A stretch of 59,671 nt of DNA, from positions 1-59,671 of the forward strand of contig NZ_KI912400.1 in the NCBI RefSeq assembly GCF_000518205.1, in the 5' to 3' direction. The position numbers and the translations under genes are program-made. Position 1 is the first letter of the stretch; each line of letters opens with the position of its first letter. Under the pieces are notes generated by a model that worked only from the letters and a program-made list of their open reading frames with translations, was not told where the DNA came from and ran no database searches. Source of the stretch: Hutsoniella sourekii ATCC 700629. GTDB lineage: Bacteria; Bacillota; Bacilli; Lactobacillales; Aerococcaceae. This document shows, in pieces, positions 1-59,671 of the stretch.

Positions 1-234
1 CAACAAGAGATCGCTTTTTACTTTGCGGATGCTTATAGTGCTTGGCAGAGAGGGACTAACGAGAACGCCAACGGATTACTGAGAGAATTCTTTCCTAAAC
101 GCACAGATCTAGCTAAAATTACGGAAGATGAACTTTTCAATGCGCTATGGTTGATAAACAATCGACCTAGAAAGTGTTTAAATTTTAAGACGCCCTTTGA
201 GGTATTCATGCACGAACTTGTTCAGTTAGAATGA
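1..234 (+). mobile_element. IS30-family transposase, C-terminal end (cut by window edge)
   Basis: The reading frame is open from base 1 to the TGA at 232-234 and encodes 77 residues. The peptide has the IS30-family end of the DDE domain: NENANGLLREFFPK, including the catalytic Glu helix, then INNRPRKCLNFKTPFEVF. The start and the first two catalytic Asp residues lie outside the window, so it cannot be said whether the element is intact. The element's end should lie just downstream; a 14-bp perfect palindrome follows at 244-257. Confidence 0.88.
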
Positions 235-243
235 TTTTTTGTC

Positions 244-257
244 GCAATAATTATTGC
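244..257. repeat. 14-bp perfect palindrome at the presumed IS end
   Basis: GCAATAATTATTGC is a perfect palindrome ten bases after the transposase stop codon. It may be part of the right inverted repeat of the IS30-type element or a weak hairpin. The matching left end is outside the window, so this cannot be decided here. Confidence 0.4.
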
Positions 258-282
258 AATTCATCATTTTATTTCATAAAAA

Positions 283-310
283 GGTCCCTAAAAAAATCCC
301 TCGCTTCGTA
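283..310 (+). promoter_or_regulatory. Candidate SigI-type promoter for the Asp-rich CAP gene
   Basis: GGTCCCTAAAA (283-293), nine bases, GCTTCGTA (303-310). The same two blocks with the same nine-base gap precede sigI on the minus strand (9554-9527). SigI promoters described in Bacillus and Clostridium combine a C-rich/A-rich -35 with a CGWA-type -10, which fits TCCCTAAAA and CGTA. A TATAAT (314-319) overlaps just downstream but has no -35 at the right distance. The SigI assignment is inferred from the shared sequence. Confidence 0.65.
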
Positions 311-364
311 CTATATAATGAGCCGCCCAAGAGCGGTAATAAAAAATAAGAAGGAGCATTTAAC

Positions 365-1642
365 ATGCAAAAAAATAATGATTTAAAAGTATGGTTGTCA
401 CGTCTAGGAAAGGGAATTTTAGTTGCAGGATTAGGGGCTCAAGTATTAGTTAGTCAACCACTACACCAGGTCCTAGCAGACGATGATGATTATGAAGATT
501 ATGACGATTACGACTACGACGACTATGATGACTATGACGATTATGATGATGACGAAGGCTACGATGATGATGACGATTATGATGATGCAGGCTACAATAC
601 CTACATAACCGAAATGGATAATGACGATGATTATGATGATGACGATGACGATGACTACAATACTTATGTAACAGAAACTGATGACGACGATGATGATCGC
701 TACATCCTATTCAATGGTGTATGGTTAAAAGTCGATAGTGATGCAGATTTAGAAGATATTTGGGAAGAATATTATGAAACGGTTGATGACTATGACGATG
801 ATGATCAAAAACAAAGAGCGCGTCCGAATCAAACAGGTAACAAGGTTAACAAAGACTACCTAGACGTTGAATTAGAAAAAAATCCTAACTTTATGAATCC
901 TGAAGTTACGCCAGAAGATGATCCTAAACAAGGATTGGAAGTTGGCCAAACGCTTGATAATGGTAATAAAGTAGAAGAGTTAACAATTAAGGAAGAAACT
1001 CCCATTCCGACACTTGCTCAAGGAGATAAAGAAACCCAATATCAAAATGCACAAAACCAAGAAAAAATCAACACAGTAACGGTTAAAGATCCTAATGAAG
1101 CCACTCAAACTCAGGCAATCAAAGTAAATGAAAAGACACAACAAGATGTCAATACGAATACTTACATTGATGAAACTTTACTTAACCAGGAATTCTTGGC
1201 CTTACTTAATGCAGATCGTCAAGCAGCAGGGCTTAAACCTGTAGAATACGGAACGCATTTACAGCAAGGGGTTAACACGCGAACCAACGATCTGGCAACG
1301 ATTGGTCACATTCGTGTAAATGATCAGCCTCACGTTCGTCTAGATGGCTCTTCCTTTAGAGAGGATTTCAATTATCTAGGTGAGGCCAATAAGAATTCTC
1401 TAGGTGAAAATACGGCTATGTCAACTTATAATGGGAATCCTAATACTCTAGTTAGTGAAAAAGCCTTAGCGGAACAATTCTACCAACAGTGGAAAGAATC
1501 CCCATCTCATTACGAGAACATGATGAGTCCCGATTATAATTTTTCAGCTGTATCTGTCAAGATGAGTGATAAAAATCAACTAGCAGGAGATGGTTATAAC
1601 TCATTGATTGGAGTTCAAGTTTTAGATACATCTGCTCGTTAA
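365..1642 (+). CDS. Secreted CAP-domain protein with long Asp/Tyr tract
   Basis: A 425-residue exported protein. Residues 1-38 form a signal peptide with likely cleavage after VLA. Residues 39 to about 150 are almost pure Asp with Tyr spacers, including two NTYxTE blocks. A polar linker follows. About residues 270-425 form a CAP/SCP domain: LLNADRQAAGL, a PHVRLDG histidine, LGENTA, and a W..SPSHYENMM-type segment. The start follows a good AAGGAG site. There is no LPXTG or lipobox, so anchoring, if any, is not visible; the acidic tract could bind cations or cationic wall components. CAP proteins in bacteria have varied and mostly unknown roles. The promoter resembles the sigI promoter, so SigI control is likely. 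The gene ends at a strong bidirectional terminator. Confidence 0.85.
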   Translation: MQKNNDLKVWLSRLGKGILVAGLGAQVLVSQPLHQVLADDDDYEDYDDYDYDDYDDYDDYDDDEGYDDDDDYDDAGYNTYITEMDNDDDYDDDDDDDYNTYVTETDDDDDDRYILFNGVWLKVDSDADLEDIWEEYYETVDDYDDDDQKQRARPNQTGNKVNKDYLDVELEKNPNFMNPEVTPEDDPKQGLEVGQTLDNGNKVEELTIKEETPIPTLAQGDKETQYQNAQNQEKINTVTVKDPNEATQTQAIKVNEKTQQDVNTNTYIDETLLNQEFLALLNADRQAAGLKPVEYGTHLQQGVNTRTNDLATIGHIRVNDQPHVRLDGSSFREDFNYLGEANKNSLGENTAMSTYNGNPNTLVSEKALAEQFYQQWKESPSHYENMMSPDYNFSAVSVKMSDKNQLAGDGYNSLIGVQVLDTSAR

Positions 1643-1661
1643 TTAGACATAATAATAAGCC

Positions 1662-1690
1662 AAAAAGTCCGCATAAAGTGCGGACTTTTT
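1662..1690. terminator. Bidirectional terminator
   Basis: A 12-bp stem (AAAAAGTCCGCA / TGCGGACTTTTT) with a five-base loop, ending in a T run in either direction. It separates the CAP gene from the convergent DUF218 gene and overlaps that gene's stop region. Confidence 0.9.
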
Positions 1691-2691
1691 TAATGGATAT
1701 AATCGCTATCTAAGTTAAAAAGATCCATGGAGCGAATAACACTATCATAGCTTTTGCTAATTTCAACAGCGGGTATAGCTATAGGACGCTCTTCTTCGTA
1801 GCAGACACCATAGACTTCAATTGGCATTTTAAGGTAATCAATACGAGACTTCAGGCTTAACCACATCCGAGGTAAATGTTGGGTAGTGGAGATAATACAT
1901 ATTTTTCGGTAGTCACTCTGCTTTAAAGAATCCACAATTCCGTTGGTACAAGCTACCAAGCTTAAGGTCGTCAAATCCAAAATAATTTTTTTGCTATCTA
2001 CTCCTTGTTCTATGAGCCATTTATTGATGGCTAGCGCCTCATGATAAGAATTATGGACAGGGCCCCCGGCAATGATAATGTCTGCTTGGGGATGGATTCT
2101 AGCATACTCAAGCGATTTTTGTAATCTTTTCTTTAAAATATCGGTAAAATCGCCGTTATTTTTTAAGCGATGACCATAAATGATGAGGCAGTCGAAACGG
2201 GTGTCATCGGGAATTTGACTTTCAAAGTCGATTCTTTGATTATTTCTTTCGATAAAGTTGTAAGTGTCCATAATAAGCTGAGCTAATTGAGGAGAAATCA
2301 TTTTCACATATCTTAATCGTTCTCTTACCGCATCATCGTCCAAGCAAACCTTAGCAAAGAAGGTCGATAAAAAGAGGGCCTGTTTATCGCGGCGGTTGAT
2401 TTTTAATATCTGGTCAAACTGTTCCCAGGCTGCTAAATAATGGCCATAAAAGGAATAGATCTCTCCTTTCAAACGATAGGCAGAGGTCACCTCTTTTCCT
2501 TCTGCAATCATCTGGTCTAAAAGATCTATCGCCTGATTCATATTTCGGATTTTTATACGGTTGATGACTTTACTGAAGGCTGGGTGATGTAAATAATATT
2601 CCCCCACATATTGGGTATAAAATTTTTTGGTTTGAGTTGAATCATTCGCATTTTCAACCGTGGGTCTTAGACTAGCTTCTTTTAATTTCAT
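1690..2691 (-). CDS. YdcF-like DUF218 protein with N-terminal TPR-like region
   Basis: A soluble protein of 333 residues. The N-terminal half is helical with TPR-like segments (INRIKIRNMNQAIDLLDQM and a following repeat). The C-terminal half is a DUF218/YdcF domain: DCLIIYGHRLKNNG, ADIIIAGGPVHN, SEAxxxxxWL-type helix, then TQHLPRMWLSLK. The ATG at 2691 was chosen because AAGGAGGTG lies just upstream; a TTG 18 bases earlier sits before that site. A TATAAT-like -10 (2726-2721) precedes it. DUF218 proteins are linked to envelope polysaccharide or cofactor biology, but the substrate is unknown. Unlike the second DUF218 protein at 30387, this one has no membrane segments. Confidence 0.75.
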   Translation of the reverse strand: MKLKEASLRPTVENANDSTQTKKFYTQYVGEYYLHHPAFSKVINRIKIRNMNQAIDLLDQMIAEGKEVTSAYRLKGEIYSFYGHYLAAWEQFDQILKINRRDKQALFLSTFFAKVCLDDDAVRERLRYVKMISPQLAQLIMDTYNFIERNNQRIDFESQIPDDTRFDCLIIYGHRLKNNGDFTDILKKRLQKSLEYARIHPQADIIIAGGPVHNSYHEALAINKWLIEQGVDSKKIILDLTTLSLVACTNGIVDSLKQSDYRKICIISTTQHLPRMWLSLKSRIDYLKMPIEVYGVCYEEERPIAIPAVEISKSYDSVIRSMDLFNLDSDYIH

Positions 2692-2836
2692 TGTTTCACC
2701 TCCTTGCAAATATCAATTTAATTATAGCCTAAAAATAATGAAAAAAATTTTATCAGACTCTTTTTTAGCTATTTGTAACATTATGTCTAAAAATAAATTA
2801 TCTTTACATAAAATTAATAGTATTAATGTAAGGGAT

Positions 2837-2845
2837 TGCTATACT
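2837..2845 (+). promoter_or_regulatory. Extended -10 promoter of ABC operon
   Basis: TGCTATACT is an extended -10 about 78 bases before the ABC operon start. There is no good -35, as is usual for extended -10 promoters. Confidence 0.5.
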
Positions 2846-2922
2846 GAAGTTATTCTTAAGAACGTTTAGCATATATGCAGTGTGTTGCCAGTTATTTTAT
2901 TTATCTTAGCGGAGGAATAACA

Positions 2923-3978
2923 ATGAAAAAATTTTTGAAACAAGCATTAGCTGCGTCAGCTTTACTTTTTGGAGTAGCCAGTCTATTGCCAGTTTATCAG
3001 GTTCAAGCTGCAGAAGATAAAGAGTTACTGATCTACTCAAACTCATTATCTAATGGTCGCCAAGAATGGTTAGAGGAAAAGGCTGCTGAAGCAGGATTCA
3101 AACTTTCCTTTGTATCGGGTGGTTCTGGTGAAATATATAATCGTTTATTAGCAGAAGCAGAGAATCCTCAAGCAGACGTCGTGTTCGGAATGGATGAAAT
3201 TAACTGGAAGACAGTCACTGAGGCGGATTTAATTCATCCTTATGAACCTAAGTGGGCAGGCGAGATTGATGAGGCAGCGATTACTGGTGATGGCTTCTAT
3301 TTTCCAACGGTAGAAGAGAGAATTACTATGTACTATAACCCTGAATTTGTTGAAGCAGATCAATTGCCTTCGACTATGGAAGGGTTTGGCCAAGATGAAT
3401 CTTATCAAGGTAAATACCGGGTGCCAAATAGTTTTGGCGGAGGAACAGACCAAAAGATTGCCTTATCAATCTTATTACAGCATCAAGATGAAGCTGGGGA
3501 GCTAGGTATTTCTGATGAGGGTTGGCAGGCGCTTGCTGACTTCTTAGCGAATGGTTTCATGCCTGTTGAAGGGGATGATCACCTACAAATGACTAAAGAA
3601 GGAGAAATTCCATATACTTACTACTGGTCAAGTGGTGTAGCTGGTATGGAAGAAGAGTATCAAATGACTGTTGAGCCGATTAATTTCGAGCCAGGAGTTA
3701 TTACCATGCGCGAACAAGTAGGTATTGTTAATAAGGGTGATGATAATAACTATCAGGCAGCTGAAGAGTTTGTTGATTGGTTTGGTAGTGCGGATGTTCA
3801 GGGTGCCTGGGCCAAGGAGCATGGTTCGTTACCAGTTAACCCGAAGGCGCAAGAACAAGCTGGCGATAAAATCAAATCAATTGCTGAAGCAACAACAGTA
3901 ATGGAAGTGGATTGGGAGTTTGTTCGAGAAAACTTAGATAGTTGGATTGAGAAAATAGAATTAGATCTCATGCCATAA
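2923..3978 (+). CDS. ABC transporter substrate-binding protein (FbpA/PotD-like)
   Basis: Extracellular solute-binding protein of 351 residues, first gene of an importer operon. The start ATG follows GGAGGA. Residues 1-30 form a signal peptide that ends in VQAAED without a lipobox cysteine; the protein contains no cysteine near its N-terminus, so it is not a lipoprotein. The mature part begins LLIYSNSLSNGRQEWLEE and has the periplasmic-binding type II pattern of the Fe(III)/spermidine/phosphonate cluster (ADVVFGMDEINW; RVPNSFGGGTDQK). The partner ATPase, fused permease and phosphodiesterase-like gene suggest an organic phosphate or phosphodiester substrate, but this is inference. Iron or polyamine would be the alternatives. 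A weak hairpin follows and may lower downstream expression. Confidence 0.82.
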   Translation: MKKFLKQALAASALLFGVASLLPVYQVQAAEDKELLIYSNSLSNGRQEWLEEKAAEAGFKLSFVSGGSGEIYNRLLAEAENPQADVVFGMDEINWKTVTEADLIHPYEPKWAGEIDEAAITGDGFYFPTVEERITMYYNPEFVEADQLPSTMEGFGQDESYQGKYRVPNSFGGGTDQKIALSILLQHQDEAGELGISDEGWQALADFLANGFMPVEGDDHLQMTKEGEIPYTYYWSSGVAGMEEEYQMTVEPINFEPGVITMREQVGIVNKGDDNNYQAAEEFVDWFGSADVQGAWAKEHGSLPVNPKAQEQAGDKIKSIAEATTVMEVDWEFVRENLDSWIEKIELDLMP

Positions 3979-3999
3979 TTAAAAGTTGATAGATAATCT

Positions 4000-4032
4000 G
4001 GCCCTGTTGCTTACTGGCTTCGGGGCTTTTCT
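4000..4032 (+). terminator. Weak hairpin between binding protein and ATPase genes
   Basis: A 7-bp stem with two G-U pairs (GGCCCTG / CGGGGCT), a 14-base loop and TTTT. It may act as a partial terminator, giving more binding protein than transporter, a common arrangement in ABC operons. Confidence 0.4.
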
Positions 4033-4054
4033 ATGAGTAAATAGGAGGACCAGG

Positions 4055-5080
4055 ATGTTAGAAATTCGTGATTTACAGATTAAGTATGGCGACTTTATTG
4101 CCATGGATGAGGTCAATTTAGATATTCACGAAGGTGAATTTTTCACCCTTTTAGGCCCGTCTGGATGTGGCAAGACGACTACTTTAAGAGCTATTGCCGG
4201 ATTTAATACACCATCTAAGGGGACGATTAAGATAAATGGTGAAGATATCGTCAATGTACCCGTTGAAAAAAGAGGATTAGGTATGGTTTTTCAATCTTAT
4301 GCCTTATTTCCAACGATGACTGTCTACGATAATATTGCCTATGGCTTAGAGGTGGAAGGAAGATCAAAAGAAGCAATTGATCAGACCGTGCGTCGGATGG
4401 CGAAAATGGTTGATCTAACAGATGAACAATTAGAGAAGAATGTTTCTGATTTGTCTGGTGGCCAGCAGCAACGGGTCGCCATCGCTAGAGCGATGGCTAA
4501 GGGCCCTAAATATGTCTTATTTGATGAGCCATTATCAAATTTAGATGCCCGCTTGCGTAAACAACTACGAAGAGAGCTGAAGAAAATTCAAAGAGAAGCG
4601 GGATTGACAGCTATTTATGTCACCCATGATCAAGAAGAGGCCTTGGAATTATCCGATCAGATTGCAGTCTTCAATAATGGCTACATAGAACAAGTTGGAA
4701 CGCCAAAAGAAATATATGATCAATCGGCAACTGAATTTGTTTGTAATTTTATTGGGGATGCCAATCAATTGGGTGACTTATTAGCTAAAAAAATAGCCAG
4801 CCAAACTTCCTTTAAGTATCAAGCCAACCATAACTATTATATCCGAGAAGAAAAGATCTTATTAGAGGAGCCATCCCTTCACTCAGGAGAATTAGCGGTG
4901 ATTGATGCTTTAGTACTAGATGAGTCCTTTAAGGGTAGCGTGTTTACTCTGACCCTAGATGTCTTAGGTACTAAATTAAAGGTTCTCAGTCAAAACGATG
5001 GCAAACGCTATTATCCACTGGGTTCAGAGGTCAAGATCTATATTGATATTGATTCAATTTTAGGATACGAGGTGAATTAA
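4055..5080 (+). CDS. ABC importer ATP-binding protein (PotA/FbpC type)
   Basis: 341 residues. Walker A GPSGCGKTT at 34-42, Q-loop FQSYALFP, signature LSGGQQQR, Walker B YVLFDEPLSNLD, and switch histidine in YVTHDQEEA. After about residue 240 comes a TOBE-like regulatory extension typical of the PotA/FbpC/UgpC cluster. It should energise the fused permease encoded next. The start follows AGGAGG, and only two bases separate its stop from the permease start, so the pair is likely translated in coupling. Confidence 0.9.
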   Translation: MLEIRDLQIKYGDFIAMDEVNLDIHEGEFFTLLGPSGCGKTTTLRAIAGFNTPSKGTIKINGEDIVNVPVEKRGLGMVFQSYALFPTMTVYDNIAYGLEVEGRSKEAIDQTVRRMAKMVDLTDEQLEKNVSDLSGGQQQRVAIARAMAKGPKYVLFDEPLSNLDARLRKQLRRELKKIQREAGLTAIYVTHDQEEALELSDQIAVFNNGYIEQVGTPKEIYDQSATEFVCNFIGDANQLGDLLAKKIASQTSFKYQANHNYYIREEKILLEEPSLHSGELAVIDALVLDESFKGSVFTLTLDVLGTKLKVLSQNDGKRYYPLGSEVKIYIDIDSILGYEVN

Positions 5081-5082
5081 AC

Positions 5083-6819
5083 ATGAGTGAGCGAACCCTT
5101 AACTGGCAAAGATCCTTGCCCCGGATTCTTTTCATCGTGTTTATTTTATGGTTTATCTTTACTTTGATTTTAAATCCGATATTTTCTGTGATCGTTGATA
5201 GTTTTACTCAATCTGGTACGCTTGATTTTACGTCGGTGAGTAAGATATTACAATCAGATCGAGCCTTAAAGGCCATCAGAAATTCATTTATTCTTGCAGT
5301 TACTTTAACTATCACTTGTAATATTGTGGGTATTTTTATCGTTTTTGCCACTGAATATTTTGACTTAAAAGGATCCCGCTTATTATCTTTAGGTTATATG
5401 ACGGTTCTTATATTTGGTGGCTTGATTTTAAACAACGGTTATTTACTGGTCTATGGTGAAGATGGTATTGTAACTCGGTTTTTAACAAGTATTTTCACAG
5501 GATTAGATCCTAACTGGTTTGAAGGATTTCCGGCTGTCTTGTTTGTTATGACCTTTGCCTGTACCAATTTACATATGCTCTTCTTAAGAAATGCTGTTCG
5601 GGGCTTGGATTATAATATTATTGAAGCGGGTCAGAATTTAGGCAGTAGCCAAGGTGAAGTGTTGAAAAAAATTGTGCTTCCTTCCTTAAAACCCGTTCTA
5701 TTAACGATGGTAATCATGACCTTCCAGACAGGATTAGGAGCTATGGCAGCGCCACTTATGGTTGGGGGGAGAGAGTTTAATACGATTTCTCCATTAATTC
5801 TTACCTTTTCGCAAAGGCCTGGTTCCAGAGATTTAGCAGCTGTTTTAGCTATTCTACTCGGCTTATTCCAAATTATTCTCCTAGTAATTATCACGGTTAA
5901 TGAGCGACGGGGAAATTATTTATCTGTTTCAAAGACCAAGATCGTTCTTAAAAAGCAAAAAATCAATCATCCAGTGATGAATATCCTTGTGCATCTTATT
6001 GCTTATCTTTTATTCATCATTTATACCTTGCCATTTGTGATGGTCATTATTATGTCCTTTATGAAATCAGAAGCCATTAAATCAGGCGTGATATCCTTTG
6101 CTAATTTTACTCTAGAAAATTACCAAAAGATCCTCGTTGATGCTGGTGCCTATCAGCCTTTCTTGACGAGTACCCTATTTTCTGCTTTTTCAGCGATTGG
6201 CTCTGTTCTTTTGATGACGCTAGTGGTTCATTTTCTATTTAAGAATCAGCACAATCGCTTTATTCAATGGCTCGAATATCCATTTTTTATTCCTTGGCTA
6301 CTGCCAAGCTTACTGATTGGTTTAGGCTTTATCCTCGCTTATAGTAAGCCTTCTTGGTTGTTATTTGGCGAAAGTACGATTGGTTCGCTTTGGACGCTTC
6401 CAGTTGCCTACTTGATCGTTCTTTTACCATCTACTCTAAGATACATAAAGAGTGCCTATTACTCCTTTGATCAAAACTTAGAGGAAGCTTCATTAATACT
6501 AGGTGCTAGTAGCTTTAGGACCTTCTTTAAAGTATTGATACCTTGTCTGCTACCAACTCTTTTAGCCTTAATTGCGATTAATTTTAATGGGAAACTAGCA
6601 GATTATGATTTATCCGCCTTTTTATACCAGCCTAATAGTCCAACCTTGGGCATTGTCATCAGGCAAAATGCAGATCCTCAGGCTAATTTGGATGCAAAGG
6701 CAATAAACTTTGTCTACTCGGTCATTTTAATGGGTATTAATGCGATTGTGATGTATTTAGTATATGGTAAAGGTAATGATTGGCTAATCAGAGCCGCTGG
6801 AAGAAGAAGAGGAAAATAA
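5083..6819 (+). CDS. ABC importer permease, two membrane domains fused
   Basis: 578 residues with about 12 membrane segments. It holds two binding-protein-dependent permease domains in one chain. Each has an EAA loop: EAGQNLGSSQGEVLKKIVLP in the first half and EEASLILGASSFRTFFKVLIP in the second, the sites that dock the ATPase. Fused permeases of this type are usual in FbpB/ThiP-like importers. It is translated with the ATPase gene before it and the phosphodiesterase-like gene one base after it. Confidence 0.9.
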   Translation: MSERTLNWQRSLPRILFIVFILWFIFTLILNPIFSVIVDSFTQSGTLDFTSVSKILQSDRALKAIRNSFILAVTLTITCNIVGIFIVFATEYFDLKGSRLLSLGYMTVLIFGGLILNNGYLLVYGEDGIVTRFLTSIFTGLDPNWFEGFPAVLFVMTFACTNLHMLFLRNAVRGLDYNIIEAGQNLGSSQGEVLKKIVLPSLKPVLLTMVIMTFQTGLGAMAAPLMVGGREFNTISPLILTFSQRPGSRDLAAVLAILLGLFQIILLVIITVNERRGNYLSVSKTKIVLKKQKINHPVMNILVHLIAYLLFIIYTLPFVMVIIMSFMKSEAIKSGVISFANFTLENYQKILVDAGAYQPFLTSTLFSAFSAIGSVLLMTLVVHFLFKNQHNRFIQWLEYPFFIPWLLPSLLIGLGFILAYSKPSWLLFGESTIGSLWTLPVAYLIVLLPSTLRYIKSAYYSFDQNLEEASLILGASSFRTFFKVLIPCLLPTLLALIAINFNGKLADYDLSAFLYQPNSPTLGIVIRQNADPQANLDAKAINFVYSVILMGINAIVMYLVYGKGNDWLIRAAGRRRGK

Positions 6820-6820
6820 T

Positions 6821-7645
6821 ATGTATGATGAGTTACTTGACTTAAATAATAAACATCCTTTTCTGATCTTGACCCATCGAGGTCTATCGGGAGGCAATGT
6901 TATTCAAAATACTCGCCAGGCTGTGGAACTAGCAGTTAAGGCAGGTAGTGATCTGGTGGAAGTAGATATTTGTCGAAGTAAGGACGGGGAATATTATCTC
7001 TTCCATAACGGCATGGAGATCTTTCTTTTAGGAAGAGATCGTGATTTTTCTGAGTGGACGAGTCAGGAAATAGATGCAGTCCACTTATTGAATTCAAATG
7101 GTGAACAGTCGGGTCATTTTGTTGAAAAATTAGAGGATTTTCTGGATTGGTTACCAGAAGGTTATCTTGTGAATTTAGATCGTTCTTTTGATTATTGGGA
7201 AGATGAAGCCTTTTTCAATCTTATTAGACAAAGTGGTAAGCAGGAGCAAGTTCTCTTAAAGAGTGGCATCAAACCCGAGTACCTTGAAGCAATTCGGGCA
7301 AACGGTGAGGGTTTACAGTATATTGGCATTGCTCATCAGCCAGAAGAGATCGAGCTATTAACTAAATACAGTCAGTATTTAAGGATCTTAGGGGTTGAAC
7401 TGATATTCAAAAATTTAAGCTCACCGATCCTACAACCTAAAATAATCAATAGCCTATCAGCTTATCCAATTCGATTAGTCAATATGGAAAGTCTGGGCCA
7501 GGATTATAATTTAGCTGCAAATATTACGGATGATCAATTTTTATTTGAGCAGGAGGCAGTTATTCAAGATTTTATCGACCGAGGAATCAATATGATTCAA
7601 ACCGATTGGCCTTACTTCTTGTCAAACTACCGAAGCTCACTCTAG
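6821..7645 (+). CDS. Glycerophosphodiester phosphodiesterase-like protein
   Basis: 274 residues, no signal peptide, so cytosolic. The GDPD barrel signature is present in modified form: THRGLSGG near residue 20, then QNT where family members usually have ENT, SDLVEVDIC (the E-x-D metal pair), and FHNG where HD is usual. The end has MIQTDWP, a GDPD-family ending. GDPDs hydrolyse glycerophosphodiesters to glycerol-3-phosphate and an alcohol using a divalent metal. Its place as last gene of an ABC import operon suggests that it processes the imported substrate. The changes at the catalytic histidine-aspartate and Glu positions make the exact activity uncertain. A terminator follows. Confidence 0.75.
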   Translation: MYDELLDLNNKHPFLILTHRGLSGGNVIQNTRQAVELAVKAGSDLVEVDICRSKDGEYYLFHNGMEIFLLGRDRDFSEWTSQEIDAVHLLNSNGEQSGHFVEKLEDFLDWLPEGYLVNLDRSFDYWEDEAFFNLIRQSGKQEQVLLKSGIKPEYLEAIRANGEGLQYIGIAHQPEEIELLTKYSQYLRILGVELIFKNLSSPILQPKIINSLSAYPIRLVNMESLGQDYNLAANITDDQFLFEQEAVIQDFIDRGINMIQTDWPYFLSNYRSSL

Positions 7646-7685
7646 CTACCATTTATTTACGATTATAAAAATATTGCTAATAAAA

Positions 7686-7733
7686 AGCTCCCAAAGGTTA
7701 AATAAGCAAATTTAACCTCCGGGAGCTGTTTTC
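7686..7733. terminator. Bidirectional terminator
   Basis: Two-part stem: AGCTCCC (7686-7692) with GGGAGCT (7721-7727), and GGTTAAAT (7696-7703) with ATTTAACC (7710-7717). T runs lie on both sides. It serves the GDPD operon and the convergent rsgI. Confidence 0.85.
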
Positions 7734-7774
7734 TTGTATTTAGCGTGTGGCTTATGTTTTAGGTCAAGGGTGGG

Positions 7775-8830
7775 CTAATCATCATCCCAATCGTCGTTCC
7801 AATCATCATCGTCCCAATCTTGCCAATCATCATCGTCATCCCAATCAGTCTCACCGATATCGTTCTGCCAATCATCATTAGTGTCTTGAGGGGGACTGGT
7901 TGGTATGGTTGGTTGATTAGGGCTAGGTGCGGTCGGTTGGTCGGTTACTTGAGATTCTGGCCTATTAGAGCTTGGTTGGTCGCTTGATTCTTCTGGGGCC
8001 AATAGAATCCGATTGCTTTGCAAGGCAAGCAGCAGTCGATCTTGAAAGTTTTGGTTCAGGATTTGCCGTCTATTGGCTGCTTGTTCTCGTCTATGAGCTT
8101 CTTCATCTATTCCCATTTGATAGAAGTGGGCCTTATCACCTAAGCGTTTTTGTTTTTCTTGAGCAGTCAGTGATTGACCTTCCTCTGGGCTCCATAACGG
8201 AATGTCCTTTTGGTCCGCTAGATATTGAGTGAATGATTGTTTGGATTGTTGGGACTTGCGATAGTCTTCGAGACTGGCAGGAGCTAGAATTAAATTCTTT
8301 TCCTGGGATCCATGACTTAGATTGTCAACAAGTTCCTCTTCTTGGAGATCATCTGTATAAGCAATGAAAATATCATGATCATCCTGCTGGTCAATATAGG
8401 ACTGGAGGTTAGGGTAGACTTCTTCAAGTGGCTTGCCCAAGAAGGCTTTAAACTCTTCTTGACCGGCTCCCATCTCAACGACTTGTCCCTTGGCATTGAG
8501 TTGGATTTCGAGGCTATCCTCTAAGCCAATACTCATAGCAGCTACCACTTGGTGGTAGGAGTGATTTTGATAGAAGAGAGTTCCACCAATGATTAAGATC
8601 AGGCAGGCTGCTACTAATAGGAATTGCCGTCTAAAAGTTGGTCGAATGATTTTATCTTTTGTCGGAGCTTGGGCCTTAGATGTTGCTAAGACATCTTCTT
8701 TTAAATAATAGATCTCTTGTCCAATAGCTAAACCAGGTTTAATGGCTATTTTCTGGAAGCGCCCCTCTTGGTCAATCACGATGGCATAGTCAGCTTCAAC
8801 TTTAGCAACTAGGGCCTTACGATAGTCCAT
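7775..8830 (-). CDS. rsgI: Anti-sigma-I factor RsgI with Asp/Trp-rich tail
   Basis: A membrane anti-sigma factor of 351 residues. Residues 1-50 form the cytosolic RsgI N-terminal domain that holds SigI; residues about 70-88 form the single membrane helix. Next comes the RsgI-type external segment (SIGLEDSLEIQLNAKGQVVE), in which the Asn-Pro of the usual xNPS motif is absent. A Gln/Lys-rich region and a Pro/Ser linker follow. The last 35 residues alternate Asp with Trp. The ATG at 8830 overlaps the sigI stop as TAATG and follows AAGGAGG. RsgI in other bacteria carries wall- or sugar-sensing domains outside; here the acidic tail may be the sensor, by inference only. Confidence 0.85.
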   Translation of the reverse strand: MDYRKALVAKVEADYAIVIDQEGRFQKIAIKPGLAIGQEIYYLKEDVLATSKAQAPTKDKIIRPTFRRQFLLVAACLILIIGGTLFYQNHSYHQVVAAMSIGLEDSLEIQLNAKGQVVEMGAGQEEFKAFLGKPLEEVYPNLQSYIDQQDDHDIFIAYTDDLQEEELVDNLSHGSQEKNLILAPASLEDYRKSQQSKQSFTQYLADQKDIPLWSPEEGQSLTAQEKQKRLGDKAHFYQMGIDEEAHRREQAANRRQILNQNFQDRLLLALQSNRILLAPEESSDQPSSNRPESQVTDQPTAPSPNQPTIPTSPPQDTNDDWQNDIGETDWDDDDDWQDWDDDDWNDDWDDD

Positions 8831-9462
8831 TAGGCATCCTCCTTTCTGATCCATTGGATGAGAAGTTGGCATTCTTCTTTGACCATAACAATCACTGAAA
8901 TGATAAAGGTCTTACTTCTTTGAATTACTTTAGTAGTAACGTTATTATAATCAGCCGTTACTTTAATGGGTAACCGCTTTTTCTTATAGAGTGGTTCAGT
9001 AATAGGCGGGTATTGGCTGGAACGAAGGGAGATAGAAATAGCTCTTTGGCGGGTATCTTCATGTTGCGGGGATTCCTCAACCAAGTTCTCCATGGTAATG
9101 CCAAAAGGCACTAACGCTTGTTGCCAGTGAGTGAGTTCTGATGAATAATCGGCTTGATGAGAATCATTGGCATCAGCTACTTGGACCCCTTCGTCAGTGA
9201 GCTGGTCCAGAGATAAAGAGTCTTGGTGTCTTTTCTCACGCCTGATGTGGTCAATCAAGCGACTCTTAATAACTAGCTTGACGTAGGGCAAGAAGGGTCC
9301 CTTATCTTCGTCATATTTGCGATAAGCTTCTTCAAATGCAATTAAAGCTACTGAGAAAGCATCGTCATTATGGACATGGACATATCTTCCAAGCGTTTCG
9401 CTAACAGTCTGAATGATAAAGCCGTAGTGGTCTTGAATCGCCTGATTAATCTCTGCAGTCAA
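8830..9462 (-). CDS. sigI: RNA polymerase sigma factor SigI
   Basis: 210 residues. The sigma-70 region 2 is seen in DDAFSVALIAFEEAYRKYDEDKG followed by FLPYVKLVIKSRLIDHIRREKR, the core-binding and -10-recognition part. The end (NNVTTKVIQRSKTFIISVIVMVK) matches the SigI C-terminal DNA-binding domain rather than an ordinary region 4. The start is TTG after AGGAGG. B. subtilis SigI responds to heat and envelope stress and is held by RsgI; the coupled rsgI gene fits this. The gene is preceded by a promoter that it shares with the CAP gene at 365, suggesting self-activation. SigI is not common in lactic cocci. Confidence 0.87.
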   Translation of the reverse strand: MTAEINQAIQDHYGFIIQTVSETLGRYVHVHNDDAFSVALIAFEEAYRKYDEDKGPFLPYVKLVIKSRLIDHIRREKRHQDSLSLDQLTDEGVQVADANDSHQADYSSELTHWQQALVPFGITMENLVEESPQHEDTRQRAISISLRSSQYPPITEPLYKKKRLPIKVTADYNNVTTKVIQRSKTFIISVIVMVKEECQLLIQWIRKEDA

Positions 9463-9526
9463 TCTAATCCTCCTAACTCTAATGGTATTATTAATATTGT
9501 ACTATAACTGCTCTTCATATAGTATA

Positions 9527-9554
9527 TACGAAGCTTCTGTCTATTTTAGGGACC
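9527..9554 (-). promoter_or_regulatory. Candidate SigI-dependent autoregulatory promoter
   Basis: On the minus strand, GGTCCCTAAAA (9554-9544), nine bases, GCTTCGTA (9534-9527). Both blocks and the gap are identical to those at 283-310. It lies 65 bases before the sigI TTG start. Confidence 0.65.
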
Positions 9555-9583
9555 AAAAAAAAGAGATTCCCATGGAATCTCTT
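9553..9583 (-). terminator. queT terminator
   Basis: A 10-bp stem (AAGAGATTCC / GGAATCTCTT) with a three-base loop, then eight T on the minus strand. It closes the queT transcript just upstream of the sigI promoter. Confidence 0.9.
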
Positions 9584-9589
9584 CGTTAA

Positions 9590-10117
9590 TTATTGATAAA
9601 AGTTGATGCGCTTGGCCAACGGATACATAATCAAGGCTCCTAGACCCATGGCAATAAATTCAGACAAGGCTAAGGTACCATAATTAAACCAAAATCCACC
9701 TGGTACTCCAATATGAACGAGCATGATGGCGATAATAAACATAGTCGCAGTAAAGGTTAAAGCCATAACGATAAACTGAATCAAGAGTGGATCCAGTCCT
9801 CCTTGGTATTTGTTAGCCAGTTGCTTGGCTAAATACCGCCCGAGAAGTAAAGAAACCAGGGTGTGGAAAGTACCGACCACGACGTCCAATGGTGTTGATA
9901 GGATGGCGTTGACAATGAAGACGCCTAGGGCAATCGCTGTCACATACCGCTTATGAAAAAGGCCTAAGTAGTTTAAGGCTTCTGAAATTCTAAACTGAAC
10001 GGCTCCAAAACCTAATGGGGCAATCAGAAAAGTTAAAGCCACATACAAGGCTGCTACAAGAGCGGTTCGGGTTAAACCGAAGGCGGTGGTGTCGACAAAC
10101 TGTTCTTTTTGTGTCAT
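9590..10117 (-). CDS. queT: Queuosine precursor transporter QueT
   Basis: 175 residues with five to six membrane helices. The family signature is clear: ALYVALTFLIAPLGFGAVQFRISEALNYL near the start, and STPLDVVVGTFHT in the middle. QueT is an ECF-type substrate component for queuosine precursors such as preQ1, used for tRNA wobble modification. It is a single-gene unit with its own promoter, leader and terminator. The leader resembles a preQ1-II riboswitch that hides the ribosome site, which is the known control of this family (COG4708). Confidence 0.88.
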   Translation of the reverse strand: MTQKEQFVDTTAFGLTRTALVAALYVALTFLIAPLGFGAVQFRISEALNYLGLFHKRYVTAIALGVFIVNAILSTPLDVVVGTFHTLVSLLLGRYLAKQLANKYQGGLDPLLIQFIVMALTFTATMFIIAIMLVHIGVPGGFWFNYGTLALSEFIAMGLGALIMYPLAKRINFYQ

Positions 10118-10123
10118 ATCTAT

Positions 10124-10203
10124 TTCTCCTTTATAGATCAGCTGGGCTGTCTAGTATTCTTGGCAACCAAAGGAAGAGAGCAAGCTCTACTGAAGTGTTG
10201 CCC
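10124..10203 (-). promoter_or_regulatory. Candidate preQ1-II-type riboswitch of queT
   Basis: The 80-base leader begins at the predicted transcript start. Stem P2 is GGCAAC (10202-10197) with GTTGCC (10167-10162). Its loop contains a small hairpin (AGAG-CTTG-CTCT) and then TTCCTTT (10175-10169), which can pair with the ribosome site AAAGGAG (10132-10126) to form a pseudoknot. A small hairpin CAGC-TGG-GCTG lies between (10139-10149). This order matches the preQ1-II fold of COG4708 leaders. The primary sequence is not a close match, so it may be a variant. Confidence 0.62.
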
Positions 10204-10207
10204 TTGA

Positions 10208-10236
10208 ATTGTAGAATGAATCCTACCATTTGTCAA
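10208..10236 (-). promoter_or_regulatory. queT promoter
   Basis: TTGACA (10236-10231), 17-base spacer, TACAAT (10213-10208). The predicted start of transcription near 10201 coincides with the first stem of the leader RNA. Confidence 0.8.
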
Positions 10237-10256
10237 TAAGTGGCGACAGGACAAGA

Positions 10257-10285
10257 TTGAATTCTCAAGTCCCTAAGGGTAAGAT
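10257..10285 (+). promoter_or_regulatory. Promoter of chromate transporter genes
   Basis: TTGAAT (10257-10262), 17-base spacer, TAAGAT (10280-10285), 20 bases before the first gene and divergent from queT. Confidence 0.55.
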
Positions 10286-10304
10286 TAGATAAAGGAGGGA
10301 TCAA

Positions 10305-10883
10305 ATGACAGCACCTGAAACTAATCGGGGTCTCCTATTGAGAAAGTTATTTATATCGACATTGACTTTAAGTGCCTTTACCTTTGGCGGCGGTTATGTC
10401 ATTGTAACCATGATGAAAAAGACCTTTGTTGATGACTTTGCTTGGATTGATGAAGAAGAGATGTTAGATTTGGTCGCCATTGCTCAGTCTGCTCCTGGAG
10501 CAATGGCTGTCAATGGAGCCATCGTTGTTGGTTATAAATTAGCGGGTATTTCTGGAGTCCTGACAGCAGTGGTGGCCACGATTATTCCGCCATTTTTGAT
10601 TATTTCCTTGATCTCTATCTTTTATGAAGCTTTTATTAGCTATAAGCCAATTGCTTGGTTGTTTGAGGGCATGCAGGTGGGTGTCGCAGCGGTTATTCTT
10701 TCGGTTGTCTTTGATATGGGTAGAGGTGTCTTGGCCTCTAGAAATAGGTTGTCTATCTTATCGATGATTTTTGCTTTTCTAGCCCATTATTTTTGGGGCT
10801 TGAATGTTATCTATTTGATATTAATAGGAATAGGTCTAGGGCTACTTCAATTTTGGCTGACTAGTAAGGAGGGCTCAAGATGA
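10305..10883 (+). CDS. Chromate transporter, CHR family half protein (first)
   Basis: 192 residues and about six membrane helices. The CHR-family pattern is present: SAFTFGGGYVIVTMM, then DLVAIAQSAPGAMAVNGA (the QSxPGxxxxN motif). Short-chain CHR proteins work as pairs of opposite membrane orientation, and a second half follows with a four-base overlap. In some bacteria these export chromate; in others the ion is unknown. The start follows AAAGGAGGG. Confidence 0.87.
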   Translation: MTAPETNRGLLLRKLFISTLTLSAFTFGGGYVIVTMMKKTFVDDFAWIDEEEMLDLVAIAQSAPGAMAVNGAIVVGYKLAGISGVLTAVVATIIPPFLIISLISIFYEAFISYKPIAWLFEGMQVGVAAVILSVVFDMGRGVLASRNRLSILSMIFAFLAHYFWGLNVIYLILIGIGLGLLQFWLTSKEGSR

Positions 10884-11434
10884 TTTATTGGCAATTATTT
10901 CTAGCTTTTTTGAAAGTTGGAGCATTCAGTTTTGGGGGTGGTTATGCCGCGATTCCCTTTATTCAATCTGAGGTCGTTGAAGCTCAGGGTTGGTTGACCC
11001 TTAGTCAATTCAATGATCTGATTACCATTTCCCAAATGACCCCGGGACCGATTGCTATTAATGCTGCCACCTTTGTTGGAATCCGTGTGGCAGGTATTTG
11101 GGGTGCTATAGTCGCTACCTTAGGGTCCATCCTACCTTCGGTTATTCTAGTCTCCATCCTCGCCTATTTCTATATGCGCTATCGTCGATTGGATCTCTTA
11201 CAATTTATTTTATTAGCGCTTCGACCAATCATCGTCGCATTAATAGCCACAGCAGGCATTAGCCTGTTACAGACGGCCCTTTTGCCTTCAAAGGCTATAA
11301 CCTTGAGCGCGATTCCTCTTACTCTTGTCGTTATTTTCTGTGTGAGCTTATTCTTGCTCAGAAAGACCCAGTTGAATACGATTGTTGTGATGGTGTTGGC
11401 AGGAGTGATCAATTTACTTTTCCACAGCTTATAG
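10880..11434 (+). CDS. Chromate transporter, CHR family half protein (second)
   Basis: 184 residues, partner of the preceding half protein, with the start overlapping its stop as ATGA. It repeats the family motifs: GAFSFGGGYAAIPFI and DLITISQMTPGPIAINAATFVG. The end of the gene overlaps the first DnaA-box-like site of a cluster. Confidence 0.87.
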   Translation: MIYWQLFLAFLKVGAFSFGGGYAAIPFIQSEVVEAQGWLTLSQFNDLITISQMTPGPIAINAATFVGIRVAGIWGAIVATLGSILPSVILVSILAYFYMRYRRLDLLQFILLALRPIIVALIATAGISLLQTALLPSKAITLSAIPLTLVVIFCVSLFLLRKTQLNTIVVMVLAGVINLLFHSL

Positions 11435-11473
11435 AAACTTATCAACAAAAATCTGTGGATAACTTGTGAAAAA
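11418..11473. other. Cluster of four DnaA-box-like sites
   Basis: TTTTCCACA (11418-11426, plus), TTATCAACA (11439-11447, plus), TGTGGATAA (11454-11462, minus, perfect consensus) and TGTGAAAAA (11465-11473, minus). Three of the four fit TTWTNCACA and one differs by a base. The middle two form an inverted pair. There is no dnaA or dnaN here, so this is more likely a DnaA-binding cluster outside oriC than the origin itself. Confidence 0.5.
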
Positions 11474-11578
11474 TTAGGAACAAACGAAAAGAGATTGCCA
11501 AGCAGAGACAAATCCTATATTCTATCCCTAAAGTGATTACTTGCTTGTTAAACAAGTTAGAGAAAGTGAGTGTATGGC

Positions 11579-12052
11579 GTGAAGAAAATTTTACAGTTAT
11601 TGTTAGCTCTGTTCATGGGGGTAAGTCTGACTGCTTGCCAACCAGAAGAGAAGCAGCCGGTTAATCCTGAAGAATCGCAATTTGCCTCTGAATTTGAATC
11701 AGTTGTCGAAGATCAGGTCGCTAAGGATGCGGAATCATTTAACGAGAAGCAGAGCAAAGAACAAGATCCTGAAGTAAGTCAGATTCAGTTGGCCTTAGTT
11801 GTTGATGGTCAAGAGATTTTATCAGAAACTTATGATGCAGAGCCAGGAACTCCTTTATTGGATGTGATGGAAGCCCACCTGGATGTCCAAGCAAGTGATG
11901 GCTTTATTGAATCCATCAATGGTCACAGTCAGTCTCCAGCAGATAATTATTATTGGCTTTATACTGTTGACGGCGAGCCAGCAGATGTCGGGGCTGATCA
12001 GTGGAAGATAGAAGATGGTCAGGAAATCGTTTGGACTTTGAGTAAGCTATAA
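11579..12052 (+). CDS. DUF4430-domain lipoprotein
   Basis: 157 residues. The signal peptide ends in the lipobox VSLTAC, so it should be lipid-anchored outside the cell. After an acidic linker comes a DUF4430-type domain: LDVMEAHLDVQASDGFIESI, then DNYYWLYTVDGEPADVG and DGQEIVWTLSKL. This fold resembles the small domain of cobalamin-binding transcobalamin/intrinsic factor. The GTG at 11579 (VKKILQ) is favoured over a GTG three codons earlier because of spacing from AAAGTGAG. Its stop overlaps the start of an ECF S component, so the two probably act together to capture and import a cofactor, perhaps a corrinoid; the substrate is inference. Confidence 0.78.
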   Translation: MKKILQLLLALFMGVSLTACQPEEKQPVNPEESQFASEFESVVEDQVAKDAESFNEKQSKEQDPEVSQIQLALVVDGQEILSETYDAEPGTPLLDVMEAHLDVQASDGFIESINGHSQSPADNYYWLYTVDGEPADVGADQWKIEDGQEIVWTLSKL

Positions 12053-12594
12053 TGGATCAACAATCCAAGACTGCCTATCCAGCTAGCCGGATTACGGCAT
12101 TAGCCTTGGCGATAAGTTTTTCTGTGGTGGGTCGATTGATTTTCCAAGTTCTACCTAATGTCCAACCCATGACAGTTATTATCGTCTTGTTAACCCTGTA
12201 TTTAGGTCTTGTTAATGGGTTGATTGTTGCTCTGGGATCATTGCTTCTTTCTAATTTGTTATTAGGGATGGGACCTTGGATGATCGGGCAAGCTTTGGCC
12301 TATTTTGTGCTTGTAGTCCTAACTAGTCTTTTGACTAAGCGGTTAGACTCACTTCGAATGAGAAAGTATGGTCAGCTTGGATTAGCTAGCTACTGCTTTT
12401 TTCTTGGAATCTTGTATGGGTGGGTCATTTCAATTTACATGGTTAAGGTATTTGCTATGCCTAATTTTTGGGCTTATTATTTACGGGGTATCCCCTATGA
12501 TTTTTTACATGGATTAGGAAATTTCTGTTTCTATCTAATCCTACAGCCTCTTTTATCGCCCTATTTAGCAAAGATTCGACTAAAGGTGTCCTGA
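12052..12594 (+). CDS. ECF transporter S component (substrate unknown, cobalamin-like?)
   Basis: 180 residues with about six membrane helices and the ECF substrate-component look: ALALAISFSVVGRLIF at the start, then LGLVNGLIVALGSLLLSNLL and a GMGPWMIGQAL segment. It starts inside the stop of the DUF4430 lipoprotein gene (TAATG), indicating coupled translation. ATPase and T subunits are not in the window, as expected for shared group-II ECF modules. The partner lipoprotein suggests a corrinoid, but other vitamins are possible. Confidence 0.78.
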   Translation: MDQQSKTAYPASRITALALAISFSVVGRLIFQVLPNVQPMTVIIVLLTLYLGLVNGLIVALGSLLLSNLLLGMGPWMIGQALAYFVLVVLTSLLTKRLDSLRMRKYGQLGLASYCFFLGILYGWVISIYMVKVFAMPNFWAYYLRGIPYDFLHGLGNFCFYLILQPLLSPYLAKIRLKVS

Positions 12595-12595
12595 C

Positions 12596-12641
12596 TTGAA
12601 AATAAATGGATTTCCAAGTATAATAGTCAAAGAAGGTCAAG
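12596..12641 (+). promoter_or_regulatory. ctsR promoter P1 with CtsR operator
   Basis: TTGAAA (12596-12601), 17 bases, TATAAT (12619-12624). A CtsR heptad pair, AGTCAAA-GAA-GGTCAAG (12625-12641), directly abuts the -10. Confidence 0.8.
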
Positions 12642-12655
12642 ATTTAAGATTGGAC

Positions 12656-12701
12656 TTGTCTTGCCTTTCTTTTTAACTTATAATAGTCAAAGATAGTCAA
12701 T
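12656..12701 (+). promoter_or_regulatory. ctsR promoter P2 with CtsR operator
   Basis: TTGTCT (12656-12661), 17 bases, TATAAT (12679-12684), then AGTCAAA-GAT-AGTCAAT (12685-12701), a second CtsR heptad pair in the same position as at P1. Tandem repressed promoters indicate heat-shock autoregulation. Confidence 0.8.
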
Positions 12702-12725
12702 GTTAGGCAGAGAGGAGGCTAGAAG

Positions 12726-13193
12726 ATGAGCAAACGAAACATGTCGGATATTATTGAACAGTACCTTAAAAGTTTTTTGCAAAATCAAGAGCAATTAGAA
12801 ATCAAGCGGAGTGATATCGCTGAGCGTTTCGACTGTGTTCCTTCTCAAATCAATTACGTGATTAATACTCGTTTCACTCAAGAGCATGGTTATATGGTTG
12901 AGAGTAAACGGGGTGGTGGCGGTTATATTCGAATACTTAAGATTGAGTTAGTGGGTGAAGTGGCAGCCATTGACCAGATGATTGAATTGATAGGAAATCG
13001 CCTCAATTACCGCAATGCCGTTAATATTATTGATACCTTGTATAAGAATGAGATTATTAGTCAAAGAGAAGCCTTAATCATGGATGCGATGTTATCCAGT
13101 GAAGTCCTTGGACAAGCAGGTGCTCAAGAAGCGTCTCTGCGAGCCAATCTATTGACACAAGCCTTAGAACAGTTGAGAATAGACTACAATTAA
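12726..13193 (+). CDS. ctsR: Heat-shock transcriptional repressor CtsR
   Basis: 155 residues. The N-terminal DNA-binding domain includes IEQYLKSFLQNQEQLEIKRSDIAERF, CVPSQINYVINTRFT, and the wing YMVESKRGGGGYIRI, whose Arg and Gly-rich loop read the CtsR box. CtsR represses clp genes and is removed at high temperature. It has two operators in its own promoter region and forms an operon with clpC. The kinase-like mcsA-mcsB genes that lie between ctsR and clpC in Bacillus are absent, as in most Lactobacillales. Confidence 0.95.
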   Translation: MSKRNMSDIIEQYLKSFLQNQEQLEIKRSDIAERFDCVPSQINYVINTRFTQEHGYMVESKRGGGGYIRILKIELVGEVAAIDQMIELIGNRLNYRNAVNIIDTLYKNEIISQREALIMDAMLSSEVLGQAGAQEASLRANLLTQALEQLRIDYN

Positions 13194-13204
13194 GAGGTGA
13201 TAGA

Positions 13205-15688
13205 ATGTTTGAAGAATTATTTACAGAGAGTGCAAGGCAAGCAATGGTCTTTGCTGCCGAACAAGCTTATTATATGCGTCACCAAGCGATTGGAACGGAA
13301 CATATTTTGCTCGGTTTAGCCCGTGAAGAAAAGGGAATAGCAGGGAAAGCCTTACGCGATTCAGGAGCAAGTTATGATCGTTTGTTAGCTGAGTTAGAAG
13401 CGATTCATGGGCGCGTAGCCAGTCCTGCTGCCCACGGTGAAATTGTGATTCCCTATTCACCAAGAGCCAAGAAGGTTATTATGAATGCTTCCAACGATGC
13501 CAAGCGCCTTGGGGCGCCTAAGGTTGGAACAGAGCATCTTCTATTAGGTATGCTCAAAGAGGAGATCATGGCGACCGTTATCTTACGCAATGTCGGTCTA
13601 GATATTGCTGAATTACGTAAGCTGGTCTACGATATGATTGGCATCAGTCAACAGCAAGCTAGTCGTAGTGGTAATTCCAGAATTCGTACCAGTAAAAGTA
13701 ACCAAAAACCAGGTCAATCGAACTCTAAGACACCGACCTTGGATTCTGTCGCTAGAGATTTAACCCAGCTAGCCCGAGATGGTAAGCTAGATCCGGTTAT
13801 TGGTCGGGATGAGGAAGCTCGTCGTATGGTTCAGATCCTCAGTCGTCGAACCAAAAATAACCCCGTCTTAGTAGGTGAACCAGGAGTTGGTAAAACAGCT
13901 ATTGCTGAAGGATTAGCTCAACTCATGGTATCTGGTCAAGTACCGGAAGATATTGCTTCTAAACGCTTGATGATGCTAGATATGGGGTCTTTAGTAGCTG
14001 GGACCAAGTACCGCGGTGAGTTTGAAGAGCGGATGAAGAATATCATTGAAGAAATAAGTGAGGACGGCCATACCATCTTATTCATTGATGAATTGCATAC
14101 CTTAATTGGTACAGGTGGAGCTGAAGGATCTGTTGATGCTTCTAATATCATGAAGCCTGCTCTAGCTCGTGGAGAGATTCAAGTGGTCGGTGCTACGACC
14201 TTGGATGAATACCAAAAATACGTTGAAAAAGATGCCGCTCTTGAACGTCGTTTTTCTAAAGTAATGGTCGAAGAACCGAGTCAACAAGATTCAATTAAGA
14301 TTTTGGAAGGCTTGAGAGAGCGTTATGAGAAACACCACAGAGTAGAAATTACTGACCAAGCCATTCAAGCAGCAGTTAAGCTCAGCGTACGATACTTAAC
14401 GGAACGTCGCTTGCCAGATAAGGCTGTTGACTTAATGGATGAAGCAGCGGCTAAGGTTCGCATTGATGAGACCACTCATTCATCAACTAGCCATGAATTA
14501 GAACTCGCCATCCGTAAGATTATCGAAGATAAAGAAGCAGCGATCCTGGCACGTGATTTTGACCGGGCGGCGAGTCTTCGAGAAGAAGAAGTGGCTATGG
14601 AAGAAAAACTAGAAAAAGCTAAATTAGAAGAAGATTCAGATGAAAGTAAGGCAAAACTTCAAGTTACAGACGAAGATGTTGCCGAAGTGGTAGCACTCGC
14701 AACCGGAATCCCGGTTCGACAATTAGATGAAGATGAAGTGAAACGTCTAGTGAACTTAGAAGCCGAACTACATGAACGCGTAATTGGTCAAGATGAGGCT
14801 GTTTCAGCAGTCTCCAAGGCGATTCGCCGGGCTCATTCTGGCTTGAAGTCACCTAAGCGTCCGATTGGATCCTTCTTATTCCTAGGGCCAACAGGTGTCG
14901 GTAAGACCGAATTGGCACGAGCTATTGCTGAGACCTTGTTTGGCAGCGAAGACAATATGATCCGAGTGGATATGTCTGAGTATATGGAGAAACACAGTGT
15001 TTCCCGTCTCGTCGGCTCTCCTCCAGGTTATGTTGGTTATGATGAAGCCGGCCAGTTAACTGAATTGGTTCGTCAGAAACCTTATAGTGTGATCTTGTTA
15101 GACGAGGTTGAAAAGGCCCATCCGGACGTCTTTAATATATTATTGCAAGTCTTTGATGATGGCCACCTAACCGATGGTAAGGGGCGTAAGGTAGACTTTA
15201 GAAATACAATTATTATTATGACTTCTAACTTAGGAGCAACAGCCTTAAGAGATGAGAAATCTGTTGGATTCGGCGCCGTGAGTTACGAACAAAACTTTGA
15301 AGCGATGGAAAAACGGATCTTAGAAGAATTGAAAAAGGCCTTCCGTCCGGAGTTCATTAACCGAATCGATGAAATCGTCGTCTTCCATACTCTTGAAAAA
15401 GAACAAATTCGTGATATTGTGAAATTACAGACCCAAGAGATTGTCAATCGTCTAGATGAACTGGAAATTTCTGCTCGAGTCACGGATACCGCCATTGATA
15501 TAATCGCTGAAGCCGGCTTTGATCCAGAATATGGTGCTCGACCAATCCGTCGTGCCATTCAAAAACAAATCGAAGATGAATTGAGTGAGTTGATGTTGAA
15601 TGGAGATATTCAGCTGGGTGATGAAATAACCATAGGTGGTCGCCAAGGTAATATCAATATCAATAATCGCTCCAAGCAAAAAGCTTAG
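13205..15688 (+). CDS. clpC: Clp protease ATP-binding subunit ClpC
   Basis: 827 residues, the usual ClpC length. Two Clp N repeats at residues 1-150, the first AAA+ module with GEPGVGKT near residue 224, a UVR-like middle coiled coil (AAILARDFDRAASLREEE), and the second AAA+ module with GPTGVGKT near residue 560. C-terminal D2-small domain follows. ClpC unfolds substrates for ClpP and works with adaptors. It lies 11 bases after ctsR and shares the CtsR-controlled promoters. A strong terminator follows. Confidence 0.96.
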   Translation: MFEELFTESARQAMVFAAEQAYYMRHQAIGTEHILLGLAREEKGIAGKALRDSGASYDRLLAELEAIHGRVASPAAHGEIVIPYSPRAKKVIMNASNDAKRLGAPKVGTEHLLLGMLKEEIMATVILRNVGLDIAELRKLVYDMIGISQQQASRSGNSRIRTSKSNQKPGQSNSKTPTLDSVARDLTQLARDGKLDPVIGRDEEARRMVQILSRRTKNNPVLVGEPGVGKTAIAEGLAQLMVSGQVPEDIASKRLMMLDMGSLVAGTKYRGEFEERMKNIIEEISEDGHTILFIDELHTLIGTGGAEGSVDASNIMKPALARGEIQVVGATTLDEYQKYVEKDAALERRFSKVMVEEPSQQDSIKILEGLRERYEKHHRVEITDQAIQAAVKLSVRYLTERRLPDKAVDLMDEAAAKVRIDETTHSSTSHELELAIRKIIEDKEAAILARDFDRAASLREEEVAMEEKLEKAKLEEDSDESKAKLQVTDEDVAEVVALATGIPVRQLDEDEVKRLVNLEAELHERVIGQDEAVSAVSKAIRRAHSGLKSPKRPIGSFLFLGPTGVGKTELARAIAETLFGSEDNMIRVDMSEYMEKHSVSRLVGSPPGYVGYDEAGQLTELVRQKPYSVILLDEVEKAHPDVFNILLQVFDDGHLTDGKGRKVDFRNTIIIMTSNLGATALRDEKSVGFGAVSYEQNFEAMEKRILEELKKAFRPEFINRIDEIVVFHTLEKEQIRDIVKLQTQEIVNRLDELEISARVTDTAIDIIAEAGFDPEYGARPIRRAIQKQIEDELSELMLNGDIQLGDEITIGGRQGNININNRSKQKA

Positions 15689-15732
15689 TGGATTGATAAG
15701 GCTGAAGCTTATTCCTTTAAATTCAATGCTTT

Positions 15733-15777
15733 AACCGGATAGTCTCTCATAATTGAGAGACTATCCGGTTTTTTTAT
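15733..15777 (+). terminator. clpC operon terminator
   Basis: A 17-bp perfect stem (15733-15749 with 15754-15770), loop TAAT, then a T run. Confidence 0.95.
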
Positions 15778-15828
15778 TGCCAGCTGAAGCGACTAGAGTC
15801 TTTAAGAATAGGAGCTTAAGCGCTTTTG

Positions 15829-15837
15829 TGGTATAAT
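15829..15837 (+). promoter_or_regulatory. Extended -10 promoter
   Basis: TGGTATAAT, an extended -10, 42 bases before the small membrane-protein gene at 15880; no clear -35. Confidence 0.6.
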
Positions 15838-15879
15838 TAATCGTGTAGTAAAATAGGATAGGTACAGGAGGAAAATACT

Positions 15880-16227
15880 ATGAAGAAACGTACAAAAAGA
15901 ACTATCGGATTAGCCCTGTTAGGTTCGGCTATTGCTGTTGCAGCAACTTCTTTATATGTCTATTTTGATGATTCTGCACGTGAGCGTGTAGAAGGAATGT
16001 TGAATCGTGAGAAAGCGAAGATGTTTGTTCGCCATCGTCTAAATGGTTCGGATGTTTTAGTTGATGCGGTGGATAACTTATCTGATGCAGAAATTAATAC
16101 CTTGGTTCAACTAGCTGATGGTGCTTCAGATGCGGGTAGTCAAGCACAAGATACACTCAGTCAGCTCGTGAATCGAGCCAAGGATTTTGGCCAAGATGTT
16201 GCCGATCGAGTTAGTGATTATTTCTAA
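15880..16227 (+). CDS. Small membrane-anchored protein of unknown function
   Basis: 115 residues. A basic N-terminus (MKKRTKRT) is followed by one membrane helix at about 9-28, with the rest helical and rich in Asp and Ala. There is no lipobox. I do not recognise a family. It has its own promoter, an AGGAGG site and a terminator, so it appears to be a single-gene unit. The C-terminal amphipathic part (TLSQLVNRAKDFGQDVADRV) resembles general stress or YtxH-like helical tails, but this is only a likeness. Confidence 0.7.
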   Translation: MKKRTKRTIGLALLGSAIAVAATSLYVYFDDSARERVEGMLNREKAKMFVRHRLNGSDVLVDAVDNLSDAEINTLVQLADGASDAGSQAQDTLSQLVNRAKDFGQDVADRVSDYF

Positions 16228-16240
16228 AATAAGCGGATAG

Positions 16241-16265
16241 GCGGACGCTCTAGCGTTCGCTTTTT
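16241..16265 (+). terminator. Terminator
   Basis: GCGGACGC / GCGTTCGC stem of 8 bp with one G-U pair, a four-base loop, then T5. Confidence 0.8.
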
Positions 16266-16280
16266 AGTTAGGAGGATTAG

Positions 16281-16845
<565 letters not shown>

Positions 16846-16846
16846 T

Positions 16847-18208
16847 TTATTGTAGATGGTGGAGTAAATAGGTTGCGAGACTAAAGTAAATCATTAATCC
16901 ACAGGCATCATTAATAGTGGTAATAAAAGGACCTGAAGCAACAGCTGGGTCAATCCCTATCTTATTAAATAGCGCAGGAACGACATAGCCAATGACTGTT
17001 GAAATACTTAACGTTACCAGTAATGAGGCCCCGATAATAAAGGACAGAACCCAGTTGCCATATAGAAAATAAGCAATGAGGCCAATAGACAGACTGGAAG
17101 CAAGGCCAATCAAGAAACCAGAGCAAAACTCATTCCAAAGCATCTTCCAAAAAGAGACGTCATCAGCATTACCCAAAGTAATCCGGCGGACAGAAACGGC
17201 CAAAGCTTGGGTCCCTACATTCCCCGCAGAATCCATAATAATCGGCATAAAAGCAGCTAGAGCGACCACTTTAGACAAGGTTTCCTCAAACATCCCGATT
17301 AAGTTAGCAGAAATCATGCCCATAAAGATTAGAATGAGGATCCAAGGGAGTCTACTTTTGGTCATACCGATAATGGTATCTGGCTCGTCGCCTTCTTCGT
17401 CACTGACGCTAATCCCAGCAAATCGGTGAAAATCTTCTGTCGCTTCTTCATCAATGACGTCCATGATATCATCCACGGTTACGATCCCTAAGAGATGGTG
17501 ATAAGAGTCAGTAACTGGAAGCGCTAATAGATCGTAATCCTTGATCAAGCGAGCCACTTCTTCTTGGTCTGTCTCGACGTCAACGGCGACAATTTGTGAA
17601 TTTGAGATGTCCTTCATCTTTGCATCAGGCTTAGCGAAGAGTAAGTCTCTAATCGAAAGGACTCCTGCTAGTCGTTCTTTAGAATCGATTACATAGATAT
17701 AGTAAATAGTCTCGGCTTGTCGACCAATTTGTCTGAGCGTATGGATAGCTTCTTCAACGGTCGCTTCTTCGCTTACAGTCACCAACTCAGTTGTCATGAT
17801 GGAACCGGCCGAATCTACTTGGTGGGTTAATATTTTCTCAATCGCTTGTCTGTCCACAGCCTTCATGCCAGCGAGTGTCTCTTGAGAAAGATCAGGATCA
17901 TCGATTTGTCGAATAAAGCGAGCAACCTCATCATCAGCCACATAAGTAAAGACCTCTTGTAAGAAGCCCTTAGGCAAGTATTGCACAGCTTCCCACTGGT
18001 CATCATAATCTAGTCGTTCAAATAATTCAGCAAATTCTTGAGCTGTTAACATATAAGTGATCTTTGTTTTATTTTCCGGGTAAAGTAAGTGAAAAACTTC
18101 CACTTGATCTTGCTCGTGTAGTTTTAAGAATAGGTCTCTAAAGGCCTCACGGTCTTGTCTTTTAAGTGTCTTGTAAATTTCTTGGTAGTATAACTTCTTT
18201 TCTGTCAT
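16847..18208 (-). CDS. mgtE: Magnesium transporter MgtE
   Basis: 453 residues, the normal length. An N-terminal helical domain (1-130), two CBS domains (about 135-260) that sense magnesium, a connecting helix, and five membrane helices. Family motifs at the pore include PIIMDSAGNVGTQALAV and SGPFITTINDACGLMIYF. It imports magnesium when the cytosolic level is low. The gene lies behind an M-box riboswitch and its terminator, so magnesium represses transcription. Confidence 0.94.
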   Translation of the reverse strand: MTEKKLYYQEIYKTLKRQDREAFRDLFLKLHEQDQVEVFHLLYPENKTKITYMLTAQEFAELFERLDYDDQWEAVQYLPKGFLQEVFTYVADDEVARFIRQIDDPDLSQETLAGMKAVDRQAIEKILTHQVDSAGSIMTTELVTVSEEATVEEAIHTLRQIGRQAETIYYIYVIDSKERLAGVLSIRDLLFAKPDAKMKDISNSQIVAVDVETDQEEVARLIKDYDLLALPVTDSYHHLLGIVTVDDIMDVIDEEATEDFHRFAGISVSDEEGDEPDTIIGMTKSRLPWILILIFMGMISANLIGMFEETLSKVVALAAFMPIIMDSAGNVGTQALAVSVRRITLGNADDVSFWKMLWNEFCSGFLIGLASSLSIGLIAYFLYGNWVLSFIIGASLLVTLSISTVIGYVVPALFNKIGIDPAVASGPFITTINDACGLMIYFSLATYLLHHLQ

Positions 18209-18254
18209 CTTAATCTCCTTTACTTATGACTCAGCAACGACAACAAACCAGCAC

Positions 18255-18356
18255 TTAGCCACCTAGTTCGCGCGAAACGAGACAAAGAAAAGTTAAAATA
18301 GGACAAAAAGCTAAATAAACTAATTTTTTAAAATCCGCCTTTTTACCATGATTCAT
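18255..18356 (-). CDS. Possible small leader ORF between M-box terminator and mgtE
   Basis: After a strong AGGAGG (18363-18358) there are two start choices. ATG at 18356 gives a 33-residue peptide with a hydrophobic centre (LVYLAFCPILTFLCLV), but sits only one base from the site. ATG at 18349, eight bases from the site, gives a nine-residue peptide MVKRRILKN. Either could be a leader peptide of mgtE. No homologue is recognised; the strong ribosome site is the main support. Confidence 0.35.
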   Translation of the reverse strand: MNHGKKADFKKLVYLAFCPILTFLCLVSRELGG

Positions 18357-18390
18357 TCCTCCTCTAATAAGTTTTGATAGTTAGAGAAGA

Positions 18391-18423
18391 AAGTAAAAGA
18401 GCCCTTGCATCAGCAAGCGCTCT
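18391..18423 (-). terminator. Intrinsic terminator of the M-box leader
   Basis: On the minus strand, AGAGC-x-CTTGC pairs across a four-base loop with one internal mismatch, followed by CTCTTTTACTTTC. It lies 3' of the M-box and is the expected magnesium-dependent off switch. Confidence 0.8.
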
Positions 18424-18433
18424 GTAAAAATCC

Positions 18434-18611
18434 ACCTATGGCCCAATTGGGGTCAATGATTATCCGTGGAGTTTCAGCACTATATAACGTAAACCAATGG
18501 TTAGCTACCTTAAGAAGGCCTTTGCGACTCTTCCTGTTATACCCGTTGGCGTCTCTGGACGTTCCTGGGCAGTAGCCTATGTTTATATAGGAGCCTCACC
18601 TAACTATCATT
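18434..18611 (-). promoter_or_regulatory. M-box (ykoK) magnesium riboswitch
   Basis: The minus strand begins GTTAGGTGAGGCTCC (18604-18590), followed by a CTACTGCCCAGGAACGTCC block and AGAGACGCCAACGGGT, the conserved core of the M-box. The 3' part TATAGTGCTGAAACTCCACGG is also typical. The transcript start predicted from the promoter is at the 5' end of the aptamer. High magnesium should favour the terminator downstream. Confidence 0.93.
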
Positions 18612-18617
18612 GGCTTG

Positions 18618-18646
18618 AGTATACACCCTGTCTAGAATTCTGTCAA
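18618..18646 (-). promoter_or_regulatory. mgtE promoter
   Basis: TTGACA (18646-18641), 17-base spacer, TATACT (18623-18618): near-consensus sigma-A promoter for the M-box leader. Confidence 0.85.
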
Positions 18647-18666
18647 ACTTTACTGGTAAAAAGTGA

Positions 18667-18695
18667 TTGCAATACAATGAGTATTCTGTTAGAAT
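18667..18695 (+). promoter_or_regulatory. Promoter of T-box leader 1
   Basis: TTGCAA (18667-18672), 17 bases, TAGAAT (18690-18695) with an upstream TG. It is divergent from the mgtE promoter. Confidence 0.75.
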
Positions 18696-18702
18696 TTCAT
18701 TA

Positions 18703-18980
18703 ACGATAAATGAATAGCAGAAGAGAAGAGTAGATATGAGGAAGGATTCAAGAGAGCCTGGTAGCTGAGAGCAGGTATCCTGATAAGTATTGAAGATGAA
18801 CTTGGAGCTGCTAAGTGGTGCAAGCTATTTAGCCGGTAGGATCCGTTACACGTCCACAGTATTGATAGATACTGGTAGAGCTATTTGCTGTGAAGTAAAT
18901 AGAAATTAGGGTGGTAGCACGCATATTAGCGTCCCTTTAAGTGCCTCGTAAGGTGCTTAAAGGGACTTTTTTTATTTATC
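18703..18980 (+). promoter_or_regulatory. T-box leader 1 (methionine-type)
   Basis: A complete T-box: stem I with the AGAGAGCCTGGTAGCTGAGA block, T-box sequence AGGGTGGTAGCACGC (18908-18922), and a 15-bp terminator stem (about 18932-18966) with T7. The likely specifier is ATG (18796-18798) in the context GAAGATG, as in the two other T-boxes of the window, so uncharged tRNA-Met should turn on the operon. The downstream MetQ-like gene agrees. Confidence 0.88.
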
Positions 18981-19007
18981 GCATTATTGGGAGAGGAGAG
19001 AAAATGA

Positions 19008-19748
19008 TTGACTTTAGTATTAGTAACCGGGGGAGCTTCTGGTATTGGTGCAGGCTGTGTGAACCGCTTTTTAGACTTGGGTCATGAGGTGATTAACCTG
19101 GATATCCATCATCATCAAGTAGAAAGAAGTGGTGAACATCAAGTAACCCTAGATTTAAGTCAACCAGAAGCGGTGACTTCAGCCATCGAGGCCATAATTG
19201 ATCACTATGGAACCCCTCAGGTGACCATTAATAGTGCGGGAATATCTCGGATGGACTTTGCCGTTGATAGCCAGCTAAAAGATTGGCAGGATACTTTTAA
19301 TATCAATGTTTATTCCTTATTTTTGATCAGTCAAGCGGTTGCTCGTGCCCTAAAGCATGCGGGTCAACCAGGCCGAATTATTCAGTTGGCTTCTCAGGCA
19401 GGTAAGAATGGCTATCAGGCGATGGTATCTTATGTTGCTTCCAAACATGCGGTGATTGGAATCACCAAGACCATGGCAAAAGAACTGGCCTTGGATGGTA
19501 TTTTAGTGAATGCTGTTTGCCCAGGTATTGTTGAAACGCCCATGAAAAGACGCGAACGAATTGAAGGAGGCCATTTGCGGGGTCTGACGGCCGCGGCTAT
19601 TGAAGCCGAAGATCAATCTCAAGTTCCCCTTGGGCGGACTGCAAGTGTGGCTGACGTGGTAAATGTTATTGAATTTCTGGCTAGTGATAAAGCTAGTTAT
19701 ATGACCGGTCAAGCTATCAATGTAACGGGTGGAATGACCATGCACTAA
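19008..19748 (+). CDS. Short-chain dehydrogenase/reductase under T-box control
   Basis: 246 residues. Classical SDR: TGGASGIGAG dinucleotide motif near residue 8, NSAGIS, catalytic Ser in LASQAG, YVASK with catalytic Tyr and Lys, and PGIVETPM. It starts with TTG; an ATG four bases upstream is in another frame. The substrate cannot be told from the sequence; similar proteins act on sugars, acyl-ACP or hydroxy acids. Its position directly after a methionine-type T-box and before a MetQ-like gene is unusual and hints at a role in sulfur amino acid or hydroxy-acid (for example methionine hydroxy analogue) metabolism. That role is inference. Confidence 0.82.
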   Translation: MTLVLVTGGASGIGAGCVNRFLDLGHEVINLDIHHHQVERSGEHQVTLDLSQPEAVTSAIEAIIDHYGTPQVTINSAGISRMDFAVDSQLKDWQDTFNINVYSLFLISQAVARALKHAGQPGRIIQLASQAGKNGYQAMVSYVASKHAVIGITKTMAKELALDGILVNAVCPGIVETPMKRRERIEGGHLRGLTAAAIEAEDQSQVPLGRTASVADVVNVIEFLASDKASYMTGQAINVTGGMTMH

Positions 19749-19793
19749 CCATCAAACATTCAAACTAGAGACAAGAATTGAGGAGGAAATTAA

Positions 19794-20618
19794 ATGCAAA
19801 AATGGCTCAAAAAATTAATTATAACTATATTTTTACTGGGATTATTTATTCCAACGACTCTTATTCAGGCGCAAACAGTTGTGAAGGTGGCAGTGATTGG
19901 TGATTCGACCAATGGGATTTGGGACCTTGTCCAACAGAATTTAGACCAAGCAGGTGAAGATATAAAGATTGAATTAGTGTCCTTTACCGATGGCGTTTAC
20001 GCTAATGCGGCTCAGTATGATGGTGAGCTTGATTTAACTGCTTTTCAACATAATGCTTTTCTAGCGCAAGAAAATGAGGAAAAAGGGTATGGCTTAGTGG
20101 CAATTGGAGATACTTTTATTAGTCCCATGAATATTTTTTCCGAGCAGATTGATTCCTTGGATCAAATTAAGGCGGGGGATTCGGTCTCCATTCCCAATAA
20201 TGTAACCAACCAAGGACGGGCCCTTTATGTGTTGGACCGCGCCGGCTTAATCAAGTTAGATGAGGAGGTAGGCTTTACGCCTGATATTCATGATATTAAG
20301 GAGAATCCATTAAACTTAGAAATCAAAGAGGTAGCACCAGAAAACATTCTACCAACCCTTCCAGATGTGACCATTGGAATTACTAATTCGGATTTTGCAT
20401 TAGATTACGGTTTAGATCCAGTTGAGGATGCGGTTTTTCATTTAGATTTTGATCCGAATGATGAAGCCTTCAAGCCTTATGTCAACATTATTACGGCCCG
20501 CAAGGAAGACAAAGATAATCCAACTTATCAAGCGATCGTTAAAGCTTACCAGCAAGACAATGTATATGATTATATCCTAGATACCTTTAATAATGCGATG
20601 GTACCGGTCTGGAAGTAA
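19794..20618 (+). CDS. MetQ/NlpA-family substrate-binding protein, no lipobox
   Basis: 274 residues. After a signal peptide ending in LIQAQ, with no cysteine, the MetQ-family core follows: VKVAVIGDSTNGIWDLVQ, LDLTAFQHNAFL, SIPNNVTNQGRAL and NPLNLEIKEV. It should bind methionine or a related compound and could feed the MetNI transporter encoded at 40233-42019, since no ATPase or permease lies here. It is more diverged than the two MetQ copies at 43785 and 44679. It shares the T-box transcript with the SDR gene. Confidence 0.85.
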   Translation: MQKWLKKLIITIFLLGLFIPTTLIQAQTVVKVAVIGDSTNGIWDLVQQNLDQAGEDIKIELVSFTDGVYANAAQYDGELDLTAFQHNAFLAQENEEKGYGLVAIGDTFISPMNIFSEQIDSLDQIKAGDSVSIPNNVTNQGRALYVLDRAGLIKLDEEVGFTPDIHDIKENPLNLEIKEVAPENILPTLPDVTIGITNSDFALDYGLDPVEDAVFHLDFDPNDEAFKPYVNIITARKEDKDNPTYQAIVKAYQQDNVYDYILDTFNNAMVPVWK

Positions 20619-20633
20619 TTCTAGGGGTCTAAT

Positions 20634-20662
20634 TTGCATCTTCAGCTTAAACATGGTATATT
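20634..20662 (+). promoter_or_regulatory. SRP RNA promoter
   Basis: TTGCAT (20634-20639), 17 bases, TATATT (20657-20662) with upstream TG. Transcription should start near 20669. Confidence 0.75.
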
Positions 20663-20668
20663 ACCTAA

Positions 20669-20742
20669 TAGGCAATGGTGGCGTCGTGAACGAGTCAGGA
20701 GCGGAAGCTAGCAGCTATAAGCGACTAAGCCATGTGCCCCTA
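20669..20742 (+). ncRNA. ffs: Small SRP RNA (4.5S-like)
   Basis: The SRP tip is clear: GAGTCAGG, AGC-GGAA-GCT tetraloop stem, AGCAGC (20692-20714). It is closed by GTCGT..GCGAC and by an outer GGCAATGG / CCATGTGCC helix (20671-20678 with 20730-20738). The short form lacks an Alu domain, as is usual in lactic acid bacteria. It has its own promoter and terminator and is on the same strand as dnaX, as in other Bacilli. Confidence 0.87.
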
Positions 20743-20753
20743 TAGCTTATTAC

Positions 20754-20780
20754 TCACACCCTACGGGGTGTGATTTTTTT
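20754..20780 (+). terminator. SRP RNA terminator
   Basis: TCACACC / GGTGTGA stem (20754-20760 with 20767-20773) followed by T7. Confidence 0.88.
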
Positions 20781-20847
20781 ATTTAGGCGACTAGCTGTAA
20801 TCTTTCCGGGATTTATTTATAATAAGAAGAGTAGAAAGGGGTAAATA

Positions 20848-22749
20848 ATGGTTAATAAAGAATTGATAAAAGATGATCTATATTTAGCAGTTAATGGTGA
20901 TTGGCTACAAACCGCTGAGATTCCTGGGGACCAGTCAACAACAGGTGGCTTTATGGATATTCATCAAGCGATCGAAGAGACATTGATGCAGGACGTTGAA
21001 GCGATGAGCCGAGGAGACTTAGATTTGGAAGATCCACTTTTAGAGGAATTTATTGCTTATTATCAACTAGCCATGGATTTTGACCGCAGAGATCAATTAG
21101 GAGCAGAACCAGTCGAGCCATATTTGGTGCGTATTCAGCAAATCAAGACTCTGGCCGACTTTCAAGAGTTTGCTAAAGAATGGTTATATATACCTTTTGC
21201 CTTACCATTTAATTTGGGCTTGAGTCCGGACATGAAAGATACCCAGCATTATGCGGTCTATTTAGATGTACCGGCAACTATTCTTCCGGATGTTACTTAT
21301 TATGAAGCGGGGAATGAGTCAGGGAAAGCTCTATTGGGAGTTTACGCGCAAATGACCCAGCAAGTCCTGGAAGCGGTGGGATATACAAGTAGCGAAGCCA
21401 GTCAAATCGTTGAATCGACCTTGGCCTTCGACCGGCTCTTGGTTCCACACTTGAAATCATCGCAAGAGTTAGCAGACTATACCAAACAATATAATCCAAG
21501 AAGTCGCGAGCAGGTAGAGGCTTACCACGAATCATTGAATCTAGTCGCCTTAATTGATCAAGCAGTTGAAGCGACAGTTGATTCGATTATTGTTACTCAG
21601 CCTGATTATTTTCAAGCCTTGGGTCAAATATTGACAGAAGATAATTTGGAGCTCTTAAAGTCCTGGTTAATAGTCAAGACTTGTTTGAATGCGGCTTCTC
21701 ATTTAAGTCAAGACTTGCGTCGCTTGGCTAGCCAATACAGCTTAGCCTTATCAGGTAACACAGAAATTAAAAGCCCAGAAAAGCAAGCCTTTTACTTGGC
21801 TACAGGTCAATATGATGATGTAATTGGGATCTATTATGGCAAGAAATATTTTGGCCCGCAAGCTCGTCAAGATGTCTATGAGATGGTCGAGACAATGGTC
21901 AATATTTACAAGGAGCGGTTGCAGGCTAATGACTGGTTGAGTCAGCAAACCATTGATCAAGCCATCGTCAAATTAGAGGCCTTAGACATTCTGGTGGGTT
22001 ATCCAGATACCTATCCAACAGTTTACCAGCAGTTACAAGTGGACCGTGAAGCTAGCTTTTTTGATAATACGGTTCGCTTTGCTAGAATTTGGGCGGAGGA
22101 TAACTTTTCTAAGTGGCATAAGGAAGTGGACCGGAAGAAGTGGGGTATGAGTGCAGCTACAGTTAATGCTTACTTCAATCCTAATTTGAATCATATTTGC
22201 TTCCCAGCAGCCATCCTGCAAGCGCCATTTTATAGCTTAGATCAGACTCGTAGTCAGAACTATGGTGGCATCGGAGCCGTTATTGCTCACGAGATTTCTC
22301 ATGCCTTTGATAATAATGGAGCTAAGTTTGATGAGTATGGGAATTTAAGTAATTGGTGGTTGCCTGAAGATTTCCATGCCTTTCAAGAGAAGGCAGAAGC
22401 AGTGGTCAAGCAGTGGGATGGTATTCCCTTTGCAGATGGCCAAGTGAATGGGCAACTAACAGTATCAGAGAATATCGCGGATGGCGGTGGCCTTGCTGTG
22501 GCTCTTGAAGCCACTAAGTTAGAAGCAGACGCAGACTTAGCGGCCTTCTTTATCAATTGGGCCCGTATTTGGAGACAGAAGGCACGTCCAGAGTATCAGG
22601 CATTGCTACTAGCAGTTGACGTCCATTCACCAGCTCCATTAAGAGCGCAAATTCAACCGCAAAACTTTGAAGAATTCCATCAAGTCTTTGATATTCAAGA
22701 AGGAGACGGCATGTACCGTAGACCGGAAGACCGGGTTGTGATTTGGTGA
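20848..22749 (+). CDS. pepO: M13 family metallopeptidase (PepO-like)
   Basis: 633 residues with no signal peptide, so cytosolic as in lactic PepO. The zinc motif is VIAHEISHAFDNNGAKFD, with HExxH near residue 481; the third ligand lies in ENIADGGGLAVA, and the substrate-binding NAYFNPNLNHICFPAAIL segment is present. The C-terminus ends in VVIW, as is typical for the family. PepO cleaves oligopeptides of intermediate size as part of peptide use. The gene stands alone between the SRP RNA and a terminator shared with a convergent chorismate mutase. Confidence 0.94.
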   Translation: MVNKELIKDDLYLAVNGDWLQTAEIPGDQSTTGGFMDIHQAIEETLMQDVEAMSRGDLDLEDPLLEEFIAYYQLAMDFDRRDQLGAEPVEPYLVRIQQIKTLADFQEFAKEWLYIPFALPFNLGLSPDMKDTQHYAVYLDVPATILPDVTYYEAGNESGKALLGVYAQMTQQVLEAVGYTSSEASQIVESTLAFDRLLVPHLKSSQELADYTKQYNPRSREQVEAYHESLNLVALIDQAVEATVDSIIVTQPDYFQALGQILTEDNLELLKSWLIVKTCLNAASHLSQDLRRLASQYSLALSGNTEIKSPEKQAFYLATGQYDDVIGIYYGKKYFGPQARQDVYEMVETMVNIYKERLQANDWLSQQTIDQAIVKLEALDILVGYPDTYPTVYQQLQVDREASFFDNTVRFARIWAEDNFSKWHKEVDRKKWGMSAATVNAYFNPNLNHICFPAAILQAPFYSLDQTRSQNYGGIGAVIAHEISHAFDNNGAKFDEYGNLSNWWLPEDFHAFQEKAEAVVKQWDGIPFADGQVNGQLTVSENIADGGGLAVALEATKLEADADLAAFFINWARIWRQKARPEYQALLLAVDVHSPAPLRAQIQPQNFEEFHQVFDIQEGDGMYRRPEDRVVIW

Positions 22750-22773
22750 AATCAACTTTCCAGTTATAAGACA

Positions 22774-22806
22774 AGGAGGGATGGCTTCAGCCATCCCTCC
22801 TAATTT
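22774..22806. terminator. Terminator between pepO and chorismate mutase
   Basis: A 12-bp perfect stem (AGGAGGGATGGC / GCCATCCCTCCT), loop TTCA, then AATTTTTA on the plus strand. Confidence 0.85.
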
Positions 22807-23075
22807 TTATGTTTTTGCATCCATTTGGCTTGATGGTCTCTGGAAATACGCATGATATGCTGATAGAGGTCAGCTAGTTCATCACTTAAGTCTGGGTCTG
22901 TTAAATAACTTTGAACTTTTTGGATAACTTGAGATTCACGGCTAGTGTCAAGAATATCCTTGCCATGATCGTATTTGATTTGAGCCACTTCTTCCACGAT
23001 TTGCGTCCGTCTTTCAAATAATGCAACGATTTCTTGATCAATTTGATCAATTGCTTGTCTTTGTTTGTCTAACAT
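22800..23075 (-). CDS. Monofunctional chorismate mutase, AroQ type
   Basis: 91 residues, the usual size of an isolated AroQ domain. It has RQAIDQIDQEIVALFERRTQIVEEVAQIK with the Arg and Lys of the active site, then SRESQVIQKV. It turns chorismate into prephenate for Phe and Tyr. No other aromatic gene is nearby. The start ATG follows AAAGGAG at a usable distance. Confidence 0.88.
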   Translation of the reverse strand: MLDKQRQAIDQIDQEIVALFERRTQIVEEVAQIKYDHGKDILDTSRESQVIQKVQSYLTDPDLSDELADLYQHIMRISRDHQAKWMQKHKN

Positions 23076-23197
23076 CAGGAGCTCCTTTATGGTTTTGATC
23101 CATTATAGCAAATTTTACTACCAAGTGATGGCGGGCAATGGTAAAAGCTCCTTATTTTGGTTATAATAGAAATGCTGTATAAATAAGGAGGGATAGT

Positions 23198-25138
23198 GTG
23201 AGTTATCAGGCTTTGTATCGGGTATGGCGCCCACAATCATTTGATGAATTGGTGGGCCAACCTGTTATTAGCGAAACATTAAAAAATGCTGTACGATCCG
23301 GCCGATTTGGTCACGCCTATCTCTTCACAGGTCCACGAGGGACCGGAAAGACTAGTGCGGCTAAGATTTTAGCTAAGGCCATTAATTGTCCTAATCAAAC
23401 CGATGGTAATCCATGTAATCAGTGTGACATCTGCCAGGGGATCACGGAGGGCCAGATTAGTGATGTCGTTGAAATTGATGCGGCCTCCAATAATGGTGTC
23501 GAAGAAATTAGAGAGCTTCGGGATAATGTGCGTTATGCGGCGAGTGTCTGTGAATACAAGGTCTATATCATTGATGAGGTCCACATGCTGACAACAGGTG
23601 CCTTTAATGCACTATTAAAAACACTAGAGGAACCTCCGGCTCAAGTTGTCTTTATTCTAGCGACGACGGAACCTCATAAGATACCGGCCACTATCATTTC
23701 AAGAACTCAACGATTCGATTTTCAACGGATTCAGCTAAGTGACCTTATGCTCCGCATGGAGGAAATTCTTCAGGATCGCAAGGTGGATTATGAGAAAGAG
23801 GCTCTATCCATTATCGGTCGAGCGGCTAATGGCGGAATGCGGGATAGTCTTAGTTTATTGGATCAAGCCTTAGCTTTTAGAGATGATTTCGTCTCCATTG
23901 ACTCCGCCTTGGAAGTATCAGGGAGCCTCAATCAATTAGACTTTATCACTTATTTAAAGGCGGTCTACCAAGGAGAAAGTGAGGAAGCTTTACAGGTTCT
24001 CCATGACCAATTCGCTCAAGGCAAGCAAGCTAGTCGCTTTGTTGATGAGCTGACCTTGTTTGTCAGAGACTTATTGTTGACCAATTTTACTCAAAGTAAT
24101 TATAGCCTACTCAGTGAGGCTGAATTGGAGCCGTTAGCTGACTTGCCGGTTGATTTTTATTACCGAATGATTGATGGTCTAGATCAGACAGCTGATAAGA
24201 TGCACTTTACCACACAACCTGACTTATACTTAGAAGTGATGACCATTCAGATTGCTCAAGGTCATGATCAAGTCATGGCTCAGGGAGCCACTCAAGATGA
24301 TCAGTCAGTTGATTCTCAAATGATCTTATCGCTCAAAGACCAGATGAACCGCTTAGAGGAGCAGTTAGCCCAGCTTCATAGTCAAGTTCAGGGCCAGGCC
24401 AAACAAATAGACCAAATGCAAGTCAATCAGGAATCATCTGGAGCACCTGAAACGTCAAGTGAACCTGCTCCTGAAGAGCCTGTTCGTACGCCAAGACCAA
24501 GACCTAACAATCAAGCTAATTATCAAGTAGAGTTAGAATGGATTTATTATGTACTCAACCAGGCTACTCACCAAGATATCCAAAAGCTCAAATCTTCTTG
24601 GGAATCGATCGTAGAAGACCTGCCGGCCAAGGACCGAGCTAAATTTGCTGGTAGTCAGCCTCTAGCTGCTGGTCCGGAAGTGGCCTTAGTGAGTTTTGAA
24701 AGTAAATCGTACTGTGGTTTGGTCCAGCATGATCAAGAATTATTAACTAAATTAGACCAGATCACTCAGGATAAGCTAGGACAGACGCTCATCTATGTCT
24801 TTGTCTTCTACCATGACTGGCCCCAAATCAGACAAAACTATACAATCTTAAGAAAGCAAAATAGCAATCAACCGATCCAACTACCTAATATGGCAGAAAA
24901 ACTGGCTAGTTACCAAGAGTCATTACAAAGTTCTAGGAATGAGCAAAGTGAACCAGTAGAAGTGGCCAACGATGAACTGGCGATGCCTCATAATCAGGAA
25001 TCTAGTCAAACGCAAGCCGTCACAGTAAATAGCCAAGAAGAGGAGTCAGAGGATCCATCAGCCAATCTACCCGATTCAATTGCTAAGATGGTTGAAGCTT
25101 TCGGAGAAGAGAACGTTAATATTTATTATGACCGTTAA
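23198..25138 (+). CDS. dnaX: DNA polymerase III gamma/tau subunit DnaX
   Basis: 646 residues. Start GTG after AAGGAGGG. Clamp-loader AAA+ module with GPRGTGKTS, four-Cys zinc site (CPNQTDGNPCNQCDIC), Walker B IIDEVHML, sensor SRTQRFDF. The C-terminal third is Gln/Glu-rich and diverged, as expected for tau. It loads the beta clamp with delta and delta' (holB at 27098). It is the first gene of a 12-gene run with short gaps. The order dnaX-ybaB-recR matches Bacilli. Confidence 0.96.
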   Translation: MSYQALYRVWRPQSFDELVGQPVISETLKNAVRSGRFGHAYLFTGPRGTGKTSAAKILAKAINCPNQTDGNPCNQCDICQGITEGQISDVVEIDAASNNGVEEIRELRDNVRYAASVCEYKVYIIDEVHMLTTGAFNALLKTLEEPPAQVVFILATTEPHKIPATIISRTQRFDFQRIQLSDLMLRMEEILQDRKVDYEKEALSIIGRAANGGMRDSLSLLDQALAFRDDFVSIDSALEVSGSLNQLDFITYLKAVYQGESEEALQVLHDQFAQGKQASRFVDELTLFVRDLLLTNFTQSNYSLLSEAELEPLADLPVDFYYRMIDGLDQTADKMHFTTQPDLYLEVMTIQIAQGHDQVMAQGATQDDQSVDSQMILSLKDQMNRLEEQLAQLHSQVQGQAKQIDQMQVNQESSGAPETSSEPAPEEPVRTPRPRPNNQANYQVELEWIYYVLNQATHQDIQKLKSSWESIVEDLPAKDRAKFAGSQPLAAGPEVALVSFESKSYCGLVQHDQELLTKLDQITQDKLGQTLIYVFVFYHDWPQIRQNYTILRKQNSNQPIQLPNMAEKLASYQESLQSSRNEQSEPVEVANDELAMPHNQESSQTQAVTVNSQEEESEDPSANLPDSIAKMVEAFGEENVNIYYDR

Positions 25139-25156
25139 TCTAAAGGAGGAATTTAA

Positions 25157-25471
25157 ATGCGCGGAATGGGAAATATGGGAAACATGATGCAACAAATGCA
25201 AAAGTTACAAAAAGATATGGAAAAAACACAAAAGGAATTAGAGGCGAGTGTTTATCGAGCTACTGACACTAACCAGCTTGTCACTGTCAAAGTAAACGGC
25301 AAGCGGGAAATATTAGAATTAACCATTGATGAAGCACTAGTTGATCCCGATGATATCGATATGTTGCAAGACTTAGTGATTGCGACAATTAATGAGGCGC
25401 TAGCGCAGGTTGACCAAGCCACTCAAGATAAGATGGGGCGCTTTACTAAGGGCTTAAACTTACCATTCTAG
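25157..25471 (+). CDS. ybaB: YbaB/EbfC nucleoid-associated protein
   Basis: 104 residues. N-terminal Met/Gly-rich helix (GNMGNMMQQMQKLQKDMEK), then VTVKVNGKREILELTIDEALVDPDD, the family core. It binds DNA as a dimer and almost always sits between dnaX and recR. Good AAAGGAGG site. Confidence 0.93.
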   Translation: MRGMGNMGNMMQQMQKLQKDMEKTQKELEASVYRATDTNQLVTVKVNGKREILELTIDEALVDPDDIDMLQDLVIATINEALAQVDQATQDKMGRFTKGLNLPF

Positions 25472-25486
25472 ATAGGAGGAGATGAG

Positions 25487-26083
25487 GTGCAGTATCCAAC
25501 ACCGATTGCTAAGTTAATTAATAGCTTCACCAAGCTTCCGGGAATTGGAGCCAAGACCGCTGCTCGTCATGCCTTCTATGTCCTAGATATGAATGAGGCG
25601 GATGTTCTGGAATTCGCTCAAAATTTGATCAATGCAAAACGGGATCTAACCGTATGTAGTATTTGTGGTAATATCACTGATACTGATCCTTGTATTATCT
25701 GTAGTGATGAGAGCAGAGATCCTTCACAAATTCTTGTTGTTGAAGATGCTCGGGATGTTATGTCAATGGAGCGTATGCAAGACTATCGAGGTCTCTATCA
25801 TGTCTTAGGAGGCGTCTTATCACCAATGGAGGGAACAGGTCCGGAAGACTTAGCGATTGCTCAATTGATTAAGCGTTTAGAAGATGAGGCTGTTCAAGAG
25901 GTAATTATCGCAACGAATGCAACTGCTGAAGGAGAAGCGACGGCTGTTTATCTTGCACGCTTGATCAAGCCAGCAGGCATCAAAGTGACACGCCTGGCCC
26001 ATGGTCTATCGGTAGGTAGCGATATTGAATACGCGGATGAAATGACATTATTTAGAGCGATTGAAGGTCGCCGAGAGATGTAG
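25487..26083 (+). CDS. recR: Recombination protein RecR
   Basis: 198 residues, start GTG after AGGAGG. A helix-hairpin-helix ([17 protein letters not shown]), a four-Cys zinc finger ([16 protein letters not shown]), and a Toprim domain ([13 protein letters not shown]). RecR acts with RecF and RecO in gap repair and RecA loading. Confidence 0.95.
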
Positions 26084-26095
26084 GGGGTATAAGGA

Positions 26096-26737
26096 TTGTT
26101 AAGACAAAGATTCATATCGATAGAAGGGCCAGATGGCTCCGGTAAGTCCACTGTCGTCAAGCAATTGGGCCAACGGTTACAAGAACGAGGTCTGGATCCC
26201 CTCCTTACTCGAGAGCCTGGTGGCAGTCCAATTGCCGAACAAATTCGTGAAGTTATTCTCCATACGGGGAATACGGCTATGGATATACGAACAGAGACCT
26301 TGCTCTATGCGGCAGCTCGGCGTCAACATCTTAGTGAGACCATTCTCCCAGCCTTGGAAGCCGGCCGCTTAGTTATCACAGACCGTTATGTGGATAGCTC
26401 CCTGGCTTATCAAGGGGCAGCGCGAGATATTCCCATGGAGCTAGTCTGGCAGATCAATCAATTCGCGATTGAAGATTTCTTGCCGAGCTTAACACTCTTA
26501 ATAGATGTTCCTTCGCAAATAGGCTTAGAGCGAATCCACCAGGCACGGGGTCAAAGACAATACGATCGCTTGGACCAAGAAGACCTGTCCTTTCATCAAG
26601 CTTCACGTCAGGCATTCTTGGACCTAGCTAAACAGGCAGCCGACCGATTTGTTGTGATAGACGGTTGCCAACCCATTGAGCAAGTAGTAGACGACTGCTT
26701 AGATACCCTAGCATACCGTCAAATTATTGATAAATAG
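26096..26737 (+). CDS. tmk: Thymidylate kinase
   Basis: 213 residues, TTG start. P-loop GPDGSGKST near residue 11, TREPGGSPIAEQIR substrate motif, DRYVDSSLAYQG, and a lid with Arg (RIHQARGQRQYDRLDQE). It phosphorylates dTMP to dTDP. The TTG follows AAGGA closely; no better ATG lies nearby in frame. Confidence 0.95.
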   Translation: MLRQRFISIEGPDGSGKSTVVKQLGQRLQERGLDPLLTREPGGSPIAEQIREVILHTGNTAMDIRTETLLYAAARRQHLSETILPALEAGRLVITDRYVDSSLAYQGAARDIPMELVWQINQFAIEDFLPSLTLLIDVPSQIGLERIHQARGQRQYDRLDQEDLSFHQASRQAFLDLAKQAADRFVVIDGCQPIEQVVDDCLDTLAYRQIIDK

Positions 26738-26761
26738 ATTAAATAGAAAGGATTGATTCAG

Positions 26762-27091
26762 ATGAAGATGATAATCGCCATCGTTCAAGATGATGATGAA
26801 CAAGCATTGGGTGAGGCTTTTATGCAAGCAGACATTAAGGCAACCAAGTTAAGCAGTACCGGTGGATTTTTAAGAGCGGGTAATACGACATTCTTAGTCG
26901 GCTGCCGCGAATGTGATGTGGATCGTATTCTAGCTATTATTAAGGATTCGTCTCAAGAGCGTCAGCAAGTGGTTGCTACACCGACTAGCTTTGACATTGA
27001 TTATGGCATGGCGCAAAGCTTTCCAACGGAAGTAGCAGTTGGAGGTGCGATTGTATTCGTCTTACCTGTCGATGAATTTCACCGCTTCTAG
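26762..27091 (+). CDS. darA: Cyclic-di-AMP receptor DarA (PstA, YaaQ)
   Basis: 109 residues from the ATG at 26762, the same length as B. subtilis DarA; an earlier TTG at 26753 touches the AAAGGA site. PII-like fold motifs: MIIAIVQDDD, KLSSTGGFLRAGNTTFLVG and VGGAIVFVLPVDEFHRF. It binds c-di-AMP; its output partner is unknown. It lies between tmk and holB as in other Firmicutes. Confidence 0.93.
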   Translation: MKMIIAIVQDDDEQALGEAFMQADIKATKLSSTGGFLRAGNTTFLVGCRECDVDRILAIIKDSSQERQQVVATPTSFDIDYGMAQSFPTEVAVGGAIVFVLPVDEFHRF

Positions 27092-27097
27092 GAATCA

Positions 27098-28066
27098 ATG
27101 CTGATGGAAAACCTACAAGCTACTAAGAATCACTTACTCAACTTGATCACCTCCCAGCGCTTATCTCATGCTTATGCTCTAACGGGTAAGAATTACCCGG
27201 GTAAGCAAGAAGTAAGCCAATATTTGATGATGGCTCTGACCTGTCCAGCTGTCAGCCAAGAAGGTCAGCCCGATGGGACTTGTACTATATGTCAGCGGAT
27301 TAAGGCTAATCAATTTCCAGATGTCCTCTATGTGGAAGCCAGTGGGCTAAGTGTTAAAGTAGACCAGATTCGCTCTCTAAAAGAATGGCTAGCAACGAGT
27401 CCGGTAGAAGCTGATTGTAAGTTGGCTATCATTGAACAAGCGGAATTGATGAATCAAGCAGCGAGTAATGCGCTTTTGACAGTATTAGAAGAGCCTTACG
27501 ATAATGTCTATCTTCTTCTTTGGACGCCTAGCATGAGTCTTCTCTTGCCAACCATCCAGTCCCGGGTTCAAGAACTCAAACTAAGCGAAGCGACCAACGT
27601 TTTGGAGACTTTACTAGCAGCGGGTATTGATCGCAACCATGCAGAGGTCTTGACGCTGTTATCGAGCGAGACGAGACAACGTTTGCAGGTAAATTATAAG
27701 CAGGACAGCTTCACTGCCTGGTTGAAGGCCTTAAATTTTTTCTACTCACTCTTGATTCAAAATCATCCTCAGGCCTTTGTTAGTGTTCAAACGCAGTTGA
27801 AGCCCTTTTTATCGAAGCAACAAGCTTTGGATGGCCTCGAATATTTAATGGTTATCAATGCCCAATTATTAGAAAGTGATTTCCAGGAACCTGCTCAGAT
27901 CTTTTCCTATCAGTTGGACAAGATCAAACAAGCTACCCAACCGAAGGTCCATCAATTACTCGTGATCAACCAAGAAATCATTCAGGCTAGGCAATATATC
28001 TTAGCTAACGTCCAGCCTCAATTGGCTTATGAAAATATGACTTTAAGCGTCCAGACAGGGCAATAA
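27098..28066 (+). CDS. holB: DNA polymerase III delta' subunit
   Basis: 322 residues. Clamp-loader fold with a degenerate P-loop (LTGKNYPGKQEV), zinc Cys residues (CPAVSQEGQPDGTCTIC) and VDQIRSLKEWL, EQAELMNQAASNALLTVLEEP. It completes the clamp loader with DnaX. Two ATG codons (27098 and 27104) are possible; the ribosome site is weak, suggesting coupling to darA six bases upstream. Confidence 0.92.
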   Translation: MLMENLQATKNHLLNLITSQRLSHAYALTGKNYPGKQEVSQYLMMALTCPAVSQEGQPDGTCTICQRIKANQFPDVLYVEASGLSVKVDQIRSLKEWLATSPVEADCKLAIIEQAELMNQAASNALLTVLEEPYDNVYLLLWTPSMSLLLPTIQSRVQELKLSEATNVLETLLAAGIDRNHAEVLTLLSSETRQRLQVNYKQDSFTAWLKALNFFYSLLIQNHPQAFVSVQTQLKPFLSKQQALDGLEYLMVINAQLLESDFQEPAQIFSYQLDKIKQATQPKVHQLLVINQEIIQARQYILANVQPQLAYENMTLSVQTGQ

Positions 28067-28088
28067 TTAACAAGGAGGTGTGCCTACT

Positions 28089-28436
28089 ATGAACCAGCAT
28101 GATTACGAACAATTACTAGAGTTAGCCGATCAACAATTACTGGAATTAAGTGATACGGTGGCACAACTTCGCCAAGCCTATCATCAATTAGCTGAGGAAA
28201 ATAATCAGCTCAAAATAACCAACCATGACTTAAGGGAAATGATGTCAACAGTTCACCCCGCTGAAGAAGAGAAGCAATCAGCTGAAATTGAACAACAAAT
28301 AACCGGAGGAAAAAATCGTTTGCAAGGCTTTTACGACCAAGGGATCCATATTTGTCATCAGTACTTTGGCTTATCAAGAAGTCCAGAGGAAGGTTGTATC
28401 TTCTGCCAAGACGTCTTAGATGGACTGGAGGATTAG
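28089..28436 (+). CDS. yabA: DNA replication initiation control protein YabA
   Basis: 115 residues from the ATG at 28089, ten bases after AAGGAGG; a GTG at 28080 overlaps the ribosome site. The N-terminal leucine-zipper helix (LLELADQQLLELSDTVAQL) forms tetramers; the C-terminal zinc cluster uses ICHQYFG and GCIFCQDVL. YabA binds DnaA and DnaN to limit initiation. Usually a PSP1-domain gene (yaaT/ricT) lies just before it; that gene is missing here. Confidence 0.92.
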   Translation: MNQHDYEQLLELADQQLLELSDTVAQLRQAYHQLAEENNQLKITNHDLREMMSTVHPAEEEKQSAEIEQQITGGKNRLQGFYDQGIHICHQYFGLSRSPEEGCIFCQDVLDGLED

Positions 28437-28437
28437 G

Positions 28438-29187
28438 ATGCAGAGTGATTCAGTCAACTTGAAGCAAGATGAACGTATTGATAATTTCCTACAAGCCAAT
28501 ATCCAAATCATCCAAAATCCTCAGTATTTTATGCTATCGGTTGATGCTTTGCTTTTGGCTGATTTCATTGAATTACCTAAGCGGTCATTTCATTATGTTG
28601 ATTTTTGCTGTGGTAATGGAGTGATTCCCCTATTGCTGAGCGCTCGGACTGATCAGAACTTACTGGGAATTGAACTTCAAGAAGATTTGGTGGATATGGC
28701 TCGCCGTAGTGCCCAGCTGAATAAAGTGGATGGACAAGTGACCTTTCTGTGTCAGGATTTGAAGGAATTCAAGCGTCCGTCAGGAGTATTATTTGACGTG
28801 GTCTCTTGTAATCCCCCTTACTTCGTAGTTGAAGGAAGCCAGGCGGTTCACCAACTAGATAGCCATGCTATTGCTCGTCACGAGATTTATTTGAAGTTAG
28901 AGGATTGGGTAGACAAGGCCCGGCAAATTATGAAGACCAAAGGGAAGCTTTATATCGTTCATCGTCCAGAGCGTCTGGATGATTTGATGGAAGTCTTACT
29001 AGCTAAGGGTTTTGCGGTCAACCGGCTCAAGTTTGTCTATTCTAAGCCTTCCGGCCGAGCTAAGACGGTACTGATTGAAGCTATCTATCAAGGGGGTCGT
29101 CAGGGCGTTAAGGTTGATCCCCCTTTCATTGTTCACCAAGAGGATGGCTCCTATAGCCCAGAAATGTTGGCTATTTATCATGGCTGA
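28438..29187 (+). CDS. tRNA1(Val) (adenine37-N6)-methyltransferase-like TrmN6 (YabB)
   Basis: 249 residues from the ATG after GGAGGATTAGG. N6-adenine methyltransferase: VDFCCGNGVIPLLLS SAM motif, GIELQEDLVDMA, and the catalytic NPPYF. YabB-type proteins modify A37 in tRNA. The position after yabA and before a GIY-YIG gene matches Bacilli. The next start overlaps its stop. Confidence 0.9.
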   Translation: MQSDSVNLKQDERIDNFLQANIQIIQNPQYFMLSVDALLLADFIELPKRSFHYVDFCCGNGVIPLLLSARTDQNLLGIELQEDLVDMARRSAQLNKVDGQVTFLCQDLKEFKRPSGVLFDVVSCNPPYFVVEGSQAVHQLDSHAIARHEIYLKLEDWVDKARQIMKTKGKLYIVHRPERLDDLMEVLLAKGFAVNRLKFVYSKPSGRAKTVLIEAIYQGGRQGVKVDPPFIVHQEDGSYSPEMLAIYHG

Positions 29188-29527
29188 TAAGAAGTATTAT
29201 TTCTACGTCTTATATTGCCAAGATAATACACTCTATGCAGGTTATACAACTGACTTGAAGCGACGGGAAGCGTCACACCGTAGTGGAAAGGGTGCTAAAT
29301 ACACTAAGCCTGCCTTTCGGCAGCCTGTGCGAATGATCTATGCTGAGTCTTGGGCAAGTAAACGTTTAGCAATGCAACAAGAGTATTGGTTTAAGAAACT
29401 CAGTCGCAAGCAAAAAGAAGAATTCCTAGCCTATCACGGGCAAAACCAATTGAGTGAGGGGCAACTAATAGTTGTCAACCGTATGAATGAGGAGGCCATC
29501 GATGCAAATACAAAAGAGTTACCATGA
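29180..29527 (+). CDS. GIY-YIG domain protein, YazA/UPF0213 family
   Basis: 115 residues from the ATG at 29180, which overlaps the preceding stop. The nuclease-fold core is YFYVLYCQDNTLYAGYTTD, with Tyr-Val-Leu replacing GIY and YAGYT for YIG, then Arg in LKRREASH and Glu in QQEYWFKKL. The conserved gene order next to rsmI suggests a housekeeping role, but the substrate is unknown. The 3' end overlaps rsmI by 26 bases. Confidence 0.9.
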   Translation: MADKKYYFYVLYCQDNTLYAGYTTDLKRREASHRSGKGAKYTKPAFRQPVRMIYAESWASKRLAMQQEYWFKKLSRKQKEEFLAYHGQNQLSEGQLIVVNRMNEEAIDANTKELP

Positions 29528-30371
29528 CTCCCAAACAGGAAAGCTCTATTTAATACCAACTCCCATTGGTAATCTTGAAGACATCACCTTGCGGGCTTTA
29601 CGACTGCTAAAAGAGGTGGACTTGATACTAGCTGAAGATACGCGCAACTCCGCTAAGCTACTTCACCACTTCGATATAACCACCCCAATGAAAAGCTTCC
29701 ATGAACATTCGAGTGACCAAGTGGTCAGTGATCTGATTCAACGCTTGCAGTCAGGGCAAAGTTTAGCCTTAATCTCAGATGCAGGTATGCCTTTAATTAA
29801 TGATCCTGGTCATCCGCTGGTTCAAGCGGCGCTTGAAGAAGACTTAACGGTTATTGCCCTGCCAGGAGCTAATGCAGCTTTGACAGCTCTTGTTGCCTCT
29901 GGCCTACCGGCTGACCGCTTTACTTATTATGGCTTCTTTCCAAGAAAGGCCAGTGACCAGGCGAAGGTCCTAAAACAAGTAGCCGAGGGCGGCCACACGG
30001 CTATTTTCTATGAGTCTCCTTACCGCTTGCTTAAGTTGGTTGAGGTGGTCTCTAAGCAACTAGGACCGGATACATCGCTGACACTAGCTAGAGAATTATC
30101 TAAGAAATATGAAGAATATATTCGTGCCAGTGCTGCCGATCTCTTAGCTTATCTGGATCAAGAAGGTATCAAGGGAGAGTGCGTGGTTCTCATCTCTCCT
30201 TCACCTTTAAGTGAAGGGGCAGGGGAGGATTTATTGCCGATTAAGGATCATGTGGACCTGTTGATGGCCCAACAAGGTCTTAAGCCCAACCAAGCGATTA
30301 AGCAAGTGGCTAAGATACAGGGTTTGTCCCGTCAGGAGGTCTATAGTAGCTACCACGACTTGGATGACTAG
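29502..30371 (+). CDS. rsmI: 16S rRNA 2'-O-ribose C1402 methyltransferase RsmI
   Basis: 289 residues from the ATG after GAGGAGG inside the end of the preceding gene. Tetrapyrrole-methylase fold: LYLIPTPIGNLEDITLRAL, LILAEDTRNSAKLL, ISDAGMPLINDPG, and ALPGANAAL. RsmI modifies the ribosomal P site. The gene order yabA-yabB-yazA-rsmI is conserved in Firmicutes. Confidence 0.95.
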   Translation: MQIQKSYHDSQTGKLYLIPTPIGNLEDITLRALRLLKEVDLILAEDTRNSAKLLHHFDITTPMKSFHEHSSDQVVSDLIQRLQSGQSLALISDAGMPLINDPGHPLVQAALEEDLTVIALPGANAALTALVASGLPADRFTYYGFFPRKASDQAKVLKQVAEGGHTAIFYESPYRLLKLVEVVSKQLGPDTSLTLARELSKKYEEYIRASAADLLAYLDQEGIKGECVVLISPSPLSEGAGEDLLPIKDHVDLLMAQQGLKPNQAIKQVAKIQGLSRQEVYSSYHDLDD

Positions 30372-30386
30372 TGAGGAGGCTGTTAG

Positions 30387-31391
30387 GTGATTTTTTATCA
30401 GTTATCGGCGGTCTTGTTAGGCATGGCCTTGTTGGCTGCCTTTTTATTTAAACCTTGGCTTCAGCCCACTACTTTTTCGCTTTATGGCTTATCGTTTCTG
30501 ATTATGGGCCTGGTTGTCCATAGTAACTGGCGCTTAATGTATGCCTTGAGGTATTTTTTCTACATCATTTCAGCTTTTGTGAGCTTAATTGTACCTGTCA
30601 TTATTTTTTTATTTTTACTGTTAGTGATATTTCGTAATGTTCACTATTATTCCTGGCGTAATGTTGATTTTATTTTAAGGATTATCATTATTTTATCAGC
30701 GCTGATCTTTTTATTTTCTTCGGTTTGGGCCTTTTTCTATTCCAATGAGAGTCAGTTAGCTAACTTTGTTAACCTGTATAACTTGCTAGCCTTATATATT
30801 TCCTCTACATTTGTCTCTTATGTTATTATTAATACTTTCTTGAACTTGTATCCGGGATTCAAATCCCTTGACTACATCGTTATTTTAGGAGCGCAGGTTG
30901 GAGAGGACGATCAATTACCAGCCGTACTCAAGCACCGTTTACAAGTAGCTTTAAAAATTTATCGGCGTCAGCCTAATGCTACTTCCATTTACTTTATTGT
31001 GACTGGCGGTCGTCAGAAGGGGCGCCCCTATTCTGAAGCAGATCTAATGGAGGCCTACTTAAGAGAACAGGGTGTCGTCGGTCAACAGATTATTAAAGAA
31101 GACCAAGCTCAGAACACTTATGAGAATTTTATTTTCTCTAAGCGCTTAATGAAAGAGGCACCAAGCGCTCATGTGCTTGTGATAACGAGTCGTTTCCATC
31201 TGGTACGTTCTCATTATTTAGCCCGAATGGCTCATTTTAAGACCAGTTTTAAGGGGTCAGGTACGCCTTTATATCTTTGGCCTTATTCGATGGTGCGGGA
31301 GTACATGGCTTATATTTTATTAACCAAGGAAATGAATTATTTTGCTATGATTTTCTTAGGTCTTCTAGCCTCAACCGGTGTGATTATTTAG
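30387..31391 (+). CDS. YdcF-like DUF218 membrane protein
   Basis: 334 residues, GTG start after GAGGAGG. The N-terminal half has five or more membrane helices; the C-terminal half is a DUF218 domain: DYIVILGAQVGEDDQLP, VTGGRQKGRPYSEADLM, EDQAQNTYENFIFSKRLM and ITSRFHLVRS. This longer membrane type occurs in many lactic bacteria and has no proven activity. It is distinct from the soluble DUF218 protein at 1690-2691. Confidence 0.88.
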   Translation: MIFYQLSAVLLGMALLAAFLFKPWLQPTTFSLYGLSFLIMGLVVHSNWRLMYALRYFFYIISAFVSLIVPVIIFLFLLLVIFRNVHYYSWRNVDFILRIIIILSALIFLFSSVWAFFYSNESQLANFVNLYNLLALYISSTFVSYVIINTFLNLYPGFKSLDYIVILGAQVGEDDQLPAVLKHRLQVALKIYRRQPNATSIYFIVTGGRQKGRPYSEADLMEAYLREQGVVGQQIIKEDQAQNTYENFIFSKRLMKEAPSAHVLVITSRFHLVRSHYLARMAHFKTSFKGSGTPLYLWPYSMVREYMAYILLTKEMNYFAMIFLGLLASTGVII

Positions 31392-31402
31392 GAGGAAAAA
31401 GA

Positions 31403-31975
31403 GTGATTCAACGGTGTCAATGGGTTCAAGGCAAGCCGGATTATTATCTAGACTATCATGATCAGGTCTGGGGAAAGCCGGAATACGATGATAGTCAGCT
31501 GTTCAAATGGCTGGTCTTGGAGACCTTCCATGTCGGTTTATCTTGGCAACTCGTCTTGTCTAAATATAATCATTTTATGGCGGCTTTTGACCAGATGGAC
31601 TATGGAGAAATCGCCAGCTACTCCTCTAGTAAGATCGAAGAATTAAAGCAAAATGAAGGCATTATCCGCCACCAAGGTAAGATCCAAGCGACCATTACTA
31701 ATGCCCAATGCTTTATGGCTGTACAAGAAGAATGGGGAAGTTTTTCTCAATATATTTGGAATTTTACTCAAGGTCAGGTGGTGGATCGTCAGGAGGGCCC
31801 CATGGCTAAGCAAAGTGTTCTTAGCGACCAAGTAAATAAAGATATGAAGAAACGTGGCTTTAAATTCATTGGTTCAATCACGATTTATTCCTATCTTCAA
31901 GCAATTGGGATCATCAATGATCATGATCCCACCTGTTCTTTTAAATACGAAACCAGCTCTCTCTATCAAGTATAG
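31403..31975 (+). CDS. tag: DNA-3-methyladenine glycosylase I
   Basis: 190 residues from GTG 31403, after TTAGGAGG. Zinc ligands in the Tag pattern: Cys in QRCQWV, His in DYHDQVWG, and the pair in INDHDPTC. The substrate pocket segment LETFHVGLSWQLVL replaces the common QAGLSW. It removes 3-methyladenine from DNA. It is the last gene of the dnaX run; the gene overlaps the terminator stem. Confidence 0.92.
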   Translation: MIQRCQWVQGKPDYYLDYHDQVWGKPEYDDSQLFKWLVLETFHVGLSWQLVLSKYNHFMAAFDQMDYGEIASYSSSKIEELKQNEGIIRHQGKIQATITNAQCFMAVQEEWGSFSQYIWNFTQGQVVDRQEGPMAKQSVLSDQVNKDMKKRGFKFIGSITIYSYLQAIGIINDHDPTCSFKYETSSLYQV

Positions 31976-31999
31976 ATAGTAAAGAGCTGGTTTATTTTT
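31951..31999. terminator. Terminator of the dnaX-to-tag run
   Basis: AACCAGCTCT pairs with AGAGCTGGTT (31983-31992) over an inner CTATC..GATAG hairpin, then TTATTTTTT. It also faces the end of mscL. Confidence 0.85.
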
Positions 32000-32373
32000 T
32001 AGCGTTTTTTTAATTCTTCCAAAATTTCTGTTAGTAATTCTGTTTCGCTAGGGCCTTTATCCTCTTCTTCTGGAGCGACTAGCTTCTTGCCTTGAACACG
32101 TTCTAAGGCCTTCAATGTAATATACAAGAAGAGAGCAATTAAGAAGAAGTTAATTAGAGCTTGTAAGAACAAGCCAATGCCGATAGTTGTATTTCCCAAG
32201 GTTAAGGATAATCCAGATACATCTGCAGCACCTGTAAAGGATACAATAATTGGCATAAAGATATCATCAACGAGACTATTAACGATGGCTGTAAAAGCAG
32301 AACCCATAATAATACCAGTTGCCATTGTAATAATACTTTTATTTGAGATAAATTCCTTAAATTCTTTCCACAT
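31999..32373 (-). CDS. mscL: Large-conductance mechanosensitive channel MscL
   Basis: 124 residues from ATG 32373, after AAAGGAGG; a GTG three codons earlier is too near the site. MWKEFKEFISNKSIITMATGIIMGSAFTAIV is the amphipathic first helix and pore helix; a second membrane helix lies near residues 70-92. The acidic C-terminal helix bundle follows. It opens on osmotic downshock. Confidence 0.96.
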   Translation of the reverse strand: MWKEFKEFISNKSIITMATGIIMGSAFTAIVNSLVDDIFMPIIVSFTGAADVSGLSLTLGNTTIGIGLFLQALINFFLIALFLYITLKALERVQGKKLVAPEEEDKGPSETELLTEILEELKKR

Positions 32374-32451
32374 TTTATTCACCTCCTTTAGCTATCTTAA
32401 TCATATCAATTTGCTAAAAAGATGGCGACTATTATAAATCGAGAAAACGTT

Positions 32452-33582
32452 TTAGCGAACCTTTTGAATATAACGATCTATTGGGAAGTCATCAGGATTA
32501 ATCTTCCATTCACCATTTAGAATTAGCTGACTCCATTGGTAACCCAAGAAGGGACCACTAGTAAGACCAGATGAACCGAGTCCGCTGACGGCCCAGAAAT
32601 TATTTAATTCAGGAATAGCACCTACTAGGACCGCATAATCCGAAGTATAAGCTCGAATACCGACGCGGATGGAATCAGGCTCACTAAAGTCGACTTGTGG
32701 CATCCACGACTGGGCCTTACTTTTAATTTCTTCAATCACTGCTGGATCAATAGTTAGGTCATAGCCCTTGTCATTTTCATGGGAGGCACCGAATGCAATA
32801 CTGCCATCATTAAATGGAATTAAATCAATTTGACCAAAAGGCATTACCACTGGCCAATGTTGGTTAGACCATTCAGGTCGTGACAAGGTAAAAAGTTGAC
32901 CCTTTTGGGGACGAATATCAACTTGGTAGCCAAGTGGTTCTAATAATTGTGGCAGCCAGGCGCCAGAGCTGGCTAGAATAGCATCATAGGCAGTGGCAGG
33001 GTGGTTAGGACTAGCTACTTCAACTTGTCCTTCTCCCTTATCAATCAGCTGGGCTGTTTGACGAATCACTTGACCGCCTGCATCCTTTACCGCTTGTTGC
33101 AAGGTCTCAATTAAGGCTTGGCCATGAACACGGCCTCCACCTGGCACAAAGGTCGCTGGATAATCTGATTCCAGTAGTGGAAAGACTCCGTTGACCTGAT
33201 CAGCTGATAAAGCTTGGACCTGACCAATGGAAGGGGAATCTGCTTGCTTTTGAAGGCTTCGTTCTTGGTCTTGGGCTAGGATCTCTTCCTTACGTCGGAC
33301 TAATAAGGCGCCGTCTACTTGGAAGATTGAATCCACCTCATAGCCATCTGCACTTAAATCAGCCATCAATTGACGGTAGAATTCAGCACCATTAGATACG
33401 AGGAAGTACCAGGGTTTATTACGCTTGAGGGTGAACCACGGGCAAATAATTCCTGCCGAAGCCTTGGTAGCTTGACCGGTCCCTTCATCGAACAAGTCGA
33501 CTTCAAGGCCTGCTCGACTCAAGTAATAAGCAGCGGTTGATCCGACGATCCCGCCTCCGATAATCGCAATACGTTGGGTCAT
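32452..33582 (-). CDS. FAD-dependent oxidoreductase, DAO (D-amino acid/glycine oxidase) family
   Basis: 376 residues. The ADP-binding motif IAIIGGGIVGSTAAYYLSRAG starts at residue 5; the DAO-family end is present: VGIRAYTSDYAVLVG and GSSGLTSGPFLG. It should oxidise an amino acid or a related amine. The substrate is unknown. It is divergent from the glycerol dehydrogenase-like gene at 33682; the two could share control. A ribosome site AGAAGG lies ahead of the ATG. Confidence 0.87.
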   Translation of the reverse strand: MTQRIAIIGGGIVGSTAAYYLSRAGLEVDLFDEGTGQATKASAGIICPWFTLKRNKPWYFLVSNGAEFYRQLMADLSADGYEVDSIFQVDGALLVRRKEEILAQDQERSLQKQADSPSIGQVQALSADQVNGVFPLLESDYPATFVPGGGRVHGQALIETLQQAVKDAGGQVIRQTAQLIDKGEGQVEVASPNHPATAYDAILASSGAWLPQLLEPLGYQVDIRPQKGQLFTLSRPEWSNQHWPVVMPFGQIDLIPFNDGSIAFGASHENDKGYDLTIDPAVIEEIKSKAQSWMPQVDFSEPDSIRVGIRAYTSDYAVLVGAIPELNNFWAVSGLGSSGLTSGPFLGYQWSQLILNGEWKINPDDFPIDRYIQKVR

Positions 33583-33681
33583 ATGATATACCTTCTTTCT
33601 ATATTATTAGTTTACTTGAAAGTTCTTAGAGATTAAATATGGAATCGACTAGTATATAATAGATTTCAAGGAGGTAGGAAG

Positions 33682-34752
33682 ATGAACAAAAAACAGACGA
33701 TATATTTCCCGGATTACACGATCGGCCTCGATGCTTATGATGCGGTGGTTGATATTTGCCGCCCTTATGGTCAGACTGTAGCTATTATCGGGGGTCAGAC
33801 AGCGCTATCGAAAGCAGGTGATTTGATTGAGGCTTCTCTAACTGACAGTGACATGGAAGTCTTAATTGTAGAACCCTACGGTGGCGAAGCTAGTTATGAG
33901 AACGTAGAACGCCTTGGAGCGATCAAGGAAGTACAAGCAGCGGATCTCTTATTCGCGGTTGGAGGAGGACGTGCTCAGGACACGGTGAAGAATCTCGCAG
34001 CGGAACTGGATAAGCCTTTGTTTACCTTTCCCACGATTGCGTCTAATTGCGCTCCAGTAACGGAAGTGTGTGTGATGTATACGCAGACAGGTGAGATGAA
34101 GGACCTTTATTATCGTCCAAAGCCACCGATTCATTGCTTTATCAATAGTCAGGTGATTGCCCAAGCGCCCGCTCGCTATTTATGGGCCGGGATTGGGGAC
34201 GCTTTGTCTAAGGAGATTGAATCTCATTTTTCGGCTCGTGGTCGTGATTTATCCTATCAGGATGCCCTAGCATTAGCTAGCAATACGGGCACCAACCAGC
34301 GCTTGATGCGAGACGGTAAAGCAGCTTTAGATTCTGTTCACCAGGATCAGGTTAACTCCGCTTTAGAAAGTGTGATCCAAGATATTATCATTTCGACCGG
34401 TATCACATCGATTATTATTGATCCTGGATACAATATTGGCTTGGCTCACTCCTTCTATAATGCGGCTACTTACTCGCCCAAGGCTAGCCGTCATGAACAC
34501 GGGGCCTTAGTTAGTTATGGTCTTTTGATTCTATTGACTATTGATCAAGCCCTCCAGGAGCGGGATCAACTGCATGCTTTTATGAAAACGGTAGACCTGC
34601 CAACCCAACTAGGAGCCATTGATTTGTCTGATCCCCAGGACCTTGATCTCGTTCTTGATAAGATGATGCAGCAACCGGACCACCGAGTCTCTCCATATCC
34701 AATAAATAAAGAAATGGTCAAAAAAGCCATCCAAGCCTTAGAATCTCTTTAA
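33682..34752 (+). CDS. Iron-containing alcohol dehydrogenase / glycerol dehydrogenase-like protein
   Basis: 356 residues. GldA-type fold with the nucleotide motif AVGGGRAQDTVK near residue 94, TIASNCAPVT, and metal ligands in GDALSKEIE, LAHSFYNA and HEHGALVSYG. The metal is zinc or iron. The alcohol substrate is unknown; glycerol dehydrogenase is the nearest named type. AAGGAGG precedes the ATG. A possible promoter is TTAAAT-N16-TATAAT ending at 33659. Confidence 0.86.
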   Translation: MNKKQTIYFPDYTIGLDAYDAVVDICRPYGQTVAIIGGQTALSKAGDLIEASLTDSDMEVLIVEPYGGEASYENVERLGAIKEVQAADLLFAVGGGRAQDTVKNLAAELDKPLFTFPTIASNCAPVTEVCVMYTQTGEMKDLYYRPKPPIHCFINSQVIAQAPARYLWAGIGDALSKEIESHFSARGRDLSYQDALALASNTGTNQRLMRDGKAALDSVHQDQVNSALESVIQDIIISTGITSIIIDPGYNIGLAHSFYNAATYSPKASRHEHGALVSYGLLILLTIDQALQERDQLHAFMKTVDLPTQLGAIDLSDPQDLDLVLDKMMQQPDHRVSPYPINKEMVKKAIQALESL

Positions 34753-34766
34753 TAATATTGAACAGC

Positions 34767-34830
34767 AAAAATCCCATGTGAGCCACCAACCGATCGAAAG
34801 AGGAAGGTGACCTGGACATGGGATTTTATC
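34767..34830. terminator. Terminator
   Basis: AAAAATCCCATGT (34767-34779) pairs with ACATGGGATTTT (34816-34827), with a long loop. It lies between the convergent dehydrogenase and FNT genes. Confidence 0.75.
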
Positions 34831-34842
34831 TTTAACTAAGGA

Positions 34843-35619
34843 TTATTTTCGGTGATTCAGCCACTGATAGCCACCACCCATAATGAGTCCACCACCAATA
34901 TAATTACCAATAAAGGTGATCAACCAATGGACGAGAATATGGGGCCAGGTAAAGTCGGGCATATAGTTACCCGCTAAGAAATGCGCGAGACTAAAGCTAG
35001 CAAAGTTAGCGATGACGTGTTCAAAGCCAAACAAAACAAAGATAGCAATGGGACCAAAAATAAAGACAATCTTACTCCAATCATCCCGCATTCGGTTGGC
35101 GCCTAGAATGGCTGTATTCACTAACATATTCGCCAAGATGGCATCCAAAAAGACAGTGCCGAGTGACTTGTTAAACTTACCTGTGACGACAGTAAATAAA
35201 TAATGGTCTGCCTGAACGGCTTGGAAAGCGGAGCTATATCTCAGGGCTAGCGCTAGAAAAACACTGCCCAGCAAGTTGCCTAGAAGACACATCAGTAAGG
35301 TCTTAACCAATTCTCTCCACTGAATCTCCCCTTCTAAGGCGGCAGAGGTCAGATACATCATATTAGAAGTCGCTAGCTCCGTATTCATGAAGATAATCAT
35401 AACCAGACCCCATGGGAAGAGACTAGTATAAATTAATTTAGCCATACCTGGATGGTCAGCAAAATAATTGGCGGCAAAGATAGCAATGAGGCCTCCAAAA
35501 GTGAGAAACACTCCAGCTAAAAAACTGCGAAAGAAATAACGACCAGGAGACTGATGACAGAGTGTAACCTTTACTTGAGCGGCTTGGTAATTAGCCGCCA
35601 TGAAGGAAGATGATGACAA
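34843..35619 (-). CDS. Formate/nitrite transporter family protein
   Basis: 258 residues and six membrane helices in the FNT pattern: GGLIAIFAANYF, TSNMMYLTSAALEG, NLLGSVFLALAL, NMLVNTAIL, GFEHVIANFASF. FNT pentamers carry formate, nitrite, hydrosulfide or lactate-type anions; which one is unknown. TTG at 35619 has AAAGGAG seven bases upstream, better than the internal ATG six codons later. A clear promoter lies upstream. Confidence 0.9.
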   Translation of the reverse strand: MSSSSFMAANYQAAQVKVTLCHQSPGRYFFRSFLAGVFLTFGGLIAIFAANYFADHPGMAKLIYTSLFPWGLVMIIFMNTELATSNMMYLTSAALEGEIQWRELVKTLLMCLLGNLLGSVFLALALRYSSAFQAVQADHYLFTVVTGKFNKSLGTVFLDAILANMLVNTAILGANRMRDDWSKIVFIFGPIAIFVLFGFEHVIANFASFSLAHFLAGNYMPDFTWPHILVHWLITFIGNYIGGGLIMGGGYQWLNHRK

Positions 35620-35655
35620 GTTAAAGCTCCTTTCCCAAGCTAAAATTTAAAAATG

Positions 35656-35684
35656 ATTATAGCCTAAGATCCTGATTAATTCAA
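35656..35684 (-). promoter_or_regulatory. FNT gene promoter
   Basis: TTGAAT (35684-35679), 17 bases, TATAAT (35661-35656). Apart from this and the terminator at 35817, nothing is recognised in the 270-base gap. Confidence 0.75.
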
Positions 35685-35816
35685 CTATTCAAAAAAGCGA
35701 CCAAAAAGGACTAAAGACTATAAAAAGGTCGATTCGATTAGTCTCTTGAGTCGCCCTGGACAGTTTGTTTAATTTTTGGATGGTTGGGGATAAAGTTCGG
35801 GATTTTGCCCCATTCA

Positions 35817-35866
35817 TAAAAACACCACCAAAGAGCAATTAGATAGCTGTTCTTTAGTGGTGTTTG
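35817..35866 (-). terminator. Flavin reductase operon terminator
   Basis: AAACACCACTAAAGA pairs with TCTTTGGTGGTGTTT over a long loop, then TTTTATG on the minus strand. Confidence 0.85.
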
Positions 35867-35891
35867 CCCGCTTCAGACCTTAATGAGCGGT

Positions 35892-37118
35892 CTATTTTTG
35901 TGAGGCGCTAGAGGTAGTATCAGTTTCTACCTTGGTAGCTGGCTTAGCGGTGGCTTCTAATTTAGGACTGGCTTGGGTTGAAGCACCCGTTACTGCATCT
36001 GCATTGGGATCATCCACTAATTTCTGGCCGGTTTGGGCTAGATACCAGTCAATGATCGGTTTTAGGTCATGGATATATTCATTGATGCCCATGTAAGCGC
36101 CGTTTTCGTCATACATGGCTTGATAATTGTGGACAATATATTTTTCAGGGTAGTCTTTCTTGATGTGCATTCTAATAACATCTTTTTGGCCTGAACGTAA
36201 TTTTTGTACCACTGAAGCGGCTCCTGCTTGGGCGCGATCAGGGTGAACAACCCCTAGAGGAGAACCGACGCTTTCAGGTGTACGAGGAGCTAACATATCA
36301 CTAGCGTCCTTGTGGTGATTATAGTAGAGATACTGGTTGTTGTAATCAGCATAGGTGATTTCAAGTGGCAGTGAATTCAACAAGTAATTTAATTGGTTAA
36401 CTGTTAGCACTCCGCGGTCCAGCTTAACGTAGTCATCACCTTCACAGGCTTGAACCTTCTCTGCCGCTTGTTCTACCCAGTCATCAGCGTTCATATCAAC
36501 ATCAATTGTAGTATCAATAGGCTGAGTCGCCATCAGGTCTTCTTCAGGCAGTTTTTCTGGTTCTTCTAAGACTTCCACGGCATCGATAAACTTCAGGAAG
36601 TTCTCCAAGCAGAGCGTTAAGAAGTCAATGGTCCGTTGGTTGTTGAGATCTCCTTCTTCATCGAAGGCATCCTTGACGGATCCTAGTAAGAATTCATTCC
36701 CCGGCATGGTCAAGGCATTAACGCCCGGTGCTTCTAGAATTTTACGTAAATGAACTTGGGCTCGTGACGATCCTTGGCTAAACCAAGAAGCTCCAATAAT
36801 CATGACTGGCTTGTTAGCTAGTGGGTGGATATTAAATGATAGCCATTCAATCACACTTTTTAAGGCTGAAGGAATCGTATGGTTATGTTCAGGTGTTGAA
36901 ATAATGACACCGTCAGCTTGGCGGATACGACGAGCAATACCTTGAATTACCGGACTATTAGTTTGGTCATCGCTTTGGTTGAAAAGGGGGACATCCTTAA
37001 TTTCGATGATATCTAGATCGAATAAGGGACCATACCATTTTTGGATGTATTGAAGGAGCATGCGGTTGTGAGACTTTTCGGCAGCAGAACCAACAATACC
37101 GACTAATTTTTTCTTCAT
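35892..37118 (-). CDS. NADPH-dependent FMN reductase fused to PAS-like domain and flavinylation-like tail
   Basis: 408 residues, no signal peptide. Residues 1-180 form a flavodoxin-like FMN reductase: [41 protein letters not shown], and [15 protein letters not shown]. About residues 240-355 look like a PAS domain ([18 protein letters not shown], then [17 protein letters not shown]), like that of DUF438 proteins. The tail has DAVTGAST at 374-381, matching the Dxx(S/T)GA(S/T) site where ApbE attaches FMN to threonine, here Thr377. A soluble reductase with a covalent flavin would be a self-contained electron-transfer chain, but no apbE lies in the window. The last 27 residues are Ser/Thr/Ala-rich. 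Confidence 0.8.
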
Positions 37119-37141
37119 GATAGATTTCCTCCTTGGATGAT

Positions 37142-37825
37142 TTATTCAGCGTGCTTAGCCGCTTCTTGGGCTTGTTCTTCCTGGTCTTGAATAGCGGTCT
37201 CGATGGCTTGATCTTGGCCTTCATCATCCCACTCGAAATCTGCCGCTTCCTTCTTGTTGCGCTTATGACTGCGCTTTAATTGTTTAGAAATGGTAATAAA
37301 ATCTAAGAAGTCATAGAAGATGTCTTCTAACTTTTCGATTGTTTCGTTGTTAGTTAGATTACCTTCTTCATCAAAGGCTTGTAGCGAGTGACTTAATAGG
37401 AATTCAGAGTTAGGCATCACAAAGCCACGAATATCTGGAGAGTCTAAGATTTGACGTAAGTGTTGTTGGGCCCTTGATGAACCTAGAATCCCGTATGAGG
37501 CGCCTGTAATCATGATTGGCTTGCCAACCAGAGGGGTAATACCGTAAGACAACCAGTGAAGCGCATTAGAAAGAGCGGCTGTTACCGAGTGGTCATATTC
37601 AGGAGCACCGATAATTAGGCCATCAGCGGCTTCAATCTTAGCTGCCACTTCTTGAACACAATCAGGGACTTGCTTGTCTTCTGGCTTATTGAAGAGCGGG
37701 AATTCCTTGATCTCAGCTAATTCAATCTCAGCGTCTTCTTGGAAGTGCTTTTGGATATACTGAAGTAAGGTCCGGTTGGTAGAATGGTCAGAATTGGTGC
37801 CGACAAGGCAAATAATCTTAGTCAT
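37142..37825 (-). CDS. NADPH-dependent FMN reductase family protein
   Basis: 227 residues from the ATG at 37825, nine bases after AGGAGG; another ATG two codons earlier is too close. It is a paralogue of the N-terminal part of the next gene: [59 protein letters not shown] basic segment and an acidic Gln/Glu tail follow the flavodoxin fold. It lies between the Rgg-like regulator and the fused reductase, with gaps of about 20 bases, so the three form an operon. The natural electron acceptor is unknown. Confidence 0.87.
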
Positions 37826-37848
37826 AGTCATCTTCCTCCTAAAATAAA

Positions 37849-38706
37849 TTATATGATTTGCTCACGCAATGTATCTAGCTCAGCTAGTAAATTGGTATTA
37901 CGGTTGATTTTGGCATAAGCTCTAGCATCGTAAAATAATTCTTGAATCTTCTCTTTATCCTCTTCTTGGATGATGGCATTTCGTAAAAGTTGCATGGCGG
38001 CTCGGGCCAGATAATAAGTGATATGGTTATCAGCGCAAATAGAGAGGGCATAGTTCAATAAAGCGTTAGATATTTCCATCTCATGGATGTGAGCATGATA
38101 GACACCCGATTGGTAGACAATATGGAGCACTCGCCAAGTCTCTTCAGTTGTCTGGGTTGGGAAATGATAGATTTCTTTCATGGTGCGACTGAAATAGAAA
38201 TCAGCCTTTTCCAAATCTCCTTCACGCATATAGACCATACCCGTTCCTGCATAGGCAAGAAGGCGGTAGATATCCAGATGCGTCTGGCGGTCTGCGAGTA
38301 GAATTTGATCAAAGACAAATAAAATTTCAAAGGCGGGAGCACCTAGGTAAATCATTAGAAAGCCCTTGATATAATGATAACGCTGGCAAATTTCACTGTC
38401 AGATTCTTCATCAAGCTGGATGGTCTCTAATAAGTCCCAAGCTTGTTGATATTCCATGGTAATTAATTTAAATTCTGCTTGGTTTAACTTTTCAATTACT
38501 TCACTTTGCTCTACGCCTACCCGAGGGAAGAGGTCTCCTAGGCTAATTCCTAGCCGGCTACAGAGGGCCTGCAGGATCTTTAAGTTAGGAATTTGGTTAT
38601 TATTTTCAAAGCGACTCAAGGTAGCCTGAGTGCATATGCCCTCCGCTAACTCACTTTGTGAATAACCGCGCTCTTTGCGAACAGCAATGAAGTAATCGAT
38701 GTTCAT
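37849..38706 (-). CDS. Rgg-like transcriptional regulator (HTH plus TPR)
   Basis: 285 residues. An XRE-type HTH at 5-60 (RKERGYSQSELAEGICTQA, LSRFENNNQIP), then helical repeats to the end. This is the architecture of Rgg/GadR/MutR or PlcR-type regulators that can bind short peptides. No short hydrophobic peptide gene was found beside it. It is first in the flavin reductase operon. Its promoter holds a cre-like site, so carbon catabolite control is likely. Confidence 0.85.
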   Translation of the reverse strand: MNIDYFIAVRKERGYSQSELAEGICTQATLSRFENNNQIPNLKILQALCSRLGISLGDLFPRVGVEQSEVIEKLNQAEFKLITMEYQQAWDLLETIQLDEESDSEICQRYHYIKGFLMIYLGAPAFEILFVFDQILLADRQTHLDIYRLLAYAGTGMVYMREGDLEKADFYFSRTMKEIYHFPTQTTEETWRVLHIVYQSGVYHAHIHEMEISNALLNYALSICADNHITYYLARAAMQLLRNAIIQEEDKEKIQELFYDARAYAKINRNTNLLAELDTLREQII

Positions 38707-38762
38707 TTGATAGTTTCTCCTTTCTTTTCAATAGACAGATGAATCATTACTAACCCTATTAG

Positions 38763-38791
38763 ATTATACGTGGAAACGGTGACAGGGTCAA
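38763..38791 (-). promoter_or_regulatory. Promoter with CcpA cre-like site
   Basis: TTGACC (38791-38786), 17 bases, TATAAT (38768-38763). The plus-strand sequence TGGAAACGGTGACA (38771-38784) fits TGNAANCGNTNNCA in all fixed positions and lies between -35 and -10, where CcpA would block RNA polymerase. The remaining upstream stretch to 38920 is AT-rich with no other signal seen. Confidence 0.65.
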
Positions 38792-38922
38792 TAATATACA
38801 CAAATTATATATAATAAAATATATAAAACTTAGCCAGAGTATTAGTGAAAGATTTATATAAATAGTTTACGAGAGCCGAGGAGACGAATCAAGCTAGACG
38901 AGGTTCAAGTTGACTGGCGGGC

Positions 38923-38951
38923 AATAAAAAAAGACACCCTGAGGTGCCTTT
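38923..38951 (-). terminator. folT-tautomerase operon terminator
   Basis: AAAGGCACC / GGTGTCTTT stem with loop TCAG on the minus strand, then seven T. Confidence 0.9.
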
Positions 38952-38954
38952 AAT

Positions 38955-39125
38955 TTAATCTTTCTTATGGTAATAATCTTCCTTCTTCATGTCTTCAAAG
39001 ATAACATGAATATTTTCACGCGGTGCGCCGGCGTGTTGGTGGACAGTTTCGATGATTTCTTGGGCCATTTGAGCCTTAGCTTCAGGACTTCTTCCTTCAA
39101 CTAATTGAATCCGTACAAAAGGCAT
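38955..39125 (-). CDS. 4-oxalocrotonate tautomerase family protein
   Basis: 56 residues. It begins MPFVRIQLVEGRSPEAKAQM, so the catalytic Pro2 that becomes the N-terminus is present, with family residues Arg and the HVIFEDMKKEDY segment. Such enzymes tautomerise enol acids, but the natural substrate in Firmicutes (YwhB/YolI type) is often unknown. It starts 12 bases after folT with a strong AAGGAGG, so it belongs to the same THF-controlled operon. Too short for many gene finders. Confidence 0.88.
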   Translation of the reverse strand: MPFVRIQLVEGRSPEAKAQMAQEIIETVHQHAGAPRENIHVIFEDMKKEDYYHKKD

Positions 39126-39137
39126 AGATCTTCCTCC

Positions 39138-39683
39138 TTAAAATTGAATCCGACTGATGACTTGTTTGATCTGTGGAAAGCGGAAAATAAAACTTAAAAT
39201 GAGCGTATTCAGTGGAAGCGAAATCGCATTCTTAAGGATACGCATCGGCATGAAGACGACCCAAGCCTTGTCTTGTAAGATTCGAATCCATAGTGAATTT
39301 AATCCTAGATTAACAATCAAAGTGACCAAGGTAACGGCTACAAGGATCGACTTCCAGTTGATGGGCCGTCTCCAGAAGAAATAACCGTAAATAAAACCAG
39401 CCAGGCCAGATGCTAGGTCAAAACCAATAAAGAATTGTTGACCAGTAATCACAGCGTTCAAGACACTTTGAAGGAAGGCGGCTAGGGCGCCGTACCAAGG
39501 GCCAAGAATGGCCCCAAAAAACGCGGTTCCAATAAAGCCGAAGCCCATCTTCACCATATTGCCAACATTGAATGCAGGAATTAATCCCAAGGCAAAGCGA
39601 AAGGCAAACAGGACAGCCATAACCGTAATATGGCGTGCTGTAAGCTTGCCGATTGAACCGCGTGAGCGAAGTGATGTAAACAT
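39138..39683 (-). CDS. folT: Folate ECF transporter S component FolT
   Basis: 181 residues from ATG 39683, after AAGGAGAG. About six membrane helices; the folate-type S-component sequence is seen in FALGLIPAFNVGNMVKMGFGFIGTAFFGAILGP and FDLASGLAGFIYGYFF, and the end PMRILKNAISLPLNTLIL. It captures folate for a shared ECF module. Reading further upstream gives a longer ORF, but that part is the THF riboswitch. An SD-hiding hairpin lies just before the start. Confidence 0.92.
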   Translation of the reverse strand: MFTSLRSRGSIGKLTARHITVMAVLFAFRFALGLIPAFNVGNMVKMGFGFIGTAFFGAILGPWYGALAAFLQSVLNAVITGQQFFIGFDLASGLAGFIYGYFFWRRPINWKSILVAVTLVTLIVNLGLNSLWIRILQDKAWVVFMPMRILKNAISLPLNTLILSFIFRFPQIKQVISRIQF

Positions 39684-39690
39684 AATAAAT

Positions 39691-39808
39691 CTCTCCTTCT
39701 GATCAGAGAGCCAACAAGTTGGCAGCGAATGCGAAAGTAAACCGCGACATTCGTCTTCGTACCCAGGCAACATTCCATCCGGGGTCACTTAACGCTTACT
39801 TTCTACTC
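39691..39808 (-). promoter_or_regulatory. THF riboswitch of folT
   Basis: The minus strand has the THF core: GTAAGCGTTAAGTGACC, GGATGGAATGTTGCC, ACGAAGACGAATGTCGCGG (39800-39737). P1 pairs GAAAGTAA with TTACTTTC. Downstream, CTCTC (39710-39706) can pair with GAGAG (39695-39691), hiding the ribosome site, while GCCAAC..GTTGGC offers an alternative hairpin. This suggests translation control. Confidence 0.88.
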
Positions 39809-39928
39809 TGAATTTTTATTTTGCCATTAGTTTAGCTGATTAAGTACTAGTTGGCAATAGGCTATTAATCATTTTGCCATTAAAAAGTGGATTCAACTAG
39901 AAAGTATTAACCAGTTTCTCATTTTTTC

Positions 39929-39957
39929 TTGACTTTTACTTTTTGGCTCGTTATGAT
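39929..39957 (+). promoter_or_regulatory. Promoter of T-box leader 2
   Basis: TTGACT (39929-39934), 17 bases, TATGAT (39952-39957). The same two hexamers and spacing occur before T-box 3. Confidence 0.85.
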
Positions 39958-39964
39958 ATCTGTG

Positions 39965-40216
39965 TATATATGAAACGCTATGAGATGTTGAGTACATCCC
40001 CTTAGACCCTTAGAGAGCCTGCGCTTGGTGCAAGCAGGTGGCTAGTTGGATGGAAGATGGACATGGAGCGGTCAGCTAGAGGACCTAGTTGAACGGGTGA
40101 GCCCGTTAGGATCTAAGCCTATCTTTAAGATAGGTAGGAGGCATAATTTTTTATGCGAATAAAGGTGGTACCACGAAGTTAGACTCTCGTCCTTTTTATA
40201 AGGATGAGAGTATTTT
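39965..40216 (+). promoter_or_regulatory. T-box leader 2 (methionine-type) of metNI
   Basis: Stem I block AGAGAGCCTGCGCTTGGTGC, likely specifier ATG (40057-40059) in GAAGATG, T-box sequence AAGGTGGTACCACG (40162-40175), and terminator ACTCTCGTCCTT / AAGGATGAGAGT with ATTTTTG. It should sense uncharged tRNA-Met. Confidence 0.9.
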
Positions 40217-40232
40217 TGTTAGGAGGTAAATG

Positions 40233-41318
40233 ATGATTCATTTAGAAGATATTAGTGTCATATTCGAAGCGGATGACCGAATTGTCACAGCTGTAAAGGA
40301 TGTTGACCTACGCGTTGAGCGTGGAGAGATCTATGGCATTGTCGGATACTCAGGCGCAGGGAAGTCTACCCTGGTTCGAACAATTAACCTATTACAACGC
40401 CCAACCCAAGGTTCGGTTCATGTGAATGGGCAAGACTTGATGAACTTGTCAGCTAGTGAACTCAGAGAGGCACGCAAGAAGATTGGGATGATCTTTCAAC
40501 ACTTCAATTTGATGGAATCTCGGACAATTTTTGAAAATGTTGCCTACCCACTCAAGGGTAGTGGCTTGAGTAAGGAACAAGTGCGGGACAAGGTCTTGGA
40601 ATTATTGGATCTAGTGGGACTGAAGACTAAGACGGATGACTACCCAAGCCAGCTGTCAGGGGGACAAAAGCAACGGGTCGCTATTGCAAGAGCCTTAGCT
40701 AATGATCCTGACATCCTCCTCTGTGATGAAGCGACTAGTGCATTAGACCCTAAGACTACCTCATCGATCTTGGAACTGTTGCGGGAACTCAATCAGAAGT
40801 TAAATATCACCATGGTGGTTATTACCCACGAAATGGCCGTAGTTAAGGACCTATGTGACCGAGTAGCTGTAATGGAGAATGGTCAAGTCTTAGAAGAGGG
40901 AACGATTCTGGATATGTTCACCAATCCGAAGGAAGCCTTAACTCGGGAATTTATCAATACGGCGACTCACTTTGACCAAGAGATTGCCAAAGTAATTGCC
41001 CACCCAATGACCCACGACCTTGTCGCTAGTGGTGAGATTTACCGGCTAACCTATGTAGGTGCGGATACTATGAAGCCATTAATTGCTAACTTGGTACGTG
41101 AATATGATGTCGATGCCAATATTATTTATGGTCATGTGGAAATTATTCAAGGGACTCCAACTGGAAACTTGTTGATTGCTATTCAAGGTGAGCCTAACAA
41201 TATTGCTCAGGCCCTAGCCTTCTTAGATCAAGAAGAACATATTGCTATCGAGTCGATGAATGCCATTATCCAACAAGAGTATACCGATCAGCAACAATTG
41301 ATTGAGGAGGTCTTATAA
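40233..41318 (+). CDS. metN: Methionine ABC transporter ATP-binding protein MetN
   Basis: 361 residues. Walker A GYSGAGKST near residue 37, LSGGQKQR, DEATSALDPKT, VITHEMAVV. A C-terminal NIL domain (about 265-345) binds methionine and inhibits transport. Of two adjacent ATG codons, 40233 lies at the better distance from AGGAGG. It is translated with metI by a TAATG overlap. The T-box leader makes expression depend on tRNA-Met charging. Confidence 0.95.
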   Translation: MIHLEDISVIFEADDRIVTAVKDVDLRVERGEIYGIVGYSGAGKSTLVRTINLLQRPTQGSVHVNGQDLMNLSASELREARKKIGMIFQHFNLMESRTIFENVAYPLKGSGLSKEQVRDKVLELLDLVGLKTKTDDYPSQLSGGQKQRVAIARALANDPDILLCDEATSALDPKTTSSILELLRELNQKLNITMVVITHEMAVVKDLCDRVAVMENGQVLEEGTILDMFTNPKEALTREFINTATHFDQEIAKVIAHPMTHDLVASGEIYRLTYVGADTMKPLIANLVREYDVDANIIYGHVEIIQGTPTGNLLIAIQGEPNNIAQALAFLDQEEHIAIESMNAIIQQEYTDQQQLIEEVL

Positions 41319-42019
41319 TGCCATTATTATTAACAACCAATGCTTTTATTGAACAATATTTCCCTTATGCTTGGGATTTGCGGGAAGAATTTGTCACTGC
41401 CACTTGGGAGACCCTCTATATGTTGGGCTTGGCAGTTGTCTTTGGCGGGTTCTTTGGACTTGTTCTAGGAATTGTGATGACTGTCACTGGACCCGGTGGT
41501 ATTCTAGAAAATAAGCCTGTCTATAAGGTCTTAGATAGTCTGATTAATGTCTTCCGTTCGATTCCATTTATTATCTTATTGGCCTTATTAATTAACGTCA
41601 CGCGAGCGATTGTTGGAACAACCATTGGAGCCACCGCTGCTTCCGTTCCAATTATTGCTTCAACGATTCCATTCTTTGCTCGTCAAGTTGAGATAGCTCT
41701 CTTGGAAGTCGATCCGGGGGTTGTCGAAGCAGCTGAAGCGATGGGGTCCAGTCCGATGGATATCATTATTCGCGTCTATCTAAGAGAGGGACTCCCTGCC
41801 TTGCTTAGAGTGAGTGCCTCAACCATTATTAATGTCATTGGCTTAACAGCTATGGCTGGTTCTGTTGGTGGGGGCGGTCTAGGAACGATGGCCATTGCTC
41901 GTGGTTACCAACGAAGCCGGATGGACATTATTCTAGTGTCAACGGTGTTAATCTTACTTGTGGTACTTGTTAGTCAACTCTTCTTTAACTGGTTGATTCG
42001 CCGAGCCACCCATAAATAA
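41318..42019 (+). CDS. metI: Methionine ABC transporter permease MetI
   Basis: 233 residues and five membrane helices. EAA-loop region: VEAAEAMGSSPMDIIIRVYLREGLPALL, preceded by FRSIPFIILLALLI, both typical of MetI. It joins MetN and any of three MetQ-type binding proteins in the window. A terminator follows at once. Confidence 0.95.
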   Translation: MPLLLTTNAFIEQYFPYAWDLREEFVTATWETLYMLGLAVVFGGFFGLVLGIVMTVTGPGGILENKPVYKVLDSLINVFRSIPFIILLALLINVTRAIVGTTIGATAASVPIIASTIPFFARQVEIALLEVDPGVVEAAEAMGSSPMDIIIRVYLREGLPALLRVSASTIINVIGLTAMAGSVGGGGLGTMAIARGYQRSRMDIILVSTVLILLVVLVSQLFFNWLIRRATHK

Positions 42020-42023
42020 AATA

Positions 42024-42070
42024 AACCATCCGATAGAAAAGTTTTACTTTCGCTATCGGATGGTTCTTTA
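42024..42070. terminator. metNI terminator, bidirectional
   Basis: A 13-bp stem AACCATCCGATAG / CTATCGGATGGTT (42024-42036 with 42053-42065). It also faces the aminotransferase gene. Confidence 0.88.
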
Positions 42071-42071
42071 A

Positions 42072-43238
42072 TTAGTGTGTATATTTATCTTGAAATTCCT
42101 TAAAGCGCTGGATAAAAATCTTTAAGTCCTTCAAGCTTGAAGCATAGGAAACTCTAAAGTAGCCACGACCTGATTCACCGAATAATTGGCCCGGTGTGAC
42201 TGCTAACTTGGCTTCATGAGCCAGGGCTAGGCAGAATTCATAATCGTCTCCTCTAAACCAATCAGGCACTTTTACAAAGAGGTAGAAGGCACCTTGAGGG
42301 TAGAGAGCTTGCAGACCTAGATCAGTGAGGCCTTGGTAGATCAAGTGTCGACGTTCATCGTAGGATTGATACATCCGCTCCACATCTGGATCCGCTTCTT
42401 CGTAAGCTGCAATTGCCCCATACTGTACAAAGGATGTCACACAAGTGACCGCTGCTTGATGGAGTGGATAGAGCGCTTCGATCAATTCGCTTGGTCCGGC
42501 TAGGAAGCCACAACGCCAGCCTGTCATCGCATGAGCCTTGGAGTTTCCATTGATGAGTAAGGTACGTTCCGGAGCAATCTCGGCAATGGATACATGGTGG
42601 CCGCTGTAAGTAAGGACGGCATAAACCTCATCGGTAATAATATAGAGATCATGCTTACGACAAACTTCAGCAATCGCTTCGAGTTCTTGTCGGTCATAGG
42701 TTACACCTGTCGGGTTAGATGGATAGTTCAGCATGAGGGCCTTGGCCTTAGGATTTTGGTCCAGGGTCTGGTCTAGAACGTCAGGATCTAGCTTCAGCCC
42801 TGTCTGACTTGTGTTAATAGGAAGGGTGGACCCACCAGCTAGGATTGCATGGGTATTATAGATAACGTAGTTAGGTTCAACCACGACCAATTGTTCACCT
42901 GGATTCAAGAGTCCCATGGTTGCTACCATCAGGGCTTCAGTGGATCCTGTTGTCACTAAGATATCCGTATCAGCATCATAGTTGAGTTGATAGTTCTTGG
43001 CCAAGTAGTTACTAATAGCTTGACGTAGGGCTAGGACCCCTCTGGAATGAGCATAGCCACTAATATCAGCATCAATAGCAGCCTTAGCAGCTTCTTTGAT
43101 CACTTCCGGTGTAGCAAAGTCCGGCTCACCAATGTTAAAATACATTAGACCTTCAATATGAGAAATTTTATCATTAAAGGTACGAATCGAGTTACCCGGC
43201 GCTTGTTGAACCCACTGGTTAATATTAGAATAATCCAT
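42072..43238 (-). CDS. PLP-dependent aminotransferase, class I/II (aspartate type)
   Basis: 388 residues from ATG 43238, five bases after GAGGTGG; a GTG three codons earlier overlaps the site. Fold-type I features: MYFNIGEPDFATPEVIK, TTGSTEAL, LNYPSNPTGVTY, ITDEVYAVL, the PLP lysine in INGNSKAHAMTGWRCGF, and Arg in GYFRVSYASS. The substrates are unknown; Asp, Ala or aromatic amino acids, or methionine as its keto acid, are possible. It lies between the metNI and metQ units on the opposite strand and has no T-box of its own. Confidence 0.9.
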   Translation of the reverse strand: MDYSNINQWVQQAPGNSIRTFNDKISHIEGLMYFNIGEPDFATPEVIKEAAKAAIDADISGYAHSRGVLALRQAISNYLAKNYQLNYDADTDILVTTGSTEALMVATMGLLNPGEQLVVVEPNYVIYNTHAILAGGSTLPINTSQTGLKLDPDVLDQTLDQNPKAKALMLNYPSNPTGVTYDRQELEAIAEVCRKHDLYIITDEVYAVLTYSGHHVSIAEIAPERTLLINGNSKAHAMTGWRCGFLAGPSELIEALYPLHQAAVTCVTSFVQYGAIAAYEEADPDVERMYQSYDERRHLIYQGLTDLGLQALYPQGAFYLFVKVPDWFRGDDYEFCLALAHEAKLAVTPGQLFGESGRGYFRVSYASSLKDLKIFIQRFKEFQDKYTH

Positions 43239-43299
43239 AAATTCCACCTCTTAATCAAGATTTAGAAGCCGATGAAGGCCTCTAGATTAATTGCTAACC

Positions 43300-43308
43300 A
43301 TTGTACCA
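43300..43308 (-). promoter_or_regulatory. Aminotransferase promoter, extended -10
   Basis: TGGTACAAT on the minus strand, 62 bases before the start; no good -35. Confidence 0.5.
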
Positions 43309-43328
43309 CATTTTTTTGTAAAAAGGGC

Positions 43329-43357
43329 TTGACTTATGAAAAAAGTTAATATATGAT
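43329..43357 (+). promoter_or_regulatory. Promoter of T-box leader 3
   Basis: TTGACT (43329-43334), 17 bases, TATGAT (43352-43357), identical in form to the promoter of T-box 2. Confidence 0.85.
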
Positions 43358-43364
43358 TAGAAAC

Positions 43365-43700
43365 AAGTTAAGAAACAAACACATCGAAGTGGAAAGTAAC
43401 TTTGTTTACATTCTTAGAGAGCCTGCAGGTGGTGCAAGTAGGCAATGGACAGCAAAGTGAAAATGGCCACCGAGTGGCTGTTGTGAATGCCTCGGCAATA
43501 ACAACAGACGGACGCACCCGTTAGGAGTGACACGGTATGCAGTGCATCAGGAGCGAAGCTTAATAATTATCAAGCTCCCCCGATCAATGGATCGGCTAAG
43601 ACTAAGTACCGTAGGAGGCTATATTCAGTGATGATATAGCGAATAAAGGTGGTACCACGAAGTGATAAGCTCTCGTCCTTTCAGGATGAGAGTTTTTTTG
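43365..43700 (+). promoter_or_regulatory. T-box leader 3 (methionine-type) of metQ-metQ
   Basis: AGAGAGCCTGCAGGTGGTGC in stem I, likely specifier ATG (43463-43465) in GAAAATG, T-box sequence AAGGTGGTACCACG, and terminator CTCTCGTCCT / AGGATGAGAG with T7. It is longer than leaders 1 and 2, with additional hairpins between stem I and the antiterminator. Confidence 0.9.
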
Positions 43701-43784
43701 TATATAAGGGGGAATTATTGAAGAAGAGTTAGCATTTAGGTCCAGCTTAGCGTTCACTTGCAGTCAATTTAAAGGAGAGATAAG

Positions 43785-44651
43785 ATGATTAAATTCGTTC
43801 AAAAATTAAGTGTATTAACTTTAGCAGCTAGTTTATTGGTTGGTGGTGCTAGTCAAGCACAAGCTCAAGACAAGGAATTTGAAGGGCAAACGGTCACAGT
43901 AGGGATTGTATCTGGACCTGCAGAAGATGTCTGGAATGTGATTAAGGATAAGGCCGAACAAGAAGAAGGCATTAAGATTGAATTCGAATTATTTACTGAC
44001 TATAATCAACCTAATGTTGCCCTACAAAATGGCTCCATTGACCTCAATGCCTTCCAGCACGTTGCCTTCTTAGAAGATTGGAACGAAGCCAATGATGGTG
44101 ACTTGACGCCATTAGGTTATACCTTTGTATCGCCAATGGGTGCCTACTCAGAGAAGATTCAATCACTAGATGAATTAAAGGAAGGCGACACTATTGCTAT
44201 TCCTAATGATCCAACGAACGGTGGCCGTGCTATTCTTGCCTTAGAATTAGCAGGTAAGATCAAGGTTGACCCTTCTAAAGGGGCACTCGTAACGCCTGAA
44301 GATATCACAGAAAATCCACTTAACTTACAGATTGAAGAATTAGATGCCGCGCAATTAGCGATTTCACTACCGGATGTAGCAGCAGCCTTCATCAACTTAA
44401 ACTTCGCCACAGACGCTGGCTTGAAGTTGTCTGATGCAGTCTTCGTTGATGCGGACCACCCTGATCAGTTAAACGAGAAATATAAGAACGTCATTGCTTC
44501 TCGCGAAGAAGATAAGGATAACCCACTCTACCACAAGATTGTCGAACTCTATCAATCCCAAGAAGGGGCTCAAGCGATTTATGACTCAACCAATGGAGGT
44601 GATAAGCCTATTTGGGAAGATGCCCCAGTTATTACTTCTGCTAGTCACTAA
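43785..44651 (+). CDS. metQ: MetQ-family methionine-binding protein (copy 1), no lipobox
   Basis: 288 residues. The signal peptide ends in ASQAQAQDKEF with no cysteine, so it is not a lipoprotein. MetQ core: VTVGIVSGPAEDVWNVIK, LNAFQHVAFLEDW, AIPNDPTNGGRAILALE, TENPLNLQIEELDAAQ. It should deliver methionine to MetNI. It is followed 27 bases later by a close paralogue on the same T-box transcript. Confidence 0.9.
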   Translation: MIKFVQKLSVLTLAASLLVGGASQAQAQDKEFEGQTVTVGIVSGPAEDVWNVIKDKAEQEEGIKIEFELFTDYNQPNVALQNGSIDLNAFQHVAFLEDWNEANDGDLTPLGYTFVSPMGAYSEKIQSLDELKEGDTIAIPNDPTNGGRAILALELAGKIKVDPSKGALVTPEDITENPLNLQIEELDAAQLAISLPDVAAAFINLNFATDAGLKLSDAVFVDADHPDQLNEKYKNVIASREEDKDNPLYHKIVELYQSQEGAQAIYDSTNGGDKPIWEDAPVITSASH

Positions 44652-44678
44652 TTAAGTCAGATTAAAGGAGAGAAAATC

Positions 44679-45623
44679 ATGAAAAAATTTATCCAATCAT
44701 TTGCTGTATTATCACTTGCGGCTAGTTTGTTTGCCGGTACTGGACAGGCTGTCCTAGCTCAAGATAAAGAATTCGAAGGTGAAAAAGTCACCATCGGTCT
44801 AGCAGCTGGTCCTGAAGAAGATGTCTGGGAAGTAGTCCAGAAGAAAGCCAAAGAAGAAGAAGGCATCGATATTGAATTTGAAGTGTTCACTGACTATAAT
44901 CCAATTAACACAGCTGTTGCTGACGGGTCTTTGGATTTGAACGCTTTCCAACATGAGGCCTTCTTAGATGAGTGGAATGAAGCTAACCAAGGTGACTTAA
45001 AGGTACTAGGTTATACTTATGTCTCTTCAATGGGCGCTTATTCAGAAACATTGGCTTCACTTGATGACCTACAAGATGGCGATAAGGTAGCTATTCCTAA
45101 TGACCCAACCAATGGTGGACGTGCCCTTCTGGCACTAGAACTAGCAGGGGTTATCAAGGTAGACCCATCTAAGGGAGTGCTAGTGACCCCTGAAGATATT
45201 ACAGACAATCCAAAAAACATTGAAATTGTCGAAGCAGATGCTGCTCAATTACCAGCCCTTCTACCAGACGTTGCTGCAGCAATCATCAACACAAACTTTG
45301 CGGTTGACGCAGGCCTAGACTTCCACTCTGCTATCTTTGTAGATGCTGAGTACCCAGAAAAACTAAATGACAAGTACAAGAACGTAGTGGCCGCTAAAGA
45401 AGAAAATGCAGACAATCCACTATTCAAGAAAGTAGTCGAACTCTACCAATCTGAAGAAGTGGCACAAGCCATCTACGATGCTTCAAACGGTGGCGACAAG
45501 CCAGCTTGGGACGGTGCGCCTCGCATTGAATCAGCTTCCAACGAAGAATCACAAGCCAGTGAAGATTCTCAAGACGCCCAAGATTCAGAAGCCGAAGCTT
45601 CAAGTGAAGAATCAGCAGCCTAA
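44679..45623 (+). CDS. MetQ-family methionine-binding protein (copy 2) with acidic Ser/Glu tail
   Basis: 314 residues. Signal peptide ends in AVLAQDKEF, again without cysteine. The core is like copy 1 (VTIGLAAGPEEDVWEVVQ, LNAFQHEAFLDEW, NDPTNGGRALLALE). The last 30 or so residues are Ser, Glu, Asp and Ala only, a tail that copy 1 lacks. Substrate preference may differ from copy 1. No terminator is seen before the Cys-rich leader ORF and cystine symporter, so these may share the transcript. Confidence 0.9.
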   Translation: MKKFIQSFAVLSLAASLFAGTGQAVLAQDKEFEGEKVTIGLAAGPEEDVWEVVQKKAKEEEGIDIEFEVFTDYNPINTAVADGSLDLNAFQHEAFLDEWNEANQGDLKVLGYTYVSSMGAYSETLASLDDLQDGDKVAIPNDPTNGGRALLALELAGVIKVDPSKGVLVTPEDITDNPKNIEIVEADAAQLPALLPDVAAAIINTNFAVDAGLDFHSAIFVDAEYPEKLNDKYKNVVAAKEENADNPLFKKVVELYQSEEVAQAIYDASNGGDKPAWDGAPRIESASNEESQASEDSQDAQDSEAEASSEESAA

Positions 45624-45668
45624 ATCAATTTGTTAGTAAAGAATCATTAATTAAAGGAGGTGAGGACA

Positions 45669-45824
45669 ATGTCTGGCGACTGTGCCTGTCCCTGTTACTG
45701 TTGGTTAGACCAGCTGTTAAATATAAGAGCGCATCAAGCGCATCAATTAAAGGAGAGTTTCTATGAATATATTAGCTTTAATCATTGTCCTAGCCCTCTT
45801 TGGTGTGATTTACCAATTATCTAA
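45669..45824 (+). CDS. Cysteine-rich leader peptide overlapping the tcyP start
   Basis: 51 codons after a near-perfect AAAGGAGGTGAGG site. The start reads MSGDCACPCYCW: four TGT codons within seven (45681-45701). A six-bp hairpin (GTTGGT-TAG-ACCAGC) begins at the fourth Cys codon, and a tandem nine-base repeat (GCGCATCAA, 45729-45746) follows. The frame continues across the tcyP ribosome site and start (45763) and stops at 45822-45824. Stalling at Cys codons would leave the tcyP start free, while full translation would cover it. This is inference; the sequence facts are direct. Confidence 0.72.
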   Translation: MSGDCACPCYCWLDQLLNIRAHQAHQLKESFYEYISFNHCPSPLWCDLPII

Positions 45825-47082
45825 ACGCGGGGCCAATTTTACGACCAAGGTACTAACTGCAACAGCCCTTGGTGCTATAGTCGGCCTGATTTTTGCCGGT
45901 CATACAGAATACGTGGCTGTCTTTGGTCGCATCTATGCCAGCCTACTTAAGGCTATCGTTGTTCCTTTGCTATTCTTTTCAATTATTAATACTGTGGCAT
46001 CTCTGGAGAATACACGCTCGCTTACTACCATTGGTAGCAAGACGATTGGTGTCTTGAGCTTGCACAATATCTTAAGTTCTATCCTAGCCATTGCGGTTGG
46101 CCTTCTCTTAGGCGTGGGACGTAATAGCCACATTCCAGTCCCTGAGACTGCTGAGGTTCGTGAGATTCCAAGTTTTGTGGATGCCTTTGTCAGTTTCTTC
46201 CCGTCTAATATTGTCGAACATGCTGCCAACAACCAGGTAATCCCAATCATTGTTTTCTCCCTATTAATCGGTATTGGGATTATTAGCTTCCAGGACAAGG
46301 AAGAAATTAAGCCATTTGTTGATTTTATTCGGGCAGGAAATGACGTTATCTTTAATGTGGTAGGAATGGTTACCCGTTTCACCCCATATGCTGTTCTAGC
46401 CTTGCTGGCCGATGCCGTTGGCAAGTTTGATGCTGCTTCATTGGGTGCCTTGCTTCTAGTGCTAGTGGCTGTTTATGTGGCTTCTCTCTTCCATTCCTTT
46501 GTAACAACAGGAGCTTTGGTGGCCGTTCTAGGACGAGTCAATCCTTGGATTTTTATCAAGAAATTCTTGCCAGCATGGTTGATTGCTTTCTCCACCCAAA
46601 GTTCTGTGGGAAGTATTCCAGCTAATGTGAATGCTCAAAAATCAATGGGAGTACCTGAGAAGATTGCCACCTTTGCGGCTTCTATTGGTACAACCTTTGG
46701 TATGCCAGGGTGTGCGTCAATCTGGCCAATTCTTCTAGCCATCTTCACGATTAATACCTTGGGCATTGAATTTACCATTTGGAATTACTTGTATATGATT
46801 GTGGTTGCCTTACTGGTATCAGTAGGAACAGTTGGAGTTCCGGGGACGGCTACTATAACTGCTACCTTGCTCTTCACCTCAATAGGTCTACCGGTAGAGA
46901 TGATTATTGTCCTAACCCCTATCTCAGCGGTTGCTGATATGGCTCGAACTGCCACCAATGTGATTGCTGGAGGAAGTACGGGTCTGATTACGGCAGCTCT
47001 AGAAGGAGACTTGGACCGAGAGATCTATCAAGCTCAAGAGGTCAGCTTGGATTCCAAGGAATTGGCCGCTGATCATCGTTAA
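45763..47082 (+). CDS. tcyP: L-cystine symporter, DAACS family (TcyP-like)
   Basis: 439 residues, eight membrane helices and two re-entrant loops of the dicarboxylate/amino acid:cation symporter fold. LLKAIVVPLLFFSIINTVASL, FSTQSSVGSIPANV (the SSSxxT-type hairpin), GMPGCASIWP and DMARTATNVIAGG. The TcyP branch imports cystine. AAAGGAGAG precedes the ATG. It is probably controlled by the overlapping Cys-rich leader ORF, which agrees with a cystine substrate. A terminator follows. Confidence 0.9.
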   Translation: MNILALIIVLALFGVIYQLSKRGANFTTKVLTATALGAIVGLIFAGHTEYVAVFGRIYASLLKAIVVPLLFFSIINTVASLENTRSLTTIGSKTIGVLSLHNILSSILAIAVGLLLGVGRNSHIPVPETAEVREIPSFVDAFVSFFPSNIVEHAANNQVIPIIVFSLLIGIGIISFQDKEEIKPFVDFIRAGNDVIFNVVGMVTRFTPYAVLALLADAVGKFDAASLGALLLVLVAVYVASLFHSFVTTGALVAVLGRVNPWIFIKKFLPAWLIAFSTQSSVGSIPANVNAQKSMGVPEKIATFAASIGTTFGMPGCASIWPILLAIFTINTLGIEFTIWNYLYMIVVALLVSVGTVGVPGTATITATLLFTSIGLPVEMIIVLTPISAVADMARTATNVIAGGSTGLITAALEGDLDREIYQAQEVSLDSKELAADHR

Positions 47083-47099
47083 TTGAATAGACAAAGAAA

Positions 47100-47144
47100 C
47101 AAGTCAAAGTTCGGGCGTTAAAGCTCCAACTTTGACTTGTTTTT
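47100..47144 (+). terminator. tcyP terminator
   Basis: CAAGTCAAAGTT / AACTTTGACTTG 12-bp stem (47100-47111 with 47128-47139), then TTTTT. Confidence 0.88.
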
Positions 47145-47229
47145 GAATTCAATAAGTTAATTCTTTTCACTTTCCAATGAGAATATTTGCTAGAATAAAG
47201 GGGACCATGTAAGTAAGGAGATCCTTTCA

Positions 47230-47874
47230 ATGAAGAAATGCTTAATTATTTTACTATTGACCTGTTGGCTGTGCCCAGGGTATAGGGTCAGTCAAGCCCA
47301 AATGCGGTCACAAGCTGTGAATCATACTTATCTTAATGAGACCAGTCAAGGCTCCGTCTACTTCCAGACCCAGCAAAATGGCATTCAAAGCTTTAGTATC
47401 CAAGAAGTGGCTGCTGACCAGCTACTGTCTCAGGATTTATTGGAGCAAGGAGACTGGCAAGTCTTCCGTATTCAAGCCACTGACTGGTACAACCGAGCCA
47501 TGAAAGAAATGCCAGCGGTCCAAGTGCTCTGGCCCTTGACTACAGAGTTGACGGGACTCTACTTCTTCGATTATGCTCCGGTGGACCAGTTGGATCAGGA
47601 CCAGTCACTGGACTACCAACTAGTCGATGACCAGTCGATTGAATTTACGCTAACAGGTCCCGGTTTTTATGCCTTCTTGAAGCCTCAGCAGCAAGTGGGT
47701 GCCAAGTCGGACCTTGATCCTAGCTTACGAATGGGGAAGACAGGCCAATATATCCATCCTCGGGCGAATCCACTGAGTGACAAATGGGTGGTCTTATTAG
47801 CAGTATCTGGTGTCTTATATCTGTTGTGGCGATTCTTACCGACCTTTACTTGGCCGGAAGACTTCAAGATCTAA
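47230..47874 (+). CDS. Secreted, C-terminally membrane-anchored protein of unknown function
   Basis: 214 residues. A signal peptide (1-23, ending SQA) and one C-terminal membrane helix (about 186-203) followed by a short cytosolic end. The outer part is beta-rich with many Gln and Asp. I do not recognise a family. An extended -10 (TGCTAGAAT, 47188-47196) may drive it. Its end overlaps the end of the convergent response regulator gene by four bases. Confidence 0.7.
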   Translation: MKKCLIILLLTCWLCPGYRVSQAQMRSQAVNHTYLNETSQGSVYFQTQQNGIQSFSIQEVAADQLLSQDLLEQGDWQVFRIQATDWYNRAMKEMPAVQVLWPLTTELTGLYFFDYAPVDQLDQDQSLDYQLVDDQSIEFTLTGPGFYAFLKPQQQVGAKSDLDPSLRMGKTGQYIHPRANPLSDKWVVLLAVSGVLYLLWRFLPTFTWPEDFKI

Positions 47875-48617
47875 GCTTTTCCTAATTCTTCTAACTTAGC
47901 GACTAATTCCTTCATTCGGGTCCGCCCGACAGGGACACTAACCTCGTCAGGGAAGTGGAGCTCTTGAGCAGACCGGTCCAGCCCCGTCGCCGCTTCCAGA
48001 TTGGCGACATAAGAACGGTGAACACGGAAGAAGTGGCTGTAGTTATTTTCAATTTCAGCTAGGGTGTCATAATATTCGACATACTCATCATCGCCTACGA
48101 GAATAATCTTATGGCCATCGGTCGCTTGGAAATAGTAGATGTCATCAATATCCAGGCTCTTAGTTCGAGCACCTAGTTGGACGATGAATTTTTGCTTCTT
48201 ATCGGTGTTCATCTGGCTACGCTCAAAGGCTGTATCAATACATTCGCGGATTTGTTGGTCCACGCCGTCAAAGTCATCCTTAATGATGAAGTCCAAGGCT
48301 TCCAAGCGATACTTAAAGGTCAAAGGCAAACTCTGACTTAAAGTAGTAATAAAGGCGATCTTACTAAGATCGTCTTTTTCGCGTATAAGGCGGGCTAAGT
48401 CCATGCCTGTTAACTTATCTTCTCCAAGATCGATATCCAGGAAATAGAGGGTTTCGCCGATGGGTGTCTCTTCTAAGTATTCCAGGACAGAATCGGGTTC
48501 ACTCGCAACCAGAGCGAGATCAATCTCTAAATCTTCAATCATAATATAATTCCTAACCACTTCTTCAAAGCGTTGACGCTGTTTAAGGGTATCTTCACAA
48601 ATCACAATAGAACGCAT
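47871..48617 (-). CDS. LytTR response regulator (AgrA/ComE-like)
   Basis: 248 residues from ATG 48617, which follows CAGGAGG and begins two bases after the kinase stop; upstream ATG codons lie inside the kinase gene. Receiver domain: MRSIVICEDTLKQRQRF with acidic pocket, phosphorylated Asp in LYFLDIDLG, Thr in FITTLSQ, Lys in DFIIKDD. LytTR DNA-binding domain at about 140-245 (DIYYFQATDGHKIIL, FFRVHRSYVANL). LytTR proteins bind paired direct repeats; such repeats lie at 49981-50011 and 57894-57924. Confidence 0.93.
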   Translation of the reverse strand: MRSIVICEDTLKQRQRFEEVVRNYIMIEDLEIDLALVASEPDSVLEYLEETPIGETLYFLDIDLGEDKLTGMDLARLIREKDDLSKIAFITTLSQSLPLTFKYRLEALDFIIKDDFDGVDQQIRECIDTAFERSQMNTDKKQKFIVQLGARTKSLDIDDIYYFQATDGHKIILVGDDEYVEYYDTLAEIENNYSHFFRVHRSYVANLEAATGLDRSAQELHFPDEVSVPVGRTRMKELVAKLEELGKA

Positions 48618-48618
48618 C

Positions 48619-49917
48619 TTATTCAGCCTCCTGTAATGGTATATAAATCTCTTGAATAAACTTGCCGGAATCAATCGAGGTAAATAGTTTGAAGCCAGCT
48701 TCTTCAGCAAGGTCTTTCAGGTTATTGAGCCCTAGTCCTCGATTCTCTCCCTTGGTTGAATAGCCCAACTGGTTAATCTTGGCTAATTGATTCGCCTTGG
48801 TCTTGGTCGGGTTCGCAATCATAATTAAGACCTCATCATGAATGGGAGTGATCACTAATTCAATCTGGGCGCCTTGATACTTGATACTCTCTTCAATCGC
48901 ATTATCAATGACAATCCCTAACATCCGACTTAGAGCCATCCGATGGCCCATTAGTTCGGGGGTGTCGTCACTGATCTCAACATGTAAGTCTAGATTCTGG
49001 GATAAGGCATAGGACAACTTGGTATAGAGAATATTACGAAGTTCCGGGTTCTGCAGATATACTAGCCGGGCTAACTGGTCAGATTCTACTGTCGAAGTAG
49101 ACTGATCTTCGAAGACATCCTCGAAGAAGTAATCCGTTAGGCCCTGCCATTCTTGATCCTTGATAAAGCCAGCGAGACTCATTAGAACATTCTTGTAGTC
49201 ATGACGGAATCTTCGCATCTGGGTATATTGTTGGGCCATCATTTGAGAATATTCCTGATTGATCTTGGCATTGGCCATTTGACGCTCTGCGGTTCGAATC
49301 TGCTGTAAGCCGTAGTAGACAATCAAGGCGCCAGCGATAAATAGCAAGAGAATCGTAATTTGGATCGCAAACATAAAGCGTAAGAGTTGGCCAGATTCGC
49401 CGGTTAAGTCAATAATCCCTCTGAACAGATGAGGAACTAAGAGTAAGCCTGTCAACAAGGCTAAGCCCCGAATCAACCATAAGCGCTTGTTGGGCCAGCG
49501 AGCCATCCACTGGTGAACCAGGAAGACTTCCAAGCGAGCTAGCAAAATAAGAAACACGCCTCCCCCTAACAAGTAAGCAAGATAGAATCCGATGGATTCA
49601 AGGGGCAGTACTTGAGTGTAGAGTGGGTAAGTCTGGTCCAGTAGGTTGAGATTGAGGTAGGCAAGAGAGGAGACCAAGAGACTTCGCTCAAAGGACCGAT
49701 GATGCCAAATAGACCAGCCCACAATAATAAAGAAATAAAACATAATCACTTGCCAGCGACTATGGTTGATGATGGGAATAAAGTTGATGGCAGCTACTAG
49801 AAAATAAGTGGTAGCCACTTGACCTAGCTTCATTTGAGGCAAGAGAGAATAGAGCCCAATCACAAATAATCCGGCAAAGGTTAAGTCATATAAGGATAAG
49901 GCGCTTAATAAATTCAT
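48619..49917 (-). CDS. HPK10-type sensor histidine kinase (AgrC/ComD-like)
   Basis: 432 residues. Six or seven N-terminal membrane helices (1-210), a coiled segment, the phosphorylated His in RRFRHDYKNVL near residue 239, the N box DNAIEES, and the GHKL G box NRGLGLNNL. This type senses peptide pheromones. I find no pheromone precursor next to it, so the ligand is unknown. Its promoter diverges from the secreted-protein operon and shares the LytTR repeats. Confidence 0.92.
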   Translation of the reverse strand: MNLLSALSLYDLTFAGLFVIGLYSLLPQMKLGQVATTYFLVAAINFIPIINHSRWQVIMFYFFIIVGWSIWHHRSFERSLLVSSLAYLNLNLLDQTYPLYTQVLPLESIGFYLAYLLGGGVFLILLARLEVFLVHQWMARWPNKRLWLIRGLALLTGLLLVPHLFRGIIDLTGESGQLLRFMFAIQITILLLFIAGALIVYYGLQQIRTAERQMANAKINQEYSQMMAQQYTQMRRFRHDYKNVLMSLAGFIKDQEWQGLTDYFFEDVFEDQSTSTVESDQLARLVYLQNPELRNILYTKLSYALSQNLDLHVEISDDTPELMGHRMALSRMLGIVIDNAIEESIKYQGAQIELVITPIHDEVLIMIANPTKTKANQLAKINQLGYSTKGENRGLGLNNLKDLAEEAGFKLFTSIDSGKFIQEIYIPLQEAE

Positions 49918-49944
49918 CGTCTACCTCCTAGTTAGTCTGATTCT

Positions 49945-49974
49945 ATTATAGCTTATTTTGATTATAGTGAGCAA
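49945..49974 (-). promoter_or_regulatory. Promoter of the two-component system
   Basis: TTGCTC (49974-49969), 18 bases, TATAAT (49950-49945), just beside the LytTR repeats, so autoregulation is possible. Confidence 0.6.
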
Positions 49975-49980
49975 AAAACT

Positions 49981-50011
49981 GTCGTTCAGGCAGAAAAAAG
50001 GGTCGTTCAAG
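49981..50011 (+). promoter_or_regulatory. LytTR-type direct-repeat operator A
   Basis: GTCGTTCAGG (49981-49990) and GTCGTTCAAG (50002-50011), 21 bases start to start. This is two helical turns, as in ComE and AgrA binding sites. The spacer (CAGAAAAAAGG) is also like that of operator B at 57894. Confidence 0.75.
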
Positions 50012-50038
50012 AAAGAATCCCCTCAAAGTGTGAAAATA

Positions 50039-50047
50039 TGGTAATAT
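50039..50047 (+). promoter_or_regulatory. Extended -10 downstream of operator A
   Basis: TGGTAATAT, 33 bases after the second repeat; no -35, as expected for an activator-dependent promoter. Confidence 0.6.
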
Positions 50048-50083
50048 CTTATTGAAATAAGAATAGGAAAGGTGGGCTTTCTA

Positions 50084-50866
50084 GTGATTAGAAAATTAAA
50101 ATTGTTATTACTTGCGGTTAGTTTAGCGAGTCTATCCATACCAAGTGTGGGGGTGGCTGAGGAGGAAAGCATCAGGCCTGTGGCTGTACCTAAAGAGGCT
50201 ATGCATGGTGGACACTACCAACCAAGTCCCGATGGGGTGAGCGAAGCTGGAAATGCGGCAGGCTTTCACGTAGAACCAAGTAATCCTCAATCAGTTAGAG
50301 AGCCAGCTGTTTTTCCAAATGATTCGAATCCACTTCAATTAACAGACCTTTTGCCTGAAGAAGAGGGTGTAGATGCTAGTTGGGAATTGCCATCTGCAGG
50401 TGAGTCTAACTGGTAAATTTCGACCACAGCTTTTAATCAAGAACCCGTTCTAGCTAGAGAAGCTGTAGCTGAATCAGGGGCGCAAGAGACTCAGGAGATG
50501 CCACGCTTAGTGGTGGTTCCTAACTTTGAGAAGCCGGAAATGGATGAGATACATGTAGAAGACCTCTTCCATCCTAACCAAACGATTGATCCAGCTCTTG
50601 TGGATCAATTTGACTACCTTTACCGAGTAGAATTTATTCGTGAAGAAGAGAAGATTAAAGAATTAGAGGATGAATTAGAAGGACTCTTTGTCCTGGAAGA
50701 GGGGGAGGAAGTGGACCAAGTGGTCCGCTATGACCTAGACAAGCAAGAGGTTATAGATGAATTGGACTTTGAAGTGATTGATGACCCGGAAGTTGAAGAT
50801 AAGATGGTTCGCCATATTAGCTTCAAAATGAGTCACGCAGGCTGTTATGGCATTATATTGAAATAA
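50084..50866 (+). pseudogene. Secreted protein with shared C-terminal domain, split by an in-frame stop
   Basis: GTG at 50084, eight bases after AAAGGTGG, opens a signal peptide (VIRKLKLLLLAVSLASL, cleavage near VAEEES). A TAA at 50414-50416 breaks the frame after 110 codons, and the same frame then continues to 50866. The second part ends in the domain shared with the next two proteins (EEVDQVVRYDLD, IDELDFEVIDD, HAGCYGIILK). An ATG at 50498 has a site too close to be convincing. Probably a nonsense mutation; two separate products or a sequence error are other readings. It is first in a LytTR-controlled operon. Confidence 0.7.
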
Positions 50867-50883
50867 GATTTAGGAGGAAGCAG

Positions 50884-53800
50884 ATGAAGTCACATTATCG
50901 ATTAGCCTTTATATTAGCGACAATGGCTGCCACAGGAGTGAGTCATGAGACCGTGCATGCTAGTGAGAATGACCCTACAAGTGAAAACAATGTTACTATT
51001 GAAAGTGGTGAATTATCAAATAATCTACCTAATACATTAGATACATTAGACCCGAGTGATAAGGATTCTTTGAATACGGAGGATACTTTACAGATATCTC
51101 AAGAAATTGAGCTTAATCAAGAAGAGCAAGCAATTTTGAATAAAGTGGAGCAAAATTTTGGTCTGGCTGTTGAAGAGACAGTAAATAATCTAAGAGAGCG
51201 TAATGGATTAAATAAATTAGAGCATAACGATCAACTACAAGTAGCTGCTGAAAAGTTAGTACAAGATAAACCTACAGGAGGTCAATTCTCTGAAGCCGTC
51301 CAAAGAGAATTGGGGGATAATCCTGAAATAGCTATAGCGGATCAACTAGGTAAAGAAAAAGCTAAAGATCTAGTAAGTAATGCACCGACTCATTTGTTGG
51401 ATCATTATTATGCAGAGCGATCTGGATTTAATACAAAGCAAGGGCAATACATAGCCGCTAATCATTTGCAAACAACATACATACTTAAAGATTTAGCAAG
51501 TAAAAATCTTGAGCAAGTTGTCCATGATATAATTAACCGTTGGTTTGTAGATTTAAGTGACCCTAATCACAATCACCGTAATCAAATGTTGGATCCTAAT
51601 TGGACACAAACAGCAGTAGGAGTGAAAATTAATCCTCTGATAAAAAGTGGCAATGTCCAAATAAATGAGATGTTAGACAAGTTAGACGTACCATTACTTC
51701 GAAAATTTAATATAGACATTAATAGTGCCTACGAGATTAATGTTACGCAGTATTTTGGAAAAACTAGGAAAGGAGATATCCCTTTCCATGAGATAGACAC
51801 ACCAATATCTCTTCCTACATTACCAATATATGTATATGAGCAAATTGGCAAAGAGGAAACGAATCCGAATACCAATAGTGCGAAGAAAATCATGGATAAA
51901 AAAGAGGCCGACGAAATACTAGGTGCATTTGAAATACCTCAATCAGATGGAGACAGTTTTCTAGAGATCCCTACTGATAACTGGAATAAAATGCTTGGCA
52001 TTAGTCTTTTAAACGATCAGAATCAGGATATCCTCCACAGACCTAAAGCATTAATTAATGCATATGTTAAATCAAAGATAAGCCCAACTTATCAGTTAGG
52101 TAGTAAGAATATTCTATCAATAAACTTTAACGGCAAGAATATTTACCAACAGCAGATATCCCGTCAAGCAGATCAATTTATTTTTTTACCCATTGACTAT
52201 GAAGAAAATCTAGATATCAATCGAAATTACGCAAAAGTATCGGAAAATGATTTTTCTAATTATAAGGAAGCCGAACAATCTGCTATTGATTTTTTAAAAA
52301 GTTCAAATGATTATCTAAATAATTACTTCTACCTAATTCAAACTAAGAGACAAAATATAGAGGGAGATCTCAGTTATTCTGTTCAATTTGCAGAGAAGAA
52401 ACCTCTCGATTTAACTAGTAAGATTTTCTTAGAAAGGTATGTTGGAAAATCCTTAGCGCCAAAAATTACATATGGAGAATTCGATACGGATGAGAAAAAA
52501 ATATCAGAACTTCAACGTCAAATTGAAAGTTTATTGCGTCCGATTAAAGGCCTCAAGGAAAATGACTATAAGATTATAGTTGACATCAAAGACAATCAAT
52601 TAACTGGATTTGTTAGGTTTAAACCGGATGTTCCTGTAGTTATTGAGAATAGACCTTTAAATGATCTGAATATAGCAGGGTATCCGTTCGATAGAGAAAC
52701 CAGACTAAAGAATTACATGAACATTAGTGATTCCGAGGGAATGATTAGGTACCTAGGAGATAGTCGAATTTTAAGTGAATTTGAGCTAATAAGTGCTTAT
52801 CAAGAGGACTTTCCTGTTCCAATGTTCTCCTCGAAACAAAGAGCTGAAAATTATATGAATGACATATTAAATGGCTTAGCTCTCTTACCTGAGTACTTGG
52901 CCAAAGTTTCACCACTAATTCATTCGAGGAATGATTTGGTGGGATATATTAAAGATCATTTTGGTTGGGTCGAGTCGGATGTCGAAAGTAGTGAAGATGT
53001 AGCAGGTACTTCCAAACCACATACCAAATATTACGCAGTGATTTATCCTAAGTTATGGTCCGAGTATAGAGACAGACGTTTTAAGAGTAGTGAAGAGGCT
53101 CATCAATTTGCTAGTGAAAGATTGTCAGGCTTCTTATGGTCTATAACTTACGATCCTACGACTTTTCCCGATCCCTTTGCTAATGAAAGTGACTCCAAGA
53201 GCTATCAGTGGATGATCCAGATAAATCCAGAACAATTATTTTGGTCTAAAGATGTAGCTGAAAGTAATCATAAGTTATTAACAAGTACTGATCCAAGGGT
53301 TTATGTTACAAGTAAAGATATTATCGAAGAATTCAAGAAAAGCCAAAATCCTCTAGTTAGAACTCCCGATAAGAAGGGTCTTCACCCTTATTTATTTATG
53401 TATCATTCAAGTGTCCCGTCAATGTATCACGTTTTCAAAATGGGTGATATGTATGTAACTCTTTCGCAAAACCTATGGGATTCAGGCCAGATGGTGCTAA
53501 AGGCATACGGCGATGAAAAATCTGCTATTCAAGCTGGGGAGAAATATTTAAGAGATCATCCAGATGCCTCATTTGATATTTTTAAATTTGAAGGTACTTA
53601 CTTTCTTAGTATTGGTCGTAATCGAATTGAGAGTCGTTGGTCACCGGACAACCTATCCTTTATCAATCGAACAGATGCTAAAAAATTTGCTGATTTTATC
53701 AGTAACCATCGAGACGTAAAAAAATTCGAATATGATATTGTCCCCATTCTTTCTGATGAAGGAACACCTTTCAGACAGGATAATTATCGAATTGTTACAC

Positions 53801-54477
53801 GGAAAATTTTATTTAAAGGTGATAGAACATCTCTCCACCTTATTCTTGAATATTTATATTCTGGGAACTCTGGAGTGGGTGGTCAGCATATTGAAACTAA
53901 GAATCAATTAAGAAAAATAGCAGATGAGCTCCGTCAAAAGAATGTTTCAATATCAAAGGTAGAGACTGATTATCAAAGAGAAGAAGAATTCGTAATTCAA
54001 GCTGCTAAACAAAGTGAATACTTAAAGCCGAGTATTGGAGGAAGTCCAGCTTACCCTTCTAATCAAGAGAGTCACGCCCCATTTACCCTAGCCGAAGATA
54101 ATCAATCTGTCTATCAGTTAGGGAGACTGCAAATCAAGTTAACGCCCCTAGGTTTATCTGAAGTGGTTCAAGTATTAATGGAAGATTATCTGGAAATCCA
54201 AGCTAAATTTAAGGAGAAGTTTGCTTACCTCTACAACATTCAACTCATCTTTAGCGATATTAGCCAGGAAGCGCTAAGTGAACCGGCTCGAGCTGAGATT
54301 CTACTTGAAGAGGGTCAAGAAGTCGACCAAGTCCTCCGCTATGATGTGGAAGAAGACCAGATTTTGGAAGAGTTAGACTTTGAAGTGATTGATGACTTTG
54401 ACAGTCAAGGAAGATTGGTGCGCAAGCTAATCTTTGAAGTTAGTGTATCTGGTTACTATGGTGTTGTAGTAAAATAA
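50884..54477 (+). CDS. Very large secreted CAP-like protein (paralogue 1)
   Basis: 1197 residues. Signal peptide of about 26 residues (MKSHYRLAFILATMAATG). About residues 75-300 resemble a divergent CAP domain: ETVNNLRERNGLNKLEHNDQ, NRWFVDLSDPNHNHRNQML, TAVGVKI and VTQYFG. The long middle has repeated alpha/beta segments but no named domain that I recognise. The last 110 residues form a beta-rich domain (KLTPLGLSEVVQVL, LRYDVEEDQ, VSGYYGVVVK) shared with its neighbours and reminiscent of the ZU5-like ends of surface proteins. There is no LPXTG. It is in the LytTR operon. Confidence 0.85.
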   Translation: MKSHYRLAFILATMAATGVSHETVHASENDPTSENNVTIESGELSNNLPNTLDTLDPSDKDSLNTEDTLQISQEIELNQEEQAILNKVEQNFGLAVEETVNNLRERNGLNKLEHNDQLQVAAEKLVQDKPTGGQFSEAVQRELGDNPEIAIADQLGKEKAKDLVSNAPTHLLDHYYAERSGFNTKQGQYIAANHLQTTYILKDLASKNLEQVVHDIINRWFVDLSDPNHNHRNQMLDPNWTQTAVGVKINPLIKSGNVQINEMLDKLDVPLLRKFNIDINSAYEINVTQYFGKTRKGDIPFHEIDTPISLPTLPIYVYEQIGKEETNPNTNSAKKIMDKKEADEILGAFEIPQSDGDSFLEIPTDNWNKMLGISLLNDQNQDILHRPKALINAYVKSKISPTYQLGSKNILSINFNGKNIYQQQISRQADQFIFLPIDYEENLDINRNYAKVSENDFSNYKEAEQSAIDFLKSSNDYLNNYFYLIQTKRQNIEGDLSYSVQFAEKKPLDLTSKIFLERYVGKSLAPKITYGEFDTDEKKISELQRQIESLLRPIKGLKENDYKIIVDIKDNQLTGFVRFKPDVPVVIENRPLNDLNIAGYPFDRETRLKNYMNISDSEGMIRYLGDSRILSEFELISAYQEDFPVPMFSSKQRAENYMNDILNGLALLPEYLAKVSPLIHSRNDLVGYIKDHFGWVESDVESSEDVAGTSKPHTKYYAVIYPKLWSEYRDRRFKSSEEAHQFASERLSGFLWSITYDPTTFPDPFANESDSKSYQWMIQINPEQLFWSKDVAESNHKLLTSTDPRVYVTSKDIIEEFKKSQNPLVRTPDKKGLHPYLFMYHSSVPSMYHVFKMGDMYVTLSQNLWDSGQMVLKAYGDEKSAIQAGEKYLRDHPDASFDIFKFEGTYFLSIGRNRIESRWSPDNLSFINRTDAKKFADFISNHRDVKKFEYDIVPILSDEGTPFRQDNYRIVTRKILFKGDRTSLHLILEYLYSGNSGVGGQHIETKNQLRKIADELRQKNVSISKVETDYQREEEFVIQAAKQSEYLKPSIGGSPAYPSNQESHAPFTLAEDNQSVYQLGRLQIKLTPLGLSEVVQVLMEDYLEIQAKFKEKFAYLYNIQLIFSDISQEALSEPARAEILLEEGQEVDQVLRYDVEEDQILEELDFEVIDDFDSQGRLVRKLIFEVSVSGYYGVVVK
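54319..54477 (+). repeat. 159-bp near-identical segment, copy 1
   Basis: Same DNA as 57609-57767 with six differences counted by eye. It encodes the last 52 residues of the shared C-terminal domain, whereas the upstream parts of the two genes differ far more. This suggests gene conversion or recent duplication of the end. Confidence 0.9.
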
Positions 54478-54518
54478 TTAGTTCAATTATTTATTATTCG
54501 TTTGAAAAGGAGAAGTAA

Positions 54519-57500
54519 ATGAAATCACATTATCGACTAGCCTTTGTTTTAGCAATTTTAACAATGACCGGAATGGCAGCCGAAGATGTATTAGCCATGG
54601 AATCTGGAGCAGATTTAGAAACTTCAGTGAATCACCAGCCACAATCAGTTCAAGGAACTGTAGAAGAAGCACCTTCTGAAGCATTAAATATACCAGTAGC
54701 TGAAGGGGTAACACGGAGCCAACCAGTGGAAGTTTCTGCGACTGACTCAGAATCTGCGGAGAGTTCAATTGTTGAAGTCGCGAGCTTGCGAGTGGCAGAT
54801 GTTGAAGCTGAGCTTTCTTCAGCCATCCAGCATTCTGTCAATGAACTTCGAGCGCGTAATAATCAAGAAACATTACAAATAGATAGCCAACTTCAAGAAG
54901 CGGCTGACAAATTGGTAAAAACAGACCCTATTGGCAGTGAATCGGACCGAAAGGATCCGCATGCTAATGATGACCAATATGCTCGTCAAGCTGGTTTCCA
55001 GCAGTCCAACATTAGGCAAGAAGCCGTTCCGGTGGTGGCCAATCATGCCAAGGTAACTTATACTTTCGACCAAATTAGAGCTAGAAATTTTAAACAACTG
55101 GCGGATGATTTTGTTAATAAGTGGTTTTTGGATCTGAGTGATTCGAATAAGAATCACCGCAAACAACTATTGGTACCTGATTGGAATCTAACAGGTATTG
55201 GTGTTAGTATTACGCCTCGAATTATCGTTGAAGAAGTTAAGAGTGAGCATATGCTAGATAAATATCGCTTACTTGTTAACCAAGAATTGCAAGCAAAATT
55301 AATCGATGGGTTTGTTATTAGTGTGACCCAATACTTTGGTTCTAGCAGACCGATACAATCTACTCACGGTTTGGAAGAAGGAGTATCGTTAAATTCGTAT
55401 GATGCCTATGTTCTGAGTCAAGTTGGTGTGAAAGAATGGAATCCAAGCGAGGGCAAATTTACAGAACTGAGCGCTGGAGAAGCAAACCACATCTTAACTG
55501 AACAAAGAGAGCGGAACATAGGGGCGGTTACAAACTATCCAGCCTATCAAGAATCCAATCCCGAAGCTAAAGATTTTTTTGAAAGCTTACGAGCTAACCA
55601 GAATAATATCCTGTCAAATGATGTTCTGTCTCAGCTAGACAAGGAATTAGAACAAATCATCGACTGGCGCCATCACTATCAACCAGGCAGCCAAAACCTG
55701 CTATCCATTCTTTATAGTGAGGACGTTATTGGGCAAAGAAAAGTTGTCTATAAGGATGGCAAACTAGAATATCATGTTATTGACCGCGATTTACAAAGGG
55801 AAATTGATAATCGCTATTCAAGAATATCCAGTAATCTTTTCAATACCAAAGAAGATGCAGAAGCTTATGGTAAGACAGTCGTCGCAGAACTAGGTGAAGA
55901 AGATTACTATTATGACTTATGTTCGCATTACGGGGATGGAAATGTAGATCATTATTCTGTCTGGTTTAAACGCAAGCGTCCGTTAGATTTAACTAGTAAG
56001 ATAGGCTTCACCAAAGGTGAATTAGGAAAAGACGATTTGAAGAAATTTAAAAGTCTAAAATACACAATTGATTCAAATTCTAAGATAGTAATCAGTGAGG
56101 AAACACCTGTTATATATGAAGATTATCCATTGTTAAAACTGGATCGAGTTGGAACTAAAACTGGTGTGAAAGGTTTTATTAGTGCTTATTATTGGCTGAG
56201 AATCCTCCATGGTGCATCTTCAGAGTCAATACAAGCTGGTGAGTTAGTAAGTGCTTACCAAAGGAATCCAAACACTAAGATTTATGCTAATCAAGAAGAA
56301 GCTGAACAAGCAGCTGATTTAATGTTATCGAATTACGAGTATTTACCTGAATATGCCAAAGTTGCTTCGGAGCTTTTTAGCCCTGAACAATTAAAAAACG
56401 TAAAAACGAAGGATGATTATCTCAGATTATTCACGAGTTATATTGATCCATATAATTTTATCGTTATTTATCCGAAATACTGGGCTGAGTTGAGGGAATT
56501 AAAATTTCCAAGCATAAAATCTGCACATAATTTCATAAAAAACAATATAATTGAAGGTCTTGATGTTTATCTAGCAGTACATTCAGGTGGATACTATACT
56601 TTGATACTTGAAAATGAGCAAATCCTATTTACTAAAGAAGCTCGAATGGAGGCGATGGATTTAATTAAACCGAGTGTTCGTCCGATAGTAGTTTCAAAAA
56701 ATCCTCCTAGATATGGTGTTCCACATGTCTTTAAAATAGGCGAATTCTATTTCATCCAGGAGCGAGATGAATTCAATGATATCATACAGTCAAGAGTTGC
56801 TTACGGAAGTTTTGAAGAAGCGATGGAGGCCGGTCAAGCATACGTAGCTAGTCGCCCAGAATATGTTTACGATATCTTCCAAGTAGATGATTCTTATGTT
56901 GTCACCTATGGTAAGAATTTGGTAGAAAGTCGTTGGAATCCTGATCGGTTATCCTTTAATGACCGTGTAACGGCTCAGGAAATGGCGGAATACATTAGAT
57001 CTTTACCTGTCGTTAAGAAGTTTGATTATCAAATCGTTCCCAATGGTGGTTACGTTGGAAACTTCAAAATTCGTACAGATAGTATCGAATTTACTGATGA
57101 CTATAATGGTTATCTCCTCGTTCCTGCTTATCTTTTCTCTGGTAATGCAGGGGTGGATGGAGAACACTTCACAGGGGAGAATCAAATAGTGGATTTCTTT
57201 AGCCATCTTAGAAGGGAGAATCAACCGACCCCTAGTCAACAGGGAGTAGTCCTAGTACCGAGTGAGCGTCCAACGCTTGTTCCGGATGACGAGAATCGCA
57301 CGATTGTAGCTGTAGAATCAACCAATAATGTTGGATTGAACCCTAGGCCAACGATAGGAGCTAGTACACCAGATAGTCAAGCCCAGGGCGACTCATCTAT
57401 TTACCAACTGGGAAGTTTGCAAGTTAAGTTAACACCGTTAGGGCTGTCTGAAGTCGTCCAGGTCTTATTGGAAGACTACCGTGAAGTCCAAGATAAGTTT

Positions 57501-57767
57501 AAAGATAAATTTGCCTATCTTTATAATATTCAATTTGTCTTTGGCGATGTGAGTCAAGAAAGCTTAAGTGAACCAGCTCAGGCGGAAATTGTCCTGGCTG
57601 ATGGTGAAGAAGTCGACCAAGTCCTCCGCTATGACGTGGAAGAAGACCAGATCTTGGAAGAGTTAGACTTTGAAGTGATTGATGACTTTGACAGTCAAGG
57701 AAGATTGGTGCGCAAGCTAGTCTTTGAAGTTAGTGTATCTGGTTACTATGGTGTGGTATTAAAGTAA
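54519..57767 (+). CDS. Very large secreted CAP-like protein (paralogue 2)
   Basis: 1082 residues, 41 bases after its paralogue. Signal peptide MKSHYRLAFVLAILTMTG. The CAP-like region is at about 95-280: VNELRARNNQETLQIDSQL, NKWFLDLSDSNKNHRKQLL, TGIGVSITP, SVTQYFG. The middle aligns with paralogue 1 in blocks such as VESRWNPDRLSFNDR and LFSGNAGVDGEH. The C-terminal domain is nearly identical. No anchor motif. Function unknown; adhesins or wall-modifying factors are possible. A terminator closes the operon. Confidence 0.85.
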   Translation: MKSHYRLAFVLAILTMTGMAAEDVLAMESGADLETSVNHQPQSVQGTVEEAPSEALNIPVAEGVTRSQPVEVSATDSESAESSIVEVASLRVADVEAELSSAIQHSVNELRARNNQETLQIDSQLQEAADKLVKTDPIGSESDRKDPHANDDQYARQAGFQQSNIRQEAVPVVANHAKVTYTFDQIRARNFKQLADDFVNKWFLDLSDSNKNHRKQLLVPDWNLTGIGVSITPRIIVEEVKSEHMLDKYRLLVNQELQAKLIDGFVISVTQYFGSSRPIQSTHGLEEGVSLNSYDAYVLSQVGVKEWNPSEGKFTELSAGEANHILTEQRERNIGAVTNYPAYQESNPEAKDFFESLRANQNNILSNDVLSQLDKELEQIIDWRHHYQPGSQNLLSILYSEDVIGQRKVVYKDGKLEYHVIDRDLQREIDNRYSRISSNLFNTKEDAEAYGKTVVAELGEEDYYYDLCSHYGDGNVDHYSVWFKRKRPLDLTSKIGFTKGELGKDDLKKFKSLKYTIDSNSKIVISEETPVIYEDYPLLKLDRVGTKTGVKGFISAYYWLRILHGASSESIQAGELVSAYQRNPNTKIYANQEEAEQAADLMLSNYEYLPEYAKVASELFSPEQLKNVKTKDDYLRLFTSYIDPYNFIVIYPKYWAELRELKFPSIKSAHNFIKNNIIEGLDVYLAVHSGGYYTLILENEQILFTKEARMEAMDLIKPSVRPIVVSKNPPRYGVPHVFKIGEFYFIQERDEFNDIIQSRVAYGSFEEAMEAGQAYVASRPEYVYDIFQVDDSYVVTYGKNLVESRWNPDRLSFNDRVTAQEMAEYIRSLPVVKKFDYQIVPNGGYVGNFKIRTDSIEFTDDYNGYLLVPAYLFSGNAGVDGEHFTGENQIVDFFSHLRRENQPTPSQQGVVLVPSERPTLVPDDENRTIVAVESTNNVGLNPRPTIGASTPDSQAQGDSSIYQLGSLQVKLTPLGLSEVVQVLLEDYREVQDKFKDKFAYLYNIQFVFGDVSQESLSEPAQAEIVLADGEEVDQVLRYDVEEDQILEELDFEVIDDFDSQGRLVRKLVFEVSVSGYYGVVLK
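57609..57767 (+). repeat. 159-bp near-identical segment, copy 2
   Basis: Partner of 54319-54477; see there. Confidence 0.9.
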
Positions 57768-57804
57768 AATATTACGTCAAACGGCTGCAAGATAAGTCAG
57801 CCTC

Positions 57805-57852
57805 AAAACCACCTAAAATGTTGTTAAAACAGCATTTTAGGTGGTTTTTATT
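57805..57852 (+). terminator. Terminator of the secreted-protein operon
   Basis: AAAACCACCTAAAATG / CATTTTAGGTGGTTTT 16-bp stem (57805-57820 with 57833-57848), then T. Confidence 0.92.
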
Positions 57853-57893
57853 ATAATAAAGGTAATAAATACAAATCCTACCGCCTTATTTAT

Positions 57894-57924
57894 GTCATTC
57901 AGGCATAAAAAACGACCGTTCAGG
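57894..57924 (+). promoter_or_regulatory. LytTR-type direct-repeat operator B
   Basis: GTCATTCAGG (57894-57903) and ACCGTTCAGG (57915-57924), again 21 bases start to start with an A-rich spacer like operator A. It lies upstream of the partial surface gene. Confidence 0.72.
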
Positions 57925-57952
57925 AAATTCTTCCCTAACAAACAAGGGTATT

Positions 57953-57961
57953 TGATAGATT
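57953..57961 (+). promoter_or_regulatory. Extended -10 downstream of operator B
   Basis: TGATAGATT, 34 bases after the second repeat, nearly the same distance as at operator A. Confidence 0.55.
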
Positions 57962-58004
57962 AGTGGTGAGGAAAGATATTAATAAATTAAAGGAGATGAC
58001 TCAC

Positions 58005-59671
<1,667 letters not shown>

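Follow-up and report, generated by a model that had tools for sequence, protein, structure and literature searches.

The window analysed here, a stretch of 59,671 nucleotides at the start of contig NZ_KI912400.1 of Hutsoniella sourekii ATCC 700629, carries on its forward strand a T-box, two metQ-like genes, a short cysteine-rich open reading frame (ORF) and an SDF-family symporter gene, in that order (Table 1). In the alignment of the T-box, the specifier was read by eye as AUG (GAA-A-AUG-G; GAAAAUGG) and the antiterminator is GGUGGUACC with a UGGU bulge; fold, specifier and bulge are those of a Met-type T-box. The position of the cysteine-rich ORF behind this T-box and the two metQ-like genes is a context that the initial annotation of the locus did not describe.

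Table 1. Position and identification of the features around the leader ORF (window coordinates).
Feature	Position	Strand	Basis
Promoter-like site TTGACT-17-TATGAT, upstream of the T-box	43329..43357	+	Consensus scan, 10/12
T-box leader, read as Met-specific	43375..43683	+	Rfam RF00230, 124.5 bits; specifier by eye
metQ-like substrate-binding lipoprotein 1	43785..44651	+	TIGR00363 and MetQ models, below curated cut-offs
metQ-like substrate-binding lipoprotein 2	44679..45623	+	TIGR00363 and MetQ models, below curated cut-offs
Predicted long-range helix, 5' arm: leader ribosome site and start codon	45650..45671	+	Folding
Leader Shine-Dalgarno AAAGGAGGTGA	45653..45663	+	Sequence
Cys-codon leader ORF, 51 codons	45669..45824	+	Sequence, rarity scans
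Cys tract, TGT at codons 5, 7, 9 and 11	45681..45701	+	Sequence
Symporter Shine-Dalgarno AAAGGAG, within the leader ORF	45749..45755	+	Sequence
SDF-family symporter, 439 aa	45763..47082	+	PF00375, E 3.7e-96
Predicted long-range helix, 3' arm: symporter codons 7-15, in the overlap	45783..45807	+	Folding

The scan for terminator-like sites found none between the second metQ-like gene and the symporter. Promoter-like sites were scored by consensus match only, and their number (eight, against a shuffle mean of 7.7) is at chance level; two matches fall inside the metQ genes, and none was found near the leader that could serve as its own promoter. The simplest reading is that of one operon, presumably opened on methionine shortage, in which the leader would be an added, cysteine-specific control of the last gene. 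Elsewhere in the window, two further T-boxes (18711-18939 and 39971-40197, both on the forward strand) also have specifiers that read AUG (Met). An M-box (18452-18614) and a THF riboswitch (39721-39812) lie on the reverse strand and a small SRP RNA (20664-20750) on the forward strand. Two long tandem ORFs (50884-54477 and 54519-57767, forward strand) have N- and C-terminal sequences in common and are apparently paralogs.

The leader ORF (translation MSGDCACPCYCWLDQLLNIRAHQAHQLKESFYEYISFNHCPSPLWCDLPII) starts with the ATG at 45669 and ends with the stop codon at 45822-45824. Its Shine-Dalgarno (SD) sequence has a GGAGG core at 45656-45660 and a spacer of 8 nt, and the TGT codons, at 45681, 45687, 45693 and 45699, give a regular cysteine spacing, CACPCYC. 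The last 62 bases overlap the symporter coding sequence in a different frame; the SD of the symporter has a spacer of 7 nt. The initial annotation had described a 51-codon ORF with a strong ribosome site and early TGT codons, which crosses the ribosome site of the next gene and enters its coding sequence, and the sequence bears out both statements.

Such an ORF is rare. A rule demanding an SD, a start codon, at most 100 codons and at least four Cys within 12 codons has a single match on both strands of the window, the leader ORF itself. A larger sample of the same genome (518,554 strand bases: the window and ten stretches amounting to 199.6 kb) holds 911 short SD-ORFs, among which the leader ORF alone has four Cys in 12 codons, and ten others have three. 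As in amino-acid-sensing leader peptides, it has a ribosome site of its own upstream of a gene and is enriched in codons for one amino acid (four Cys within codons 5-11). The regular spacing would also suit a real CxCxCxC peptide that binds metal or reports on redox state, whether the protein itself acts or its stalling depends on metal or redox state. We consider this very unlikely, as the Cys runs in the leaders of homologs vary in spacing and the ORF has no match at E 0.001 among the Pfam and NCBIfam models.

The downstream gene had been called tcyP. Its SDF nature stands, its closeness to TcyP is doubtful: identity is 29-32% to family members of roughly 470 aa, which we take to be TcyP-like, and 53-66% within a small clade. 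No NCBIfam cut-off is reached by the symporter, and neither it nor the type of about 470 aa has a match named TcyP in this library, which may have no such model. Judged by sequence, the protein belongs to a rare SDF clade, for which 'tcyP' is a loose name. Among the 76 genomes of its own family, 15 carry the clade at E 1e-100 or better, at 16 places in all, the window symporter included; across the order, it occurs in 15 of 395 genomes drawn, all of them Aerococcaceae. Searching named genomes by motif brought up 79 homologs, which fall into Aerococcaceae, Finegoldia/Anaerococcus and kin, Clostridia and others, Erysipelotrichia and Bifidobacteriaceae. Homolog loci are given L-numbers below; L008/L037, L015/L044, L079/L124 and L090/L126 each denote the same locus, and L120 is L058. 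The substrate is probably cyst(e)ine, as suggested by the Cys leaders of homologs and by T-boxes read as Cys.

The leader ORF is absent from the upstream regions of all 15 other Aerococcaceae orthologs. Conservation of the Cys codons, proposed as a check by the initial annotation, thus fails in the nearest orthologs, and what recurs at more distant homologs is the device: the conservation evidence concerns leaders at homologous genes, not the window ORF. Within the family, L013 has a Met T-box, a terminator, a promoter-like TTGACA-17-TAGAAT and then a separate SD-ORF, MAEICCWSMALYR, which we read as methionine plus cysteine again, differently built than in the window. L018 has a weak leader candidate ending in CDC. 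In L008 and L009, Cys-bearing frames overlap the symporter start on the SD of the symporter itself, the one of L009 reading CRCYC. Together with the overlapping frame of L058, they are read as by-products of the hydrophobic, Val/Leu-rich symporter codons, even if those of L008 and L009 could be parallels to the window leader. ORFs with at least two Cys in L008, L010, L016, L017 and L019 were set aside by judgement, having no good SD or lying far upstream; the one in L017 has four Cys. In L016 (reverse strand), the sequence SD-ATG TCT AAA TGA TGT has a Cys-bearing open frame after the TGA, and L059 has TGT TGA just upstream of the symporter where L112 has TGT TGT. These TGA codons, beside or instead of a Cys codon, are read as ordinary stops.

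Short direct repeats surround the leader start, 45603-45614 with 45635-45646 and 45645-45659 with 45741-45755. The second pair (15 nt, 93%) links part of the leader SD region to the ribosome site of the symporter, and the flanking repeats, this copy included, are perhaps how the leader arose. An origin of the Cys tract from a duplicated symporter 5' end was rejected, the repeat being limited to the ribosome site. Similarity of the leader to the 5' ends of two relatives (148 of 300 shuffles as good for L006, 2 of 300 for L010) is read as low-complexity similarity.

The repeat also raises the question of whether the ORF is a mere accident, a functionless Cys-rich frame beside purine-rich sequence that stems from a duplicated symporter ribosome site. 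Frame 3 of the tract encodes a Leu-rich stretch, VWRLCLSLLLLV, and a shifted frame yields TGT codons; similar, accidental Cys runs are present in shifted frames at the coding starts of L008, L009 and, by eye, L010. The lack of conservation in the nearest orthologs points the same way. On the other side, the body of the leader is not similar to the 5' end of its own symporter (214 of 500 shuffles as good), and a frame found once among 911 stands before a gene whose homologs repeatedly carry Cys leaders. We regard an accident as improbable.

T-boxes are the other sensors found at these homologs. Those of L011, L012 and L013 read AUG. Those of L008/L037 and L015/L044, partly below the Rfam gathering score, have the antiterminator GGUGGAACC and the specifier region GAAGUUGCG. 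About 200-420 bases 5' of the symporter, both loci show tandem antiterminator motifs, each GGUGGAACC, the second of which aligns with no more than the 3' portion of the Rfam model. The UGGA of this antiterminator presumably fits U73 of tRNA-Cys. Furthermore, AGTGGAACC occurs in the Cys T-box motif of Clostridium perfringens, as far as the accessible part of that report describes it (PMC2940859). On these two grounds, the T-boxes of L008 and L015 appear Cys-specific, a reading that is not certain, since a strict position could also give the specifier UUG. For L052 (Anaerococcus), a T-box reading UGC with GGUGGAAAC was recognized by eye only. Six cysS loci, examined as a control for Cys T-boxes, contained no T-box motif.

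Before the homologs of Clostridia and Erysipelotrichia, Cys leaders recur, for example MKSKFKSKQKNHNKDSFMCCSCCCCCNS in L055, MNFVLELQLRNNFRIGRCCCCFFNKE in L094, MLEKSERRINLMRCC in L092 and MNRRMCCQTKTK in L112. They were counted as SD-ORFs containing Cys-Cys and starting between -400 and -15 from the symporter, in 77 loci (the 79 without L109 and L111, which have no upstream sequence; 76 in the second control, also without L107). Seventeen of the 77 homologs have such an ORF, against none of 77 on the reverse complement and one of 76 further upstream. The matches come from 'Clostridia and others' (13/25), Erysipelotrichia (3/5) and Aerococcaceae (1/12), with none among 28 homologs of Bifidobacteriaceae and seven of Tissierellia; the sole match in Aerococcaceae, L040, is probably due to chance. 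The window leader itself escapes this rule, as it has CxCxCxC without CC and its end lies inside the gene. The dense-Cys rule used for the window gives 11 matches in the 35 kb, single strand, directly before the 79 homologs (one of the 11 being the overlapping frame of L058, which was set aside) and 10 in the remainder of the same loci, about 1.06 Mb on both strands. This comparison supports the idea of the initial annotation that the leader senses cysteine on behalf of a cyst(e)ine importer: 16 of the 30 homologs of the Clostridia type and of Erysipelotrichia have Cys-Cys SD-ORFs, and other orthologs have T-boxes read as Cys.

The transporter itself is scattered within families. In the family of L094, it is present in 8 of 43 genomes at 1e-100, and six of the eight loci have SD-ORFs that differ from each other and keep at least one Cys late in the peptide (a single late one in L079/L124 and L090/L126); L128 and L129 lack one. 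The family of L069 has the transporter in 7 of 299 genomes; there, a Cys leader is present in L069, L055 and L117 and missing from L118, L119 and L121, and L120 was set aside. In the family of L112, only the genome of L112 itself, out of 247, has the transporter.

The leaders of the distant homologs also differ in their surroundings. Canonical terminators follow the leaders of L070 and L073, which are preceded by 12/12 promoters. L076 has a 12/12 promoter and no terminator in the scan, and L054 has no terminator in the scan on the leader strand; in both, a hairpin is visible by eye. Between promoter-like sequence and leader, similar AT-rich stretches were seen by eye in the group of L055, L056, L060 and L069 (AACATATATGAATA-like) and in that of L079, L090, L092 and L094 (ATCATACTA..TAGTAGGAAA-like), and these are possible operators. 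In some Lachnospiraceae leaders, the Cys run reads TGT-TGC-TCC-TG (TGC-TGC-TCC-TG in L065), whose CTCC can pair with the SD of the symporter. L055, L056, L060, L065 and L069 all use TCC for the first Ser codon in the Cys run, which creates the CTCC block; the codon may be kept for this RNA pairing. The pairing tests are mixed. Out of 300 shuffled Cys tracts, those that pair as well with the symporter ribosome site number 3 for L125, 9 for L092, 16 for L094 and 22 for L060; the values are 29 for L018, 31 for L056, 64 for L065, 85 for L069, 115 for L076, 130 for L090, 179 for L055, 215 for L112 and 243 for L013. For L092 and L090, a ribosome stalled at the Cys codons and one at the stop codon were not told apart by the folding model.

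In the window, the pairing between Cys tract and symporter ribosome site is nothing special (219 of 300 shuffles as good), and the modelled accessibility of the symporter SD goes from 0.40 without a ribosome to 0.33 with a ribosome stalled at codon 5. Unmasking of the SD by the Cys tract is not supported and, in view of this ordinary pairing and of the lack of a rise in access on stalling, is not a likely mode of action. With no terminator-like site either, the marks of a classical attenuator are missing from the window. The partly paired state of the symporter SD region in the model, at 0.40 unpaired, would leave room for translational coupling, in which leader translation either opens the ribosome site of the symporter or lets ribosomes re-initiate there, to the benefit of symporter translation. 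In the cases covered by the available text (PMC4833913), the distance between leader stop and next start for which re-initiation was proposed is about 10-16 bp, whereas the leader stop of the window lies 62 bases past the symporter start. Re-initiation is unlikely with so long an overlap, and we give coupling as a whole very little credit.

Folding revealed a feature that the initial annotation did not mention: the ribosome site of the leader can pair with early symporter codons (Table 1). The predicted duplex, at -24.6 kcal/mol, is the strongest of 175 gene starts in the sample of the same genome, itself included (next -20.6, mean -11.3, sd 3.0). A helix as strong is reached by 43 of 2000 synonymous versions and by 1 of 300 shuffles, the whole fold has a z of -2.0 (8 of 200 shuffles as good), and the arms coincide with the inverted repeat I1 (79% over 19 nt). 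This predicted helix was found after folding, not in a blind test, and is a lead rather than a result. In 13 other leader loci, no comparably strong equivalent was found (best z -1.2).

Such a helix could make the locus a switch between alternative pairings. The leader would still sense cysteine, and ribosomes on either the leader or the symporter would hold the 3' arm open; once leader traffic stalls, the arm would shut the leader start and the symporter would be used alone. The strength of the duplex, the shuffle values of the whole fold and the inverted repeat speak for this switch. The post hoc discovery of the helix, the lack of a counterpart at the other leaders and the nearly constant modelled access of the symporter SD speak against it, and we think it unlikely.

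Altogether, the ORF is quite probably a Cys-sensing leader, in one mode or another. With SD masking and re-initiation set aside, ribosome traffic is what remains. The leader peptide would gauge charged Cys-tRNA and set the translation of the SDF symporter. The Met T-box would open transcription of metQ-metQ-leader-symporter, and ribosomes would initiate at the strong leader site. With ample cysteine, they would cross codons 27-51 repeatedly, over the ribosome site and start of the symporter, and symporter initiation would be low. When Cys-tRNA is short, a ribosome would halt within codons 5-11, with 50-68 bases left to the SD of the symporter, and crowd the leader start; leader traffic would end and the symporter start would be free.

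Occlusion of the symporter start by leader ribosomes, the mechanism first suggested for this overlap, is plausible, if unproven. The geometry agrees with it, as does the absence of SD masking by the Cys tract; clear comparative support is missing, the leader ORF being present in 0 of 15 Aerococcaceae orthologs and the overlapping design having been seen only once. Elongating ribosomes clear a site quickly. For this reason, occlusion alone may have a modest effect, by estimate and not by computation. That occlusion is the main mode is tentative, somewhat short of an even chance, and we hold the whole explanation, from the Met T-box operon to the Cys-tRNA-gauging leader and occlusion by ribosome traffic, with a similar reserve. 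An extended version, which we consider doubtful, would make the locus a gate for two amino acids: the Met T-box opens the transcript, and the overlapping Cys leader picks between the leader start and the symporter start, used in a mutually exclusive way. An idle leader start would then be locked by symporter codons and re-armed by symporter translation, the control resting on traffic, not on a terminator or SD masking.

If occlusion by leader traffic is true, Lactobacillales would possess a Cys-sensing leader that acts by overlap with the start it controls and, lying behind a Met T-box, lets one transcript read two sulfur amino acids. Of equal weight is a wider result: a rare SDF symporter clade carries sensors that are built differently by lineage, namely T-boxes with a Cys or Met reading, leaders with a Cys run and possible SD masking, Cys leaders with a terminator behind them, and the overlapping leader. 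This variety points to a likely substrate for the clade and offers a natural series for the comparison of attenuator mechanisms. Titles on Cys leaders upstream of Bacillota symporters were absent from the literature matches listed, in which subscription journals are thinly covered, and an earlier description is possible.

Known systems resemble the window leader in part. Polycysteine leaderless short ORFs of mycobacteria were reportedly described by Canestrari in 2020. They are called leaderless, whereas the window leader has a strong SD and a 62-base overlap and comes from another phylum; it has neither the leaderless start nor the Cys run near the stop. In Actinobacteria, Cys leaders have been predicted before cys operons (Mycobacterium, P. 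acnes) and cbs (B. longum) (PMC1262725). In the portion of that paper available, they are similar in that a short ORF with Cys codons precedes genes of Cys metabolism and no terminator is conserved, and different in that their Cys run is near the stop codon, while the Cys codons of the window leader are early and spaced (5-11 of 51). The uORFC-8-2 motif before cysS in Rhodobacterales also has Cys codons in a uORF and is a proposed sensor of Cys-tRNA charging; by the accessible text, its tandem Cys codons are usually at positions 14-15 and it has an intrinsic terminator, unlike the window (PMC8632094).

Within Firmicutes, CysP1 and CysP2 of C. perfringens are, by the available description, symporters with limited TcyP similarity as well, 7.0- and 15.5-fold up under Cys depletion, and controlled by a Cys T-box instead of a leader ORF (PMC2940859). 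The His leader peptides of bacilli are likewise Firmicutes leader peptides in place of a T-box; they have His codons and, according to the part of the source at hand, were found through premature terminators (PMC2965389). In Staphylococcus aureus, the rbfL leader is a precedent for an overlapping leader that can block the ribosome site behind it. Like the window ORF, this uORF overlaps the SD of the next gene, whose accessibility depends on amino-acid supply; the rbfL leader has Arg codons and eight codons in all, and, in the accessible account, pausing blocks the next gene, which is the opposite sign to the one proposed here (PMC13009471). The window ORF would work like an amino-acid leader peptide and, by the tests applied in this study, is neither an attenuator of the terminator or SD-masking kind nor a leaderless polycysteine ORF of the mycobacterial kind.
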